From the IMG/VR virus record IMGVR_UViG_3300023184_004591, positions 1-64,000 of that record: a DNA stretch of 64,000 bases; one strand, 5' to 3'. Shown here one piece after another: positions 1-64,000 of the stretch. Both the position numbers and the translations under genes were made by a program. Position 1 is the stretch's first letter. Every line of letters starts with the position of its first letter. The notes under the pieces are model-generated. The model was given only the letters and a program-made list of their open reading frames with translations, ran no database searches and was not told where the DNA came from. This DNA is from a virus.

Positions 1-2218
1 ATGAGGTAATCTTTGACAATGTTGGGTTTGACATATAGATATTCATTGATTGTGATTGATCAATAAATGGTGCTCTGTCTGCCGCCATGTTGATAAGTTC
101 TTTTTGTGAGATCTCCCAAATAGTTTTATACTTAGGGATTAAATGCTCAATTCTTTTAACTTTCTTATTATAATGTTTGTCCTCAGGATCTAAGTAATTA
201 TTGAAATTAATGTTTTGGATTGAACCTTCATTCATAATAATTTCATTCTTTAAATCTTCAGACCATATACCAATTTTCTCAAAGTCCGCAATTAAGTATT
301 TGTTCACAATCATAATCTCACCCCCAACAACTCTTCTGTTAAATAACGCCGAGTGAGCCGGTTCGGTCATTTCAAATGATCCTGTAATTTTAGCCGAAGA
401 TGCGACAGGCATTTGTGCCGTGAATAATGAGTTACATACTCCATACTCTTTTACATCTTCTTTTAACTTATTCCAATCCCAATATCCTGACAAATCATTT
501 TCATTCAAATCCCACATATCAAATTGGAAAATACCTTTAGACATAGGTGATCCCTTGAAATGTTTGTACGGTTCGTGTTTACCGTTTTTACATAACTCAT
601 TACTTTCGTAGATTGCCCCATAATAAATGGTTTCAAAGATTTGTTTGTTCAAGATCTTTGCCTCTTCATCAGTAAAGATTAAGTCAAGTAAGTAGAATAC
701 ATCAGCTAAACCTTGTGTTCCGATAGCAATTGCACGTTGTTCTAAACCACCTTTCAATCCTTTTTGTGTTGAGTAATTATTAATATTTACAACTTTATTT
801 AAAGTTCTAACTACTTTTCTTACTTCATTAAACAACAATTGGAAATCAAATTTACCATTCGTAATGAAGTTTTTAAGAACAATTGAAGATAATGTACATA
901 TTGCAGTAGTTTCCTCATCTGTGTATTGGTAAATCTCATTACAAAGGTTAGATTGTTTAATTACTCCGATGTTTTGGTGGTTAGTCTTTCTGTTTGCACT
1001 ATCTTTAGAACATAAGTAAGGAATACCCGTTTCAACTTGTGATTCGATAATTTTAGACCAAATGTCTTGTGCTTTAACTTTTTTACCTAAACCTAAAGAA
1101 ACCGCCTTATTGTAATTTTCTTCATACTCATCACCAAACGATTCTTGTAATGGTTTGATACCTGCAGTGATAATATCGTTAGGGCAGAATAAATACCATT
1201 CAGTATTATCTTTCACCGCTCTCATGAAATTATCAGGAATCCAAAGTGCCGTAAATAAATCACGAGCTCTTAATTCTTCCGCACCTGTGTTCTTCTTAAT
1301 GTCTAACAAATCAAAGATATCTTTATGCCAAGGTTCAAGATAGATTGCCGCAGATCCTGGTCTACGACCTTGTTGATTAAAGAATCTTAATGACTCATTT
1401 ACTATTTTAAGGTATTTCAACAAACCACCCGCATATCCACCTGAACTTGAGATTCTACTTTCTTTACTTCTAATGTTTGACATTGATAATCCAATTCCTG
1501 CGGCATCTGAAGAATAAGTTGATATATCGGTTAATGTATTTAACAATCCATTTCTTGAATCTGAATTATTATAGTGTAACACACAAGATGCTAATTGAGG
1601 TACTTTTGTACCAGCATTAATCATAATTGGTGTTGCCTTAGAAATAAGTTGATTAGATAATGATTTATAGTATTCAACCGCATCAACAAAGTTATCTGTA
1701 ACCCATAATGCAACTCTCATGTACATATGTTGTGGTCTTTCAACTACAACGCCATTAGGTCGTTTTAATAGGTACATTTCCTGTAATGATCTCCAAGCAA
1801 AATAATCGAAATTATAATCGTTTTCATGGTTAATTACCGCATCAATAGAATCTTCACCATATTCTTTAATCGTTTCAACCAATTTTTCATTGATGATACC
1901 ATCACTGAATAACAAATTCATAGTCTCAGAAAAACTTGGATTTGTTTCTTTATGGTATGAAGAAATCGCAACTGAAGACGCTAATCTTGAATAGTCGTGG
2001 TGACTTCCAGTGTATGATGCAGCAATCTCATAGATTAATTTATCCAATTCCTTTGTTGTTATAACACCTTCAGTAGGTACTGAAGTAATAACCTTAATGA
2101 AAATCTCGTCTGAATTAACATTCAAACCTTTTGCTGATCGTTTAACACGATTGTAAATTTTTTGTGGGTTAAACGTTACATTTTCCCCATCTCGTTTTAA
2201 TATTTTAAGTGACATCAT
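1..2218 (-). CDS. nrdA: Ribonucleoside-diphosphate reductase class Ia, large (alpha) subunit, C-terminus cut by window edge
   Basis: Reduces ribonucleoside diphosphates to deoxy forms for phage DNA synthesis, as partner of the beta subunit encoded just upstream. The reading frame runs open from the double ATG at 2218/2215 to the left edge, giving about 739 residues. The N-terminus has an ATP-cone (LKILKRDGENVTFNPQKIY), the allosteric activity domain. Class I active-site landmarks are visible: LASCVLHY (redox Cys), SNLCNEI (the Asn-Cys-Glu catalytic set) and FIDQSQSMN near the cut end. The extreme C-terminus, with the shuttle cysteines, is outside the window. The upstream gap is 13 nt and has no Shine-Dalgarno, so it is likely co-transcribed with nrdB. 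In T4 the order is nrdA then nrdB; here it is reversed. Identity is near certain; only the missing end is unknown. Confidence 0.96.
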   Translation of the reverse strand, partial: MMSLKILKRDGENVTFNPQKIYNRVKRSAKGLNVNSDEIFIKVITSVPTEGVITTKELDKLIYEIAASYTGSHHDYSRLASSVAISSYHKETNPSFSETMNLLFSDGIINEKLVETIKEYGEDSIDAVINHENDYNFDYFAWRSLQEMYLLKRPNGVVVERPQHMYMRVALWVTDNFVDAVEYYKSLSNQLISKATPIMINAGTKVPQLASCVLHYNNSDSRNGLLNTLTDISTYSSDAAGIGLSMSNIRSKESRISSSGGYAGGLLKYLKIVNESLRFFNQQGRRPGSAAIYLEPWHKDIFDLLDIKKNTGAEELRARDLFTALWIPDNFMRAVKDNTEWYLFCPNDIITAGIKPLQESFGDEYEENYNKAVSLGLGKKVKAQDIWSKIIESQVETGIPYLCSKDSANRKTNHQNIGVIKQSNLCNEIYQYTDEETTAICTLSSIVLKNFITNGKFDFQLLFNEVRKVVRTLNKVVNINNYSTQKGLKGGLEQRAIAIGTQGLADVFYLLDLIFTDEEAKILNKQIFETIYYGAIYESNELCKNGKHEPYKHFKGSPMSKGIFQFDMWDLNENDLSGYWDWNKLKEDVKEYGVCNSLFTAQMPVASSAKITGSFEMTEPAHSALFNRRVVGGEIMIVNKYLIADFEKIGIWSEDLKNEIIMNEGSIQNINFNNYLDPEDKHYNKKVKRIEHLIPKYKTIWEISQKELINMAADRAPFIDQSQSMNIYMSNPTLSKITS

Positions 2219-2231
2219 AATTTTTTAATAT

Positions 2232-3179
2232 TTAAAAATCTTCCTCAAACGTAATCGTTTCATTCAATTTTGCTTTTTGGTATTCCATTGTTCTTGATTC
2301 AAAGAAATTACCTTTTGTTTCAACCGCAATCTGTTCCATGAATTTAAATGGTTGTTCAACATTAAATTCTTTACTACATCCAAATTTAAGTAAAAGACCA
2401 TCAACAACAAACTCTAAATATTGTTTCATTAAGTTTGAGTTCATCCCAATTAATGACACAGGTAATGACTCGGTAATGAATTCTTTTTCAATTTCTAAAG
2501 CCGATAACAAAATTTCTTTAATTCTTTTTTCAGATGGTTTTTCCTCACAATGGTTGTTTAATAAGTGAATTGCAAAATCACAATGTAAGTTTTCATCTTT
2601 AAAGATGAGTGAGTTTGCATTACACAACCCTTGCATTATTCCTCTTGATTTCATCCAAAAGATTGAACAGAATGATCCTGAAAAGAATATACCTTCAACC
2701 GCCGCAAACGCAACTAATCTCTCTTGGAATGACCCGTTATCGATCCAATCAAGTGCCCATGTGGCTTTTTTCTTAACCGCCGGTAAGTTCTCAATCGCAT
2801 TAAAACATTCGTCTTTTTCTTTTGGGTTACTAATGTACGTATCAATCAATAACGAATACATTAATGAGTGAATGTTTTCCATTGCCAACTGAAATCCGTA
2901 GAAAAACTTTGCTTCAGGATATTGTACTTCACGATAGAAGTTTTCCGCCAAATTTTCATTTACGATTCCATCAGATGCCGCAAAAAATGATAATACATTC
3001 TTCACGAAAAACTTTTCATTATCTGTTAATTTTTCCCAATCACGAATATCATTCGTCAAATCCACTTCTTCAGCCGTCCAAAACGCCGCCTGATGCATTT
3101 TATAATATTCCCAAATATCGTTGTGCTCAATCGGGAAGATAACAAACCTATTAGGGTTTTCCTTCAATATTTTTTCCAT
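2232..3179 (-). CDS. nrdB: Ribonucleoside-diphosphate reductase class Ia, small (beta) subunit
   Basis: Supplies the diiron-tyrosyl radical used by the large subunit. At 315 residues it is a little short for the family but complete. Metal ligands are visible in order: D40 (EEVDL), E101 and H104 (MENIHS), E162 (AAVEGIF), E196 and H199 (DENLH). Y108, at the radical position seven residues after E101, is present, so this is a radical-Tyr class Ia protein and not an R2c or R2lox type. The C-terminal tail ends FEEDF, the short acidic/aromatic peptide that docks on the alpha subunit. It lies between the helicase gene (13 nt upstream) and nrdA (13 nt downstream), apparently in one leftward operon. 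Confidence 0.97.
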
Positions 3180-3192
3180 CTTTTTCTTAAAA

Positions 3193-4584
3193 TTAATTAG
3201 TTTTTGTTTCGTCTTTTTGTCTTTGTTGTCTTTTTTCTAACAACTCTTTGACTCTTAATCGTTGTCTTTCTTCTTTTTGTTCTTCAATACCTAAGAAAGT
3301 CATAGAACTCTCGGTGTCAATGTCTAACATCGCATTATCAAATTTACAATTCTCAAATACAACTCCGTCATCACCAACCCTTGATTTTGTAATTGCTATT
3401 GTAGCCAATTTCATTTCTTTTTGTTGGAGTGTTTTTGCCACTGTAATAATAACGTGACCAACTTGTGCCTTTTTAATTGACCCCCCCATTTGATCAGTTG
3501 TTACAACCTCAGAAGAAATAGAACTTCTATTACCTTGTGTTGCGGTCCATCCAACTAAATCCATTTCGTGACACATTGCTTCAAATGCTCTCATTACAGA
3601 CCCTTCACTCTTCCATTCATCACCTAAATTCTTATCAGGAACAACACAGTCAATGTAATCAAGTAATACCATATCAATCTTAGTTCCATCTGCAACCATC
3701 TTTCTAATCTGATTCTTAATCTGTGACATAGTAACCGTATCAGACGGTAATTTATTCATGATTAATTTGTTAGACATAGATTCCTCAATATTCTTAACTG
3801 TTTGAATAACCTCATCTCTTTTTTCAGACAATTCGTCAGGATGTATCTTAGTCCAAAGTGTGTAATGTTTTCTTTGGATTACTTTAGGGTTGTCCTCAAA
3901 AAAGATCTGAAGTACGTTGTTCCCTAAGTTAAATGCGTGGTTAGCAATTTTAGTTAAGATCGTGGATTTACCTACACCTGTTGGTGCTAAAATAACACCA
4001 ATCTCACCTTTAGCCAAACCACCTTTTAATAGTCTATCGATTCCCGGTATTCCCATTGGGATTGGGTGTCTGTAATCATCGTCAAGGACCTGATCCATGT
4101 TAGAGAAGACATCCATTGAACTTGTGTCTTTAGCTCCCACTTGTAAAGCTCCCCTAACTAATTCTTCAAGGGTATCGTAGTTCTCAAATTCACCACCATC
4201 GATGATTTTTTGAGCCTTAGTCATAACCTTTTGTAGTTCTTGTTGTTTACAGAACTTTAACGCCTTTTCCTGTACGAATCCTACGCCATCGATAGGTGCG
4301 TCTTTAATTTTCTTGATTGTATCCAACACTATTTTGGATGCAATCTCTTGTTGTAATTCAGATTTGGTAATCTGTTCTAATGTCTCAAATGATGGTGTGT
4401 GATCGTATTTTGTATAATACTCTCTAATCATTTGGATAATTATTTTGAAGTACTTATTTTCAAAATAATTGTTTTCAATCACATCAATAATTGAATGTGA
4501 AAATTCCTTATCTAAGATAATTTGATTAAGTAATTGTAATTGGAATGTGTTTCCTAGATACTCAAAGTTTTTGTTTGTCGCCAT
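3193..4584 (-). CDS. Replicative DNA helicase, T4 gp41 / DnaB type
   Basis: Hexameric 5'-3' helicase expected to unwind the fork ahead of the phage polymerase. It has 463 residues, close to T4 gp41 (475). The N-terminal helical domain begins with [12 protein letters not shown], as in gp41-type proteins. The RecA-like ATPase carries Walker A PTGVGKST (residues 201-208) and Walker [11 protein letters not shown]. The C-terminal tail is basic/Gln-rich and probably disordered. The start is the ATG at 4584, preceded by AGAAGGA about 7 nt upstream, one of the few Shine-Dalgarno-like sites in the window, and by a TATTTAT element. It heads a leftward set with nrdB and nrdA. No separate primase gene was seen in this window. 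Confidence 0.93.
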
Positions 4585-4605
4585 AATTTTCCTTCTGTTA
4601 GTAAA

Positions 4606-4614
4606 GATAAATAC
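4606..4614 (-). promoter_or_regulatory. TATTTAT element upstream of the helicase gene
   Basis: The sense strand reads GTATTTATC, ending 22 nt before the ATG at 4584. It is one instance of the recurrent element described in the findings. This is the only clear copy in front of a replication gene, so it may mark the operon helicase-nrdB-nrdA as a separate transcription unit. Confidence 0.45.
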
Positions 4615-4616
4615 TA

Positions 4617-5066
4617 TTACTTTTGGATAAATTCAGGGTAGAAATAATTAAAATTATTACCTGAAAAAATGTCAGTCAGGCCGTTTAGTATACCTTTTAA
4701 CTTTGGGCGTAGGTCTACGGTGTATCTTACCTTTGGCGGGTACACTTTAGCATCAAACCTTCTCTGACAAATTGTCAGGTCCCCAACCTTAATATAAAGG
4801 TTAAAATTTTCATCACCGTCAGTAATTGACGTATTTAAAATCTCTGGATTCTCAGAAATTTCGTATTTGTTGTCTAACATATAGACCACTGAACGCATTT
4901 TTAAATCATATTGTAACTCACGACATAACATATCGATATGGTCGTAAAATTCCTCAGATTTGTGTGCATTTTTGTTAAATCCTTTAACATTAAAAAAACG
5001 TTGTACTACAATGTTATCATTACACATTAATAGGAATTCAACTTTTGTTACATCTTGATCTCTCAT
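4617..5066 (-). CDS. Conserved-looking hypothetical protein in the replication operon
   Basis: 149 residues with no motif I can name. The sequence is mixed alpha/beta in look, with short beta-like runs (KVEFLLMCNDNIVVQRFF, ending before a basic KGFNKNAHK stretch) and a C-terminus rich in aromatic residues (GNNFNYFYPEF). It sits between the 5' nuclease gene (20 nt upstream) and the gp41-like helicase gene (32 nt downstream), so a role in DNA replication or repair is suggested by position alone. The start ATG is at 5066, with another ORF ending close upstream and no Shine-Dalgarno. No cysteine clusters or nuclease signature are visible. Confidence 0.75.
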   Translation of the reverse strand: MRDQDVTKVEFLLMCNDNIVVQRFFNVKGFNKNAHKSEEFYDHIDMLCRELQYDLKMRSVVYMLDNKYEISENPEILNTSITDGDENFNLYIKVGDLTICQRRFDAKVYPPKVRYTVDLRPKLKGILNGLTDIFSGNNFNYFYPEFIQK

Positions 5067-5086
5067 CTTGTTTTTGTTTTTGTTTT

Positions 5087-6097
5087 TTACTTTTTGTTTC
5101 TAAACTTTGTTTTTTCTTTTCTTGATAACTTTAAAAATGGTTTTATAAAATTAACCCAAGCATCATCTCCTTTTGGTAGGTATTTAAAGAACCCGTCGGA
5201 CATCATCATTCTAATTAGGTTTCTATGTCCTCTCCCATCGGGATCCATCGATTCAGAGTAATATTCCCTAACCATTTCTTTCCCCTCCTCATCAATTAAA
5301 GGTTCTGACAAATCTACAAGTATTTTATTGATTTTAAAAAAATCATCACCTATAACACCCTCTTTTGTTTTACCATTAAGTAAGTTTCCTAACACAACAT
5401 TTTTCTGTTGTTCTTTTAGTAGTAGTTTACCTTTTGTTAAAATATCGGTTAAAGATATTTCTGAATCAAGTATTTCAGGGAAAAACTTAATTAAAGTTTT
5501 CTCACCCATTAAACTTATTCCATCAATGTTATCTGAAGTATCACCAGCAAGGATCTTAAATGTCATTACATTATAATGAGGAATTGAACAATCTTTAAAC
5601 TTAATTTTGTCCCCAAACTTAAAGTATTGTTTTGCTTGTGGAGAATAGATTGATACCTTTTCTGATATTAATTGAGTTAGGTCTTTATCACTTGAGAATA
5701 TCGTTTTCTCTTCATCTAAAGAGATTTGACAATAATATGCTATAAGATCATCGGCTTCCGAATTTTCTATCTCTAATTGTCTTATAAACATCTCCTCAAG
5801 ATATTGTTTAACCCTTGTTTTTTGTTTGTTAAATGAATCGGTCTTCTCCTCATTATCAGGGGAAGACTTTCGATTCATTTTATATTTAGGGTATAGTAAT
5901 TTTCTTTGAGATGAATTTGTATCGCTATCCCAAAAGACCATAACTTTGTTAAAGTTAGTTTCTTCTAAAAATTTACGGATTGTGTTAAGAAAATGCCAAG
6001 TCCCACCAATGTGTTCCCCATTATTATAGAAATCCTTAACTCCGTGAAATCCAATTTTTAATAAGTTGTTACCATCAACAATAAGTGTTTTGGTCAT
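5087..6097 (-). CDS. 5'-3' exonuclease / flap endonuclease, T4 RNase H-like (FEN superfamily)
   Basis: Expected to remove RNA primers and 5' flaps during lagging-strand synthesis. It has 336 residues; T4 RNase H has 305. The PIN-like fold's acidic metal ligands are in place: D8 (LIVDGNN), D57 (VFWDSD), E111/E114 with D116 and D117 (ENSEADDL), D137 and D139 (SSDKDL), then D186 and D189 in GDTSDNIDG. The last is followed by a helix-hairpin-helix-type DNA-binding segment (GISLMGEKTLIKFF). It lies 31 nt downstream of uvsX and upstream of the unknown 149-aa gene, in the leftward replication block. Confidence 0.92.
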   Translation of the reverse strand: MTKTLIVDGNNLLKIGFHGVKDFYNNGEHIGGTWHFLNTIRKFLEETNFNKVMVFWDSDTNSSQRKLLYPKYKMNRKSSPDNEEKTDSFNKQKTRVKQYLEEMFIRQLEIENSEADDLIAYYCQISLDEEKTIFSSDKDLTQLISEKVSIYSPQAKQYFKFGDKIKFKDCSIPHYNVMTFKILAGDTSDNIDGISLMGEKTLIKFFPEILDSEISLTDILTKGKLLLKEQQKNVVLGNLLNGKTKEGVIGDDFFKINKILVDLSEPLIDEEGKEMVREYYSESMDPDGRGHRNLIRMMMSDGFFKYLPKGDDAWVNFIKPFLKLSRKEKTKFRNKK

Positions 6098-6128
6098 TTA
6101 ATTTTTTTAAGTCGTTTGTAAATACTTT

Positions 6129-7112
6129 TTACTCGTCAGAGTCATCATCAGATTCATCCAAAGAATAATCTGAATACCCCAATTTTGTTTCCCAATAATC
6201 TGAATATTCTTTCTTATAGTTATCCAAAGATTCTTTTGTGTCTTCAATATAACCTTGTGGTACCGCAATGATCTTACCATCTTTATACCCAAGACCATTA
6301 ACGTGATTCTTTAATATTGATATCTTAGTTCTAATTGCAAACGATACTTTTCTACCGTTCTTAGTTGCATCAATGTGACTAATACCTGCTTTCTTTTGAT
6401 TACCAAATAAGAACACTAATGATGATGCCAACCATATCGCTTCACCACCTTTAGCCTTGATTTCAGGTTGACCAAATGGATTATCGGGAAGTAATACCCA
6501 AGGCTGATTTAAAATAACCAAAGTGTTGTAATATGGGTACTCTTCTTTTTTAGATTTTGAAATCCTTGAGTGGATCCCCATACCAATTTTATCTGCCAAT
6601 ACTTTTGCATTGTGCATTCCACCACCTTTACCATCAAAAGTCATCTGACAAGGTATACTACCAATACTATCCCATAAAAATAACAAGCTATAAGGGATGT
6701 CACCTTTTTCTTGAGCATCAAGAATATCATTGATGAATTCCGTCGCTTGTTCTATTACATCAAATGAATCGTTAAATATAAACATACCGTCATATTCACC
6801 AAGTTCATTTTTTTCAGCTTGTAATCCTAATTCAATAGCGTGTTCCCAAGACCACTTTTTCTCAGTAATAATAAGAATAGGTAAGTGACCTTTTTTCTGA
6901 GCATCTGCCGCTGCGAGGATCATTGCCGTTGTTTTTGAAGTATTCGAGTGACCCAAAAACATATTTATACCTCCCATAATAGGTCCAGGTAATCCAGACG
7001 ATCCCAAAAAAGCCTCACCACAATTATAAAAACTTTCAGGTTTGTATTTTGTTTTTGTTGAGTACTTACCTTTGATTGTTTCCAAAGATATTTCTCTTTT
7101 TCTTATTGCCAT
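6129..7112 (-). CDS. uvsX: UvsX-like RecA-family recombinase
   Basis: Strand-exchange ATPase for recombination-dependent replication and repair. It has 327 residues (T4 UvsX 391). The P-loop reads GHSNTSKTT (residues 54-62), which keeps the Lys-Thr but departs from RecA's GPESSGKT, as UvsX proteins do. Walker B is LLFLWDSIGSIP. The region FAIRTKISILKNHV fits the RecA-core strand around the DNA-binding loops. The C-terminus ends in an acidic tail (SLDESDDDSDE), typical of UvsX. The next upstream gene ends 1 nt before the start, so translation is probably coupled. Confidence 0.92.
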   Translation of the reverse strand: MAIRKREISLETIKGKYSTKTKYKPESFYNCGEAFLGSSGLPGPIMGGINMFLGHSNTSKTTAMILAAADAQKKGHLPILIITEKKWSWEHAIELGLQAEKNELGEYDGMFIFNDSFDVIEQATEFINDILDAQEKGDIPYSLLFLWDSIGSIPCQMTFDGKGGGMHNAKVLADKIGMGIHSRISKSKKEEYPYYNTLVILNQPWVLLPDNPFGQPEIKAKGGEAIWLASSLVFLFGNQKKAGISHIDATKNGRKVSFAIRTKISILKNHVNGLGYKDGKIIAVPQGYIEDTKESLDNYKKEYSDYWETKLGYSDYSLDESDDDSDE

Positions 7113-7113
7113 G

Positions 7114-7344
7114 TTATTGTGTAATTACTGAATTATACTTACGAATTTTTTCTAATGACTCAAGTTTATCTTGAGCATTTGCGAATTTTTCAACTAATTT
7201 ATCCATTTCTTCAAGGTGTTGTGGATGTTCTCCAATACCAACAGGTGAAGTTAAATAAACTAATAATGTTGCTTCCGCTTCAGCTATTTCGCTACGATAT
7301 TTTAAGGACAATGCCTCATACATTTTTTCTGCAATTTTGCTCAT
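7114..7344 (-). CDS. Small coiled-coil protein between SSB and UvsX genes
   Basis: 76 residues starting MSKIAEKMYEAL. It is mostly helical, with a predicted coiled coil in the second half (HLEEMDKLVEKFANAQDKL). An ATG 36 nt further upstream exists, but that extension would be read through the terminator hairpin at 7358-7396, so the ATG at 7344 is preferred. Position beside uvsX and the SSB gene is where T4 carries replication/recombination accessory factors. I see no similarity strong enough to name it UvsY or gp59. Confidence 0.7.
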   Translation of the reverse strand: MSKIAEKMYEALSLKYRSEIAEAEATLLVYLTSPVGIGEHPQHLEEMDKLVEKFANAQDKLESLEKIRKYNSVITQ

Positions 7345-7357
7345 TTGTTTTGATTTT

Positions 7358-7396
7358 AAAAAACATAGACACTCAGTCATACCAAGTGTCTATGTT
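7358..7396 (-). terminator. Rho-independent terminator after the SSB gene
   Basis: A perfect 12-bp inverted repeat (AACATAGACACT, arms 7362-7373 and 7385-7396, 11-nt loop) begins 10 nt after the SSB stop. On the minus strand it is followed by six T. It separates the highly expressed SSB gene from the uvsX operon, possibly with partial read-through. Confidence 0.9.
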
Positions 7397-7405
7397 AAAG
7401 TTTAA

Positions 7406-8269
7406 TTAGAATGGTAAATCTTCGTCCACCTCATTATTAGACTGAGGGTCAACTGTTTTACTTTCAGATTTTTTACTTCCACCCATAGAAATCTCTTCTT
7501 CTTGATTATTTGAGTAGATGTATTTTCCTGCGTCAGTGTCCCAACGTGGAGTTTCACCTCTTGCAATTGATTCAAGATATTCAACAGGTTTCTTAGAGTA
7601 TACGTCCTCCCAAGTCAACTCATCGTTGATCCATGTTGATGCTTGTTCAGCGTCTTCATGTGTTGGTGTCGGATCGTCGTACATAACAGTTTGGATAACC
7701 GTGTATGTTGCACCTTTTGGTGTCTTTGCCTTTGTAAGTTCAAGGATTAAGTCACGACCTGTATCTGAGTCAGTAACATCACCTTTTGCTTTCCAAATTG
7801 GAATAATTTTGTCAAGGATTCCTTCTTGTTTGTAATTGTGTTTAAATCTCCAAAATTTAACACCATCACTCTCGTTATCACGATCAACAACCTTAACGAT
7901 ATAAAACTTACGAGCTTTATATTGTGTTGCCAATTGTTTGTCGGATTCACGACCTGTTGACATTAACTCGTCATATACCTCATTCAAAGGTGAACGTTCG
8001 TTGTCATTTTTTCCTGGATCGTAGAACTTCTGCCATTTACCATCAACATTGATTTCGTGAAACCAAACTTCCTTAAAAGGAGATGATCCATCAGTTGTAG
8101 GTAAAATACGGATTGTTCGTTGACCTTGTTTTTCGTTATCCTTAAGGATTGCTGCGAAATACTTTTTCATTCTTTCTTCTTGTGTGAATTTTGAAGTGGA
8201 AGAAGAACCACTTTGTTTTGAACTCTCATACTGAGCCAAAACCGCATCTAAAACATTGTTTGTCGCCAT
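7406..8269 (-). CDS. Single-stranded DNA-binding protein, T4 gp32-like, without the zinc site
   Basis: Coats ssDNA at the fork and recruits replication and recombination partners. It has 287 residues (T4 gp32 301). The N-terminal basic segment is followed by an OB-fold core with the gp32-type start RTIRILPTTD and aromatic/basic strands (FKEVWFHEINVDGKW, FWRFKHNY). The C-terminus is a Ser/Asn-rich linker ending NNEVDEDLPF, an acidic partner-binding tip like those of bacterial SSB and gp32. There is no cysteine anywhere, so the His-Cys3 zinc site of T4 gp32 is absent. The gene is a single transcription unit: sigma70-like promoter at 8302-8330, strong terminator at 7358-7396. Confidence 0.88.
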   Translation of the reverse strand: MATNNVLDAVLAQYESSKQSGSSSTSKFTQEERMKKYFAAILKDNEKQGQRTIRILPTTDGSSPFKEVWFHEINVDGKWQKFYDPGKNDNERSPLNEVYDELMSTGRESDKQLATQYKARKFYIVKVVDRDNESDGVKFWRFKHNYKQEGILDKIIPIWKAKGDVTDSDTGRDLILELTKAKTPKGATYTVIQTVMYDDPTPTHEDAEQASTWINDELTWEDVYSKKPVEYLESIARGETPRWDTDAGKYIYSNNQEEEISMGGSKKSESKTVDPQSNNEVDEDLPF

Positions 8270-8301
8270 TGTGTATATATTTATTAAAGGTTTACGTAGA
8301 A

Positions 8302-8330
8302 AATATAGTTATAAAAAGTAGGGTAGTCAA
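8302..8330 (-). promoter_or_regulatory. Sigma70-like promoter of the SSB gene
   Basis: The minus strand reads TTGACT, a 17-nt spacer, then TATATT. The -35 is 8325-8330 and the -10 is 8302-8307. Transcription would start near 8295, about 25 nt before the ATG. A sense-strand ATAAATA, the T4 late-promoter core, lies in the leader at about 8277-8283, so a second start is possible. Confidence 0.75.
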
Positions 8331-8340
8331 TAAGGTTTTT

Positions 8341-8376
8341 AAAAAAATTTGAGAGAGGGACACTGATGTCCCTCCC
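8341..8376 (-). terminator. Rho-independent terminator after the 8384-9073 gene
   Basis: Perfect 8-bp stem GAGGGACA/TGTCCCTC (8355-8374) with a 4-nt loop, extended by G-U and G-C pairs, followed on the minus strand by a run of seven T. It closes the leftward tail/baseplate transcription unit just before the SSB promoter. Confidence 0.88.
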
Positions 8377-8383
8377 AAAAGTA

Positions 8384-9073
8384 TTACATCATATTTGTGT
8401 CTTCGTCGTCATAATCGTTAAATGATGTTTCAATATCATTTGTTGAGTAATTATTAGCATCATCAGTTGTTAGAACATACTCATTTTTACCTGATTTTTC
8501 CATATCCTCTTCTTTATCTTCAAAGAAATCTGATAATTTTTGGTTAAATGGTCCTGAGTCTAAACTTCTTAATTCTAATTTTTCTTGTGGTGTTTTAGGT
8601 CTAAATTTATCAAACTTAGCCTCTAAGTTATTTATTGTTGTTACCAAACCGTCCATTTCACCTAATTTTTCCTCAAGAGTTTTTAATTGAGCAAATAAAT
8701 TATCGAAATATTCTTCTTGTTTTTGTTCCATATTTTTTTGACTTGTAACAAGATCTGTAACATCTAATTCTTCTTTGTTACCCTCTTCTTCACCTTCACC
8801 GCCAAGTTCCTCAACATCAGGATCGGTTGCAACATCGATAGGTGCTGCCGGTGGTATTGGGGCAACTGCGTTAGGGTCAGCGGGTGCCGCATTAGGATCA
8901 ACAGGAGCCGCAGGATCTACAGGTGGTGCCCCCGCAGCTGGATCAGGTGCTAACGCAGGATCCGCAGGTGGAGCTAAAGCAGGATCCAAAGCGGGATCAA
9001 CTTGTTCCATTATGTATTTGTTAATAGAATTAAATCTACTTATTTCGTTTAAAATTTTTTGATCTATTGCCAT
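8384..9073 (-). CDS. Pro/Ala/Asp-rich protein with coiled coil, function unknown
   Basis: 229 residues. Residues about 24-80 are a low-complexity repeat of DPALAP / PVDP / ADPNA units, GC-richer than the surrounding sequence. An acidic stretch (GGEGEEEGNKEEL) follows, then a helical coiled coil (FAQLKTLEEKLGEMDGL) and an acidic Asn/Asp-rich tail. It is the last gene of the leftward baseplate operon and is followed by a strong terminator. Position suggests a virion or virion-assembly component with a flexible spacer, but no family is recognised. Confidence 0.8.
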   Translation of the reverse strand: MAIDQKILNEISRFNSINKYIMEQVDPALDPALAPPADPALAPDPAAGAPPVDPAAPVDPNAAPADPNAVAPIPPAAPIDVATDPDVEELGGEGEEEGNKEELDVTDLVTSQKNMEQKQEEYFDNLFAQLKTLEEKLGEMDGLVTTINNLEAKFDKFRPKTPQEKLELRSLDSGPFNQKLSDFFEDKEEDMEKSGKNEYVLTTDDANNYSTNDIETSFNDYDDEDTNMM

Positions 9074-9075
9074 GA

Positions 9076-9300
9076 TTATCCGTTTAATAATTGTTTAATT
9101 CCCGATTTAGTTTCAACTTGGATTTTTTTAAATGTGTTCATAGTGTTATCAACTCTTTCAATCAATCCGTCTTTTATTCTTAGTGTATAACAATCTCCAG
9201 TGTCTAAGTCACAAACTTCTTTGTACCCATTACCTTTATCTTTTTCTGACACTCTTGTGTTTTTACCCAAGTAGTTGTCTAATATTAATTTTGTGTTCAT
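9076..9300 (-). CDS. Small hypothetical protein
   Basis: 74 residues from the ATG at 9300. A longer frame from a TTG at 9333 would be read across the TATTTATAAATA element, so the shorter form is preferred. The middle has EVCDLDTGDCYTLRI, two cysteines in a beta-hairpin-like stretch. It lies between the 2377-aa baseplate gene and the Pro/Ala-rich gene, with 2 nt to the latter. No function is assignable. Confidence 0.65.
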   Translation of the reverse strand: MNTKLILDNYLGKNTRVSEKDKGNGYKEVCDLDTGDCYTLRIKDGLIERVDNTMNTFKKIQVETKSGIKQLLNG

Positions 9301-9308
9301 AATAGTTT

Positions 9309-9320
9309 TATTTATAAATA
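9309..9320 (-). promoter_or_regulatory. TATTTATAAATA element before the 9076-9300 gene
   Basis: A 12-bp palindrome, so it contains both TATTTAT and the T4 late core TATAAATA on the sense strand. The TATTTAT core ends 13 nt before the ATG at 9300. Confidence 0.5.
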
Positions 9321-9338
9321 TCTGGTTATTCAATAAAA

Positions 9339-12300
9339 TTAATTTAATGAATTATATAAATTCAATGCTTGTTTTGTTTTATTTTGTAATGTAGTCTTAT
9401 CTTGTTCAGTCATTTCGGTATAAACATTATCAGGTTGTACATTAGGATATTTAGTCACATATAATTTAACGATATCAACATCAAGTGGAAGACTGTTATT
9501 AATTAAAGACAATCTATCTTTAAATTTAGATATTGCAAAGTCAATAAATTTTTCATTAGAAATGAATGATACTATTGGGATATTTAAATTTGTTCCTCTT
9601 GATAAACAATAATATTTTTTATTTACCGATGACGCAAATTGAGATCCACCGTATGTTTCAGTTAAATTAATTGTACTATAATTATTTTCATATGCTTTCA
9701 TTCCACTTGACGATGCCGAATCCAAATATATAAATGAAAACAAATATAAAGATAATTGTATAAAAGTATCATTAAGTTTTGTCTCCCCATTTGTGGTGGT
9801 TGATTTTGCAATACCACTTGCAACAATTCTATCTTCAAGTAATTTTTTAAAGTCTTTAAACGAAATTTGAGTTGATGTTGGATTATCTAATGGTGTATAA
9901 CCAACATAACCACTATTAATTTTATTTGAACAATCTTGATTTTTAGTTATTGTGTCGGTACCTGTTACATTTGAAACTACATTATTTTTTTGGAATATGA
10001 CATTTTCACTTGAGGATTTTGTTTTCTCCTCGTTCGCTTTTACTTCTTCTTGTAATTTAGAAATTATATTTAAACTTAAGGATTGTATAAAACTATCAAT
10101 TTTAGGTAAACTATAAAAAGGTTGTCTTGTTCCTTTAAATGTTGTACTAAATTCACCTTCACTAATTTGATGGGTTACTGATGTAATCATATATGGTCCT
10201 GAGAACATAGGTATGTTTCTTACATTAAAATACATCATTGGTTGAATAAGAGCGTTACCCAACATATCCACAGAACATTCGTAACTTCTATTTCTATATA
10301 GATTATATAATGATACGTTTTGTGACCCAGTACTTCTGTTTCTACTTTGGTTAGCCATCTGATTTAACATTTCCAAAGATTCCGCAGTAGGTTTACCAAC
10401 GTCTTGACCAACACTAAAGTTTTTAAATATTTGTTGATTTTGATTACTAATATCTATATTAAATCCAACAACTTTATTTGATTTATCCCAATTCTTTTTG
10501 TTAGATTGACTCTCAACTAATGGATTGTCACTCGCTCTTCTAAGATCAAAAGCATCATCTCTAAATCTATAGTCAACATTATCTTTCATGTCCACATACT
10601 GACTAGGTTTGTTTGCATAATAACATAAAAACTTAGGTGATGTGTTTCTGTAATCCACATTTAAAAACGTACCCCAAAACGAATTCGCAAACTCAGTTGA
10701 TCCTTCACTTCTTGGAACGGGATTCTTTTCGGCATCTTGTGCGTTATAAAAATTAGCGTAAGCCGGTAATGGGAAATAAGTAAAATTATTTTGTGTCAAT
10801 ATTGTTGACACAATATCTAACATATTATTCTTATATAGTGATCCTTCAATTAAATCTTTAATTTTGAATATGTCAACATAAACTTTTTGTCCAACATCTC
10901 TACTTGCCCTATCAAATAATAGAACATCTTCAAACATTGTTTTTGATTTAAAGTCTCCTCCCGCAACCCAAGTATCGTTAAATGCCTTAAACGTTTCCCA
11001 CATTTCAACTCTTGTTTGTTCCCCCTCAAGTTGTGACTTATTACCTTTTTCACCCTCAATAGTAATGTTTGGTAATCCAGCCCTAACTCCTGTCATTAAA
11101 TTAGAAATAACATTTTTTAGATAAGTTTCAGATTTATCAAGGTATTCATCCATAAGACCATAAAACTTAACTCCATCCACACTATTACCTAAATTTTGAA
11201 CAATAGGAAGAGTAGTTGTAGTTGTTGTAACTTGCGAAGAAGTTATATTAACAGTGCTAACAATGTATTGAGGATCGGTAGGGGTTGATGATAAACCTGC
11301 ATTATATTGACTTATAATAATTGCATCAATAATAGGCGTATTTAATGGGTATAATGAAGCACTTACAGGTTGCCCTGTAAATAAAATTGTTCCTGTCGCA
11401 TCTTTATAAACACCATATTTTTGCGGACCAAATTTATAAACTGAAATTGTTTTAGTATCTTTAAGTGTCACAACCGTTAATAAATCACCAGGTGTTTGAG
11501 GACTTGGTACAGGTGTTGGAACAGGGTTTGGAATAACAACATTATTTGTTGGAATTTCAAAATTATTAAGTTTTTGTGTTGCATATAACATAATCAACGG
11601 AGCAAAATCTTTAATATTTTTTTCAGTAAACTGTACATTTAAATCAATAAAGAAGTCCGTAATGTACGATCCGTTATCTGAATACACTAATTGAGGTATC
11701 TCAGAAAATCCAACATACTTCTCTAACGCTTTCCATGTTTCAGGATTTGCAGTTTTAGATTGAGCTAACGTAGTAGTTCCACCATTTGACGGTAAACTTC
11801 CTGATGTTCCTTGACTATACCCTTGATATGACACGGGGTCAATTAGAAATTTAGTGGAGAATGTTAAGAATGTTCTTCTATCAAACATAGACGGGTTACC
11901 CATCTTTAATACAACATTATACTCCAAGAAATTAGTTAGTATTCCTTGAAATGTTGTTTTTTGTTTTTCAATAACAGAATTAATCATCCCCTCTGAATTA
12001 AGAGTTGACGGTTTTTCAACAACTAATAACTCTCTCATTAATAATTGGAAGTTCTTATATGACCTTTCAGATTCTGTTTCAACATCTTTGTCACTTGGGA
12101 CTAATGTTTTATAATCATAAATTGATCTACTAAAATTCAAGAATTCTTGTTCAAAATAATCTAATACTTCAGTATCAAATGTTGTAAACATTTCCGATAT
12201 TTTATCGTATTTTGTAATATCACCATTTAATGAGAAGTTCTGTTGTGTTTTTTTATCGTTAAGAATTTCTTTTAGATATGAATCAGGATTTGGTTTTGAG

Positions 12301-15300
12301 ACTTTTGTATTATCAAAGTACCCGTAATTAGGTGCCCCCCAAAATAATCTCACAGATCCGTTAAACACGGCAGGATTACTTGATATCTCTACTTTTAATT
12401 TATTATTTTTGAAACACTCTTCTTTTGTTTGATTGTCAGTATAACCAAAAGACGGCATTACAAAATATTTATCGCCTTCAGTTGTTTTAACAATTGTTGA
12501 CCAAGGAGTAACCTTTAATGACCTGTTATTATCATTAGGGTCAAAACCACTTGTTTCAATAATCTTACCATCTTGATTTGTTGTCATCACTATTTTACCA
12601 TCATTAATTAATGATTGGATTTCAGTTTGTGAATATCCTCCTGTTGCCGAATTAGTAACATAAAAAATATTTGGAGTAACCACAGTAAAGTTTTCACCTG
12701 TAAGTGTTTGTGTTATATCAACAACATATTGACCAACACCACCCGTTGTACCACTCACTTGACTAACAATTTTAGTTCCAAGAGCAATTGTTGGTCCTGA
12801 AATAATTTGTCCTGTAGATAATGTTCCACCACTAAACGTTAAAACGTCCATTATTGTTCCTGTAATATTACAAGTACCATTTAATATTGATGTGTTTTGA
12901 GTTATATCAACAATATATTTACCAACTCCACCCGTTGTACCATTTATTTGAGATACAATAGTTGTATTAGTATCAACGGTTGGTCCCGCTAATACTTCAC
13001 CAGGAGCTAAGTTATTATCATTAATAGTATAAACGTCTAATGTTGTACCAACAATACTACAAGTTCCATTTAATTGTGTGACACCCGAAAATAATTGTAA
13101 TCCTTGTAGAAATACATTCATATCATCATACAACTTAGGGAAAAACCCTGTATTCATAGTTGTTGAGTTATACGCAACTAAATTTGGCGTTGCACTTACC
13201 GTGTTTTCTAAAACAATATTGTTTTGGAGTCCCTCAATATTCAAGGAGTAAACTTTTGTAGATGCGGATGTTACGGGATCATAATTACCTAAATAATCAA
13301 AATCTTTCCAAACCTCATCTAATATATCAACACCCGTGTCATTCCAAGTTTTATATCTATGCCATATAGAACCGTATTTAACAACCCAAGCATATGGTAG
13401 TTTATGTACCGCACCAAATTTTTTAATGGTTGATAAGATATAACTTAAATCGTTAGGTTCATTATATGACCTATATTTTTCTCTAAGACTTGCCAACGGT
13501 AAACTATTCAAGAATAGATATGCTGCTTGTTTGTATGAAGATAGATCATTTGGTTTATATCTAAAATTATATACTCCGTTTTGAATTGCATTAATAAAAT
13601 AAGGTGTGTTCATTATTGAAGTTGATTGAGTTTCACTTATAAACCCATCATAATTAGAATAATTTAAATTCCCCTCAGTTGTGAACTGTTCTTCAATTTT
13701 TCTATTATTATAGAATGTTTTGAAATTGTCAGTATTAATATTTTGACTAAAAACGTCCGCCTTATAATTAAAGTTTGTTATAGGTCTTTTCTTTTCGTTA
13801 GTATCGTCGTTATTAAAATTACAAATTGTTTTATGTGTTGTATTATATGATAACACATCTTTAGTGTTATATGCTAAATTAACATTTTGTATTGATTTAC
13901 CATCCGCAAGATAATTCTTACACCAATCAAAATTAGTGATTGGGTACATATCTGAAAAATCAAACTCATTACTAGAAGTTTGGTTTCCTATATAATCAAT
14001 TATTTTTGATTCGTCAGTTAATGAAACATTTGGTTGTGATCTTTCATTTGTTAAAATTTCTTGATTAAATAATTCAAAAGGTACATTAGTTTTATTCTTA
14101 AGGTAATTTATTGTAAATTCACCTCTTATAAATTTTTGCCAACTTTCACCTTCACCCTGATTTGAAATGTGCCTTAAGAATGTTAAGAAATTATTTTGAT
14201 CAATTAAGTATTGTTTTAATTTTTGAGTTAAGAATGGATTATCATTACCTAAACTTTTTAATATGTTAATTTTTTCATCTTCGGCCTCAACCATAAAAAT
14301 ACTTGCATCATACCCCGATTGTCTATTTAATTTAGAATAGTAAGTATTAACCATAATTCTTTCATAAATCTCATAAAAGAATTTTATCTCTTCTTTGTTT
14401 TGGAATACTTCATTTGTCACCGGGAAATCAAGGGCATTTAAACTTAATCTATTTGGTCTTGTGACCTCATTAGTTTCATCACCATAATCAGGATTTTTAG
14501 GTTCCCTATCAGTATAACCTTTAATAAACTCTTCAACAAATTCAACCTCAGGCCATATTTCAGGAATATACGCCTTTGTCATTGTTGCAATAGATTTATC
14601 ACCAGGATAAACAATTTCAAATTTCTCTTGTTTATCATCACCTAAAGTTTCTTTAATAACTTGAGGCCAAGGATAGATCGGTTCATTATTTTGAGTAGAC
14701 GATTTAACATCCACACTCATTGCACTACTATTACTACCGAAAATTGCTTGTCGTCTGTATTTATTTTCTCTTATATCCCAAGCTTTAGAATGGACATCAT
14801 CCATTAAACGAATAAACGCTTCACCTTGTGCAAAGAAAACCGCTAATACGTTTCTAATGGATGGTTTAAACCCTACTCCTGTATCTTTATTACTTAATTG
14901 TTCATTAAGATTTTCAGTTATTTTTTCTTCAATTTGTCGTCTAAGTGTTGATGATTCTTTAGCCGCCTTTTCTGTTATATCAATAAAGTGATCGGTACCT
15001 TCAAATATAAAAAACTTAGTCCCAGGTAAAATTGAGTTAGCTGCAATGAACGTATCTAATTCAGTTTGTGTCTTTGCAGGTTTACCTGTTCTTTCCTCAT
15101 ATGTTTTTGCAAAATCAATATCCGTAAGTGGATTAATTTTTGCGTAACATTTTTCAACAGTGGCATTAATAGGTACTTCACTTTTTGTGGTTTTACCCCC
15201 AACGACATAACTACCATTTTTTCCCGCAACACTATTACTTTCAAATAATTTTTGGTATTCAGTAAAAATACCGGCCAATTTAGTTTCAGCTTCCGCCTGT

Positions 15301-16472
15301 TTGTTTAAATCAGAATAATCTTTTTTATACGTATAAACAACTTCCTTAGTATCTTTTAAACTATATGAAGTTGTTTTGTCCATGTATGTTTCAAACCATG
15401 AGTCACCATAAAAAAATACTTTTTTCTGAAATTCAGTTAACTGAGTTTGGAAGTTATCTAACTCGGTTATTGATCCCAAATTTTCTTTAGTAAATTTTTC
15501 TAATATATTTTTAATAAATCTATCTAAACGAGCCTTTAATTGTGTGATTGTAATTTCAGGAAAGTCATCCTCAATCAAACCTTTAGCTTTATATTCAGAA
15601 TAAAGTTCTTTCATTTTTTGATAACCACGACTAACTTGTTTTGATGACATTTTATCAAGGTTAGATCCTGCAGGTGTGTTTGTACTCGCTTGAGTGGTTG
15701 ATACAAAATTATTATACATATGTGGTACCGCCATCATAGCTCCCCAATTCACGTAAGACATCACCGTATACTTATAACCAAAAAACTTTAATGTAATCTT
15801 AAAGTTACCAGTTGAGTTATCAAAGTTTGACGTAAACGATTGTAACATTAATGGTAGCCTTACTGCCTTCCCATAATATCCCTTTAATGTTAAATAAAAC
15901 ATCGGATATGGTAATTGGAAAAACGCAGAGTAAGGAGAATTGTTCCCACCTTCAAATAATGCTCTTCCTTTAATATCCGTTAATTGAACAGTTACGGTAG
16001 GTAAGAAACTTGTGTCAATCGCAACCTGTATATCAGTTATACCTAATAAACCATTATCCACCGCTCCAGGTGTACCATTTGAGTACATACTCTGAGTAAG
16101 ATAGAAGTCGTCTGATTTGTTTGGGTTTTGAACCGCATTTAATTTTGGTTGGTTTACGCCTTGTCCCTGAACAGATCCTTTACCTGTAATCTCATCGGTA
16201 TATCGGTTATCCATAAACGTTTTGTTTCCAGGATTTAAGAAATTAATCTTACCTACGGAAACAGTTCTAACTGAATCATTTAATGCCGATCCTAACGCTA
16301 ATTTAGTTCTTGGTAATACACTACACTCAAGATTAGCATAGAACACAAGGTTCTCATGTTTAACTAATCTATCACTAACCTTACCTTCACTATCAACAAT
16401 TTTATTTGGGTCTATTAAGGTAATGTTATCATAATCAAATTCCACTAATATGTTTTCACCTTTATCTACCAT
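9339..16472 (-). CDS. Giant baseplate/tail structural protein (2377 aa)
   Basis: One of the largest genes here. The N-terminal third has beta-rich segments typical of baseplate proteins (VTVQLTDIKGRALFEGG, FQLPYPMFYLTLKGYYGK). The C-terminal part, with MMYFNVRNIPMFSGPYMIT followed by a TSVTHQISEG segment, resembles the hub/gp27-like folds of contractile tails. Residues about 1131-1259 hold two tandem copies of a roughly 60-residue unit (LNGTC...GPT...SQ-NGTTGGVG-Y-VDITQ). Two low-complexity tracts occur: PNPVPTPVPSPQTP near 1650 and a TTTTTT run near 1745. The start overlaps the end of the gp53-like gene by 11 nt, implying coupled translation. Baseplate location is inferred from neighbours; no T4 gene is matched confidently. 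Confidence 0.85.
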   Translation of the reverse strand: MVDKGENILVEFDYDNITLIDPNKIVDSEGKVSDRLVKHENLVFYANLECSVLPRTKLALGSALNDSVRTVSVGKINFLNPGNKTFMDNRYTDEITGKGSVQGQGVNQPKLNAVQNPNKSDDFYLTQSMYSNGTPGAVDNGLLGITDIQVAIDTSFLPTVTVQLTDIKGRALFEGGNNSPYSAFFQLPYPMFYLTLKGYYGKAVRLPLMLQSFTSNFDNSTGNFKITLKFFGYKYTVMSYVNWGAMMAVPHMYNNFVSTTQASTNTPAGSNLDKMSSKQVSRGYQKMKELYSEYKAKGLIEDDFPEITITQLKARLDRFIKNILEKFTKENLGSITELDNFQTQLTEFQKKVFFYGDSWFETYMDKTTSYSLKDTKEVVYTYKKDYSDLNKQAEAETKLAGIFTEYQKLFESNSVAGKNGSYVVGGKTTKSEVPINATVEKCYAKINPLTDIDFAKTYEERTGKPAKTQTELDTFIAANSILPGTKFFIFEGTDHFIDITEKAAKESSTLRRQIEEKITENLNEQLSNKDTGVGFKPSIRNVLAVFFAQGEAFIRLMDDVHSKAWDIRENKYRRQAIFGSNSSAMSVDVKSSTQNNEPIYPWPQVIKETLGDDKQEKFEIVYPGDKSIATMTKAYIPEIWPEVEFVEEFIKGYTDREPKNPDYGDETNEVTRPNRLSLNALDFPVTNEVFQNKEEIKFFYEIYERIMVNTYYSKLNRQSGYDASIFMVEAEDEKINILKSLGNDNPFLTQKLKQYLIDQNNFLTFLRHISNQGEGESWQKFIRGEFTINYLKNKTNVPFELFNQEILTNERSQPNVSLTDESKIIDYIGNQTSSNEFDFSDMYPITNFDWCKNYLADGKSIQNVNLAYNTKDVLSYNTTHKTICNFNNDDTNEKKRPITNFNYKADVFSQNINTDNFKTFYNNRKIEEQFTTEGNLNYSNYDGFISETQSTSIMNTPYFINAIQNGVYNFRYKPNDLSSYKQAAYLFLNSLPLASLREKYRSYNEPNDLSYILSTIKKFGAVHKLPYAWVVKYGSIWHRYKTWNDTGVDILDEVWKDFDYLGNYDPVTSASTKVYSLNIEGLQNNIVLENTVSATPNLVAYNSTTMNTGFFPKLYDDMNVFLQGLQLFSGVTQLNGTCSIVGTTLDVYTINDNNLAPGEVLAGPTVDTNTTIVSQINGTTGGVGKYIVDITQNTSILNGTCNITGTIMDVLTFSGGTLSTGQIISGPTIALGTKIVSQVSGTTGGVGQYVVDITQTLTGENFTVVTPNIFYVTNSATGGYSQTEIQSLINDGKIVMTTNQDGKIIETSGFDPNDNNRSLKVTPWSTIVKTTEGDKYFVMPSFGYTDNQTKEECFKNNKLKVEISSNPAVFNGSVRLFWGAPNYGYFDNTKVSKPNPDSYLKEILNDKKTQQNFSLNGDITKYDKISEMFTTFDTEVLDYFEQEFLNFSRSIYDYKTLVPSDKDVETESERSYKNFQLLMRELLVVEKPSTLNSEGMINSVIEKQKTTFQGILTNFLEYNVVLKMGNPSMFDRRTFLTFSTKFLIDPVSYQGYSQGTSGSLPSNGGTTTLAQSKTANPETWKALEKYVGFSEIPQLVYSDNGSYITDFFIDLNVQFTEKNIKDFAPLIMLYATQKLNNFEIPTNNVVIPNPVPTPVPSPQTPGDLLTVVTLKDTKTISVYKFGPQKYGVYKDATGTILFTGQPVSASLYPLNTPIIDAIIISQYNAGLSSTPTDPQYIVSTVNITSSQVTTTTTTLPIVQNLGNSVDGVKFYGLMDEYLDKSETYLKNVISNLMTGVRAGLPNITIEGEKGNKSQLEGEQTRVEMWETFKAFNDTWVAGGDFKSKTMFEDVLLFDRASRDVGQKVYVDIFKIKDLIEGSLYKNNMLDIVSTILTQNNFTYFPLPAYANFYNAQDAEKNPVPRSEGSTEFANSFWGTFLNVDYRNTSPKFLCYYANKPSQYVDMKDNVDYRFRDDAFDLRRASDNPLVESQSNKKNWDKSNKVVGFNIDISNQNQQIFKNFSVGQDVGKPTAESLEMLNQMANQSRNRSTGSQNVSLYNLYRNRSYECSVDMLGNALIQPMMYFNVRNIPMFSGPYMITSVTHQISEGEFSTTFKGTRQPFYSLPKIDSFIQSLSLNIISKLQEEVKANEEKTKSSSENVIFQKNNVVSNVTGTDTITKNQDCSNKINSGYVGYTPLDNPTSTQISFKDFKKLLEDRIVASGIAKSTTTNGETKLNDTFIQLSLYLFSFIYLDSASSSGMKAYENNYSTINLTETYGGSQFASSVNKKYYCLSRGTNLNIPIVSFISNEKFIDFAISKFKDRLSLINNSLPLDVDIVKLYVTKYPNVQPDNVYTEMTEQDKTTLQNKTKQALNLYNSLN
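12700..13080 (-). repeat. Tandem duplication inside the 2377-aa baseplate gene
   Basis: Two adjacent segments of about 180-190 bases encode the related units ending GTTGGVGKYIVDITQ and GTTGGVGQYVVDITQ. The nucleotide copies share long identical blocks around 12730-12750 and 12910-12930 but have diverged elsewhere. This is a coding duplication, not a mobile element. Confidence 0.8.
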
Positions 16473-16785
16473 AATAGAAATAATAATTGTCTAATTCGTT
16501 TTTATAATCCTGTAATGATTTAACAAGGGGGAATGGTATTGTTAAAATTGCCCCATCGGGTATGTTTGATTCCATACCACTATATTGGGGATTTGCCATT
16601 TGTACTAACCAACCAAAATATGGTGTGTTATAAAATTGGAATGATATTTTATCTAATCTTGATTGTCCCACTTTGTATATGAAATTTTTATCTGTTGTTT
16701 TTGCAGGTAAATTTATATATGGTACAACTGTTTGTTGACCATTTATTAAAAACTCATTATATCTGTTATAATATTGTAAATTCAT
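16462..16785 (-). CDS. Baseplate wedge protein, T4 gp53-like
   Basis: 107 residues. The N-terminus is aromatic (MNLQYYNRYNEF). The core, FIYKVGQSRLDKISFQFYN followed by GWLVQMANPQYSG, has the LysM/tail-protein-X-like layout of gp53: short strand, R-LD-IS-FY, WL-I-ANP, then IPDG..L.IPFP. In T4, gp53 joins neighbouring wedges around the hub. It sits between the two giant baseplate genes, overlaps the downstream one by 11 nt and begins 2 nt after the upstream one ends. It is shorter than T4 gp53 (196 aa). Confidence 0.75.
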   Translation of the reverse strand: MNLQYYNRYNEFLINGQQTVVPYINLPAKTTDKNFIYKVGQSRLDKISFQFYNTPYFGWLVQMANPQYSGMESNIPDGAILTIPFPLVKSLQDYKNELDNYYFYYGR

Positions 16786-16787
16786 TT

Positions 16788-19700
16788 TTAATTAAATTTA
16801 ATTTTACCATCAAAGGTTTTTTCTTTATTATTCACATTCACATTTGAATATAAGTCTTTTATTACCTTTTTTTGTTGTGACGTTCCACTAACTTTTTTAT
16901 ATTTTAATCCAAACTTAACTTTATCATCAATTGGACTTGTTATTAGAGTTTTGTACAATGGATTATTTTTAATACCATCATATTTGGTTTTATTAAAATC
17001 AGTATATGGATTAAAAAGAGTTGCACACCCACTAACCGCAAGGTCAACAACTTTAGTAACTTCTTGTATATTACCATATTGACCATTAAGTATGAAAGTT
17101 TTTAATTCATTTCTACTATTTTCATCATTAAATATATTGGCCATAACTTGATAAAATCTATTTTTTTCATCGTTATTTACGATAATATCTCTTTGTTTTT
17201 CTACACCAGTCCCACCTAAACCACCACTTGCGTCATTAAACGTACATGATATTTTTTTATAAGGATCTTCATTTAAATATAATAAATCGTCTTTTTTCAC
17301 AACGTTTTCAGGCCCGTAAAATTCAATATGTTTATCTGTTATTTTTTTCAAATAAGTTTGTAACTGAGTAAATGAATCTGCAACTCCTGAAATATCATAT
17401 ACATCAGGTTCATTATTTGAATTCATTATTCCGTCAGTTTTTGATAGTACCAAATTTGCCTTTCTTATATATTGAATATAGTCCTGTTGTAATAAAACTA
17501 AATCGTTTACACTGTTACTAACATTTGTGATAAAATCAGGTTTAATTCCTGTTACATATTCTTTTAATTTATTTTCAATTTCTCTCTTGTCACTATTAGT
17601 TATAGATTGATCATTGTTAACAACTATTTGCATAAATGGATCGTTCCTTTGTGAAATATCCCCATTAACTTTATTAAATAATTTTTCTAACTTGTCCTCA
17701 ACCTCACTTGGTTTACCATAAATTGGTACTTCAATTTCAGGAGTAAACTCCGCAGTACCTTTAGAATAATTTTTATCTTTATATAATAGATCTAAAATAC
17801 CTATATTATAGTTTTTACCAATTGTTGCATTTGTATTAACATATGCCTCAAAATATTCTTTAGTACTATTCCAATAGTCGGTAACAAATTTAGTGTAATC
17901 AATATCTTCTTCACCTGATATTGTTCCAATTGCTTCACCACCTCTTTTTGGTTGTTGATTAACGACATTAGCGGTTGTTACCTTTGGTTGGTTAGCCAAT
18001 ATCTTCTCAACCATATATTTATCTCTCGCTTCAGTACTTTCGGTTGCCGTCGCTCTTTCGTCGTAAATTTCAGTATTCGCATAATAGTTAAACGATAATG
18101 CATTTTGTAATTCCTCAACAGGTTCTTTAAGTCCATGACCACCAATAAAGTTAAAGGCCATTGTCACTTTAGCAATCATCGGTTGTACACCAATACCTTC
18201 AGGGTTTAAGTCAAATGTAATAGGATCATATGTAATACTTAATGAGTTTGGTACAATCTTACTATTATAAAAGTCACCCATTCTTAAAATTAAGATCGGA
18301 GGTGCACCAAACGATGTGTTTAACGCATCATTATATTTTGGTCTACCGTCAGGTCCAATTATAGGAATTGTTTGACCAGGTCTCATACATTGATTTAAGA
18401 ATGTCAATCTCGCATTTAATCCCTCAGGTGTTGTTGAGTGGAACGCAGGATTGAAGTATTTAATCTTTTGTTTAATACTATCATATATCATAGGATCACT
18501 TTCTTTAATAACCTCAAAGTAATCACATTCTGAGAATAAAAATCTCAATATTTTTTTAGATATACCTTCTTTAATTTTTTGTTCAATCCTTAAATTAGGA
18601 CTTGGTTTAATTGTATTAGATGTATTACCAGGTGTTTCAACTTTTGAAGGGTCTGTTGTTGTTTTATCTGTCGTTACTTTTGGGGGTTCAACAGGAGTTG
18701 GATCAGGTGGAACCTTTGCTTCAATTTTAGTTAAAGCAACTCGTCTACAAGCCATTGCAGGTACTGACCACCATTGTGCCGCACTATTAGAAGATGCTCC
18801 CGCAATATCACCACCAGTTGGATTCACAGATGGGGTTGTGGTTATGTTTGTACTACAATTAACAGAAACACCATTTACGGGACTAACTTCCGCTGAGTTA
18901 TATGTGGTACCAGTTGTAGATGTACTAGAATTACCATTACCAACCGTTACAATTTCAGTCTCACCCTGTGTTTCAATTATAATTTTAAATTGTTTTTCAT
19001 CTAATTCACTTATAAGTTTATCACCAAGTTTTTGATTTTTAAACCATTTTTGTACGGTATCAACCCTTCTTTGTGATAATTTTTTATTATACCCTACTGT
19101 TGCAGGTGCCGATGCTGAACCTCTCAATGTTAATACAACTGAACCATTCTTATCTATTATTATTTCTTTTAATTTATCTAAGAAAACAGTTTTTAATTTT
19201 TCAAAATTATTTTTAATAACATTATTAAAAAATGTTTGCACACCTTCTTTTGTAAATTCTTGAGATCCCACATAAACTTTTGCAGGTGCCTTTGTCACAT
19301 ACGTTGTATTTTGTTTTGGAATATATGAATCGTACCAACTATCAAATGGTTTTGATGAGGTTGTGGCATATGTCCCATAACATTCAGGACAATCATTTTC
19401 AAAATAAAATGCGTAATTTATAAATTCTTTTAAAATATCCGAATCTTGTAATGTTGATGTTGCATTTGTTACGGTACTAGTATCCCCAACTTTTAATTGT
19501 TGCCCATCAGTACCTGAAGCATCACCCGTAGTAGTTAATTTAGAATCAACAGGTATTTCAAATGCAACCTGACCTAACTCTTCATTTGTTAATCTTGGGT
19601 TATTTAATATTTGTTGGTACGTAAATAAATCTCTTGTTGGTATTGTATTAAATTTAATACCCAATTCATACATATCGTATTTTGTACATCCCGCAAAGAA

Positions 19701-21839
19701 TGAATCAACAATTGAATCGACTCTTTGTTTTGCAACACCCGCCAATTGTTTCTGAATAATAGTATTCATAATTGCAGGGTGATCGACAACAATCTTCCAA
19801 CTTATACTACCCTTTCTTGAAGTGTTCTTATACGTATAAATTGGTTCAGGTCTACCCAAGAATGGAGTTTCTGAAAAGTTAGGCGTACTATCATCACTAA
19901 ATGAAATATCATATGGTGGAAACCACATGACTCTACCACCGTTTGGTCCTTTTTCACAAACAGGTAAATCATCGTAAGTAAACCCAGGTCTGTCTGAAGT
20001 TCTCCACGCTAAGTTCTCAATAGAGAACATATATTTTTTAACTTTGTTGTCAACAATGTTTGTTGATCCCGGATTCTTAAGTGGGGCAATGTTAAGATTA
20101 TATGTCTTATCTAAAACTGAATATGAGAATTTTCTACCTTCAGTTGTTATACCATCACTTTTTTGTAAGTCAGCATATGTGAAGTAAGGTGTGTCCTTTT
20201 GGAACACTCTACAGTACTCAATACCCGCTTGAGATCCATCGGTCTGATCCTTATAAGATAATACCATAGAACCCTTTGTCATCTCTTTGTACCCATCGTT
20301 GAATACCTTTGATACTTGGTTAATCGCATTACCTACGTGTTTTAATCTTGCTTGTCCTTGTACTTGATCAGCAGATTCAATAAGTCTTTGTGTTTTATCT
20401 AAGATTGAATCCCCTTTGAAATCAATATCCGTTGATTGGTATCTACCATAATCACTTTTAATTGTTTCAAATTCATTATCTAATCTTGTAGGGACCCCAC
20501 CAGGACCTACTTTAAATCCTGCGTTGTCTTTATATTTTGGTGATGTCCAAACAAATTGACCATCTATACCACCACCATCGGTGTATGATTTCCCTTTTAA
20601 ACCAAATTGTAATTGAGCTTCATTACCTTCGTATAGAATACCAAGTTCTTGTGGGCCATAAACAATAGTTTGTACTTGTCTACCATTTTTTCCAATTGGA
20701 ACTTGATTAGCAGGTGAATCAATTTGTGAAGGTTCTGAATTAGGACTACCTACATAATATCCACCACTTTGTGACTTATTTTGATCAAATAATCTATCAA
20801 TTGCAGTTGTTGCACCTTGTATAATACCTCTACTATATGACGGTCTATATTTGTTGTAATCTAAACTTGAAAATAATACTGATCTTTGTCCAAACCCTGT
20901 GTTTGCAACAAATATTTCAGAAGGATTCTTAAATTTATTTAAGATTGGTCCTAAAAATCCACCCGTTAAATTATTCGCAACATTTAACGCCGCCTCAGTT
21001 TGTGGGTTATCAATAAATGATTCATTAAAATAATCACCAGGGATAAACGATACGGGGAAGTAAGTTCCCGTTAATCTATTTGCCAATGTAACCGAAGCGG
21101 TTATTGGGTTCTCAGGTACCGTAATTCTCCAATTTTTTGTAAAGAATGGTTGTTTACCTGTTGCAACCATACTCGCACTAAACGGGTCTTGTAGTGAATC
21201 TAAATTAACACTTCCAACACTAGCTTGTAATATTTCACTTGCAATTCTCTCCTCAAATAAACTTTTAAGTTGAGCAGCACCAATCTTTGCTAAATAGGTA
21301 TCTTGAGATAATGGACCGTTACTTCCATTTGGGTTATTACTGAAAATTATTTCGTATGGTGAATATGATGATGTTACAAACGTTGAGGGATCCCAATATG
21401 GCGTATACATTTTAGGATTACCAACCACATCGGTTATAATAACTAAATCTTTGTATCCACCTTCAGGTCCATAAATATTTTGTACGTATGCGGCATCAAT
21501 ATAAAACTCATTAACTAAATCTAATACTGTGTCGGTAGGTGCGTATGGTCCTGAATTTGAGTCCACAGGTAGTGGTGCTCCCGGCACAGAATATTTCCCA
21601 TCGTAGCCACCTTCAGGTCCGTATTCATTAAGCGAATACATACTATCGGCAAGTTGATTTGTAGAAATTAAACCATTTGGTGAGTCAATAACATTTGCAA
21701 CAGATATATTAGTTTCGTAATTAACACTATTACTACTAGGAGAATAAGATCCTGGTACCGAATATGGTTGTAAATTACGGGCTAATAATATATCCCTAAA
21801 ATTTGACGAAGATGCAAACGATAATGTACTATCTGACAT
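16788..21839 (-). CDS. Giant baseplate protein (1683 aa) with an OmpA-like domain
   Basis: The N-terminus has two YGPEGGY motifs (residues about 72 and 124). Residues about 870-960 resemble the OmpA C-terminal peptidoglycan-binding fold: VVLTLRGSASAPATVGYN, then KLSQRRVDTVQKWF. The conserved Arg is present, but the Asp that contacts diaminopimelate is replaced by Ser/Ala. A Thr/Pro-rich linker (about 965-1090) separates this from a C-terminal half that again looks like a tail-tube/baseplate fold (RPGQTIPIIGPDGRP, ILILRMGDFYNSKIVPNSL). It lies between the tape-measure and gp53-like genes, so baseplate location is likely. No single T4 homologue is evident. Confidence 0.82.
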   Translation of the reverse strand: MSDSTLSFASSSNFRDILLARNLQPYSVPGSYSPSSNSVNYETNISVANVIDSPNGLISTNQLADSMYSLNEYGPEGGYDGKYSVPGAPLPVDSNSGPYAPTDTVLDLVNEFYIDAAYVQNIYGPEGGYKDLVIITDVVGNPKMYTPYWDPSTFVTSSYSPYEIIFSNNPNGSNGPLSQDTYLAKIGAAQLKSLFEERIASEILQASVGSVNLDSLQDPFSASMVATGKQPFFTKNWRITVPENPITASVTLANRLTGTYFPVSFIPGDYFNESFIDNPQTEAALNVANNLTGGFLGPILNKFKNPSEIFVANTGFGQRSVLFSSLDYNKYRPSYSRGIIQGATTAIDRLFDQNKSQSGGYYVGSPNSEPSQIDSPANQVPIGKNGRQVQTIVYGPQELGILYEGNEAQLQFGLKGKSYTDGGGIDGQFVWTSPKYKDNAGFKVGPGGVPTRLDNEFETIKSDYGRYQSTDIDFKGDSILDKTQRLIESADQVQGQARLKHVGNAINQVSKVFNDGYKEMTKGSMVLSYKDQTDGSQAGIEYCRVFQKDTPYFTYADLQKSDGITTEGRKFSYSVLDKTYNLNIAPLKNPGSTNIVDNKVKKYMFSIENLAWRTSDRPGFTYDDLPVCEKGPNGGRVMWFPPYDISFSDDSTPNFSETPFLGRPEPIYTYKNTSRKGSISWKIVVDHPAIMNTIIQKQLAGVAKQRVDSIVDSFFAGCTKYDMYELGIKFNTIPTRDLFTYQQILNNPRLTNEELGQVAFEIPVDSKLTTTGDASGTDGQQLKVGDTSTVTNATSTLQDSDILKEFINYAFYFENDCPECYGTYATTSSKPFDSWYDSYIPKQNTTYVTKAPAKVYVGSQEFTKEGVQTFFNNVIKNNFEKLKTVFLDKLKEIIIDKNGSVVLTLRGSASAPATVGYNKKLSQRRVDTVQKWFKNQKLGDKLISELDEKQFKIIIETQGETEIVTVGNGNSSTSTTGTTYNSAEVSPVNGVSVNCSTNITTTPSVNPTGGDIAGASSNSAAQWWSVPAMACRRVALTKIEAKVPPDPTPVEPPKVTTDKTTTDPSKVETPGNTSNTIKPSPNLRIEQKIKEGISKKILRFLFSECDYFEVIKESDPMIYDSIKQKIKYFNPAFHSTTPEGLNARLTFLNQCMRPGQTIPIIGPDGRPKYNDALNTSFGAPPILILRMGDFYNSKIVPNSLSITYDPITFDLNPEGIGVQPMIAKVTMAFNFIGGHGLKEPVEELQNALSFNYYANTEIYDERATATESTEARDKYMVEKILANQPKVTTANVVNQQPKRGGEAIGTISGEEDIDYTKFVTDYWNSTKEYFEAYVNTNATIGKNYNIGILDLLYKDKNYSKGTAEFTPEIEVPIYGKPSEVEDKLEKLFNKVNGDISQRNDPFMQIVVNNDQSITNSDKREIENKLKEYVTGIKPDFITNVSNSVNDLVLLQQDYIQYIRKANLVLSKTDGIMNSNNEPDVYDISGVADSFTQLQTYLKKITDKHIEFYGPENVVKKDDLLYLNEDPYKKISCTFNDASGGLGGTGVEKQRDIIVNNDEKNRFYQVMANIFNDENSRNELKTFILNGQYGNIQEVTKVVDLAVSGCATLFNPYTDFNKTKYDGIKNNPLYKTLITSPIDDKVKFGLKYKKVSGTSQQKKVIKDLYSNVNVNNKEKTFDGKIKFN

Positions 21840-21851
21840 ACTTTTTTATTA

Positions 21852-21858
21852 ATAAATA
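21852..21858 (-). promoter_or_regulatory. TATTTAT element before the 1683-aa baseplate gene
   Basis: The sense strand reads GGTATTTATTAATAAAAAAG, with the core ending 12 nt before the ATG at 21839. No Shine-Dalgarno is present. Confidence 0.5.
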
Positions 21859-21903
21859 CCTTGAGAATTTTTTTATAGAAAACATAATTCTAAGAATTTT
21901 CTA

Positions 21904-23847
21904 TTATGGTGTTGTAAGTAACCCTGAGTTTGAAGTTGATGACCATTTTTCAAATGATGCCTTTTTATTAGGGTCTTGTAAAAACCTATTCATATATTTG
22001 TTCCATGATTCTTCTTCTTGAGCATTCATTCCAGTTCCACCAAATTCAACAGTATGTTTAACCTCACCACTAACAGTTGTTTTTGTTTCCTTAGAACCAC
22101 CTGTTTTGAATTGTTCGATAAGTGATTCTATTTGTTTTGTGAATGGTGAATTAGGATCCATCACTATTTGGGTTGGTTGTACACCAAGTGGTGAATATAT
22201 TTTACTTACCTCATTAGTTACATCCCCCACTGTTTTAACCCCAGCAGTTCCCGCACCTACAACAATATTACCCGCAATTTTTACAAGACTATCTTTAACC
22301 GAAGTTAACGATGATTCAACAGTTTCCCAAGTACTCTTACCTTGAAGGAATCTAACCATTTCTTTTTCTAATGGACTAGTCATCTCCGTTGCGGCACCTC
22401 TTACATTTTCAGTTGTGATACCTTGAGTTAAATTTGTGGTTGTTATTGCTGCGGCTTTATTTATAACATTATAGAACCTATCCATCGTTGGAGTAGTTGC
22501 CTTACCAAGGCTTACCGCCACTTTACTACCACTTAAAGATTTGTTAATTTGTTCTAAAGTAGTTAATTGATCTAAAGCAATTTGTTCAATTGTTTTATCT
22601 TGGTTGGCTTGTTGTTCTCTTAATTTAGTAATTTGATCCGCAGTTAAATCTTTAACATTAATGTCATCCATTTTACCCGTAATGTCATTTTTAATTTGGA
22701 GTACCGCTTCACCACCTTTCATTTGGGCCATATTAGCAATTAACATTTTATCCTCCTCAGATGACGCCAAACTTGGGAATTTAATTTTACTCATCTTCAT
22801 GTCCAAGTCCGCACTCTTAATTGACATATTTGCTAATTCAGATGCACTCATACCCATCGCTTCAGCAACTTCTCTTAACCTACGTTTTGCACCAGGTAAA
22901 ATTTCAAAACCTGAACCATCCGCTTTCAATTTGGTAAATTCTTTAGAAACGTTAATCATTTCTTTTTGTAGTGCTTCAGGATCATTTTGAGCCAAATCCA
23001 TCGCCTTCAATGGGTCTAATAATGCACTACTTGAAACACCCAAACGTTGTAACGCTGCCGACATCTCAATTGCCTTTTCAGGTGACATTAATTTTTCTGC
23101 AAGGTCAAATGTTTTACCCATATCAATCCCTAACATAGTTGCTTGTGAGGCCATCTTAGCCAAACCTTTTACCCCCGTATCAAAATTAAATAAATTAATT
23201 TGTTTTAAATTACTAACAACTAAACCTGAAACTGCCTGAACATTAACACCAACACTTTTAGCATAATTTGCAACTTCAGCCATTCTATCACCAACATCAT
23301 ATAGTGACATACCAACACCTTTAAATTCCAACGCTAATTTACTTGCACTTACACCGGCAACATTAGACGCCGCCGCCATCTCAACAAGAGCCTCTTTACC
23401 TAATGAAGTATTAATACCCAATTCCTGTGGTATTTCTGTCATCGCCTTTAATGCCTTATCTTCACTAACCCCAAGTTTGATCATTTCAGGTAACGCATCA
23501 GCAATAGTTGTCTTCATTTCAGCCATTCTAGCCTGACCAAGACCCAACGAATTTGCCATTTCTTGAGCCTTATCCCTTAAATAATTTGCCCCCGTAAAAT
23601 TTGTTGGATCCGCAGCGTTTTGAAAGTCCTTAAGTACTTGGGTTAATGCAACTCCATTTTCAGTAAGACTACCTGTAACCTCAGTTATGTACGTGTCTTC
23701 AGCACCTAAATTGTCACTAGTAACACTAGATTTTTTAGTACTTTTTTCCCCTTCAGATTTACCTTCATTACGAGCATTAGAAACAATTTTTTCTAATTTT
23801 TTAAATTGTTCAGCACTTAAACCTTTAAAATCATCTAATTCACCCAT
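21904..23847 (-). CDS. Tail tape-measure protein
   Basis: 647 residues, mostly Ala/Met/Lys-rich amphipathic helix, as in tape-measure proteins that set tail length inside the tube. The middle (LGINTSLGKEALVEMAAA, VNVQAVSGLVVSNLKQ, AAQLGVS-type repeats such as AALQRLGVSSSALLDPL) matches the helical minor tail/TMP pattern. The length is similar to T4 gp29 (590 aa), consistent with a T4-size tail. It follows the baseplate/chaperone-like pair and precedes the baseplate genes, the usual TMP position. No peptidase or lysozyme domain is visible. Confidence 0.75.
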   Translation of the reverse strand: MGELDDFKGLSAEQFKKLEKIVSNARNEGKSEGEKSTKKSSVTSDNLGAEDTYITEVTGSLTENGVALTQVLKDFQNAADPTNFTGANYLRDKAQEMANSLGLGQARMAEMKTTIADALPEMIKLGVSEDKALKAMTEIPQELGINTSLGKEALVEMAAASNVAGVSASKLALEFKGVGMSLYDVGDRMAEVANYAKSVGVNVQAVSGLVVSNLKQINLFNFDTGVKGLAKMASQATMLGIDMGKTFDLAEKLMSPEKAIEMSAALQRLGVSSSALLDPLKAMDLAQNDPEALQKEMINVSKEFTKLKADGSGFEILPGAKRRLREVAEAMGMSASELANMSIKSADLDMKMSKIKFPSLASSEEDKMLIANMAQMKGGEAVLQIKNDITGKMDDINVKDLTADQITKLREQQANQDKTIEQIALDQLTTLEQINKSLSGSKVAVSLGKATTPTMDRFYNVINKAAAITTTNLTQGITTENVRGAATEMTSPLEKEMVRFLQGKSTWETVESSLTSVKDSLVKIAGNIVVGAGTAGVKTVGDVTNEVSKIYSPLGVQPTQIVMDPNSPFTKQIESLIEQFKTGGSKETKTTVSGEVKHTVEFGGTGMNAQEEESWNKYMNRFLQDPNKKASFEKWSSTSNSGLLTTP

Positions 23848-23861
23848 TGTTAGTTTTTACT

Positions 23862-23868
23862 ATAAATA
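23862..23868 (-). promoter_or_regulatory. TATTTAT element before the tape-measure gene
   Basis: The sense strand reads AAATATTTATAGTAAAAAC, with the core ending 14 nt before the ATG at 23847. Confidence 0.5.
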
Positions 23869-23876
23869 TTTAAGTA

Positions 23877-24065
23877 TTAAGTTTTGGGTGTATTTTCCTC
23901 CACTATCTTATCTAAAAGGTATCTCCTAATATAGGTTGGGAGCCTTAAGAACTCATTATATGATGTCCTTAAGAATTTTGCCAAGTAATAAAATTCGTCT
24001 AATAAAAATTTTGAGTGGTTAGAAGAAAGGCCGAAAAAACTCCACCCCAAAGCTGATGCTAACAT
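23877..24065 (-). CDS. Small tail-assembly (chaperone-like) protein overlapping the gp26/51-like gene, possibly a frameshift extension
   Basis: A 62-codon frame overlapping the last 47 nt of the 254-aa gene. Downstream of the overlap it encodes FLLDEFYYLAKFLRTSYNE followed by a LPTYIRRYLLDKI segment, which looks like a real small phage tail-assembly protein. It has a single ATG (24065) preceded at 9 nt by AGGAG, so internal initiation is possible. Alternatively, a +1 (equivalently -2) shift on the TTTTTT run at 24034-24039 would fuse it to the 254-aa protein. The gene order tube, this pair, tape measure is where tail chaperone G/GT frameshift pairs usually sit. Confidence 0.6.
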   Translation of the reverse strand: MLASALGWSFFGLSSNHSKFLLDEFYYLAKFLRTSYNEFLRLPTYIRRYLLDKIVEENTPKT

Positions 24066-24783
24066 CGACTTTTTCTCCTGATGGGGTGTAAACTGTTTTC
24101 CTTAGATCCAATCTCGGTTCGTTTTCTTTAAGGAAATTTCTTATGAACTTAGAATCACCAATTGGCATATTTTGACAAAATACACTTATTTCATTTCTAT
24201 CAGGACTACCATTTAACTCCAAAATAGTTTTATTTAACCTTGTTGTTATTGTTGGTGCGGTATATCCTGCAGGGTATGAGTCAATTATTTTTGCAATTTC
24301 AATGGTGTCATATAAACTTAACATTTTAAGTTTAACATCCGCCTTTGATTGTGGTAATTTAATAGTAAATGTTCCATCTTCATCAGGTTGTACTTTAGGT
24401 TTTGTAAGATTTAACTCATCCAACATAATAGATGTTTCGAAAGACTGACCATTACTTGGGTCAATAGTTGTAATTTTATATTCAGGTCCAAAAGATGTGT
24501 TACGTAAAAATAAAAGTATTGCTTCAATATCACTTTCTAATAATTCTTCAGGTCTAAGATCTCTTTCGTAAAGTTTATTCCTTAATAAAGGTAATACAAC
24601 ACTCTCATTAATTGTCCTACGAGAATCAATATTAACTAATATGTTCTCATCACTTGCGGTTAAGTAACCAACCTTAACACTTTTCTTTTTTGATTTATAG
24701 AATAAACCACCTGAAGGTAGTGTTACCACATCATGTGGTAAGTTAAAATCCATTTGCCCATGAGCAGCCGTGTCTTGATCCAT
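24019..24783 (-). CDS. T4 baseplate-family protein (gp26/gp51-type) or tail assembly chaperone
   Basis: 254 residues. The N-terminus has the family signature LPSGGLFYKSKKKSVKVGYL, then TASDENILVN and the LLRNKLYERDLRPEELLESD region, as in T4 baseplate-hub-assembly proteins of the gp26/gp51 group. The C-terminal half is beta-rich. T4 gp26 and gp51 are 208 and 249 residues. The gene lies directly between the tail tube and the tape measure, so it may act as a tail assembly chaperone. The last codons contain TTTTTT just before the stop; see the overlapping small gene. Upstream is an A-rich leader with no clear Shine-Dalgarno. Confidence 0.7.
   Translation of the reverse strand: MDQDTAAHGQMDFNLPHDVVTLPSGGLFYKSKKKSVKVGYLTASDENILVNIDSRRTINESVVLPLLRNKLYERDLRPEELLESDIEAILLFLRNTSFGPEYKITTIDPSNGQSFETSIMLDELNLTKPKVQPDEDGTFTIKLPQSKADVKLKMLSLYDTIEIAKIIDSYPAGYTAPTITTRLNKTILELNGSPDRNEISVFCQNMPIGDSKFIRNFLKENEPRLDLRKTVYTPSGEKVDVSISFGVEFFRPFF
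24034..24039 (-). other. Candidate slippery run at the gene overlap
   Basis: GAG TTT TTT CGG in the 254-aa frame. A +1/-2 shift here avoids the stop at 24019 and continues for 50 codons into the small-gene frame. It is not the canonical -1 heptamer. Homopolymer slippage or simple gene overlap are both possible. Confidence 0.35.
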
Positions 24784-24816
24784 TTTTTTATATTTTTTTT
24801 TAATTTATTATCGCAC

Positions 24817-24849
24817 AAAAAACCGTATACACTATAAATGTACACGGTT
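24817..24849 (-). terminator. Rho-independent terminator after the tail tube gene
   Basis: 11-bp stem AACCGTGTACA/TGTATACGGTT (one G-U pair, 7-nt loop) followed on the minus strand by six T. It begins about 20 nt after the tube stop codon, so tube mRNA is probably made in excess of the baseplate mRNAs downstream. Confidence 0.9.
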
Positions 24850-24869
24850 AATATTAAAAGTAAATTTTT

Positions 24870-25358
24870 TTAGTATACTAAAATACAACGGTCCATACGA
24901 ATACTTGAAGTGATTCCTGCAATCTTATCAGAGTCATATGATAATGAACCACCATCATATCCTGTTAACCAAGCTCCTTCTAAAATCCATTTCTCAACAA
25001 CAACTCCTGTTGGGTCTAACATTTCCAAATCCACATTTTTCTTGTATCCTGCAGCATAACCCATACGACCTGTAACAGACTCCGCACATAGACGAATCCA
25101 TTCCATAACCGCTTGAGAAGCCGAAGGTCCAATTGGATCTCTAAACTTAACTGAAATTTCTTCCCAATTGAATCTACCTGCAACATATGTTTCAGTGTTC
25201 AAGAAAGGAATATTAACTGAAGCGATTTTTAATTTAGGTCTCGAAGTACTTTCCACATACCACTCATTAATACCAAGTGATGACGGGAATCTTAGAATCC
25301 AACGGTTTTCACGTTTAGGTTCGTAAGGAATAGGCATTTTCATTAACAAATCAGCCAT
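24870..25358 (-). CDS. Tail tube protein, T4 gp19-like
   Basis: Polymerises into the inner tube through which DNA passes. It has 162 residues; T4 gp19 has 163. The gp19-family layout is visible: basic/aromatic N-terminus (KRENRWILRFPSSLGI), beta strands with VNIPFLNTETYVAG, a W-EEISVKFRDP segment, then MEWIRLC and the C-terminal strand set (LEMLDPTGVVVEKWIL, GAWLTGYDGG). It lies downstream of the sheath gene but is separated from it by a HAD-family gene, and has its own upstream TATTTAT element and a strong terminator. Confidence 0.92.
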   Translation of the reverse strand: MADLLMKMPIPYEPKRENRWILRFPSSLGINEWYVESTSRPKLKIASVNIPFLNTETYVAGRFNWEEISVKFRDPIGPSASQAVMEWIRLCAESVTGRMGYAAGYKKNVDLEMLDPTGVVVEKWILEGAWLTGYDGGSLSYDSDKIAGITSSIRMDRCILVY

Positions 25359-25398
25359 AATTATTTATTTTAGTTTTAAGTTTATTTTAGTTTTTATT

Positions 25399-25405
25399 AT
25401 AAATA
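25399..25405 (-). promoter_or_regulatory. TATTTAT element before the tail tube gene
   Basis: The sense strand reads GATATTTATAATAAAAAC, with the core ending 40 nt before the ATG at 25358. This is one of the longer leaders, and it contains two copies of AAAACTAAAATAAA-like sequence. Confidence 0.5.
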
Positions 25406-25478
25406 TCACGATAATAAAATTTTTCTATTTACTTCCATTTTTTTTGAACATATTCTTATACTAGACCAGACAAACTAG

Positions 25479-26318
25479 TTAATATAATTTCTTTTCTCCT
25501 CCTGAAGTTAAATAGGTCTTTAATATATTATCTTCTTTTTTATCAAAATGTTTCTTCATAGTTTCTACATTTCTTACATCATCATCTGAAAATCCAATAA
25601 ATGGTGTAAAGTAGTTACTAATCTTGTTTTTCATAAATGCCTTTTCTTGTAATGAATGAGATAGTTTTCTCACATAACTCACAAATTCCTCCATTGCATT
25701 TATTTTTCCTTGTTCAGGGTTAGTTGCGGAACCTTCTCCGAAAGACACAGGGTGAAAACGACACATATCTAAGTAAGATCGTATTAGTTGATCTTTAGAT
25801 AATTTCTCTTCATCCGCCAAATCTCTATATTTTAAAAGATTTTTTGCTAACTTGTTTGAATCCAAACCATGTTTATTCTGTTTAATTAATCTATAAACAC
25901 CCTCTTTTAACATGGAAGGTGTATGTCCTCTTGCCGTAACAATTGCAAATATTGACCCATTATTAATTGCCTCCACAAAATCATTCCATGCCGGACCTGT
26001 TGGTGCCGTCATTGCATCTTTTAAAAATTGTTTGTCCCCCAATACTCCGAAATCTCTGAAAGGTTCTTTATCGAAAGATACTATGGTATGTCCTTCATAT
26101 TTAAAAGGTTCTTTACCTATATCAGTTCTATATTCCGCAAAATCTTCTGTTGACATTCCAACACTTTTACCTTTATCATCTTTAAGATAAATTTTTGTTG
26201 GCATAAACATAAGATTATCATCCCAGTCAAATGCGTAATATTTCATTACAGGAGTTTGTCTTTCTTCTATGATTTCGCTAATAATTTGTTTAACAATAAC
26301 TTTATGATAATTTTTCAT
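25479..26318 (-). CDS. HAD-superfamily hydrolase-like protein inserted between sheath and tube genes
   Basis: 279 residues. HAD landmarks are visible: motif I FDWDDNL (Asp nucleophile D31 and D33), motif II IVTARG (Thr), and motif IV GFSDDD. A basic central helical region lies between II and IV. These residues suggest a Mg-dependent phosphatase or related phosphotransferase. The substrate cannot be read from the sequence; polynucleotide, nucleotide and sugar phosphates are all possible. In T4 the sheath and tube genes are adjacent. Here this gene sits between them with its own TATTTAT element and a terminator upstream, so it looks like an added cargo gene. Confidence 0.78.
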   Translation of the reverse strand: MKNYHKVIVKQIISEIIEERQTPVMKYYAFDWDDNLMFMPTKIYLKDDKGKSVGMSTEDFAEYRTDIGKEPFKYEGHTIVSFDKEPFRDFGVLGDKQFLKDAMTAPTGPAWNDFVEAINNGSIFAIVTARGHTPSMLKEGVYRLIKQNKHGLDSNKLAKNLLKYRDLADEEKLSKDQLIRSYLDMCRFHPVSFGEGSATNPEQGKINAMEEFVSYVRKLSHSLQEKAFMKNKISNYFTPFIGFSDDDVRNVETMKKHFDKKEDNILKTYLTSGGEKKLY

Positions 26319-26324
26319 ACACTA

Positions 26325-26331
26325 ATAAATA
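26325..26331 (-). promoter_or_regulatory. TATTTAT element before the HAD-family gene
   Basis: The sense strand reads CTAATATTTATTAGTGTATG. The core ends only 6 nt before the ATG, and the element is palindromic (CTAATA/TATTAG-like). Confidence 0.5.
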
Positions 26332-26341
26332 TTAGGAAAAT

Positions 26342-26368
26342 AAAAAAAGGGGAACTAATTCCCCTTTT
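26342..26368 (-). terminator. Rho-independent terminator after the tail sheath gene
   Basis: Perfect 10-bp stem AAAAGGGGAA/TTCCCCTTTT with a 4-nt loop (TTAG on the sense strand), continuing into a run of seven T on the minus strand. It isolates the sheath transcript, as expected for a major virion protein. Confidence 0.93.
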
Positions 26369-26388
26369 CCTTTAAATTATTTGTTTGA

Positions 26389-29300
26389 TTAGATATTATC
26401 AAACGATGCTCCTGTTGGAGTGATGTAGAATGTTATATCAATAAACTCTAAAGAACGAGTTGGTTTGATATAGATTTTACCTACCATTTGATTTCTGTCT
26501 AAGTCTTCAGTGTCACTTGAAACAGTAACTCTAAAGTCGTATAAACCTCTATCTCTTCTGATCGCATCTAAGATCGGATTAACCGCATTTAAGAAGTCTT
26601 GTCTTACTTGTTCGTCGTTTTGATCGAATAACAATCTCACAGAAACTGCAGAAATCAATTTACGAGCTTGTAGTAATAATCTTCTTACGTTAATTCTATC
26701 AAGTGCAGATTCTCTAACTTGAAGAGTTTTGTTACCCCAAATTACTGTACCTACATCAGAGAAGGTTGCAATTGGGTTGATTCTTCCTTGATAAAGAGTA
26801 TCTCTATCTTCTTGAGTCAACTTCTTACGTGCTTTGATTGAGTTTACAATACCTCTTGTGTAACCTGCCGCTGCGAACCAAGGGAATGCAATGTTATCGG
26901 TCAATGCCAAGTTTCTTGTTACCTCAGCCGTTGCTGGGATATAGATTTGAGTATTGTTTACTGTATCACGAGTTAATACCCAAGGGTAATAAGTTGCCGT
27001 GTAGTTAGAGTCAATTCCCGTTTGTTCTAAGTTGTCAACCGCTTCTTGTGGGTAGATTAATCCATCACCACCTGTAGTTGTAGGTAAGAACAAATTGTAG
27101 TCAGGTGTTGTTGTAATGTACAATGAGTCAGCTCTGTTGTTCTCAATCATGTCGATTGTTGCCTCAACTAAGTCACTATTATTTACATAATCAATACCAG
27201 GTGATACAAATACATTGATGTTCACCGCCTCAGGGTTAGAGAATGTGTTAACCCCTAATAAGTAAGCGTAGTAGTCAGTATTTGCAAAACTTTGTGTTCC
27301 ATCACCGATTGAGATTTGTTTAAATGCTCCCCATCCTGTTGCTGATGGATATCTTGGTGAAGGACAAGCTCCGTTCAAGAAACCATTTCTACCAAGCACA
27401 TATCTGTCTCCGTTTGTTCTGTACTCTCTGTAGATATCCCATCCGTCAAAACCACCGTAGAACATTGTTGTGAATTTTCTTGAGTAAATTCTGTAATATG
27501 GACTTGTTTCGTTTGTTGGTTCTTGTTGGAATGTAGCATCACCAACGTAGTATTTAGGCGTTCCACTTGTTGTAAATGCCGGTCCGATTTCAATCACACT
27601 AGCATCTTTATCCATGTGGAATCCTCTTGTTTGGTATGACCATTCAACCCCATCAACATTACATAAATCGATTGGTGCTCTTTTTCCTTTATATTGGAAG
27701 AAGTCAGGGTCAAATCCGATATTGTTAGAGAAACCTAAATAAGTTCTTCTTACATTATCCCCATTTGATCTGATAGCATCATCGTTACCATTTGTGAAAC
27801 CGAAAGGTGGATCATAAACAATCTCTCCTGGGTAATCATATTTAGTTTTATATACAGGGAATGGAGGTGTTACACCATCGTATTCTCTGAATGTATACCC
27901 ATCAAAACCACAAGGTAATGAATCAACAGGTGCGTCTTCATTCATTTCAACCATTACAAATTTAGAAATCAATGCGTATTCTCCGTCTAATGAACCGATT
28001 TTTTTACCGATAAAATTATTTTGACTTGGATCCATACTACAATTTGTAAATTTCTCTAAAACTGTAGGGTTAGCATCTGAATCATAGAAGTCTCTTACGA
28101 TTACGTCAAACGTTCCATTGGAGAATGACATATTAATAAGTGAAACTTTAATTTCAGAGTTTGCTGAATTACCATCAGAAATTGAGTAAAATCTGAACAA
28201 GTTAAATACTTTAGTACCTCTTAACTCAGAAACAATCCAAGGCGTATTAGGTGATTGGTATCTATCTAAGTACCATCCAATACTATCTTGTTGTCCACTT
28301 TGTGCTGAATCTAACGCAATTAATTCTGAACTCAAACCTCTAATGAAACCTTTGTTCCATCCGTAGTTTAATAACGCTTGGAATCTTTCCTCTAAGAATA
28401 AAGGAACATTCTTTCTTGGTTTTTGGAAGTTAGTAGATCCAAATACTTTAGAAATGTATTGAGAATCTGAAGTTGCAAATGATGTCTCAAAAGAGAATGA
28501 AGTTCCATCATCATTTGTTACATTAACAACGAATGGTAAATATGGGTTTTTAAGAACACCTAAATATTGTCCTGACATATTTAAATTTACGTTATTGATG
28601 TTTGTAACTTCAAACACAGGGTTTGTTGAATTTTCATATGTTGCAATACCTCTTGATCTTAATGTACCTACAACTAAATTATCAAACTCAGTGAACGATG
28701 TTCCAGTATAATAATAGATTGAACCATTAATTGTACCTGTATAACAATTAGTATTAACTGCGGTTGGTGTAGGTGTTGGTGATGACATAGGTGTTGCCGT
28801 AGCACATGGGTTAACTGCCGACGGTGTTGGTGTCGGTGTGAATGCTATTGTTGTTGTTGTTGTAACTGGATTTAAACTTAAATCGTCAACATAAGCAAAG
28901 AAGGAGAATCCTGAATAACTTCCATTACCATTGTTAGAAAACAATGAATAATACCAAGGATCATTATATGGTGATTCATAACTAGTTTCAGTACTTGATA
29001 CTGAAGGTACACCATAAACATTAGTTTCGTTAGTGAATACCGATGATAAAACATCATAATCAGGACCATAAATTGTTCCAAAATAATCAATTGTGTTAGT
29101 TTGTGCAGTAAATGGGTTAGCATCTGTTAACACATCAAAAACCATATTATTGATTTGAGTTTCTAGTGTTGATACATCTCCATTAAATTGTTCAAACTGA
29201 GTAGTTAAGATATTTTCAATCTCAGCAGGGAAATTAGTTGTATAACTAATTGTTGATTGTGAGTTTGAACACCCTGTAAATTCCACAGTATAAGGTATAA

Positions 29301-29730
29301 TCTTATAATCAGCAGGATCACAATAAGGTAAACAATCAACTATTTGTGGTGTCTCACAATAAAAGTCTACAGTAGTAGGGTCAACATTCGCTTGAGTTAT
29401 GATAGACCAAGACGGTCCCGCATCATACCCAGAAAGTCCTAAAACTCTCGTTACGAATAATTGATTAGATTGTTGTAAATATGATTTTGCGATATAAGCC
29501 GCTTCATACTTAGGGATTTGTGTGTTTATGAATTTTTCAGCGGATGTACCTCCGAAGTAAGTTTGAAATTCCTCATAATTTTTGATGAATATCGGTTCAA
29601 AAGCAGGACCCTTTAAAGTTTCACCTGCAATACCTAATGTGGTAACCCCCACACTTTGTGCTACGAAACTTAAATCCACTTCAGAAGTATATACACCAGG
29701 TGATACGAATACTTTACCGTTAGTTGCCAT
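26389..29730 (-). CDS. Tail sheath protein, T4 gp18-like, enlarged and carrying a Thr/Pro tract
   Basis: Forms the contractile sheath. It has 1113 residues against 659 in T4, so large insertions are present. The N-terminus is typical (FVSPGVYTSEVDLSFVAQ, then TTLGIAGETLKGPAFEP). The conserved C-terminal region is intact: TVIWGNKTLQV, ALDRINVRRLLLQARKLI, then the final beta strands. Residues about 288-327 contain TTTTTIAFTPTPTPSAVN and a further SSPTPTPTA tract, a surface-insert type sequence similar to those in the fibre proteins. The gene is a single unit between a TATTTAT element and a strong terminator. Confidence 0.94.
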   Translation of the reverse strand: MATNGKVFVSPGVYTSEVDLSFVAQSVGVTTLGIAGETLKGPAFEPIFIKNYEEFQTYFGGTSAEKFINTQIPKYEAAYIAKSYLQQSNQLFVTRVLGLSGYDAGPSWSIITQANVDPTTVDFYCETPQIVDCLPYCDPADYKIIPYTVEFTGCSNSQSTISYTTNFPAEIENILTTQFEQFNGDVSTLETQINNMVFDVLTDANPFTAQTNTIDYFGTIYGPDYDVLSSVFTNETNVYGVPSVSSTETSYESPYNDPWYYSLFSNNGNGSYSGFSFFAYVDDLSLNPVTTTTTIAFTPTPTPSAVNPCATATPMSSPTPTPTAVNTNCYTGTINGSIYYYTGTSFTEFDNLVVGTLRSRGIATYENSTNPVFEVTNINNVNLNMSGQYLGVLKNPYLPFVVNVTNDDGTSFSFETSFATSDSQYISKVFGSTNFQKPRKNVPLFLEERFQALLNYGWNKGFIRGLSSELIALDSAQSGQQDSIGWYLDRYQSPNTPWIVSELRGTKVFNLFRFYSISDGNSANSEIKVSLINMSFSNGTFDVIVRDFYDSDANPTVLEKFTNCSMDPSQNNFIGKKIGSLDGEYALISKFVMVEMNEDAPVDSLPCGFDGYTFREYDGVTPPFPVYKTKYDYPGEIVYDPPFGFTNGNDDAIRSNGDNVRRTYLGFSNNIGFDPDFFQYKGKRAPIDLCNVDGVEWSYQTRGFHMDKDASVIEIGPAFTTSGTPKYYVGDATFQQEPTNETSPYYRIYSRKFTTMFYGGFDGWDIYREYRTNGDRYVLGRNGFLNGACPSPRYPSATGWGAFKQISIGDGTQSFANTDYYAYLLGVNTFSNPEAVNINVFVSPGIDYVNNSDLVEATIDMIENNRADSLYITTTPDYNLFLPTTTGGDGLIYPQEAVDNLEQTGIDSNYTATYYPWVLTRDTVNNTQIYIPATAEVTRNLALTDNIAFPWFAAAGYTRGIVNSIKARKKLTQEDRDTLYQGRINPIATFSDVGTVIWGNKTLQVRESALDRINVRRLLLQARKLISAVSVRLLFDQNDEQVRQDFLNAVNPILDAIRRDRGLYDFRVTVSSDTEDLDRNQMVGKIYIKPTRSLEFIDITFYITPTGASFDNI

Positions 29731-29767
29731 AATTTAGTTTATTTTTGTTTTTAATTTTATTTATTAT

Positions 29768-29774
29768 ATAAATA
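29768..29774 (-). promoter_or_regulatory. TATTTAT element before the tail sheath gene
   Basis: The sense strand reads CAATATTTATATAATAAATA, with the core ending 37 nt before the ATG at 29730. The leader is A/T-rich without a Shine-Dalgarno. Confidence 0.5.
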
Positions 29775-29810
29775 TTGATAATTCGGGGAAAAACTTTACT
29801 TATTAGAAAC

Positions 29811-29817
29811 TATTTAT
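29811..29817 (+). promoter_or_regulatory. TATTTAT element before the ribbon-helix-helix gene
   Basis: The plus strand reads AACTATTTATATTTTGG, 37 nt before the ATG at 29855. It is divergent from the sheath element 37 nt away. The following sequence has an inverted GGTAG/CTACC pair (about 29823-29852) around the leader, which could be an operator. Confidence 0.35.
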
Positions 29818-29854
29818 ATTTTGGTAGGATTTTATTCTGCCTTTTTTCTACCCT

Positions 29855-30019
29855 ATGGATAAAGATACTAAGAAGATAAAAAACTTGAAGATTTCAGTTG
29901 AATCACATGAGACTTTAAAGAAGTACTGTGATAAAAGAGGTATTAAAATGTATCGGTTTTTGGAGAACCTTATTTTTGAAAAATGTAAGGAAAAAAAAGA
30001 TATATACGGAGAAGATTAA
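29855..30019 (+). CDS. Small ribbon-helix-helix (Arc/MetJ-type) protein
   Basis: 54 residues: a basic beta strand KKIKNLKISVESHETLKKY followed by two helices (YCDKRGIKMYRFLENLIFEK). This is the Arc/CopG-like DNA-binding pattern, probably a small transcription regulator. It is the only rightward gene between the sheath and gp15-like genes, and its stop codon overlaps the convergent gp15-like gene by 4 nt. A second, similar RHH gene occurs at 37019-37174. Confidence 0.75.
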   Translation: MDKDTKKIKNLKISVESHETLKKYCDKRGIKMYRFLENLIFEKCKEKKDIYGED

Positions 30020-31053
30020 ATTAACTCTTCGTTAAACACTATTGACGATGGTTGACCACCAATTTTTTTATCAATTGTTATTTTAATTACATCCCCATTG
30101 TTAACTTGTATTTCATTAATATCGTCACCATAATAATCATCATTAATGAATACAGAATAGGTGTCAACATTATCACTATCCATAAAACGCAAATTTACGG
30201 TATAATTAAATATTTCCTCCTTTTCTGTGTCAACATCCGAATATACAAAGGTTGCAGTTGGGGGTGAGTTAGGAACTTCTTTTTTAGGTTTTCTTTTTTT
30301 GATTTTACTTTCCGTTTCATACATTTGGAATATTCTTGTAACCGCAGGTTGTACCTCAAACTCATCTTCATCTATTAAGAATCCCATCATTGTGAAAGTA
30401 TATTTTTGAATATAAACTTTTCTTTTTTCCAAATCCATGATTGATTCATCAGAAATATCATCGTTAATGATTGGAATATAATGTCCTTTAATAGTTTGGT
30501 AAGATTGTCTTGATGCAAATTTTTCTAATACAACTTGATTGAATTTATTTAATTCTCTCATTCTATTACAAACAATTGCGACGGTATATTTTATATCAAC
30601 AGGTACAGGTTGTGGGATCTTATAAATATCCATCCCGTGACGTTGTCCATCCCAAGTTGGTACCTTAGCGTAATAATATAATCTTCTGTTTGGAATGTTG
30701 TACATAACCGCAGGGTTATTACCATATTTAACCTCAGGTGTTCTGATCACCGTAATGAAAGGTGGTTCAACATTTTTATCAATATTTGAAAAGTCCCATG
30801 TTTCAACAAATTGAGACCAATTTTGTGTTGTTATTAAAACATCCACCATTGGTACCGTTTTTCCTTCAACTACGGTTTTAAGTCCGTCTTTAACAAAATC
30901 TAAAAACCCTCTATCTAAATCGGCATGTAATAAACTTTTAGGTAAATAAGTACCGTCTTCCGAAATCATATTGGCAATCTCATGTCTTCTAGGAAGAAGT
31001 GTCTTCTTAGGTATTAATGATATGTCTTTTTTTATTTTTTTAGGTAACCCCAT
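30016..31053 (-). CDS. Probable tail terminator / proximal sheath protein, T4 gp15-like
   Basis: 345 residues. The central part follows the gp15 layout: VDIKYTVAIVCNRMRELNK, then FNQVVLEKF, a strand with PIINDD and the closing RKVYIQKYTFTMMGFLI strand, as in T4 gp15 where a similar strand-helix-strand set forms the hexameric ring capping the tail. The C-terminal 90 residues (after KKRKPKKE) are an added beta domain with Asp/Asn-rich loops, perhaps Ig-like. The position, between neck gp14-like and sheath genes, matches T4 order 14-15-18. The assignment rests on pattern and order, not strong identity. Confidence 0.55.
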   Translation of the reverse strand: MGLPKKIKKDISLIPKKTLLPRRHEIANMISEDGTYLPKSLLHADLDRGFLDFVKDGLKTVVEGKTVPMVDVLITTQNWSQFVETWDFSNIDKNVEPPFITVIRTPEVKYGNNPAVMYNIPNRRLYYYAKVPTWDGQRHGMDIYKIPQPVPVDIKYTVAIVCNRMRELNKFNQVVLEKFASRQSYQTIKGHYIPIINDDISDESIMDLEKRKVYIQKYTFTMMGFLIDEDEFEVQPAVTRIFQMYETESKIKKRKPKKEVPNSPPTATFVYSDVDTEKEEIFNYTVNLRFMDSDNVDTYSVFINDDYYGDDINEIQVNNGDVIKITIDKKIGGQPSSIVFNEELI

Positions 31054-31054
31054 C

Positions 31055-31483
31055 TTAGTTTATTAAAAATATTTTATCTTTAAGGTTAATCATCTCAACT
31101 TCATTCGCATTAAAAATTGGTTCTTCAGTATCTTTTACAACAAAGGATTCGTATTTGTAAGGGTTATAGGTAATCACATTATTTGATTCAGGTTCAGGAA
31201 TATCATTACAAGGAAACTCACAATAATCTTCTAAATATCCAATCACAAATGCGTGTACATTCTTTCTCGTTTCTTTTCTTACTTTTTGTTTACCACCTTC
31301 TCTAACTCTAAATTCAACGTCCGATAATTTTAAATAGTCTGCCTTTAATACAACTAAACCTTTATACGTTACGGAAAATACGTGTCTATGTAAGTCATAG
31401 TAACACATTACTTTTTTACCAATTAAATCGTTAATATTACTTTTTAACAATTCTTCTTGTTCCTCAGTTATTATTATTCTCAT
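31055..31483 (-). CDS. Hypothetical protein in the neck operon
   Basis: 142 residues beginning MRIIITEEQEELL, an N-terminus common in phage proteins of unknown role. A basic middle (VREGGKQKVRKETRKNVHA) and two cysteine-containing motifs (EDYCEFPCNDI) are visible. The start ATG overlaps the upstream stop (ATGA), and the downstream gp15-like gene starts 1 nt after its stop, so it is translated with the neck genes. Function unknown. Confidence 0.72.
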   Translation of the reverse strand: MRIIITEEQEELLKSNINDLIGKKVMCYYDLHRHVFSVTYKGLVVLKADYLKLSDVEFRVREGGKQKVRKETRKNVHAFVIGYLEDYCEFPCNDIPEPESNNVITYNPYKYESFVVKDTEEPIFNANEVEMINLKDKIFLIN

Positions 31484-31992
31484 AATCCTCTAAATTCGTT
31501 TGGTCCAACAGGAGATCCTATTATTGTTCTATAAAAAGGTTTATACCCTTTATAAGTATGTTTTATATCCGAAGTGACACGACCATCATTAACCACCGTG
31601 TAGTATCTTACAAAACTTTCCGTATCGTAATACCCAATATAATCACCGAATTGAATGTCTATTTCTAAGTCCTCTAAAGTTTTTAAATAAACGGACATTG
31701 TAATATTACCAGGTTCAAACTGATCCATTTTAGTGGAACCTAATAATTTGTTTTCAGGTGCCGCAATCCCCACATACGCATTAAACTCAACAGGGGGTAA
31801 AAATTTAATACCATCTTTAACTGTTTCACCATATACGTCGTCAATTTTGGTTTTTATTTTATCAACTCTATAAAGTACACAAGTGTAATTCATATCACCA
31901 ATTAACCATTCCTGACCCATCTCAACCTCAAGGTTAAAATCGTTCTCACCAAAAAATTTACCTAGTCTTGTTATAGGAACTCTATTCGCCAT
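31480..31992 (-). CDS. Probable neck protein, T4 gp14-like
   Basis: 170 residues from MANRVPITRLGKFF. An in-frame extension to 32121 is rejected because it would run through the bidirectional promoter at 32000-32015. The layout, CVLYRVDK then DDVYGETVK, IKFLPPVEFNAYV, a FEPGNITMSVY strand and FGDYIGYYDTESF, follows the T4 gp14 pattern (acidic 'FGE' loop, then 'GDLIYF'). It is shorter than T4 gp14 (256 aa). It is the first gene of the leftward tail operon, with the gp15-like gene two genes downstream. Confidence 0.5.
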   Translation of the reverse strand: MANRVPITRLGKFFGENDFNLEVEMGQEWLIGDMNYTCVLYRVDKIKTKIDDVYGETVKDGIKFLPPVEFNAYVGIAAPENKLLGSTKMDQFEPGNITMSVYLKTLEDLEIDIQFGDYIGYYDTESFVRYYTVVNDGRVTSDIKHTYKGYKPFYRTIIGSPVGPNEFRGL

Positions 31993-31999
31993 TTTGTCG

Positions 32000-32015
32000 T
32001 ATTTATTGATAAATA
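32000..32015. promoter_or_regulatory. Bidirectional TATTTAT/ATAAATA element between gp14-like and helicase genes
   Basis: TATTTATTGATAAATA contains TATTTAT in both directions: 32000-32006 on plus, 32009-32015 on minus. It lies 16 nt before the gp14-like ATG and about 44 nt before the proposed TTG of the SNF2 gene, so one site could fire both divergent units. Confidence 0.55.
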
Positions 32016-32050
32016 TCTTTTTTATTGTTATTTTTATAAAAAACAAAATT

Positions 32051-33820
32051 TTGGAAGTTACCCCATCACTAATAGAGCATAAAGCTTTGTCCTTATTGGA
32101 CTCGTATTCGGGTGCCAACAATCACATATTGTATCTAAAAACAAAAAAAGAAACAAGTAAAAAGTTTTATCCAACAAGAACTCAAGCAGATTACATTATA
32201 AATTATTTTGATACAACACCTAAGGTTGCACGTAAGTGGGTTGATCTTGACACTTATTTCGCAAAGAAGTTTGCTGAAGAAAGATACTTGATGGAAACCC
32301 CTGAAAAAATTTACATTGAGAAATTATTAGTAGAAAAAGAAAAATCATATCATATTTGGGGTAAGTTTTTTGATAAGGATCCTTTAACAGAATTTTGGGT
32401 ACCTAAATCTTCGTTAATTAAAACTCACAATGTCGAGAAGGTTGAAGTTGATTATTCTAAATATGATCACCGACCACCATTGGAACATCAAAAAGAGGCG
32501 GTAGAAAAATTGGCAGGATCAAGACGATTCATTCTTGCTGATGACATGGGTCTTGGTAAAACAACCGCAACAATTATTGCGGCTTTAGAGACAGGTGCAA
32601 AAAAAATATTAATTATTTGTCCTGCATCGTTAAAGATAAATTGGCAACGTGAAATTGAAAATTATTCAGATAGACCTGTTTATATTGCAGAGGGGAAGAA
32701 ATTTTCAACTGAGTCTGATTTTGTGATTGTAAACTATGATATCCTAAAAAATTTCCACGACATTGACCCAAAAAAGAAAGACGGATCAATATTAACACAA
32801 TCAAACTTTGACCTTGTTATTTTAGATGAGGCACATATGATCTCAAATCCTCAAGCTCAACGAACAAAGATTATAAATCATTTCGTTAAAGATATTAAAA
32901 GAGTTTGGTTGTTAACTGGAACTCCGATGACTTCTCGCCCAATGAACTATTATAACTTACTGAATATTATTGAATCACCTGTTGCACAGAATTGGATGGC
33001 TTATGCTATTCGTTATTGTCAAGGTTACCAATTTATGGCAGGTAAAAGAAAAGTTTGGAATGTAACGGGAGCATCTAATTTGGAGGAGTTGAGAGATCGT
33101 ACTTCAAAACAGATACTTCGAAGATTAAAAGAAGACGTGTTAGATCTTCCCGATAAAATTATTTCCCCTGTCTACCTTCGTTTGAAATCTAAAGACTATG
33201 AGGAATTAATGGGGGAGTATTATGATTGGTTTGACAATAAAAAAGATGAGTCATCATCTCTTACTGTTCAGTTCTCAAAATTAATGAAAGTACGTAAGGT
33301 TATTGCAAATGAAAAAACAAAACAGACAATTGAATTTGCTGAGAATATTATTGAACAAGGCAAAAAAGTTATAATCTTCACTAACTTCACTGATACTTTA
33401 CAAACAATCTATAATCATTTTGGAAAACAAGCGGTTTATTTAGATGGTAGTTGTTCCAAACCTCATCGTCAAAATGCGGTTGATGAGTTTCAAGAGAACG
33501 ATAAAATTAAAGTATTTGTTGGGAACTTAAAAGCTGCGGGTGTTGGATTAACTTTAACTGCCGCTGAGGTTGTGATTATGAATGACCTATCATTTGTTCC
33601 CGCCGAACACGCACAGGCCGAAGATAGGGCATATCGTTATGGTCAAAAATCAAACGTACTTGTTTATTATCCATTGTATGAAAATACAATAGAAGGTGCG
33701 GTTTATGATATACTAAATCGTAAAAAAGAAATCATTAGAACCGTTATGGGGGATGAACAACCCGAAAATGTTGGTGATGTTGTTGAGGAAATACTTGGTT
33801 TAATTAATAAGAGAAGGTAA
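32051..33820 (+). CDS. SNF2-family DEAH helicase/translocase
   Basis: About 590 residues. Superfamily 2 motifs are clear: motif I DDMGLGKTT, Ia CPASLKINWQRE, II DEAH, III LLTGTPM, IV IFTNFTDT, V VGLTLTAAE, and VI QAEDRAYRYGQ. The last is the SNF2/SMARCAL1-type arginine-finger motif, so it is a dsDNA translocase or branch-migrating enzyme. In T4 the remodelling role is filled by UvsW. The frame is open from 31994 but has no ATG before residue 80; TTG at 32051 is the best guess and the start is uncertain. It is rightward, divergent from the tail operon, and followed by the SOD fusion gene. Confidence 0.9.
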   Translation: MEVTPSLIEHKALSLLDSYSGANNHILYLKTKKETSKKFYPTRTQADYIINYFDTTPKVARKWVDLDTYFAKKFAEERYLMETPEKIYIEKLLVEKEKSYHIWGKFFDKDPLTEFWVPKSSLIKTHNVEKVEVDYSKYDHRPPLEHQKEAVEKLAGSRRFILADDMGLGKTTATIIAALETGAKKILIICPASLKINWQREIENYSDRPVYIAEGKKFSTESDFVIVNYDILKNFHDIDPKKKDGSILTQSNFDLVILDEAHMISNPQAQRTKIINHFVKDIKRVWLLTGTPMTSRPMNYYNLLNIIESPVAQNWMAYAIRYCQGYQFMAGKRKVWNVTGASNLEELRDRTSKQILRRLKEDVLDLPDKIISPVYLRLKSKDYEELMGEYYDWFDNKKDESSSLTVQFSKLMKVRKVIANEKTKQTIEFAENIIEQGKKVIIFTNFTDTLQTIYNHFGKQAVYLDGSCSKPHRQNAVDEFQENDKIKVFVGNLKAAGVGLTLTAAEVVIMNDLSFVPAEHAQAEDRAYRYGQKSNVLVYYPLYENTIEGAVYDILNRKKEIIRTVMGDEQPENVGDVVEEILGLINKRR

Positions 33821-33829
33821 ATCTTTTTG

Positions 33830-33852
33830 TTAATGATAATATTTATCATTAA
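33830..33852 (+). promoter_or_regulatory. Perfect palindrome with TATTTAT core at the SOD-fusion start codon
   Basis: TTAATGATAA, TAT, TTATCATTAA: a perfect 10-bp inverted repeat whose last base is the A of the start codon. The TATTTAT core (33840-33846) ends 5 nt before the ATG. It could be a promoter, an operator, or a translation-blocking hairpin. No U-tract follows, so it does not look like a terminator. Confidence 0.55.
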
Positions 33853-34940
33853 TGAAAGTAAGCATCAAACGTACAAATTCAGGACTTGATCCAAAGTATA
33901 ACGAGTTAATTCACACCTTTATTAAATTCTTACAAAAGAATTATCAATTAAGGGACAATATTACTATTGAATTTGTTGGTGAGAAAACAGGTGGAATGTC
34001 CACAGGTAGTCATCACCCTGAAAATGGAATCAAAGTTTTAACTGACGGTAGATTAAATCGTGATATAATGAGAACATTAGCTCACGAGTGGGTTCATGCC
34101 TACCAAAGAAATGTTCTTAAAAGAGAACAAGGTCCAAACATTGGTGGTCAGAATGAAGATGAGGCAAATGCTTATGCTGGTCGACTAATCAAAATGTTTG
34201 AAGAAGAATTCCCACAATTTAATGAATTTGTTTTTGAAGGTTTAAAAGGGATTAACAATAAAATTAATCTTATTAATGAACAAATTCTATTATCAGAAAA
34301 ACAAAATATCAAAAAAGATTTTATAATGGAGATGAAAAAAATTGGGATTGAGAAATTACCATACTCCTATTCATCAATGAAACAATTTGTGGATCCTGAA
34401 ACTATGGACATCCATTATAACAAACATTATAAAGGTTATGTTAAAAAATTAAACGACGCACTTGCAAACAAAAAGGGTGATGTTGAATTGGAAGACATAA
34501 TTAAAAACATCAGTAAGTACGACACTAAAGTTAGAAATAATGCCGGTGGAGCATTTAACCACGCTTTATTTTGGAAAATGTTAAGTCCGACTAAACAGAA
34601 ACCAAGTGGTGAAGTATTTGATAAAATTGTAAAACAATACGGAAATATTAAAAAATTAAAAGATGAATTTAATCAAGTGGCTAAAGATCGATTTGGATCA
34701 GGATGGACTTGGTTAATTTTAACTAAGAATAATAGATTAAAAATTATTTCTACACCTAATCAAGATAACCCATTAATGAATATTGTTAAAGATGGTGGTT
34801 ATCCATTATTAGGTCTTGATGTGTGGGAACACGCATACTATCTAAAATATCGTAATAAACGTGACGAATATATTAATAATTTTTGGAATCACGTTAATTG
34901 GGAATTTGTTAACGAACTATATTTGTTAAGAACAAAATAA
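33852..34940 (+). CDS. Fusion of a zinc metallopeptidase-like domain and an iron/manganese superoxide dismutase
   Basis: 362 residues in two parts. Residues 1-130 form a small gluzincin-like metallopeptidase: HEWVH (H78, E79, H82) and a downstream NEDEANAYAG (E102/E104) for the third zinc ligand. Residues about 165-360 are a complete Fe/Mn SOD: H188 (MDIHYNKHY), H237 (GGAFNHALFW), D323 and H327 (LLGLDVWEHAYY), with the conserved tail NNFWNHVNWEF. All four SOD metal ligands are present, so the activity is probably real; metal choice is uncertain. The fusion, in a tail gene region, is unusual. It is rightward and followed by the gp13-like gene. Confidence 0.88.
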   Translation: MKVSIKRTNSGLDPKYNELIHTFIKFLQKNYQLRDNITIEFVGEKTGGMSTGSHHPENGIKVLTDGRLNRDIMRTLAHEWVHAYQRNVLKREQGPNIGGQNEDEANAYAGRLIKMFEEEFPQFNEFVFEGLKGINNKINLINEQILLSEKQNIKKDFIMEMKKIGIEKLPYSYSSMKQFVDPETMDIHYNKHYKGYVKKLNDALANKKGDVELEDIIKNISKYDTKVRNNAGGAFNHALFWKMLSPTKQKPSGEVFDKIVKQYGNIKKLKDEFNQVAKDRFGSGWTWLILTKNNRLKIISTPNQDNPLMNIVKDGGYPLLGLDVWEHAYYLKYRNKRDEYINNFWNHVNWEFVNELYLLRTK

Positions 34941-34945
34941 TAAGA

Positions 34946-34952
34946 TATTTAT
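34946..34952 (+). promoter_or_regulatory. TATTTAT element before the gp13-like gene
   Basis: The plus strand reads AGATATTTATAAATAAAAC, containing the 12-bp palindrome TATTTATAAATA. The core ends 13 nt before the ATG at 34966. The sequence is nearly identical to the element at 9309-9320. Confidence 0.5.
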
Positions 34953-34965
34953 AAATAAAACTTAT

Positions 34966-36090
34966 ATGTCGATAATTAGCGAACCAGAAAGAAGTGACCT
35001 ATACAAAAAAGTGAAACACGTTTTAGGTGCCCCACTTAGAAGTATAGAATTGGAAGAGGAACAAATGGACACTCTTCTTGAATTTTCTATTGATGAATAT
35101 TCACAATACGTACAAGATTGGTTAACTGAATCTCAGTGGACTAATTTATATAACTTAAACATGGACACACAATCATTATCAAAAGCGTTCACAACAAGAA
35201 GTTTAGATTACGAAACACGATACACTTATGCGTATTCTAAAATTGTAGGTTTACAGGCAGGTGGAGATTCGGTATTGAAAAAAGATTTTATACAATTAGT
35301 TCCTAATCAACAAATATATGAAATTCCTGAAAATAGAGAATTAAATGAATTGTTATGGTTCACACCAGCAACTTTAAATAGTTCAATGTTTGGGGCAGGA
35401 TTTGGATTCGGAGAATTTGGTGGTGGTATCGGTGGTGCGGGTGGATTCGCACAAATGGGTAACATGGCAGGAAGTTATTTTATGATGCCGGCATTTGATA
35501 TGTTATTGAGAATGCAAGAGATAAACATCCAAAAAAGAATTATTTCAGGTGATTTAACTTATAGAGTAACCGCATTACCAGGAGGTAAAAAGGCAGTTCA
35601 CTTAATGAACACACCCGGAGGTAAATTTGATTTCGGTAACTCAACTTTAATGAAAGGTAGAGTTTGGTATTGGTACTATGATGTTGGACCTGAAGATAGA
35701 GATGAATGTTTAAAAAACAATCCTGATATTATTAAATTACCTTCTGACGTACCATACGAAAAGGTTAGTTGGGTGGATCTTAATAACCCAGCACAAATTT
35801 GGGTTAGAAGATGGTTTATTGCTTATTGTAAAGAAACATTAGCGAGAGTAAGAGGTAAGTTTAGTGGTAATCTTAAATCACCTGATGGTGATTTAACTAT
35901 GGATTATGCTGCATTAGCAACCGAAGCAAAAGACGAAAAAACAAAATTGATTGATGAGTTAATTGGTGCCGAAGGTAGACTAACAAGGTTGAAACCTGAA
36001 AAAGTAATGGAACGTGAAGCATTAATTGCTGAGAATTTAAATAAGTCACTTAAGTTTAGGGCAATGCCAAGACAAATATACGTTATTTAA
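34966..36090 (+). CDS. Neck (head completion) protein, T4 gp13-like
   Basis: 374 residues (T4 gp13 309). The N-terminus, SDLYKKVKHVLGAPLRSIEL followed by a DEQM-like and DEYSQYVQDW helix, is the gp13/neck-family signature. Residues about 140-180 are a Gly-rich insert (GAGFGFGEFGGGIGGAGG). The C-terminal half has RMQEINIQKRI and WVRRWFIAYCKETLARVRG, which match the portal-facing helices of the family. It sits rightward, detached from gp14/gp15 by the helicase and SOD genes. The Gly-rich insert is not in T4. Confidence 0.82.
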   Translation: MSIISEPERSDLYKKVKHVLGAPLRSIELEEEQMDTLLEFSIDEYSQYVQDWLTESQWTNLYNLNMDTQSLSKAFTTRSLDYETRYTYAYSKIVGLQAGGDSVLKKDFIQLVPNQQIYEIPENRELNELLWFTPATLNSSMFGAGFGFGEFGGGIGGAGGFAQMGNMAGSYFMMPAFDMLLRMQEINIQKRIISGDLTYRVTALPGGKKAVHLMNTPGGKFDFGNSTLMKGRVWYWYYDVGPEDRDECLKNNPDIIKLPSDVPYEKVSWVDLNNPAQIWVRRWFIAYCKETLARVRGKFSGNLKSPDGDLTMDYAALATEAKDEKTKLIDELIGAEGRLTRLKPEKVMEREALIAENLNKSLKFRAMPRQIYVI

Positions 36091-36091
36091 T

Positions 36092-36442
36092 ATGCCAATA
36101 ATTAAAGAAATACCAATAAGAAAGACTATAATGAAAGAAAATATTGTCATAGAAGATAATACCAAGTACGATAATTTAATTCTATTTGAAAAACATTATA
36201 CCACAAATGGTGAGGATCTTATTATTGTTAAAACAATTGGTGGATCAGAAATTTTATTAAACTCTGAAACCACCAATCGTGTTATTATAAAATCATTGGT
36301 TAGTGTTTTAATTAAACCTAACACAGGTAAAATTGATGAGGAGTGGGATGAACTATTGTTAGAAAAAGGGGCTTGTGTCCAATTTCAATTTGTTCAGGGT
36401 AACTGGTATGTGCTTTCGTCCGATGGAATAAAAATTTCCTAA
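36092..36442 (+). CDS. Small beta-rich hypothetical protein
   Basis: 116 residues, starting 1 nt after the gp13-like stop, so it is translated with it. Beta-rich, with a C-terminal CVQFQFVQGNWYVLSSDG motif of the kind seen at the end of small phage decoration or fibre-tip proteins. The first 20 residues may be a disordered lead. Its stop overlaps the convergent HNH gene by 4 nt. No specific function is recognised. Confidence 0.7.
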   Translation: MPIIKEIPIRKTIMKENIVIEDNTKYDNLILFEKHYTTNGEDLIIVKTIGGSEILLNSETTNRVIIKSLVSVLIKPNTGKIDEEWDELLLEKGACVQFQFVQGNWYVLSSDGIKIS

Positions 36443-37038
36443 AGTATTTTAGAACCTTTAGTCATATTATCTTTAGACCATAAAGGTTGTAAGTTACTAT
36501 AATGACATAATTTATAGATCTCTTCCTCTGTTTTTGCCGAAGATAATGGAATTATATGGTCAATATGCCAACCATAAAAACTTTTATTATCCCAAGTCAT
36601 TCCATCTGTAAATTTACTTTCCAAATATTCTTTTAAAAATTTAATATCACAACCTAAATAATCCACTGACCTATTATTTTTAACATATCCATAGTCTCTA
36701 AAAATATCTTTTAATCTATTCCTATAATTTGTTTTTAATTTAAACAGAATATCTTCATTATATTTTTTTTTAAAATAGTTTGAGTGATAATCTCTAACCT
36801 TATCTTTATTTTTATTTTTCCATTTTTTTGTATATTCATAAGATATTCCATGATTCTTATCAAGAAAATTTTTTTGAATATCTTTGTATTTTTTATCGTT
36901 ATTTAACCTCCAAGTGGTTGAATTTTTATTTTGACAAATCTTACAATTACTTCTTAATTTATCTTTACCATATGAATTTTTATAAAACTCACAAACATTT
37001 TTTATTTCTTTACACTTACTACAAATTTTTGTTTCCAT
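36439..37038 (-). CDS. Free-standing HNH endonuclease
   Basis: 199 residues. The N-terminal zinc ribbon has CSKCKE and CKIC (C-x2-C pairs). The middle is very Lys/Asn-rich and basic (DNA binding). The C-terminus carries the HNH motif: WHIDHIIPLSSA, then YSNLQPLWSKDN. This is the class of mobile homing endonucleases common in T4-like phages. It is inserted between the gp13-associated genes and DNA polymerase, converging with the former. Its ATG lies within the last codons of the RHH gene. It is visibly more A/T-rich than its neighbours. Confidence 0.9.
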   Translation of the reverse strand: METKICSKCKEIKNVCEFYKNSYGKDKLRSNCKICQNKNSTTWRLNNDKKYKDIQKNFLDKNHGISYEYTKKWKNKNKDKVRDYHSNYFKKKYNEDILFKLKTNYRNRLKDIFRDYGYVKNNRSVDYLGCDIKFLKEYLESKFTDGMTWDNKSFYGWHIDHIIPLSSAKTEEEIYKLCHYSNLQPLWSKDNMTKGSKIL

Positions 37039-37174
37039 AATATTCTCTAACTAATTTTTCTATTATGCGGGAAACCATTATCTTTTCTTCTTTTATTTTA
37101 TCATATAAAATTCTATCAAGACTAATGCTAACTTTAACTTTTTTTTCTTCTTTATTTTTTTTAAGTCTTCCCAT
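37019..37174 (-). CDS. Small ribbon-helix-helix protein overlapping the HNH endonuclease
   Basis: 51 residues: basic N-terminus MGRLKKNKEEKKVKVSISLD (beta strand) then helices IKEEKIMVSRIIEKLVREY, the Arc/MetJ-like fold. A longer in-frame version extends into the polymerase gene and is rejected; the ATG at 37174 follows a TATTTAT element by 4 nt. Its 3' end overlaps the HNH gene by 20 nt, so the two are almost certainly co-translated. A role as repressor of the HNH gene is suggested by the arrangement. Confidence 0.68.
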   Translation of the reverse strand: MGRLKKNKEEKKVKVSISLDRILYDKIKEEKIMVSRIIEKLVREYYGNKNL

Positions 37175-37178
37175 AATA

Positions 37179-37185
37179 ATAAATA
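37179..37185 (-). promoter_or_regulatory. TATTTAT element before the RHH-HNH pair
   Basis: The sense strand reads CTATATATTTATTATTATGG. The core ends 4 nt before the ATG at 37174. Confidence 0.45.
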
Positions 37186-37211
37186 TATAGTTTTTTATAA
37201 AAATACTACTT

Positions 37212-40145
37212 TTATACGTATTCTTCCCATCCTTCTTCTGCCAATTCATACATATAATTTGGGTCAATACCAACCGATTCCCAAAATTCTACTTCACCTT
37301 GTTCCATCTTGATTAAGTTTTCATAAACATCATCTTGGTCCGCAGGGCTAAATGGTTTACCGTTAATCAATTTACATTGGTCCGTAGTGTAGAAACTTCT
37401 ATCTTCAGGATCCTTAACTAATAAAGTATCTCTAACCTCGTCATCAAACACAATCATCAAAGGTTCAACTCGTTTATTAAAAGTTGCAATAGCTCTTTGT
37501 ATATTATATTCACCTAACATCTCAGGGTTATTTTCTAAATCAGATGGTTCAATTCGATAACAATTTAATTGGACAACTGATTCTGTACTAGTAAGTCGAT
37601 ATGCTAAATCTGTTGGGATTCCTGTATTAGCCTCCTTGTTTTTGGCATCGCTACGAACCCAATTATCTTCAGACCAAGATTTCTCCCAACCATTGTTAAG
37701 TAAAAACTTTTCTTTCTGTTTATATTCTATATTACTTCTTGAACTATCTGAAAAGAACAAGTCAATTTGTTCTTGTGACCAACCTTTTTTTGGTTGGTTT
37801 ACTTTCTGAACATCACCATGAGACGCCTTTGTTCCGTTATTAACATATAAAATCATATCTCCAAGATTTGCTTGTATTCCATCTTTTATAAGAAGTTCCA
37901 TGTGGGCCATTCTTGAATTAAGACTACCTGCCTTTGTAGTTTGTTTACTACGTTTGATGTAATCATCAATACTCAATTTAACTTTAGCCTTGGATGCGAT
38001 CTCAGCCAAAGGAATTTTTTGGTCAAATATCTTTTGAATGTACTCATAGTACCATTCAATAAATTCTTTTCCCTCACCTCTAAGTAATTGTTTAACGCCT
38101 TTATCCAAAAACTTCTCAATGTATTTTGGCATTTTTTTGGATTTAATACTATTACCCGTTAGTTTAACTTTACCATTGTGTTCCATCGTTGCGTAGTTCT
38201 TACGAGCCAAGTTAATACAAGAATCCCAAGTACCATCACAATCAAGTCCCATCTCACCTTTCATAAAGATATCGTTAAACTCTGCAACATCGGCATCATA
38301 ACCACGATATTCTTTACCCTCTTTAACCAACCAATTTTTTCCTTTACCAATATAAACTCTATCATCAACACCACCCTCAGGTAATGAGAAGTTCATACCA
38401 TCGGTGTCACACACCAAAGGACTATATCCTCTCTTACTAAAGAAGTTTAACATTTGTCTTAAGTATTGTCTACCTGTACAAGTGATCTGTTCCCCCATAT
38501 CAATATCGCCCCACGGAAATACTTGTGGTGCGGATAACGATCCGAAGAACGCATTAATAAAGATCTTAATAGGTAATTGTTTACGGTCATAAGATGTTGA
38601 CTTCTTCTTATCGATAGTCTTATATTCCGCAGCCAAATTCTTGTACATAATACGAGAGTTACGGAAGTAAGTTAATAACCCCTTCATTGCTCCCGTTATA
38701 TCACACTCAGGGAACACGTCGTGAACTAACTGAATGGATGGGTATAGTGAAGAGTAGTCAAGTTTAAGTACGTCCTTAGAGTACCCTACTTTTAATAATC
38801 GTGATAGACCACCAACAAAACTTCTTCTTTCTTCTTTCTTGGGGATTGCCAAACCATATTTGTATGACCAAGCCAACATTACCATTTTCCATAATGTTGC
38901 GGTACCCATTGTTGATGCTCTCTCATATGTTGTCGGAACTAAAGATGCTAATAGAAACGTTGCTTGGTTGAACTCGTCATCCACAATCAACGTTTCCTCA
39001 AGGTCATCGTCAAGGTAACGCTCAACTATGTCGTCCCCCGTTGTTTTAAGATAAACATCTCCTCGTCTTACGCATATCTCATCCACCTTTGGGTCAATAC
39101 CAACTTTTTTGTATTTACCATTTTCAGTATTTAACCAATACTCATCTTTCTCTGCATACATTGGGCCAATACTTGTGTGGTCAATGTAGATACGATCAGG
39201 AGCTTCTGCATCAATATACTTGGTAATATATTTCAAACCTGCCTCTTTAATGTTTGAGTTGATTGCTTGTGATCTACGAACTGAATGGATAATGTCAATT
39301 ACATTATAACCCCACATTTGGACTTGATTAAATCTCTCAACCTCATTCGCCAACTTTAACATTGATTCTTTCTGTGAGATTGTCTTCTTAGCATTCATTG
39401 AGATTGCGATTCTCTTAATATCTAAATTTAGAGCCTTACATCTTTCGAATATCCAAAACCAGTCAAAGTTTGCTGAGTTATAACCCGCAATGATTGATGG
39501 TTTAAGTTGGTCTATTGTTCTGAAGAATTCCACAATACCTGCTCGTTCCTCATCTTCGTTTGAACATTCGATAACTTTTTGGAATCCTTTATTTGTTTTC
39601 ATTCCAATCATAAAGATACGACCATCCTTAGGTTCTAATGCGGTCGTCTCAAGGTCAAATACAAACCTCGTAATATCATTGTATTCCTCAAACCCTTTGA
39701 ACAATCGTTTCTCTTTTGAGATGAGGTATTGTTCTACAGGTGATACCATTAGGATTTTATCTTTTGCCTTTTCTCCCCATGGATCAATCCCACCATCACG
39801 GAAGAATTGAGTTAAAGAACGATATCCTTTAATAGATTTAACCATAAAGGTCAACCCTTCTTCTAATCGTTTATTACCATCTGTTCGGAGTTTTTCTATG
39901 AGGATACCATATTTACCCATGGCCTGTTTTTGTAAGGCCTTGGATCCTTCGTAAAAGTTAAGACCACGTAGATCACCAACCCAAGCAAACGCAATGAGTG
40001 AATCCTGTTGTATAATCTTACCTTTACCGGGAACTTCTTTAATTTTGAAAATGTGGTCTGATATATAATCAAACTCTACGGAAACAATATGTTCCTCAGG
40101 ATCGTTCCCTTCTAGGAAACTTTTAATTTCTTCTTGTGATATCAT
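37212..40145 (-). CDS. Family B DNA polymerase, T4 gp43-like
   Basis: 977 residues (T4 gp43 898). The 3'-5' exonuclease domain has Exo I FVFDLETTAL (D164, E166) and Exo II AGYNSANFDWFW. Polymerase motif A is LDYSSLYPS (about residue 463), motif B contains KIFINAFFGSLS, and motif C is CDTDGMNF (about 578). All catalytic acids are present, so it is an active replicative polymerase with proofreading. No intein or intron is evident. The gene is preceded by a sigma70-like promoter (40206-40234) and a leader hairpin (40172-40188). The C-terminus (WEEYV) lacks an obvious clamp-binding tail. Confidence 0.97.
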   Translation of the reverse strand: MISQEEIKSFLEGNDPEEHIVSVEFDYISDHIFKIKEVPGKGKIIQQDSLIAFAWVGDLRGLNFYEGSKALQKQAMGKYGILIEKLRTDGNKRLEEGLTFMVKSIKGYRSLTQFFRDGGIDPWGEKAKDKILMVSPVEQYLISKEKRLFKGFEEYNDITRFVFDLETTALEPKDGRIFMIGMKTNKGFQKVIECSNEDEERAGIVEFFRTIDQLKPSIIAGYNSANFDWFWIFERCKALNLDIKRIAISMNAKKTISQKESMLKLANEVERFNQVQMWGYNVIDIIHSVRRSQAINSNIKEAGLKYITKYIDAEAPDRIYIDHTSIGPMYAEKDEYWLNTENGKYKKVGIDPKVDEICVRRGDVYLKTTGDDIVERYLDDDLEETLIVDDEFNQATFLLASLVPTTYERASTMGTATLWKMVMLAWSYKYGLAIPKKEERRSFVGGLSRLLKVGYSKDVLKLDYSSLYPSIQLVHDVFPECDITGAMKGLLTYFRNSRIMYKNLAAEYKTIDKKKSTSYDRKQLPIKIFINAFFGSLSAPQVFPWGDIDMGEQITCTGRQYLRQMLNFFSKRGYSPLVCDTDGMNFSLPEGGVDDRVYIGKGKNWLVKEGKEYRGYDADVAEFNDIFMKGEMGLDCDGTWDSCINLARKNYATMEHNGKVKLTGNSIKSKKMPKYIEKFLDKGVKQLLRGEGKEFIEWYYEYIQKIFDQKIPLAEIASKAKVKLSIDDYIKRSKQTTKAGSLNSRMAHMELLIKDGIQANLGDMILYVNNGTKASHGDVQKVNQPKKGWSQEQIDLFFSDSSRSNIEYKQKEKFLLNNGWEKSWSEDNWVRSDAKNKEANTGIPTDLAYRLTSTESVVQLNCYRIEPSDLENNPEMLGEYNIQRAIATFNKRVEPLMIVFDDEVRDTLLVKDPEDRSFYTTDQCKLINGKPFSPADQDDVYENLIKMEQGEVEFWESVGIDPNYMYELAEEGWEEYV

Positions 40146-40171
40146 AATACTTTTTGAGTTGGTTCATTGGC

Positions 40172-40188
40172 TTTCGTGTACAACGAAA
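40172..40188 (-). promoter_or_regulatory. Leader hairpin of the DNA polymerase mRNA
   Basis: Perfect 6-bp stem TTTCGT/ACGAAA with a 5-nt loop TGTAC, in the approximately 54-nt leader, 26 nt before the ATG. T4 gp43 represses its own translation by binding a leader hairpin. The position here invites the same idea, but the stem and loop are not the T4 sequence. Confidence 0.4.
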
Positions 40189-40205
40189 TTTACCTTACAC
40201 TCATA

Positions 40206-40234
40206 AGTATATCAAAAAATTAAACTGATGTCAA
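40206..40234 (-). promoter_or_regulatory. Sigma70-like promoter of the DNA polymerase gene
   Basis: The minus strand reads TTGACA, a 17-nt spacer, then TATACT. The -35 is 40229-40234 (perfect consensus) and the -10 is 40206-40211 (5 of 6). Transcription would start near 40199. No TATTTAT element lies in the leader, so this looks like an early gene. Confidence 0.85.
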
Positions 40235-40243
40235 CCAAATTTA

Positions 40244-41125
40244 TTAACAAGGAGGATTTAATAATGTGTATTCGGTAATATAACCTGAGTTATCAATAAC
40301 AACCCAATGTAATTCTGATAACGGTGTGACTCCCCCTGTAGTTACAATATAATTTCCTGGTTCAAATCGGTAATTATAATCATAATAATAACCAACATAT
40401 GTACCAACTTGTAATGGTAGATTAGTTAAACCGATAATTCCAGACCAACTAGCTCCCCCATTGTAAGTTTCACATACAACAGTTTCTGAGGATAATGCAT
40501 TAGGTACGGTATCTAAATTGGTGAATGGACCATCTAATGTATATCTATAACCATATTGAAAAGTTACATTATCATATAGACCTGTAGTTGTAGTTGTTGT
40601 TAAATTTTGGGTAGTAGTCGTAGTAATTGGTTCAGGTGTTGGAGTTGGCGGACAACAAGCCCTACAACTAGGACAAGGAGTTGTGGTTGTTGTGGTTGTT
40701 GTCGGGATACTTGCACAACAAGGAAAATCAACAACATAACAAGACTCATATGGAAGATCATCAGCAATGAAACTTTCCTGTACATTAATATAAAGTTTTT
40801 CTCTGATTGGTAAAATTAATGTACCATCCGAATTTCGTAATAAAAATTGACCTTCATATCTACCAACCTTTCTTGTATCATTTGATGTGAATTGATAATA
40901 AACATAATACTCATACTCAGCATTCGGGTCCATTAATGTTTTCTCAACAAATCCTGCAGGTCTAGTAACAATTCTTGGAATTCCCGTTTCAGTGTCTACC
41001 ATAGAAAAGAAGATAGAAGCTTCCTCGATCATTTCCATCATCTTGTTATAATCACTTCTACCGTCCTTAACGACTTGCATCTTTAAAACGGGCAACGTAG
41101 CATTTTTCTTAATGTAAAATTCCAT
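40244..41125 (-). CDS. Virion protein with BppU-like N-terminus and poly-Thr/Thr-Pro tract
   Basis: 293 residues. The first about 115 (KKNATLPVLKMQVVKDGRSD, a FFSMVDTETG segment, then a YEGQFLLRNSDGTLILPIR strand pair) have the BppU/DUF2479-type N-terminal layout used to anchor receptor-binding proteins to baseplates. Residues about 140-180 are TTTTTTTT, a CPSCRACC Cys motif, PPTPTPEP, and TTTTTQNLTTTTTT. The C-terminal 100 residues are beta-rich. It is a separate unit with its own TATTTAT element, upstream of the DNA polymerase and downstream of the glycan cluster. A baseplate-to-fibre connector is a reasonable guess. Confidence 0.75.
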   Translation of the reverse strand: MEFYIKKNATLPVLKMQVVKDGRSDYNKMMEMIEEASIFFSMVDTETGIPRIVTRPAGFVEKTLMDPNAEYEYYVYYQFTSNDTRKVGRYEGQFLLRNSDGTLILPIREKLYINVQESFIADDLPYESCYVVDFPCCASIPTTTTTTTTPCPSCRACCPPTPTPEPITTTTTQNLTTTTTTGLYDNVTFQYGYRYTLDGPFTNLDTVPNALSSETVVCETYNGGASWSGIIGLTNLPLQVGTYVGYYYDYNYRFEPGNYIVTTGGVTPLSELHWVVIDNSGYITEYTLLNPPC

Positions 41126-41139
41126 TATTTGATTTTACA

Positions 41140-41146
41140 ATAAATA
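41140..41146 (-). promoter_or_regulatory. TATTTAT element before the BppU-like gene
   Basis: The sense strand reads GCAATATTTATTGTAAAATC, with a palindromic CAATATTTATTG core that ends 14 nt before the ATG at 41125. Confidence 0.5.
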
Positions 41147-41152
41147 TTGCAA

Positions 41153-43552
41153 TTAACATTCTTTTCTCAATTTACCATCATAAAAATCAAATCTATTGTG
41201 ATCAGTTGGTGTTGAAAGTAATACGGAACCTTTTATATTACCCTTTACAGTTTCTTGATAACAATGGGACATAAGAGTTTGTTCGTATGGCATACTAAAT
41301 TTTGTTTTAAGATAACATTTATAGTTACCTTCTCTTGACATAACTATTGGCCAATTACATAAATAAATTTCACCTGTTGCATATGGAATCCCATTGTAAG
41401 ATTTGATGTGTTTAAATTCTAAATTAGGTGAGTTAGGATCTAAACCATGTTCCGGTAATCTTGGGTTATTTATCCAATGAGATTCCCTAAAAGATTGTGG
41501 GACATTATACCAAGACCATTGTTTAGTATGACTACCATAAAATTCTGTAAAGTTTAACTTTAAAAAATCAAAATTTTCATCCTTAACAATTTTTAAACTG
41601 TTATCAAATATGTTTTTAATTTTTCTAATAAAACCATTATTACAAGTAACTTCAGAACCATTATAAAAAAACATATCGTCCTCAAAAAAATAATAATGAC
41701 TTAAATTATTTTGTTCATCAAAATGTTCCGCAATAAATTGTCTACCACCTGTTATACCAATATTATCCTTTTTAATATGTTCAAAACCATATTGATCACA
41801 TAACTCAACATATCTTTGAGTTGTGGATAAATCAGTTGAATTGTTAAGTAAGTATTTTTTAGTTTTAGTTAAAAATGACTGGTCATATTCTAACATAGAT
41901 TCAATAAGAGTTTCAAATTGTTTTGGGGAATTAAACGTAATTACATATAACCCAATATCGCTACCAACACCGTTAATTTTTATTTTAGTTTCAACATCAA
42001 TTGGTTTATCAAATTGAGTTAAATTTTCAAAAAACGGCCAAACTAAACCATTACTTTCAATTTCAAATCTATGAATTAACTCAGGATATTTGTGACATAA
42101 AATAGTGAATAAACATTCGTCGGCACCCATTAAATTATCCTTTAATGTTGATTCCATTATACCATAATATAATGAATTTATATTGTTTATTGTATCTTTA
42201 TGACCACCAAAGAATCCTCCTCTAGCAACGTATTTAACAAAATCAGTATTACAATATTTTGCCATACTTTTTCGTTCAAATCCGTGAATCTCATCATTGT
42301 ATTCATATGGGTATGTTATATGAACATATTCTTTACCTAAAGATAACATATAATTTTCTAAATTATCTAAGACTTTTTCTTTAGTAAAATACCCACTATC
42401 AACTGTATTTGTTAAACCACCATCAATCCAAAAAAAGTATTCAGAATTAAATGGATTAACAATTGAAGAATCATTTAACATAAACATTTTAGTAAACATC
42501 ATTGGGTTATAATATTCTAATGATGCCTGAGGAGATTCTCCTAACCAACCAGCAAAATTTTTCCAACTGTCTGTATTACGTATTTCTTGGATCTTATCAA
42601 AGAAAGGATTCCAAGATTTAAAGTCTTCTAAATTTTTAATAAATATTTTTGTTGGTTTATTCCCTCTTATTTTTAATACCTCTTCCTCTAAATCTTTAGG
42701 TATCCAAATACACATCTGTACATCTGTTTCTAAAAATTCAAAAAATCTATTTTTATAATATTCAAAATCTCTTTTTGCCCAACCATCAAGATTACCTCTA
42801 CCCATATCCCACAAACCAGTTACCATAGTAACATTTTGTTTTTTATTTTGTGATTCATAAACAGATTCTTTGGGGTATAAGAAATGATCCCCTCTTTGTT
42901 TTAAGTCAATATCGTTTATGTAATTACATTGTTCACAAAAATCATCTAATAATTTTTGAGATTCCTCATAGGTATATTTTTCCCACCAATTGTTCTCAAA
43001 TTCAATAATTGGTTTTTGTTTTAAATTTTTTATTGTTTCTGTAAACCCTTTTAACACAAATAAATCTTCAGTTTCCGTATCTATTTTTAAAATGTCAATT
43101 TTTTCTAAATTATACCTATGGTTAATATTATCAAAAAAATTAGTATTGATATTAGAATTTTCATCATAATTAATTTTAGATAAACCTAAATTGTAATTTT
43201 GGGTACCAACACTGTTTTCTATTTCGTATTGAAATGCACTATCATTAATTGTGAAACCTTTTACTCTATCTGACATTGCAATATTCTCAACCGTTATATG
43301 AGGTTGGTTTGAATATTTTTCATCTAAATATTTATATAGTTCAGGATGAACCTCAAATAATATCGCTCTTTTAATATCCAAAGATTTATTTAATTCATCA
43401 AAATAAGTCCCACTATTTGCTCCAACATCAACCACAACTAAATCTTTTTTATCTTTTAGTTTTGATATTAATACACCTGTGGCACTATATATGTGCATTT
43501 TTGAGTGATCATCCCATATTTTAATCTCATTATAATATTTTGTTTTTTCCAT
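41153..43552 (-). CDS. Three-domain glycan enzyme: FkbM methyltransferase, HtrL/WlaTC-like, GT-A-type glycosyltransferase
   Basis: About 799 residues; the ATG at 43552 is preferred over a TTG at 43579. Residues about 20-215: FkbM-type SAM methyltransferase (VVVDVGANSGTY, FEVHPE, ILKIDTETEDLFVLKG). Residues about 225-510: HtrL/YibB/WlaTC-like (VTMVTGLWDMGRGNLDGW, KRDFEYYKNRF, FFWIDGG). Residues about 520-799: a GT-A-like segment (LYVITFNSPKQFETLIESM, then HYYFFEDDMFFY with an EDD metal motif, and YATGEIYLCNW). Such fusions are unusual in phage. The gene is last in a five-gene leftward cluster, starting 13 nt after the preceding stop. Confidence 0.8.
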   Translation of the reverse strand: MEKTKYYNEIKIWDDHSKMHIYSATGVLISKLKDKKDLVVVDVGANSGTYFDELNKSLDIKRAILFEVHPELYKYLDEKYSNQPHITVENIAMSDRVKGFTINDSAFQYEIENSVGTQNYNLGLSKINYDENSNINTNFFDNINHRYNLEKIDILKIDTETEDLFVLKGFTETIKNLKQKPIIEFENNWWEKYTYEESQKLLDDFCEQCNYINDIDLKQRGDHFLYPKESVYESQNKKQNVTMVTGLWDMGRGNLDGWAKRDFEYYKNRFFEFLETDVQMCIWIPKDLEEEVLKIRGNKPTKIFIKNLEDFKSWNPFFDKIQEIRNTDSWKNFAGWLGESPQASLEYYNPMMFTKMFMLNDSSIVNPFNSEYFFWIDGGLTNTVDSGYFTKEKVLDNLENYMLSLGKEYVHITYPYEYNDEIHGFERKSMAKYCNTDFVKYVARGGFFGGHKDTINNINSLYYGIMESTLKDNLMGADECLFTILCHKYPELIHRFEIESNGLVWPFFENLTQFDKPIDVETKIKINGVGSDIGLYVITFNSPKQFETLIESMLEYDQSFLTKTKKYLLNNSTDLSTTQRYVELCDQYGFEHIKKDNIGITGGRQFIAEHFDEQNNLSHYYFFEDDMFFYNGSEVTCNNGFIRKIKNIFDNSLKIVKDENFDFLKLNFTEFYGSHTKQWSWYNVPQSFRESHWINNPRLPEHGLDPNSPNLEFKHIKSYNGIPYATGEIYLCNWPIVMSREGNYKCYLKTKFSMPYEQTLMSHCYQETVKGNIKGSVLLSTPTDHNRFDFYDGKLRKEC

Positions 43553-43565
43553 ATATTTTGTATTT

Positions 43566-44552
43566 TTATACGTTACCAATATTTATATTTTGAATATGGG
43601 AGAACGATGTTACCACATATTCATTATTGTCTTTATTAGTTTTAAACTTTATTCTAGTTGATTTAGGTAAATCAAATGCTGGGTTAGATTTAAATGTATG
43701 TTCATTACAAATGAATGAAATTTTACTTTCATCCACACTAATAATATTTTTTACAAGTTCAGTAACATCCATTATTTTATCTTCAAAAACATCTAACGAT
43801 CTTCCCTCATCTCTTTGTTCTGCAAAATACCCAAATTTCGCATCAATAATTTCTATTTTTAAGTTAGATAAATCAGTACCATCATAAAAGTATTTTGGAA
43901 TAACTGTATAGTACGGATCCCATTCAAAATGAAACATTTCATATGGTTTAATACTTTCTTTAAAATTATTTGCTTCATGTAACCATGCCTCGCATGACCA
44001 TCTTGATCCACCATAATAATCATTAAAAGGGATATTTTTTTGTACGTGTGTTGATTTCGTCCACCAAAAATTACCCCACCACCAATTACCATTATTTGTT
44101 ACACCAACAGTATCGTATTCGTCTAATTGTTTTACACATTTTTCCCAATTATCAATTAAAAAATATTCCAACATTTCAACCCAATTATTAATACCGTCAA
44201 ATTTTAAATTACTAATTTCTTTTGTGTCAAAATTTTTGTATTTATTAAACACTCCTTTAGTGTGGAAATACAAAATTTTATAATCATCTCGTAATCTACT
44301 TAACTCATCAACTTTTCTCAATGCCATTATACCTTCACCCCAATTTATATCTGTATATTCAACAATATATTTAGGGTACTTAATCATAATATCGTCTAAC
44401 TTATCTTTTAAGGTATTTGTTGTGTCCGTAACAAAAAGATATAATTCGTCCGCAGATTCATATAAACCTGAATCATAAACTCTTTTAATTTGATTGGTTA
44501 ATTTTTCTTCCCAATCATTAATCATAAAACAATATGAAATAACCGCTACCAT
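43566..44552 (-). CDS. Glycosyltransferase-like protein
   Basis: 328 residues. Features of a GT-A-like family seen in bacterial glycan clusters: KILYFHTKGVF, then WVEMLEYFLIDNWEKCVKQL, and GNWWWGNFWWTKSTHV with several Trp. No firm DxD motif was located; D/E-rich LDEYDTVGV precedes the Trp block. The C-terminal about 80 residues are a beta-rich extra domain. It is tightly packed in the cluster (3 nt from the upstream gene, 13 nt to the next). Function is by association with its neighbours. Confidence 0.7.
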   Translation of the reverse strand: MVAVISYCFMINDWEEKLTNQIKRVYDSGLYESADELYLFVTDTTNTLKDKLDDIMIKYPKYIVEYTDINWGEGIMALRKVDELSRLRDDYKILYFHTKGVFNKYKNFDTKEISNLKFDGINNWVEMLEYFLIDNWEKCVKQLDEYDTVGVTNNGNWWWGNFWWTKSTHVQKNIPFNDYYGGSRWSCEAWLHEANNFKESIKPYEMFHFEWDPYYTVIPKYFYDGTDLSNLKIEIIDAKFGYFAEQRDEGRSLDVFEDKIMDVTELVKNIISVDESKISFICNEHTFKSNPAFDLPKSTRIKFKTNKDNNEYVVTSFSHIQNINIGNV

Positions 44553-44555
44553 ATA

Positions 44556-45203
44556 TTACATTTTTTTAAAATAATCCCCAATACTAAATTTGGTATTGGT
44601 ATTTATTGATCCTTTATCGTTAGGTATAAATTTATTTATATCAACTAACCTAAAATCTATTGATACTCTAGTTTTACCACTATTATTTAATTTATTACCG
44701 TGAATTTTATTAGCTCCATCAAAAACTAAAATTTCACCATAATTTACACAATACGGATAATAATCACCTTTATCCTCCTTACTTTCACACCATATCGTAT
44801 TTTGTTCGTTAGTGTCCATAAAGGGTAACCAAAAATTAACTTCAGTTATTGAATGATTATATGTCTTATCTTTGTGCCACTCCCCCACGGCAACATTACC
44901 ATCGGATAATTGTACTCTAAATGTTGGAATACTTTGGTATATGATTTCATCATATTCAAAAGTTTCTTTTAAGTGTTTAATTAATTCCAAATATAGAGGT
45001 TCTACTTTTTCTTTAAACTTAGTATAGTATTTTTTATGCCAAATTGTAGATTGATCATCTTCTCTCTTAAGTAAATCATAATTTTTTATTAAGTGAATGT
45101 CTTCTAAATCAAATTCATTAATATCTAAAATCTCCCTAATTATTTCCTTAAACGGGAATTTGTTCACATCGTATTGTATTTTATATGGGGTTGAGAGGTA
45201 CAT
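44556..45203 (-). CDS. 2-oxoglutarate/Fe(II)-dependent oxygenase
   Basis: 215 residues. The double-stranded beta-helix iron site is visible: HKD (H110, D112 in GEWHKDKTYNH), H168 in KIHGNKLNNSG, and R179/R185 for 2-oxoglutarate. The surrounding WLPF-x-WC block fits the StrG/phytanoyl-hydroxylase type. The substrate is not deducible. Options are a nucleotide-sugar or sugar, or a Pro/Thr side chain of the virion proteins. It lies between glycosyltransferase genes with 3-nt gaps, so it almost surely acts in the same glycan or protein-modification pathway. Confidence 0.82.
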   Translation of the reverse strand: MYLSTPYKIQYDVNKFPFKEIIREILDINEFDLEDIHLIKNYDLLKREDDQSTIWHKKYYTKFKEKVEPLYLELIKHLKETFEYDEIIYQSIPTFRVQLSDGNVAVGEWHKDKTYNHSITEVNFWLPFMDTNEQNTIWCESKEDKGDYYPYCVNYGEILVFDGANKIHGNKLNNSGKTRVSIDFRLVDINKFIPNDKGSINTNTKFSIGDYFKKM

Positions 45204-45206
45204 ATT

Positions 45207-46532
45207 TTATTTTTTTATGATCACACTAGTTATACTCCAATCGGGTCTGTTTTGATATATCTCAACCGATAAGATATTCTCATTTAAATAAGTGATGTCA
45301 TCTTCAGTTAAATAATCAGATTGTATTTTACCCGTTGATATGAAATTTTTTAACATATCTAATGTTATTGTTTTTGTTGGGTCTCCCCACCCACACCAAT
45401 CCTTTTCAGGCATCAGAGCTTCTAAACTAGTATGTAAGTCCTCAAGTACATATATTCCCCCTGACTTTAATGTTTTAAATAATTTTGACAATGTGATTTG
45501 TTGATCGTACATTCTATGTGAACCATCATCTAATATAACATCAATTTCATTATATTGGTTTGAGAATGATTCCAACATTTCAGGATTTGATTGGTCAATA
45601 TTAATTAACTCAATACGATCTAAATTTTTATCACCTAAGTTTTTTTCACAGAAAGGTAAATTATTATCTAACCCTAAAACTTTTGAATTTTTAAAATAGT
45701 CTCTCCACATTAAAATAGATCCTCCATGATTTACACCGATCTCAACAAATGTTTTAACTTTTTCTTTAATAGGTAAAAATAAATCATCATAAATCAATCT
45801 TAAATAATTGTGTTCATAATGTTTATCGGTATCATAATATTCTACAATATCAGACAATTTTTCACCATCAGGTATTTCTATATTAAAAATATCATAATAA
45901 CATTTATCAATAGTTCTATTTGGTAACATACCGTAAGAAAAGGCATGAAATATAAAATTTTTATTTATTTTATTTTTATACTCATTCCCATTTAATACTT
46001 TATTTGTAATTAATTTAATATTTGATTTAGAATCAACCATAACATCCATTAAATGCCCAAAACAAGTTTGGTCGTGCCATAATCCCGTTTTATAGTATCC
46101 AAGTTCATTATTTGGTCCACCCAATAAATTATCACCTAACTCCCACCATTTATTCATTACTTGTTTTGTCCAATCCGAATTTTTCATCAAGAAAACGCCC
46201 GCATTTAATTTACTAGGTCCGTAATCTTCAGTACATATAATATTGTAATCTGGGTCAATAAAATCTTCTATACTATAAGTAAAATCACATACTATCGCAT
46301 CCGCATCTAAAAAAAGAATGTAGTCAGGGTTATATAATTCAAAAACCTCATTAATAAATTTTGGTTTATACCAAGTTGGGGATCTTCCCTCTAATGCGGT
46401 TTTTATTTTATTATCATCAGATTCTAAATGATAAATGTATCCCTTTTCATCACAATATTTTTTATTTATTTCTTTTGTGAATTTACCATAACTAAGGTTA
46501 GTGGTAAAAAATTGAGCAATAACTATTTTCAT
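45207..46532 (-). CDS. Fusion of a GT34-like galactosyltransferase and a SAM methyltransferase
   Basis: 441 residues. N-terminal (about 1-225): GMA12/MNN10-type glycosyltransferase with YILFLDADAIV (D76, D78 metal motif), LNAGVFLMKNSDW, and GLWHDQTCFGH. C-terminal (about 240-441): class I methyltransferase (FVEIGVNHGGSILMW, VLGLDNN, VILDDGSHRMYDQ) of the TylF/MycE-type that modifies sugars. The two parts suggest it both adds and methylates a hexose. It sits 1 nt from the GT60-like gene and 3 nt from the oxygenase gene in the cluster. Confidence 0.82.
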   Translation of the reverse strand: MKIVIAQFFTTNLSYGKFTKEINKKYCDEKGYIYHLESDDNKIKTALEGRSPTWYKPKFINEVFELYNPDYILFLDADAIVCDFTYSIEDFIDPDYNIICTEDYGPSKLNAGVFLMKNSDWTKQVMNKWWELGDNLLGGPNNELGYYKTGLWHDQTCFGHLMDVMVDSKSNIKLITNKVLNGNEYKNKINKNFIFHAFSYGMLPNRTIDKCYYDIFNIEIPDGEKLSDIVEYYDTDKHYEHNYLRLIYDDLFLPIKEKVKTFVEIGVNHGGSILMWRDYFKNSKVLGLDNNLPFCEKNLGDKNLDRIELINIDQSNPEMLESFSNQYNEIDVILDDGSHRMYDQQITLSKLFKTLKSGGIYVLEDLHTSLEALMPEKDWCGWGDPTKTITLDMLKNFISTGKIQSDYLTEDDITYLNENILSVEIYQNRPDWSITSVIIKK

Positions 46533-46533
46533 A

Positions 46534-47781
46534 TTATAAATTACCTGTTAATCTATCACACCACCCTTTTGATATTGAGTGAGGCCATACAACCCAATAG
46601 GTTGGTTTATCTGTAGCATTAAATTCTCTCCATACTTTACAATAACCATCAGGATCATTTTTCATCCTATTAATTTCATTAATATCGGCATCTAATCTAT
46701 ATAACGTTTCATCTTTTGAATTATGGAAGGCAACAACCCAAAAATCATAATCGGGTTCAGGTACACTACCATAATGAACATCAATACAATGTTTAAATAT
46801 TGAAGAAAAGGAATCTTTCCATTCTTCTTCTGAACTATATGTATAAGGATTTGGTGGGTATTGTTTATCTAATGTGTATTGTTGTACCGCTCTTTTTGAG
46901 AATAATACACCAGAATATTTTTCATAGTCTTGTACTGTTCTTTCAGTACCTAATCCATAGATACCAAAGTCACTATCAGGAGTTTCACCATCAACACCTA
47001 ATAATTGTCTATTTTTTTGGTGACATCTTTCGTTTCGTTTTCCCCAATCTTTATCATCATCCCATTGTTTTGTTCTACCCTTACGAGTATATTCGTGCCA
47101 AATGACCGTTTTATGTGGGTGGAATAGATCATATCCGTGAGTATATGCTCTTACTGCAATTGAGATTTCTTCTCCATGAAAATAAAACTCAGGATCATGT
47201 TGTACCTCAGTTGAAAATTGACCTAAAGTAAAACAAAAGTGTGCCGAATAAAATCTTGAGGGAATTGGTTCTTTTAATTTATCCCAACCTGGTATTGTTT
47301 CAGGTAAAAAGAAAACACAACCTTCAGGTGTAAATCTATCGAAAGACATTCTCCACGGCTCCTTAACTCTACCTTGTGGGTCATTATCGGGATCAAAAGA
47401 AGAAACATATCCTGTTAATAAAGGTTTTTTGTATCCTTTCTTTTGTAACTGTTTAATCATTTTAATTAAAGTGTCATCCCAATCCTTTTCAAACCTCATA
47501 TGTGAGTCAATCTGTAAAGTATATTCTTCACCTTCATATACTTGTTGAGTTAAATGTCTTGCCCAACAAACACCTGTCGATTCCGTATATGGAATATTTA
47601 AGATTCTGAATCTATCATCATTTTCATATTCTGACAGATCATCAAAACCATCTTCAGGGTGGAATTGTCTTGCAATACCAAGTCTAATGTTTTTTGGTTT
47701 TTTTGCCTTTTCCAACATATCTTTAATTGTTGGTATTAATTGTGGGTCCCTATAGGACGCAATTTGTACAAATATTCTCAT
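46534..47781 (-). CDS. GT60-like polypeptide N-acetylglucosaminyltransferase
   Basis: 415 residues. The N-terminus (IFVQIASYRDPQL), the metal/substrate motif YTLQIDSHMRFEKDW (D92, H94), SFDRFTPEGCVFFLPE, and FYFHGEEISIAVRAY match the glycosyltransferase (GlcNAc) family, CAZy GT60. Its characterised members put GlcNAc on hydroxyproline of Skp1 in Dictyostelium or on Thr of mucins in Trypanosoma cruzi. It is the first gene of the cluster, 59 nt downstream of the Thr/Pro-rich mucin-like gene. A protein acceptor is therefore plausible, unlike most phage glycosyltransferases, which modify DNA or lipopolysaccharide. Donor and acceptor are unproven. Confidence 0.85.
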   Translation of the reverse strand: MRIFVQIASYRDPQLIPTIKDMLEKAKKPKNIRLGIARQFHPEDGFDDLSEYENDDRFRILNIPYTESTGVCWARHLTQQVYEGEEYTLQIDSHMRFEKDWDDTLIKMIKQLQKKGYKKPLLTGYVSSFDPDNDPQGRVKEPWRMSFDRFTPEGCVFFLPETIPGWDKLKEPIPSRFYSAHFCFTLGQFSTEVQHDPEFYFHGEEISIAVRAYTHGYDLFHPHKTVIWHEYTRKGRTKQWDDDKDWGKRNERCHQKNRQLLGVDGETPDSDFGIYGLGTERTVQDYEKYSGVLFSKRAVQQYTLDKQYPPNPYTYSSEEEWKDSFSSIFKHCIDVHYGSVPEPDYDFWVVAFHNSKDETLYRLDADINEINRMKNDPDGYCKVWREFNATDKPTYWVVWPHSISKGWCDRLTGNL

Positions 47782-47840
47782 ATTTCTTTTTTAAGAAAAA
47801 AATACTGTAAAAAAAAATAAAGAAAACACTTAATTAGTTA

Positions 47841-50800
47841 TCATTTACAAGGGAAAGATACATTACATGATGCACAATTGTTTGTTCCCGACCAATCTAT
47901 CCCAGCACCAACTGCAGTTCCTGTTGATGTTGATATTGTTGTCCAACATTGACTACCTTGAGTAACAATTTGACCCGCAATGGTTCCTACTGGTAAAATA
48001 ATTATTCTGTCGGCAAGAACTCCACAACAGTGTGCAACTAACCATTTAACACCACCTGTTGTTGTTGGTGTAATTGTAGGTGTTGGAGTTGGCGTTGCAG
48101 TTTTCGTAGGTGTTGGTGTCGGTGTTGGACATGGGTTTGTAGTCAGACAAGTAGCACAACTACTTCCGTATGATACATTATTCCAAGTTAATGTTGCAGG
48201 TCCTGCAATTGTACCAGAAATTTGATAACAGTTATTATTAATGTCAGTAACTACGTCACCGATCGCAAATGATGACGGTAAACTAATAATACCATCAGGG
48301 TCCGCATTACAACAAGGTTTCACAAAGAAGAATGAGTAGGATGTGGTTGGTGTTAGAGTTAATGTTGGTGTTAATGTTGGTGTTGAAGTTCTCGTTGGTG
48401 TTGGTGTTAATGTTTTAGTTAGTGTTGGTGTTGGTGTTGGACATGCAGGGCAGAAAGTACATCCTAAACCATCGATATCATTTCCATATACAGAACCATT
48501 CCATGTTACTGTTGCAGGTCCTATAACAGTTGATGAAACCACATAACAGTTACCGTTTGTTGCTCCAACAACATATAAAATGTCAAGATTCACATATATT
48601 GCAGGTAAGTAAAGAACCGCAGTGGATCCATCACAACATGATGTTCCTAATCCCCAAGTGTATTCTGTGGTTACCGTTGGTGTATTAGTCGGTGTTGGTG
48701 TTAACGTAGGTGTTGAAGTTCTTGTTGGTGTTAATGTTGGAGTTAACGTAGGGGTTAACGTAGGTGTAGAAGTTCTTGTTGGTGTTAATGTAGGTGTTAA
48801 CGTTGGAGTTGAAGTTCTTGTTGGTGTTAATGTTGGGGTTAACGTAGGTGTAGAAGTTCTTGTTGGTGTTAATGTTGGTGTATTAGTCAATGTCTGAGTC
48901 AGCGTTGGTGTTAACGTTGGTGTTAATGTAGGGGTGTTAGTTAAAGTCTGAGTTAATGTAGGTGTTAATGTTGGGGTTGAAGTTCTTGTAGGGGTTAACG
49001 TAGGGGTATTAGTCAATGTCTGAGTTAATGTAGGTGTTAATGTTGGGGTTGAAGTTCTTGTAGGGGTTAACGTAGGGGTATTAGTCAACGTTGGAGTTAA
49101 TGTTGGAGTTAACGTAGGTGTATTAGTCAAGGTCTGAGTTAAAGTTTGGGTCAATGTTGGGGTATTAGTCAACGTTGGAGTCAATGTAGGGGTTGAGGTT
49201 CTTGTTGGGGTTAATGTTGGCGTTAACGTAGGGGTGTTAGTTAACGTTTGAGTTAATGTAGGTGTTAATGTTGGTGTACTAGTTAATGTCTGAGTCAACG
49301 TTTGAGTTAACGTAGGTGTATTAGTTAAAGTTTGAGTTAACGTAGGGGTTAACGTAGGTGTGTTGGTTAAAGTTTGGGTCAACGTTGGTGTTAACGTAGG
49401 TGTTGAAGTTCTTGTTGGTGTTAATGTTGGAGTTAATGTTGGTGTATTAGTCAATGTCTGAGTTAATGTTGGTGTTAATGTAGGGGTATTAGTTAATGTC
49501 TGAGTTAACGTTGGTGTCAATGTAGGTGTTGATGTTAACGTTGGTGTCAATGTAGGTGTTGATGTTAATGTTTGAGTCAGGGTTTGAGTAGGTGTTGGCG
49601 TTGGTGTCAATCCTATTGTTGAGGTTAAAGTTTGTGTTAATGTAGGTGTAGGTGTTGAGGTTAAAGTTTGAGTTAATGTAGGTGTATTGGTTAGAGTTGG
49701 TGTTAACGATCTTGTTAATGTTGGGGTATTAGTTAATGTCTGACTTAAAGTCTGAGTCAATGTTGGAGTATTAGTTAAAGTTTGAGTCAATGTTGGAGTT
49801 AACGTTGGTGTGTTAGTTAAAGTTTGAGTCAATGTCTGAGTCAATGTAGGGGTATTGGTTAATGTCTGAGTTAACGTTGGTGTTAATGTAGGAGTATTAG
49901 TTAATGTTTGAGTCAACGTTTGAGTCAATGTAGGGGTTGAAGTTCTTGTTGGTGTTAACGTTGGTGTTAACGTAGGGGTGTTAGTTAACGTTTGAGTTAA
50001 TGTTGGAGTTAACGTCGGGGTATTAGTTAATGTCTGAGTTAATGTTTGAGTCAATGTAGGGGTGTTAGTCAATGTTGGAGTTAACGATCCTGTTAACGTA
50101 GGGGTGTTAGTTAACGTTTGAGTTAGAGTTTGTGTTAATGTAGGGGTGTTAGTTAAAGTTTGAGTCAATGTAGGAGTATTAGTCAACGTAGGCGTTAACG
50201 ATCTTGTTAATGTTGGAGTATTAGTTAAAGTTTGTGTTAATGTAGGTGTTAATGTTGGTGTGTTAGTTAACGTTTGAGTCAACGTTGGCGTGTTAGTTAA
50301 TGTTTGGGTTAATGTAGGGGTTAATGTGGGGGTTGAAGTTAACGTTTGAGTTACCGTTTGAGTTAACGTTGGGGTATTAGTAGGTGTCTCCGTAGGTGTT
50401 GGTGTTGGAGTATTTGTAGTATTTGATGTTCTTGTTAACGTTGGTGTGTTAGTAAGAGTAGGCGTAGGGGTTGAAGTCAACGTTTGTGTTAACGTAGGAG
50501 TTAAGGTTGGGGTTGAAGTTAACGTTTGTGTTAACGTAGGAGTTAGAGTTGGAGTTGAAGTTAACGTAGGTGTTAATGTTGGAGTTAATGTAGGGGTGTT
50601 AGTCAATGTCTGAGTCAACGTTGGGGTTGAAGTTCTTGTTGGAGTTAATGATCCTGTTAACGTAGGAGTGTTAGTTAAAGTTTGGGTTAATGTAGGTGTT
50701 AGAGTTGGGGTACTGGTTAAAGTTTGAGTTAATGTTGGGGTATTAGTTGAAGTTAACGTAGGGGTATTAGTTAATGTCTGAGTTAAAGTTTGAGTCAATG

Positions 50801-52127
50801 TTGGAGTTAATGTTGGGGTATTAGTCAATGTTTGGGTTAATGTAGGTGTTAGAGTTGGGGTTGAAGTTAACGTAGGTGTTAACGTAGGGGTTAGAGTAGG
50901 TGTTGAAGTTCTTGTTGGTGTTAACGTAGGGGTTAATGTAGGGGTGTTAGTTAAAGTTTGAGTCAACGTTGGTGTTAACGTAGGTGTTAACGTCGGAGTA
51001 TTAGTTAATGTCTGAGTCAATGTCTGAGTCAACGTTGGGGTTAACGTAGGGGTATTAGTTAATGTTTGGGTTAACGTAGGGGTTACCGTTCTTGTTAAAG
51101 TAGGGGTATTAGTTAAGGTAGGAGTTACAGTTCTTGTTAACGTAGGGGTATTGGTAGGAGTTGAAGTTCTTGTTGGTGTTACAGTTTGAGTTAACGTAGG
51201 GGTGTTAGTTAATGTTTGGGTTAATGTCGGAGTTAACGTAGGAGTATTTGTTAACGTCGGAGTATTAGTCAATGTCTGAGTTAACGTTTGTGTTAACGTT
51301 GGGGTATTAGTAGGGGTATTGGTAGGCGTTGATGTTAAAGTTTGAGTTAATGTTTGAGTTAACGTAGGTGTATTAGTTGGGGTTGACGTAGGAGTTAACG
51401 TTGGTGTATTGGTAGGTGTTGATGTTAATGTTTGAGTTACCGTTTGAGTTAATGTAGGGGTGTTAGTTAAAGTTTGAGTTAATGTCGGAGTTAACGTAGG
51501 AGTATTTGTTAAAGTTTGTGTTAACGTTGGTGTATTGGTAGGTGTTGATGTTAAAGTTTGAGTTAATGTCTGAGTTAATGTTGGAGTTAAAGTAGGGGTA
51601 TTAGTTAGAGTACTAATAGGTGTTGACGTTAATGTTGGTGTTAATGTTGGTATTGGTAAAATACAAGTATTCCCAATACATGGTGATCCATAATTTAAAG
51701 TAACATTATCTAAATTAATTACATTACTACCACAATAATATACCGTAGAGTATCCAGGAACAAAAACATTCCCAATTACATTTCCAAAACAATCAGTGTA
51801 TGTGAATGATCCCCCACCATCATTATTACAAGAAACCGCAAGACAACAACAAGTACAAGGACCTGTTGCGGTTGGGGTTAATGTTGGCGTATGGGTTGGT
51901 GTATTAGTTGGAACACATTGGTGATATTGGAATGTTTCACAATTTTGTGAATCAACTATTTTTACTAAAATTGGTGTTGTCTCATCTAATGGGGATGGAG
52001 AATAAAACGTTGTTGTTCCACCACCAAATGTCGTCGCATAATAACAATACGTATTTGTTACATCACACACATAAATATTATATGGAGGCGTTCCTGTTGA
52101 TACGGATAATGTTATTTGATACGGCAT
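47841..52127 (-). CDS. Mucin-like virion protein with about 990 residues of alternating Thr
   Basis: 1428 residues. N-terminal about 85 residues ([18 protein letters not shown], then [19 protein letters not shown]) match the 101-aa protein at 54222-54527. A second Cys-rich domain follows ([18 protein letters not shown]). Residues about 162-1152 are a strict Thr-X tract, X being Pro, Leu, Gln, Asn, Ser, Arg or Val, almost free of acidic residues and Lys. The C-terminus holds three Cys-rich repeats (CC...CY/CW...C-x2-C) linked by Pro/Thr spacers, closely related to the six in the 52205-54190 protein. The tract should be extended and ideal for O-glycosylation. The gene is just upstream of the glycan cluster. 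Confidence 0.9.
48672..51640 (-). repeat. Degenerate Thr-X coding repeat
   Basis: About 3 kb with a 6-nt basic period and higher-order units of 18-48 nt encoding [14 protein letters not shown] and variants. Third codon positions vary freely among ACA/ACT/ACC/ACG while the amino acid pattern holds. It is not a CRISPR array: no fixed-length repeat plus unique spacer. Confidence 0.95.
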
Positions 52128-52133
52128 TTGATA

Positions 52134-52140
52134 ATAAATA
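52134..52140 (-). promoter_or_regulatory. TATTTAT element before the mucin-like gene
   Basis: The sense strand reads GTTGATATTTATTATCAAATG. The core ends 6 nt before the ATG and the flanks are palindromic (TTGATA/TATCAA). Confidence 0.5.
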
Positions 52141-52204
52141 TCAACACCTATATAAATCCAAAATCTTATTATAAATTATAATTGGTGCCAATCATTTAGG
52201 GGGA

Positions 52205-54190
52205 TTATGAACAATTATGAATCGCAGTACATTCTGGACAATCAATATATTCTGTAATTGTACCTAAAAATAAGGTTGATGGTCCCGAAGTTGGTGTACT
52301 ATTTTCCCAACAAGTCCCACTATCACTATCATAAAAGTATGTCGGTAATCCATTTGATGGAACTAAAACTGTTTGATCTGGTTGCACCCCACAACAATCA
52401 ATTAGTTGAACATAGTTACAAACATTTTGACTGATACAACCATTACAATTATCGTATTGGGATTCCCATACGCTGAAGTTTGTTGTTGGGGTATCTGTTG
52501 TGATCGAAACACAACTATAACAGTTTCCAACGGAGTCAGTATACCTCCTACCAATTGTGTATGATCCAAATGCAATTTCTGTAATCCCATTTTCACAACA
52601 AGATTCAAATAAATAATAATCAGGACAATTTCCAATATCCATCTGACAACTCTGACAACTATCATATTGGGCTTTAGGTATTATAATTAAAGGCCAAGTT
52701 GGTGTTCCAACTAAAGACCATCCAACAACTTCCCAACAAACACCATTTACATCACCAAATATTGTTCCCGTTGTTGGAACTTGCTCCATGATGGCTACCT
52801 CAACCTGTAATAGGTCACAACAATTTCTAAGAGTGACATAAGCAAAATCAGGACAAGTATTTGAGTCCACACAATCAATACAATCAGTCGAAGGCGTTGT
52901 TAAAGTTATTTCATAATTTGTTGGTAATTCATATGCTTCCGATATAATAGTCCAACAAATTCCGTCCGAATCAACCCAAACCTCATCTATGGAGAGATCC
53001 AATGTTGTATGTATTACTTCTTGTGAGAAAATACCACAACAAGACTGAACCACCCAAACAGACGGACAATTGTTATTACTAATACAATCTTCGCAATTAG
53101 TATATCCTGTTGTTCCAATCGTAATTGTAGGGGCAGTTACAGGTGCGGATGTGCTTGAGTCAATACTCCAACAGAATCCGTAATCATCAACAAAATAATC
53201 ACCAACTGTTAAACCTAATGATCCTGAAACATATTCCAAACCCTTAACACAACAATTTACAATATTAACATTATCAGGACAACGATTACTTGAAATACAA
53301 GATTCACAACTCTCATAGTTACTTACTAATGATCTAACACTATTTGGTGAGGTTGTTCCAGTACTTTCTATCTCCCAACAATTACCATCTGAATCACTCC
53401 AAAATGACCCTATTGTTAAATTTGTCCCATTAATAATTTCGGTAACGGTTGGTTCACAACAATTTCTTAACAGATAAAATTCACCGTCAGGTATTGAACA
53501 ATTTTTTTCATAATTTAATGTATATGTAAAATTGGCAGGACCCTTTATTACGGAATTATGTGTAACGCTCATGCCAACAACAAAGAACACATCACATGAA
53601 TCGTAATATTGGGTGAAAGTATGTGAGAGATCAAAACATAATGTATTTTTGGCAAACCCGTACCTTGTCGGTGTAATAACTGACGTAAGTGGTATTCTTC
53701 CGGTTACTGATAAATCATGACATTGGTATAAAAATAAACTAATTACAAATGATGGAGGTATTCCACTATTTCTTATATCAAAATAAATGTTACCACATAA
53801 ATGTATTGTGTCTCCCGACCTAATGTCAACAGGGCAAGGTACCCCAACATTTGATATTGACTCAGGTATTGGAGGTACAGTACCTCCTTTATATGGTAAA
53901 GGAAAATCCCACGGACAACCATTCCATCCACAACCTTTACTAGCACCAACATATAATGAAGAAAATTTTGCAGAAGACGACGAAGGTGTGAAATACCCCG
54001 AATTTGACGCAATTAACGTATTTTCCGTTGAGCACCCACCAATAAGTGATGCGACTTGAGATAACGTAGCTTTATATGATGATCCTGCAGGGTTTTGTGA
54101 TGTGTCCCCCGTAATCACTATGTGTAGTATATCATCAAGTGATATACTTGGGGCTAATGTTCTATCTGTTAGTCTTTGGTAATTCGGCAT
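52205..54190 (-). CDS. Virion protein with six Cys-rich repeats
   Basis: 661 residues. N-terminal about 60 residues are a short attachment domain (SISLDDILHIVITGDTS) like those of other fibres here. Residues 60-240 are beta-rich and contain GWNGCPWDFPLPYKGG. Residues about 240-661 are six tandem repeats of about 65-70 residues, each with CC, then a DSDGNCW-type motif (Cys-Trp, once Cys-Tyr), then C-x2-C and a final C(P). Six cysteines per repeat suggest disulfides or metal sites. The start ATG is preceded by AGAGG, a rare Shine-Dalgarno, and by a TATTTAT element. I know no family with this exact repeat. Confidence 0.85.
   Translation of the reverse strand: MPNYQRLTDRTLAPSISLDDILHIVITGDTSQNPAGSSYKATLSQVASLIGGCSTENTLIASNSGYFTPSSSSAKFSSLYVGASKGCGWNGCPWDFPLPYKGGTVPPIPESISNVGVPCPVDIRSGDTIHLCGNIYFDIRNSGIPPSFVISLFLYQCHDLSVTGRIPLTSVITPTRYGFAKNTLCFDLSHTFTQYYDSCDVFFVVGMSVTHNSVIKGPANFTYTLNYEKNCSIPDGEFYLLRNCCEPTVTEIINGTNLTIGSFWSDSDGNCWEIESTGTTSPNSVRSLVSNYESCESCISSNRCPDNVNIVNCCVKGLEYVSGSLGLTVGDYFVDDYGFCWSIDSSTSAPVTAPTITIGTTGYTNCEDCISNNNCPSVWVVQSCCGIFSQEVIHTTLDLSIDEVWVDSDGICWTIISEAYELPTNYEITLTTPSTDCIDCVDSNTCPDFAYVTLRNCCDLLQVEVAIMEQVPTTGTIFGDVNGVCWEVVGWSLVGTPTWPLIIIPKAQYDSCQSCQMDIGNCPDYYLFESCCENGITEIAFGSYTIGRRYTDSVGNCYSCVSITTDTPTTNFSVWESQYDNCNGCISQNVCNYVQLIDCCGVQPDQTVLVPSNGLPTYFYDSDSGTCWENSTPTSGPSTLFLGTITEYIDCPECTAIHNCS
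52208..53470 (-). repeat. Six tandem Cys-rich coding repeats
   Basis: About 200-210 bases per unit. DNA identity is low, but the pattern CC ... G-x-CW ... C-x2-C ... C-P is fixed in all but the last two units, in which the trailing Pro is lost. Confidence 0.85.
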
Positions 54191-54202
54191 CCTCTTTTAG
54201 TT

Positions 54203-54209
54203 ATAAATA
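54203..54209 (-). promoter_or_regulatory. TATTTAT element before the Cys-rich repeat gene
   Basis: The sense strand reads AAATATTTATAACTAAAAGAGGATG. The core ends 12 nt before the ATG at 54190, with a Shine-Dalgarno AGAGG between. Confidence 0.5.
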
Positions 54210-54221
54210 TTTAAGATGTCA

Positions 54222-54527
54222 TTATTGATCCTCGAAAAGATAAATATTTGCATCCATAAAAAGAAATCCTTCCCCAGATTGGAATAATTTACTTTTTGAT
54301 TCACCACAATTTAATATGAAAAATTCTTCACAACCATAGACATCAATTATTTTAATTCCTATTGCAGGAACGTTATTAAATTGGGAGGGTATGTTTAATG
54401 TTATTGATGGTGGTATTGGGGTGTTTATGTACGCTAAAACCGCACATTGATTTCCGTACACATCACAGACATATATAACATAAGGTAAGGTTGCACCTGT
54501 AATACTATCAATTTGTAATACTAACAT
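54222..54527 (-). CDS. Small fibre-type protein sharing the mucin-like protein's N-terminal domain
   Basis: 101 residues. Residues 1-75 align by eye with the start of the 47841-52127 protein: PYVIYVCDVYGNQC, then IGIKIIDVYGCEEFFILNC. The end, GEGFLFMDANIYLFEDQ, is the short Gly/Asp fibre-tip type found in other proteins of this region. It stands alone without a Thr tract, so it may be a small adhesin or the anchor alone. Confidence 0.78.
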   Translation of the reverse strand: MLVLQIDSITGATLPYVIYVCDVYGNQCAVLAYINTPIPPSITLNIPSQFNNVPAIGIKIIDVYGCEEFFILNCGESKSKLFQSGEGFLFMDANIYLFEDQ

Positions 54528-54532
54528 ATACC

Positions 54533-54539
54533 ATAAATA
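54533..54539 (-). promoter_or_regulatory. TATTTAT element before the 101-aa fibre-type gene
   Basis: The sense strand reads AAGTATTTATGGTATATG. The core ends 5 nt before the ATG at 54527. Confidence 0.45.
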
Positions 54540-54559
54540 CTTACGTTAACTCAAATTGA

Positions 54560-54585
54560 AAACCTAAATAGGATATTTAAAGTTT
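54560..54585 (-). terminator. Possible weak terminator after the 115-aa gene
   Basis: Imperfect 11-bp A/T-rich stem AAACTTTAAATA/TATTTAGGTTT with one bulge and a 3-nt loop, followed by TTTTC. It lies directly after the stop at 54588. The stem is weak and the U-tract short. Confidence 0.3.
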
Positions 54586-54587
54586 AC

Positions 54588-54935
54588 TTATACTATTCCC
54601 AATAATTCTATATATTTGTTGTATAAAAAATCATTTGAATCAAGTAAGTTACTTGTAAATTCTGTTCTGTTTAAAATAATATTTTTATATTGGTCATCAT
54701 ATGAAAATAATGATAGACTCATTTCATCCCAATTATTACAATTTAAGGGTAATTCTGAGTTAGTTTGAGTTTTAAAAGTTTCGGATGTCATCATAGATAA
54801 AACATCGATTAATAACGTTTTAACTATTAAGTCATCCATTTTTTCAATATCAACTCTCATGGTCGAACTTTTATTTATTGTGATCCCGTTTTGATAAAGG
54901 GTTATTACTAATATATTCCAATCTGTATAATTCAT
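54588..54935 (-). CDS. Hypothetical protein downstream of the tail fibre
   Basis: 115 residues, starting 1 nt past the end of the fibre gene, so it is translated with it. Acidic and hydrophobic, with two helical parts (MDDLIVKTLLIDVLSMM, SNDFLYNKYIELLGIV). A small gene directly after a fibre gene is often a fibre assembly chaperone, but nothing in the sequence proves that here. Confidence 0.65.
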   Translation of the reverse strand: MNYTDWNILVITLYQNGITINKSSTMRVDIEKMDDLIVKTLLIDVLSMMTSETFKTQTNSELPLNCNNWDEMSLSLFSYDDQYKNIILNRTEFTSNLLDSNDFLYNKYIELLGIV

Positions 54936-54936
54936 A

Positions 54937-57900
54937 TTAATTATTTTTTAAAACCATTACTGTTAATGTACCTTGTTTTATTGACCCACCAATACCACTA
55001 ACAGAGGCGGAAGACCCCGAAACATAAACGGCATCCACTTCAATTGTATGTGAACCCGCAGCTAAAGTAAGTATTACTGAAGTATTCCAATTGGCAACCC
55101 AGTTCGTAACGTTAGCAAGTGCCGCTGCCGTTGGGTTGTCAGCATATATTCTTTGATATCCACCTGAGGCTAATACCGCACCATCAACTAAAATTGCAAC
55201 ATCTAATGCTGAACCACCTGTTGAAGTTGTTGCGAGCGTATTAACACCACCATTTGTCTGTATGTAAACCATTGTTTGTCCCGAAACTGTGATTGTTGTC
55301 GATAAACCTGGAATTAAAGTCAATGCGGTTGTTGCACTTGTAAGATTTAATTGGGAGGTACCCGTAACCATTATACCTGATTGACCTAAAGTTAAAGAAC
55401 TTCCATTACCTGTGTAAGTACCTGAAAAAGAACCAAAGAACCCAACTGATGAGGTTACAGTTCCTGACATAGTTGTTGTACCGTCATCTTTTACTTTGAA
55501 GACCTCAGTACCACTATTATTTTTTAATGTTAATTGGTCTATAGTAGTTGCACTTGCACTTACACTTTGTTGTACTCTTAAATTATCAAATTGTAAATTT
55601 TGTGATGCTGCGGTAGAGTAATTGAAGAATACTCCAAATACACTCATAAGTGTTGAGGTGTATGTACTATCAACCGCAGAACCTATTAACGTACTTGTTG
55701 TTGTTGGATCACCCCATGCAGATGCTCCGTCATCTCTAAAATAATACGACCAAGTATTTGTTGATGGTGTGTATACAATTCTAGCACTGACATAATTTGT
55801 GTTACCTGAGAAAAGTCCACCAGTAATAATATCTGTTTGAGTTCCCGCAAGACCATTATTATATTTAACAAGTTTCCAATTTCGTGTACCTGTTGTACCA
55901 TAGACTAATGCGTAACCACTACCCGCACTTTGTAAGTTAGTATTTGATCCTACCAATACTACCGCTCCTGCGTATGAGGAAGCTCCAAATCCTGCAAATA
56001 TTGACGCTCTATTAGTCCTTAAATTGAAAGTCCATTCAATTGTAGATAATGAGTTATTACTTGATAATGTTGGGTTAAATGGTGAACCAAATCCTGAAAG
56101 AGGAACTGTTGTATAAGATTGTCCAGCAGTACCTCCATTAGCAATATTCAAATAGTTAGTTACTATTGTGGCATTTCCTGTACCTGTATTTGTATTTGTA
56201 TATGTTAGGGATGGTGTTCCTCCTGGAGATAAGGTTACTCTACCATAATCATCAATAAATGGTGTTGAGACAGATGGGGTTGGTGGTACATTTGGAGAAA
56301 CTAAAGTTAATGTTGAGGCACTTACAGTTGTTGCGGTAACTGACTTCATTGAAGTATTTCCTGTCACAGTTAAATCTCCATTAACTGTCATTCCTGTTAC
56401 ACTATTAATTGTTGCGGTTAAATCAGGTTGACCATTATTTTGTTTAACCGTAAAAATATTATTATTGTATGTGAATCCTGTCACATATGTGTTAGGATCT
56501 ATTGGTAAATTGTTATAAGTTGTTGCTGAAATTGTATTTGCCGTTAAACCACTTTGGAAAATAGTTCCCCCTGTCATAGTTCCCCCACTTAATGGAAGAT
56601 ATTTTCCGGTAACATTATCAGGTAAATTGTTATAAGTTGTTGCTGAAATTGTATTTGCGGTTAAACTTTGCACTGAGGTATTTCCTGTCACAGTTAAATC
56701 TCCATTAACTGTCATTCCTGTTACACTATTAATTGTTGTGGTTAAGTCAGGTTGACCATTATTTTGTTTAACCGTAAAGACATTATCACCATACGTAAAC
56801 CCTGTCACATATGTGTTAGGATCTATTGGTAAATTGTTATAAGTTGTTGCTGAAATTACATCACTTGTAATGGATGATGCACTGTATATATCATTACCAC
56901 CCATGTTAATGTCTCCCACCATTGGTCTTGACCCATCAACTAAAAGGTACTGTGTATGGTCATCCGCACTTAAACCTAATAAGTTACCGTGAGTTGCAGA
57001 TGCGTTAACACCTCCAGCCTTAAATCCAACAATAGGTCTTATATCTTCTATTTGGTAAATGTTTGACCCTCCTTGTCGGACGTATATGCTTGCAATTTCA
57101 GTTACTGAATCACTAAAATATGTTGGGGGTAATGGTAATAACGCATTTTCTGCCTGTATTAAAGTTGGATATTGATTTTGACCTAACACTAAAAAGTACT
57201 GTTCATTTACTGCATCACCAACAACATACAATGTATGTTTTGTGAACGCACTAATTGATAATGGAGAAATAGTTCCACTATTGTCATCATAACCTACAAC
57301 TACTTGAGTTGTTGCAGATGTTGACCATCCTGTACCACCATCTCTATAATACATTGTAAATGTAATTCCATTACCACCATCAGGGAAAAATTCGTTTGTG
57401 GAATAATAATAATCCCCACCAGTTACATCTATATTATATGGTGTTATATTTTCCGTAACAATTGATCCTTTTGAATAAATTGGTCCAATACCGTTTCTAA
57501 ATAAATTACTATATTGGTTAGATGTATGGTTCGCATTTAAAGGACTGGCATCAATTAAAACAATATCGGTGGAGTTTGTTACAACTCTACCTAAAACAAT
57601 ATTATAAACTGAATTAGGTCTTAAACCTGAATTAGATAAAATTCCATTGTTATTAATAAATAAATACTGATTACTATTTTGTGGTAACTCTTTTAGAGTA
57701 TCACTCCAATCAAAACGTTTAATAACACCATTGTTAATTATACTTTCTAAATAACCATAACCTTCAGATACACTAATTGTGGTTCCACTAACTATTGTAA
57801 TAATACCACCCTCAAGAACACCCATTGTACCACCTTCAAAAAGAAGTGTGGATAAATCAGTGTGTGTACCATCTTTAAATGTTACAGAAAGTTTTCTTGT

Positions 57901-58941
57901 TATATCCAATTCACCATCCGTATGGTCTAAGAAAGACCAATACACATCTTCTGAAACATTAAATATTTTTTGGTGACTTAAACTACCTTGTATTGTTCCT
58001 TGAGTTCCAGAATGATCAACTGATAAATCATAAGTTAACGAATCTATAATACTAACACCATCAATATCAAATGTTGAGGGTCCACCAATATTCATTACTC
58101 TAAAACCAATATCCCAATTTGAAATATTTACACTAGATACAATTAAATTTGCATTATCTTCTATTTTAAACGCAATTGATCCAGAAGTATTATCTCCAAT
58201 ACAATTACCACTACTATAACTAATTTGAGACCCAATACCTTGACAAAAATTCGCAATCGTTGGGACACCTGTTGGCTCATTAAAATGGTTTTCTAATGAC
58301 GCAAATGCGGTATAAGTAGGGCTGTTGGCAATAACGTAAACACCATAGGTGTACGATCCATTTAAGTCAATGTACTCACCAAAAAATTCTGTGTTTGCAA
58401 TTGATGATGTAACACTAATTTGAACGTCATTGTCATACATTGATACTTTATGTGCCAAAGCAAACCCATCTAAGTCGTCACACGCAATACCAACACCTGA
58501 GGTGGCACCACTAATAGTTAAAAATGATATTTGACCCGTATCGCCTAATCTAAAAATAATGTTTGATGGATTATCAGGTGTTATTACAACAGAATTAATG
58601 TCCACACCAACAATACTAACATACGGTTTGTTTGATAAGTTAATTGGTGGTTCAACATAAACACCTGACCCCACTTGAATTGAATATCTATTTGTAAACG
58701 ATGGTCCTGATATTGATTGGACTGCATCATATAAAGATGTAAAATCTACATCCCCACCTTTACCAACTTTAATTACATTTTCTACAAATGTATTATCTAA
58801 TACATAATTTTTTAAATCATCTATTTTAGTTTCACTTGTAGTTCCTGTTGGATTTATGTAACTAACAAAAGGTACTATATCGGTGGCAGTATAACCTGAT
58901 TTACCGACATATGGAAGTTGTGATATTTTTACGTCTGACAT
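54937..58941 (-). CDS. Large tail fibre / tailspike-type protein (1334 aa)
   Basis: The N-terminus, SDVKISQLPYVGKSGYTATD, is the fibre-to-baseplate attachment type. Residues about 55-330 look like a parallel beta-helix, as in tailspikes (VGKGGDVDFTSLYDAVQS, VSIVGVDINSVVITPDN, then ISFLTISGATSGVGI). The middle has two nearly identical segments (TANTISATTYNNLPIDPNTY and NGQPDLT-TINSVTGMTVNG, each twice). The C-terminus is a jelly-roll-like domain (ILTLAAGSHTIEVDAVYVSG). No catalytic residues for a depolymerase could be picked out. Upstream TATTTAT element with an A-rich leader. Confidence 0.85.
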   Translation of the reverse strand: MSDVKISQLPYVGKSGYTATDIVPFVSYINPTGTTSETKIDDLKNYVLDNTFVENVIKVGKGGDVDFTSLYDAVQSISGPSFTNRYSIQVGSGVYVEPPINLSNKPYVSIVGVDINSVVITPDNPSNIIFRLGDTGQISFLTISGATSGVGIACDDLDGFALAHKVSMYDNDVQISVTSSIANTEFFGEYIDLNGSYTYGVYVIANSPTYTAFASLENHFNEPTGVPTIANFCQGIGSQISYSSGNCIGDNTSGSIAFKIEDNANLIVSSVNISNWDIGFRVMNIGGPSTFDIDGVSIIDSLTYDLSVDHSGTQGTIQGSLSHQKIFNVSEDVYWSFLDHTDGELDITRKLSVTFKDGTHTDLSTLLFEGGTMGVLEGGIITIVSGTTISVSEGYGYLESIINNGVIKRFDWSDTLKELPQNSNQYLFINNNGILSNSGLRPNSVYNIVLGRVVTNSTDIVLIDASPLNANHTSNQYSNLFRNGIGPIYSKGSIVTENITPYNIDVTGGDYYYSTNEFFPDGGNGITFTMYYRDGGTGWSTSATTQVVVGYDDNSGTISPLSISAFTKHTLYVVGDAVNEQYFLVLGQNQYPTLIQAENALLPLPPTYFSDSVTEIASIYVRQGGSNIYQIEDIRPIVGFKAGGVNASATHGNLLGLSADDHTQYLLVDGSRPMVGDINMGGNDIYSASSITSDVISATTYNNLPIDPNTYVTGFTYGDNVFTVKQNNGQPDLTTTINSVTGMTVNGDLTVTGNTSVQSLTANTISATTYNNLPDNVTGKYLPLSGGTMTGGTIFQSGLTANTISATTYNNLPIDPNTYVTGFTYNNNIFTVKQNNGQPDLTATINSVTGMTVNGDLTVTGNTSMKSVTATTVSASTLTLVSPNVPPTPSVSTPFIDDYGRVTLSPGGTPSLTYTNTNTGTGNATIVTNYLNIANGGTAGQSYTTVPLSGFGSPFNPTLSSNNSLSTIEWTFNLRTNRASIFAGFGASSYAGAVVLVGSNTNLQSAGSGYALVYGTTGTRNWKLVKYNNGLAGTQTDIITGGLFSGNTNYVSARIVYTPSTNTWSYYFRDDGASAWGDPTTTSTLIGSAVDSTYTSTLMSVFGVFFNYSTAASQNLQFDNLRVQQSVSASATTIDQLTLKNNSGTEVFKVKDDGTTTMSGTVTSSVGFFGSFSGTYTGNGSSLTLGQSGIMVTGTSQLNLTSATTALTLIPGLSTTITVSGQTMVYIQTNGGVNTLATTSTGGSALDVAILVDGAVLASGGYQRIYADNPTAAALANVTNWVANWNTSVILTLAAGSHTIEVDAVYVSGSSASVSGIGGSIKQGTLTVMVLKNN
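56353..56547 (-). repeat. Direct repeat inside the tail fibre gene, copy 1
   Basis: About 190 bases, almost identical to 56677-56857, encoding VKQNNGQPDLT, the TINSVTGMTVNGDLTVTGN segment and the ISATTYNNLPIDPN stretch. A third, shorter copy of the Thr-Tyr-Asn-Asn part lies near 56620-56665. Confidence 0.85.
56677..56857 (-). repeat. Direct repeat inside the tail fibre gene, copy 2
   Basis: Second copy of the segment at 56353-56547. Only scattered base differences are seen (for example C/T and A/G in the NGQPDLT region), so the copies are recent or are being homogenised by recombination. Confidence 0.85.
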
Positions 58942-58956
58942 TATCTTTTTTTATTT

Positions 58957-58963
58957 ATAAATA
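58957..58963 (-). promoter_or_regulatory. TATTTAT element before the large tail fibre gene
   Basis: The sense strand reads AAAGTATTTATAAATAAAAA, including the palindrome TATTTATAAATA. The core ends 15 nt before the ATG at 58941. Confidence 0.5.
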
Positions 58964-58966
58964 CTT

Positions 58967-59236
58967 TTATTCTACGATTATGTAGGCACCATTTTCAGAA
59001 ATTAATCGGTTTCCAAACTCATCGGTTATAACAGGTATACAAGGGACATTTAATATACACGTTTTATCATAAAACGGAATGTAAATTGTATACGATCCAC
59101 GATAGTCCTCACTTATATAATTATATGGTAATGTTACGGTTCCAAGATCAATTACATTACCGTAACAATCGGTATGTATGATTTCGGATTGTTGTCCGAT
59201 ATAATTGTTTGTTAATATTTGTAAAACTGAACTCAT
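58967..59236 (-). CDS. Small fibre-type protein
   Basis: 89 residues. The middle (VIDLGTVTLPYNYI, then YRGSYTIYIPFYDKTCILNVPC) matches the N-terminal domain of the Thr-rich protein at 59897-61780 (VINLGNVTLPCTF, then YGTYTILVLNDQC). The end, FGNRLISENGAYIIVE, is a short fibre-tip type. It starts in an ATGA overlap with the preceding gene's stop. Confidence 0.75.
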   Translation of the reverse strand: MSSVLQILTNNYIGQQSEIIHTDCYGNVIDLGTVTLPYNYISEDYRGSYTIYIPFYDKTCILNVPCIPVITDEFGNRLISENGAYIIVE

Positions 59237-59874
59237 TAATAAGTTTTATTTAATGTAAATATCTCTGAATAAATTGAGTTTCCTGCATTGTTAGTGTTCC
59301 ACTGAGCGGTGATGACAAGTGTATTATCTATTGTAGTATCAAAAGTTGTATCGTTTACTACACTAAAATTTACTCCTTCAAAGTTAAGACCTGAATTCTT
59401 AGTATAAGCGAATAATCCTCCCGATACTATTGATCCTACTGTTGCCACCCCTATTCGTCTTACAGTAAAATTAACATCTAGTTTCCAATGTTTATTTGTG
59501 GCGGTCTCCATCGCCATTACTCCTGTATCTGCTAACAATATGCCTGAAACAGTTTTAATTCTAATATGTAAAGTAGCGGCACCAACACAAGATATATGTC
59601 CTATTAATACTCCATGAAAACTATCACCAACACTGAACCCATTTTCAGGAATTGTAATAGATCCTACACCATTATTTATTAATGTCGACTCAACGGTTGT
59701 GGCACTTACCGCAACGCTGGTTCCTGTTTGACTAAATAACCCATAAACTATTGGCAGGGGTGATAATGTAGATTGTTTTATTTTATATGTGGTTCCCGAA
59801 TACTCAACAACAAACTCAGAGTTTGCAGTTACTGCGGTTAATTCGGGTAATGAGGATATTGGTAAATCTGGCAT
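59236..59874 (-). CDS. Fibre/adhesin protein with a C-terminal jelly-roll-type domain
   Basis: 212 residues. The N-terminus DLPISSLPELTAVTANSEF, then VVEYSGTTYKI, is the attachment motif used by fibres in this region. The remainder is beta-rich (FSVGDSFHGVLIGHISCVG, GVATVGSIVSGGLFAYT), consistent with a trimeric knob/jelly-roll receptor-binding domain. It precedes the small 89-aa protein, with overlapping stop/start codons. Confidence 0.75.
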   Translation of the reverse strand: MPDLPISSLPELTAVTANSEFVVEYSGTTYKIKQSTLSPLPIVYGLFSQTGTSVAVSATTVESTLINNGVGSITIPENGFSVGDSFHGVLIGHISCVGAATLHIRIKTVSGILLADTGVMAMETATNKHWKLDVNFTVRRIGVATVGSIVSGGLFAYTKNSGLNFEGVNFSVVNDTTFDTTIDNTLVITAQWNTNNAGNSIYSEIFTLNKTY

Positions 59875-59887
59875 TTCTTTTTATTTT

Positions 59888-59894
59888 ATAAATA
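59888..59894 (-). promoter_or_regulatory. TATTTAT element before the jelly-roll fibre gene
   Basis: The sense strand reads AACTATTTATAAAATAAAAAG, with the core ending 13 nt before the ATG at 59874. Confidence 0.45.
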
Positions 59895-59896
59895 GT

Positions 59897-61780
59897 TTAT
59901 GTTATCATAATCTTTGATCCATCTGCCTGTAGAACAAAGAATCCATCGGATTGTAATAAATAGTTTATTATATTTGTCGGTGTTGGTGTTAATGTCGGTG
60001 TTAAAGTAGGTGTGTTAGTTAAGGTCTGAGTCAATGTCTGAGTTAACGTTGGTGTTAAGGTAGGCGTTAATGTTGGAGTTGAAGTTCTTGTTGGTGTTAA
60101 CGTCTGAGTTAATGTTGGTGTCGGTGTTGAAGTTGGTGGGTTAAGAGGATCTATCAACTCAACGTATAGTAAATCATTATCACCAATACTTTGTGTTAAA
60201 TTATAAATGTAAGTACTTGGTGGTGTTCCTGTGAAACCACTTATTAAGATTCCGTTTTCGTAAACATTAACTGTGTGGTTAGTACCACCTGTAACACTTA
60301 TGATTAAGTAATCACCAGGAACGTTAGTATATAAGAATCCATTTCCACTTGTGTTTTGTAAAATTGGGTAATAGAAGTTAAATACCGCACTAAAATTACC
60401 ACCTATTGAGGTTATCACTGAACCATCGGTATCGTAATTACTAACTAAGAAGTTTCTATATGGTGTTGGTGTAGGTGTTGGGGTTAAGGTTGAGGTTGGT
60501 GTAGGTGTTGGTGGATAACATGCATCTGTACAAATTACATACCCTGGTTCACCTGTTAAATCATATCCAGTTGGTACTTCAGGTATTAATGATAAAACTT
60601 CAAAAGTATAACCACGATTTTCAGGGTTATTATAAAAATACCCAATAGTTAAAGGGGTTAATGATTTAACGTTAAATGTCCCAACGTTTGAACAACCACC
60701 ACCATAACAACCATACCCTGTTACTTCATAATAATATATTATTTGGGTTGAGGTTGGGGTAACTGTCGGTGTTGGGGTTGAGGTTAATGTTGGTGTTAAT
60801 GTCGGTGTTAATGTTGGGGTTAATGTTGGTGTTAATGTTGGTGTTGACGTTAAAGTAGGTGTCGGAGTTAAAGTTGGTGTTGGTGTTGGTGTGTTTGTTA
60901 TATAAACTATTTCATATGTGAAATCACAGTTCAATGTTGTTGGTGTTGGTGTTGACGTTAACGTTTGTGTTAACGTAGGTGTGTTAGTTGACGTTAACGT
61001 TTGTGTTAATGTTTGTGTTAACGTAGGTGTGTTAGTTGGTGTTTGTGTTAATCCTGGTGTTTTTGTATGTGTTGGTGTTTGTGTACGTGTAGGTGTCACG
61101 GTTTGAGTTAACGTTTGTGTTAATGTTGGCGTTAATGTTGGTGTTTGTGTACGTGTAGGTGTCACGGTTTGAGTTAACGTTTGTGTTAATGTTGGCGTTA
61201 ATGTTGGTGTTTGCGTAGGTGTTGCCGTTAACGTAGGCGTTGGTGTTAATGTTGCCGTTAATGTTAATGTTGGAGTTTGGGTAATAATACAATAACCACT
61301 TGTTGTAGTTTGTGTTGGTCTTGGTGTTCTAGTTGGTTTTGGTGTTTTACTTGGTGAAGGACAACCACATGGATCCGTACACGTCGGATGAGGTGTGGAT
61401 GTTACCGTTTGAGTTACCGTTTGAGTTACAGTAATTGTTGGTGTTGGTATACAAACATATCTTGTTTCAGTTGGTGTAACTGTTGGTGTTGGTGTAGCAG
61501 TCGGTGTTTTTGTTAATGTTGGTGTTGGTGTTGGTGTCGGAGTAGGTCTGACAACATTTAATATGTTTGGGCAATCATTATCAACACATTGATCATTTAA
61601 TACCAATATGGTGTAAGTACCATAAATTTCTCTTTGTGGATCAAGTAAAGATGGGTTAAATGTACATGGAAGTGTTACATTCCCCAAGTTAATTACAACA
61701 TTATCGTTGTCAGGTTTAAATAATATATTTGCAACCTCACCATCGTAATTAAAACTTTTTATTATTATGCTTTGACTCAT
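59897..61780 (-). CDS. Second Thr/Pro-rich mucin-like fibre protein
   Basis: 627 residues. The N-terminal about 80 residues are the shared domain (INLGNVTLPCTF, IYGTYTILVLNDQC). Several Thr-X tracts follow ([36 protein letters not shown]), interrupted by short Cys-containing beta domains (PHPTCTDPCGCPSPSKTP; TGYGCYGGGCSNVG) and a C-terminal Ig/beta domain (VNVYENGILISGFTG). The end is YLLQSDGFFVLQADGSKIM, a double fibre-tip motif. It is a shorter paralogue in style of the 1428-aa protein and directly follows the papain-domain gene. Confidence 0.85.
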   Translation of the reverse strand: MSQSIIIKSFNYDGEVANILFKPDNDNVVINLGNVTLPCTFNPSLLDPQREIYGTYTILVLNDQCVDNDCPNILNVVRPTPTPTPTPTLTKTPTATPTPTVTPTETRYVCIPTPTITVTQTVTQTVTSTPHPTCTDPCGCPSPSKTPKPTRTPRPTQTTTSGYCIITQTPTLTLTATLTPTPTLTATPTQTPTLTPTLTQTLTQTVTPTRTQTPTLTPTLTQTLTQTVTPTRTQTPTHTKTPGLTQTPTNTPTLTQTLTQTLTSTNTPTLTQTLTSTPTPTTLNCDFTYEIVYITNTPTPTPTLTPTPTLTSTPTLTPTLTPTLTPTLTPTLTSTPTPTVTPTSTQIIYYYEVTGYGCYGGGCSNVGTFNVKSLTPLTIGYFYNNPENRGYTFEVLSLIPEVPTGYDLTGEPGYVICTDACYPPTPTPTSTLTPTPTPTPYRNFLVSNYDTDGSVITSIGGNFSAVFNFYYPILQNTSGNGFLYTNVPGDYLIISVTGGTNHTVNVYENGILISGFTGTPPSTYIYNLTQSIGDNDLLYVELIDPLNPPTSTPTPTLTQTLTPTRTSTPTLTPTLTPTLTQTLTQTLTNTPTLTPTLTPTPTNIINYLLQSDGFFVLQADGSKIMIT

Positions 61781-61782
61781 CC

Positions 61783-64000
61783 TTAAAATGTTTTTTCAAC
61801 GGCCAAACAAATTTCACCATTTTCATTTATTAATCTTCTCATATCCGTAAAACTGATATAAGCGTGACCTTGTTGGCCCCACGATTTACCCCAACTATTT
61901 TTAATTCTAAACTGTTGTTTTTTTGTGTCAACACCATTAATAACATATGCGTGTCCACCAGCGAGTCTACCTGAAATACTAATTAAACCATTTCTATCAG
62001 GGTAGAACATACCATTGTACCAATTAGTACCAACAACAACAGGACCTACGTTTAATATTGTTGAAACCAAAACGTTCAAATCAAATGTCCATAAATAAGA
62101 TCCTATTTTCCCTGTATTTTTAAGATACTTGGCGGCTCCTCTAACAGATGTCCCATCGTAATTTTCACCTACCCATTCATCAATTTTTTGGGCCTCTGTG
62201 TAAATTAAACTTGGGGGAATAATTGGTGCGATCCCACCATGTTTTACAGGACCATCTTCAATCCAATGAGCCCAAGCGTATCCAACACATTGTGGTGTAT
62301 TTCCTTGATTACCCCACCATTCATTATCATCCCAATTTCTAATAGTTAATGGTGTGATAGTTCTTGGTAGTTTATCTTCAATTAAATATTTTTTATCTCT
62401 TTCATCAGGAATATAATTTCTACCTAATTGGAATTCATCCCCAACAGGTTCATCATTAACTACTTGATATGTAAAATCATTAACCTCACAAGATAATACA
62501 TCACAATCAGGACAATCATAATCAAACATATCAAAAGTACCTTTCAATACTTTGAAATTATGTTTAACCTCAGCTGATGACAATGGTGTAACATACATTC
62601 TAAATTGAGATATGCCACCTTCAAATGTTCCACCAAAATTTTGTTCCAATAGAATATTTGTTTTCATTCCTGCAAATGTTGTTCCACTAAGAATATTCTC
62701 AGGAAATAATTCAGGATCTTGAATGTAATTGTTATAAGGATAAGTAGTTGATGAAAAAGTTAAGTTCTCATGTAGTCCTTGAGTTCCTCCACCCCACGAA
62801 ATGTTGAATGGTACCCCAAGTTGTCTTTCTTTATCTGTATTAAGTGCTCTTGGAATAATTTCTTCAAAGTCTTCAATAGTGTAGAACGGTTTACCATTAA
62901 CGTAGATTCTTAATCTACCCATTCTATATTTTTTGTCATCCAACCATTTTTGATTTAGATTAACAAGTTCTATCATTTCAGGTTCCTTTTTACCATTAGT
63001 AATCGGAACGGTAATTAATTTTACTGTGTCGTTTGCAAGTGAATCAAGATACTCACGTTTAGTAATATCATCTAACCCACCTCTATATTTTAAATCACAA
63101 GTATCTAAATAGGTATACCTACTCCACACAACATTAATGTTAACCCATTTCTCCACATCAAAGAATGGAGCACATTTATCAATACAATAATCGTATATAC
63201 CATTTGGTGAACAATATTCAGTTATAGTATAACCTGTTACATAAGTTTGACCAGTCACACAAGTTCCTGATGTTTGACAATCACCGGTAATTTTCAATAC
63301 TTTAACTCCAATCTTTGGATTCTTAGGGTCTCCACATAATTTTAATGAGAACGCATTTGATAAAGAATCAAACAATGGATCTTTTTCACAAGTTTCTTCT
63401 ATTGAAGTATATCCCGTTGGTGAACAAGTTACACAATCATAACAAGTCTCACACGCCGTACAACTTGGTGTACACACAGGTGGTAATAAACAATGTTCCC
63501 CACTTTTGGTTGGGGTAAATGATGGTGTTGGTGTTGGAGTACAATAACAACCTTGTTCTACTGTTGGGGTAGGTGTTGGTGTTGGAGTAACAAAAACGGT
63601 AGGACAATTATGTGTTTGACATTCCCACCCACATATATCACATTCTTCTTTACCGCATCCACACCCACAAGTTAATTTTTTTTCTTTATCACCACCACAT
63701 AAATCACAACCATAATTAACATGATAATCATGTTTATTATCAACAGATCTTGGTGGGTAAACGTAAATACATCTACTATTATGTGTATATGTGTTACAAC
63801 ACGCACAAGTTTCAACAGTTGTTAAACCAGATGTAACTCTTGTATACCCTGTAAAACAATTTGGTGAACCATCAGCATGATGATAAAATTTATTCTCAGC
63901 TCTTGTCCCAAAATAAAAAAATATATTTTTATTGTTAGGATATATTTCATTTAATGTTGTCTCATCAGGATCCGGAAAATATTGGTCAAACAATCTAGGT
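61783..64000 (-). CDS. Cys-rich tail protein with C-terminal papain-like (C1) peptidase, N-terminus beyond window
   Basis: At least 739 residues visible; the frame is open to the right edge (no ATG). The N-terminal part has many Cys pairs (CACCNTYTHNSRC, CGCGCGKEECDICGWEC), then [16 protein letters not shown] and TPTPTPSFTPTKSG tracts. The middle is a LamG-like beta region with YVNGKPFYTIEDF. The last about 200 residues are papain-like: oxyanion Gln and catalytic Cys in WGNQGNTPQCVGYAWAHW, His in AGGHAYVING, Asn in IKNSWGKSWGQQGHAY. All catalytic residues are present, so an active peptidase is plausible. Its target may be a host surface protein or a virion protein. Confidence 0.85.
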   Translation of the reverse strand, partial: PRLFDQYFPDPDETTLNEIYPNNKNIFFYFGTRAENKFYHHADGSPNCFTGYTRVTSGLTTVETCACCNTYTHNSRCIYVYPPRSVDNKHDYHVNYGCDLCGGDKEKKLTCGCGCGKEECDICGWECQTHNCPTVFVTPTPTPTPTVEQGCYCTPTPTPSFTPTKSGEHCLLPPVCTPSCTACETCYDCVTCSPTGYTSIEETCEKDPLFDSLSNAFSLKLCGDPKNPKIGVKVLKITGDCQTSGTCVTGQTYVTGYTITEYCSPNGIYDYCIDKCAPFFDVEKWVNINVVWSRYTYLDTCDLKYRGGLDDITKREYLDSLANDTVKLITVPITNGKKEPEMIELVNLNQKWLDDKKYRMGRLRIYVNGKPFYTIEDFEEIIPRALNTDKERQLGVPFNISWGGGTQGLHENLTFSSTTYPYNNYIQDPELFPENILSGTTFAGMKTNILLEQNFGGTFEGGISQFRMYVTPLSSAEVKHNFKVLKGTFDMFDYDCPDCDVLSCEVNDFTYQVVNDEPVGDEFQLGRNYIPDERDKKYLIEDKLPRTITPLTIRNWDDNEWWGNQGNTPQCVGYAWAHWIEDGPVKHGGIAPIIPPSLIYTEAQKIDEWVGENYDGTSVRGAAKYLKNTGKIGSYLWTFDLNVLVSTILNVGPVVVGTNWYNGMFYPDRNGLISISGRLAGGHAYVINGVDTKKQQFRIKNSWGKSWGQQGHAYISFTDMRRLINENGEICLAVEKTF

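Follow-up and report, generated by a model that had tools for sequence, protein, structure and literature searches.

A probable +1 frameshift yielding two tail assembly chaperones from one gene in a contractile-tailed virus lineage

Gene order and identities at the chaperone locus

We analyzed a stretch of 64,000 nucleotides (hereafter the window; positions 1 to 64,000 of the IMG/VR record IMGVR_UViG_3300023184_004591), to which all coordinates below refer. A 254-aa protein encoded on its minus strand matched PF12322 (T4_baseplate, the T4 gp26 family) with an E value of 2.1e-9 and 37.9 bits (curated cut-off, 24.5), as well as phrog_150, described as "baseplate hub" (E 2.2e-15). Placed between the tube and tape measure genes, this gene was identified as coding for a tail assembly chaperone of the gp26 type (PF12322). 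The features of the locus are as follows.

24870–25358, minus strand: tail tube protein, gp19-type, upstream of the 254-aa gene (phrog_4542, E 1.1e-22)
24019–24783, minus strand: TAC-N, the short form of the gp26-type tail assembly chaperone, 254 aa (PF12322, phrog_150)
24063–24065, minus strand: ATG of the mechanically called 62-aa ORF, judged not to be a working start (stop directly after it in 13/79 rows)
24040–24048, minus strand: G-rich GGGGTGGAG directly before the slip site, a possible Shine-Dalgarno-like stimulator (from conservation)
24034–24039, minus strand: UUU UUU, codons 249–250, with codon 250 as the proposed P-site slip codon (UUU to UUC; from conservation)
24031–24033, minus strand: CGG, the almost unused 0-frame codon that would be in the A site at the moment of the slip (from codon counts)
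23877–24032, minus strand: +1-frame C-terminal domain (GLSSNHSKFLLDEF...), stop included (dN far below dS; family homologues)
21904–23847, minus strand: putative tape measure protein, 647 aa, downstream (from position and annotated counterparts)

A family search with the 647-aa protein gave no convincing match; a tape measure is annotated at the corresponding position in L085, L088, and L089. The order tube, PF12322 protein, small ORF, tape measure was found both in the window and in named phages, matching the place that the first-pass annotation had recognized as typical of tail chaperone pairs.

The overlap and the proposed slip site

The positions given by that annotation hold. On the minus strand, the 254-aa ORF runs from 24783 to 24019 and the 62-aa ORF from 24065 to 23877, and the second begins inside the first; counted from the start of its ATG, the upstream stop codon begins 44 nt and ends 47 nt further on. 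The run TTTTTT lies at 24039–24034, and the frames of the two ORFs differ by +1, which is equivalent to −2. A shift would indeed fuse them: when TTTC is read as one Phe step, a single 301-aa protein results, and reading through the 254-aa gene meets an in-frame TTTC once only, at codon 250. The proposed +1 site, UUU_UUU_CGG, therefore corresponds to 24039–24031 on the minus strand. No canonical −1 shift of the X_XXY_YYZ type fits the window, whose −1 frame closes 20 nt beyond the stop codon.

Conservation of the site in close relatives

The window clade consists of 80 IMG/VR loci with the 254-aa protein, of which 78 hold the gene end (L059 and L061 are cut), and with the window itself they give 79 rows. 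While the 254-aa proteins of this clade diverge by up to about 30%, the stretch TTT GGG GTG GAR TTT TTT CGG CCT TTC TTC TAA is unchanged, its sole variation being GAG/GAA (30 and 15, respectively, of the 45 unique genes, at codon 248). The T-run is invariant in 79/79 rows and in 45/45 unique genes, and TTT GGG GTG is likewise invariant in all 45. Within codons 244–254, nine of the 10 degenerate columns with an invariant amino acid are also codon-invariant, compared with 17/118 in codons 1–241, where no other 11-codon stretch holds more than three. The freeze of codons 251–254 would follow from dual coding alone; if the shift takes place at codon 250, dual coding would not freeze the third bases of codons 245–247, 249, and 250. 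The conservation of the site exceeds chance.

The DNA past the upstream stop is conserved as coding sequence in the +1 frame, with dN far below dS between close relatives (for example, pN 0.02 and pS 0.69 for L002; pN 0.23 and pS 0.55 for L062), and the other-frame reading of the same DNA lacks this pattern. In 13 of the 79 rows (four unique overlap sequences), an in-frame TAA or TGA directly follows the ATG, and the +1 frame is intact in all 13. The first-pass annotation had held that loss of the T-run together with retention of the ATG and its Shine-Dalgarno sequence would speak against a frameshift. We found the reverse, since the T-run is kept in 79/79 rows and the ATG is stopped in 13/79.

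The wider family and initiation as an alternative

We extended the comparison to 291 sequences, of which 289 had a tblastn match (L083 and L084 lie outside the database) and 282 a complete 0-frame stop. Scans of 80, 80, and 38 further loci, together with named phages, gave 140 representatives at 90% aa identity, which are related by descent, so that counts among them are not independent trials. In 126/140 the +1 frame stayed open for 120 nt or more beyond the stop, and these formed the +1 set by this rule; 10 others fell on a −1 list and four were truncated contigs (L105, L161, L162, L234). L080, placed on the −1 list, belongs to the window clade, is open in both frames, and was transferred to the +1 set. 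With L080 and the four truncated contigs as five borderline rows, the set comes to 131. Counts out of 127 refer either to the 131 minus four rows without UUU_Y or, for frame opening and start codons, to the 126 plus L080. For L134, the translation with TTTC read as F shifted at a TTTC earlier than the site, and that translation was used in no alignment.

An in-frame UUU_Y was present in the overlap of 127/131 representatives, against a background of 1,242 among 28,962 seven-codon windows (4.3%) elsewhere in the same genes. The most frequent forms were TTT TTT TGG (66 rows), TTT CTT TGG (20), TTT TTT CGT (9), and TTT TTT CGG (7), besides rarer others, and 24/131 carried UUU_CGN. The four representatives without UUU_Y (L274, L277, L279, L280) belong to a subgroup ending in ELFNPS, whose only shared +1 site is CCC_A. 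In the SP-15 group, a +1 shift could also take place at NCC_C sites.

In 9/127 rows the +1 frame opens just 2 nt before the first UUU, and because of this the shift can be pinned to the UUU pair. An ATG for the +1 frame is absent in 82/126 representatives. Up to 15 nt past the stop, 41/126 have no ATG, GTG, or TTG at all; even when the count is extended to 60 nt past the stop, 23/127 have none.

These counts bear on the possibility that the 62-aa frame is a separate gene for a free small protein, translated from an overlap-coupled start at the ATG at 24065 or the TTG at 24050. The elements for such a start exist: an AGGAG (24079–24075, minus strand) stands 9 nt before the ATG, the TTG is conserved in 79/79 window-clade rows, an ATG, GTG, or TTG from which translation of the +1 frame might in theory begin is present in 85/126 representatives, and the gp51-type ORF downstream of gp26 in KVP40 and Bellamy has its own ATG. 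Against it stand the stop codons behind the ATG in the window clade, the 41 representatives without any of the three start codons, the persistence of the UUU pair although UUC would serve equally in frame 0, and the fused form that T4 carries as gp51. We consider a separate gene very unlikely. Ordinary initiation at the ATG itself, which the first-pass annotation had raised as the alternative on account of the AGGAG, is rejected on the 13 stopped rows and the 82 representatives lacking an ATG, even though the AGGAG is where it was said to be. Its central suggestion, a frameshift between tail-assembly genes, gains support from the conserved T-run and from the +1 frames of the wider family that are open in the absence of an ATG.

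Direction of the proposed shift and comparison with T4-like relatives

A forward slip of one base and a backward slip of two lead to the same frame, and both options had been left side by side in the first-pass annotation. Strict +1 re-pairing is possible in 131/131 representatives, while −2 re-pairing at the Phe or CUU codon is possible in 97/131. Two site types separate them: at TTC TTT CGT (e.g., L082, L258, L260) and at TTT CTT/CTA TGG (e.g., L085, L183, L205), UUU re-pairs with UUC after a +1 slip, and there is no sound −2 re-pairing. Because some sites re-pair after +1 and not after −2, the direction for the family is taken as +1, and by parsimony this extends to the window, although −2 pairing is possible there.

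A −2 slip at TTTTTT has a precedent in phage Mu, which uses a −2 frameshift, and in the window such a slip of codon 250 would re-pair perfectly on UUU and give one Phe more (VEFFF-GLSS) than a +1 slip. As a general mechanism it is disfavored by the site types at which base pairing allows only +1, and for the window we regard it as very unlikely. PMC5009743 adds that a slowly decoded codon in the A site carries more weight in +1 than in −1 shifts.

The T4-like relatives differ in direction. KVP40, Bellamy, and L285–L290 have a T_TTT_TTC or T_TTT_TTT heptamer and an open −1 frame. In KVP40 and Synechococcus phage Bellamy, the separate small ORF after gp26 corresponds to phrog_634. T4 gp26 and gp51 both belong to PF12322, and only gp51 continues into phrog_634; T4 gp51, being PF12322 plus the C-domain, has the composition of the shift product and looks like a hard-wired long form. 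The statement that T4 is not known to use a frameshift stands, as T4 is listed as an exception in PMC5009743; what can be added is that both of its products are encoded separately, as gp26 and gp51. Vladimirov et al. 2022 is cited for gp26 and gp51 as the T4-like tail chaperones in PMC10885494 and PMC12846349, one of which describes some T4-like phages in which a short gene is accompanied by a long fused one, and the other poly-T −1 signals in T4-like TAC-N genes.

We built an unrooted N-domain tree of 72 sequences, with 25 randomly chosen representatives of the immuto/Mel-JY01 type and all others; it placed the T4-like −1 group and the +1 group apart at a support of 100/100. A single −1 row, L090 (LR756511, about 4,650–4,930), falls inside the +1 group; it carries its own T_TTT_TTC and encodes its C-domain in the −1 frame, likely a reversal of shift direction.

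Sequence context of the proposed slip site

The codon following the UUU pair in the window, CGG, is used twice among 28,128 codons (56 ORFs of the 95,292-base record), and UUU followed in frame by CGN occurs once in the record, at the slip site only. We found no tRNA genes in the 95-kb record, including any phage-encoded tRNA for CGG. In most relatives the codon after UUU is UGG, which is not rare in this record, and for this reason a slow CGG is not a general driver of the shift; the rare CGG after UUU is a local feature.

Shine-Dalgarno-like words lie within 15 nt of the site in 51/127 rows, against a background of 11.4%, and the Gly codon three before the site is GGG in 42/70 cases in the family, against 128/1,564 elsewhere. 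Downstream RNA folding showed no excess in 126 rows, with a mean z of −0.57 compared with −0.53 for the upstream control.

Another candidate is a +1 shift at GGG_G within the G-rich stretch, on codon 246, four codons ahead of the proposed site; it would give FGWSFFGLSS. Re-pairing there would be perfect, and no codon of TTT GGG GTG varies within the window clade; however, in 9/127 relatives the +1 frame does not open until the position 2 nt ahead of the first UUU, the wider family does not retain the Gly codon, and the GAG/GAA exchange at codon 248 would alter the +1 product (S/N) if it were read. We give this earlier site only a slight chance. An assembly or sequencing error splitting one gene, for which nothing but the homopolymer speaks, is already refuted, as the same split recurs in 79/79 window-clade rows from many contigs and in named isolates, and its probability is negligible.

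The C-terminal domain and the predicted fused protein

The +1 peptides of the window and of the immuto and Mel-JY01 groups share the pattern FGL..eYR..L..eIf.L....GGf...evY.MP..lR.fY (28 chosen rows). As a profile, the window/immuto C-domains matched the C-domains of the SP-15 group (20 chosen rows) at 97.6% in hhalign, and the gp51-type C-domains of KVP40, Bellamy, and T4 (three rows) more weakly, at 88.8%. Single C-domain sequences gave no match to phrog_634 (0/28 and 0/20).

The structure model of the fused protein had a mean pLDDT of 84, with lower values in the C-domain (57–75). Its best two matches in VIA-align were YqbN (Z 5.3), which we take to be a chaperone of the tail assembly kind, and the HK97 tail assembly chaperone (Z 5.1), both middling values. 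The HK97 chaperone was also the first PDB row in Foldseek (E 0.11), and a search of predicted viral structures matched gp26-type proteins, including that of SP-15. The likeness of the predicted fold to YqbN and the HK97 chaperone is suggestive only.

Interpretation

Our preferred reading, to which we assign a probability of roughly 0.88, is that one gene encodes two tail assembly chaperones, the long form arising through a +1 slip at UUU_UUU_CGG. The frameshift is very probably real and +1 in direction, judging from sequence comparison, and the 62-aa frame makes most sense as the C-terminal portion of the long form. This reading draws on the anatomy and conservation of the overlap, on a +1 slip fitting throughout where −2 fits only in part, on the rarity of the codon, and on homology. 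Most ribosomes would end at 24019 and release the 254-aa short form, comparable to lambda gpG or T4 gp26. We infer that the shift occurs with an efficiency that would let a minority slip one base forward, with peptidyl-tRNA-Phe on codon 250 re-pairing from UUU to UUC while the almost unused CGG awaits decoding; the G-rich stretch may assist. Reading would restart at GGC and produce the long form (TAC-NC, 301 aa), ...GVEFF-GLSSNHS.... If lambda gpGT and T4 gp51 serve as a guide, the tape measure protein would be coated by the short form, and tube subunits would be recruited through the C-terminal domain of the long one.

We also lean, with less assurance, toward a broader proposal: a large, old contractile-tailed lineage would set its chaperone ratio by a +1 slip at UUU_Y, opposite in direction to the −1 shift of its T4-like sister group, and the window clade would extend to a bacterial virus the UUU_CGN +1 class, hitherto discussed in connection with eukaryotic viruses, with CGG, a nearly absent Arg codon, as a built-in brake metering the long form.

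A frameshift in tail chaperone genes is of a known kind, and the window would present a variant of a known mechanism. The general tail chaperone shift, exemplified by lambda gpG/gpGT (PMC5009743), has in common with it the place before the tape measure gene and a short and a long form made from one gene, whereas the lambda shift is −1 and the window combines +1 with another protein family (PF12322) and another slip codon. T4-like gp26/gp51 have a homologous N-domain; T4 itself uses two genes, and KVP40, Bellamy, and L285–L290 have the −1 heptamer in place of the +1 site of the window lineage. The chaperones of Pakpunavirus and Andersonviridae, as described in PMC12846349, share a T-run near the end of TAC-N and a downstream ORF before the tape measure gene, and shift by −1 at GTTTTT, in the opposite direction to the window.

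Two +1 systems are closer in mechanics. In prfB, a short spacing separates the Shine-Dalgarno sequence from the shift site. That site is CUU_UGA, according to PMC10885494; prfB and the window would share a +1 P-site slip of a YUU codon with a G-rich stretch just upstream, although the A site holds a stop codon in prfB and CGG or UGG in the window family. For influenza A PA-X, with UCC_UUU_CGU, PMC3498833 reports that mass spectrometry showed the +1 direction. UUU in the P site, followed by CGN, and the +1 direction are common to PA-X and the window site; the PA-X class is described there for eukaryotic viruses, while the window comes from a bacterial virus, with no homology between the two.

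Within the literature searched, three features appear to be new: a conserved +1 UUU_Y site among gp26-type genes, the contrast of this site with the −1 site of T4-like relatives, and UUU_CGG with a nearly unused codon. We found no +1 site for the gp26-type family in the open-access full-text literature searched, and PMC7077304, on Flavobacterium phages, has no occurrence of frameshift or tail assembly. If the reading holds, one homologous chaperone family would obtain its long form by a −1 shift, a +1 shift, or a duplicated fused gene, a clean natural comparison for studying what made the direction change and how the ratio is set. The reading would also offer a bacterial UUU_CGN/UUU_UGG site for the mechanics of +1 frameshifting, and account for the small "hypothetical proteins" that directly precede tape measure genes, whether annotated or overlooked (Mel-JY01, Flavobacterium phage immuto, Bacillus phage SP-15, LIS04).

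Other observations at the locus

The sheath protein (26389–29730, minus strand) has 1,113 aa, long for a sheath, with an internal Thr-Pro-rich stretch (TPTPTP...); sheath domains match its C-terminal end only. Between the sheath and tube genes lies a 279-aa protein (25479–26318, minus strand) with no Pfam match. Downstream of the tape measure gene, a 1,683-aa protein (16788–21839, minus strand) has a weak OmpA-like match at residues 888–971 (E 0.002, below the cut-off). In Rhodothermus phage RM378 (L087, 3998–4877), the chaperone pair is kept with the site TTT TTT TGG despite a different gene order, and the tube gene lies downstream of the pair on the opposite strand.
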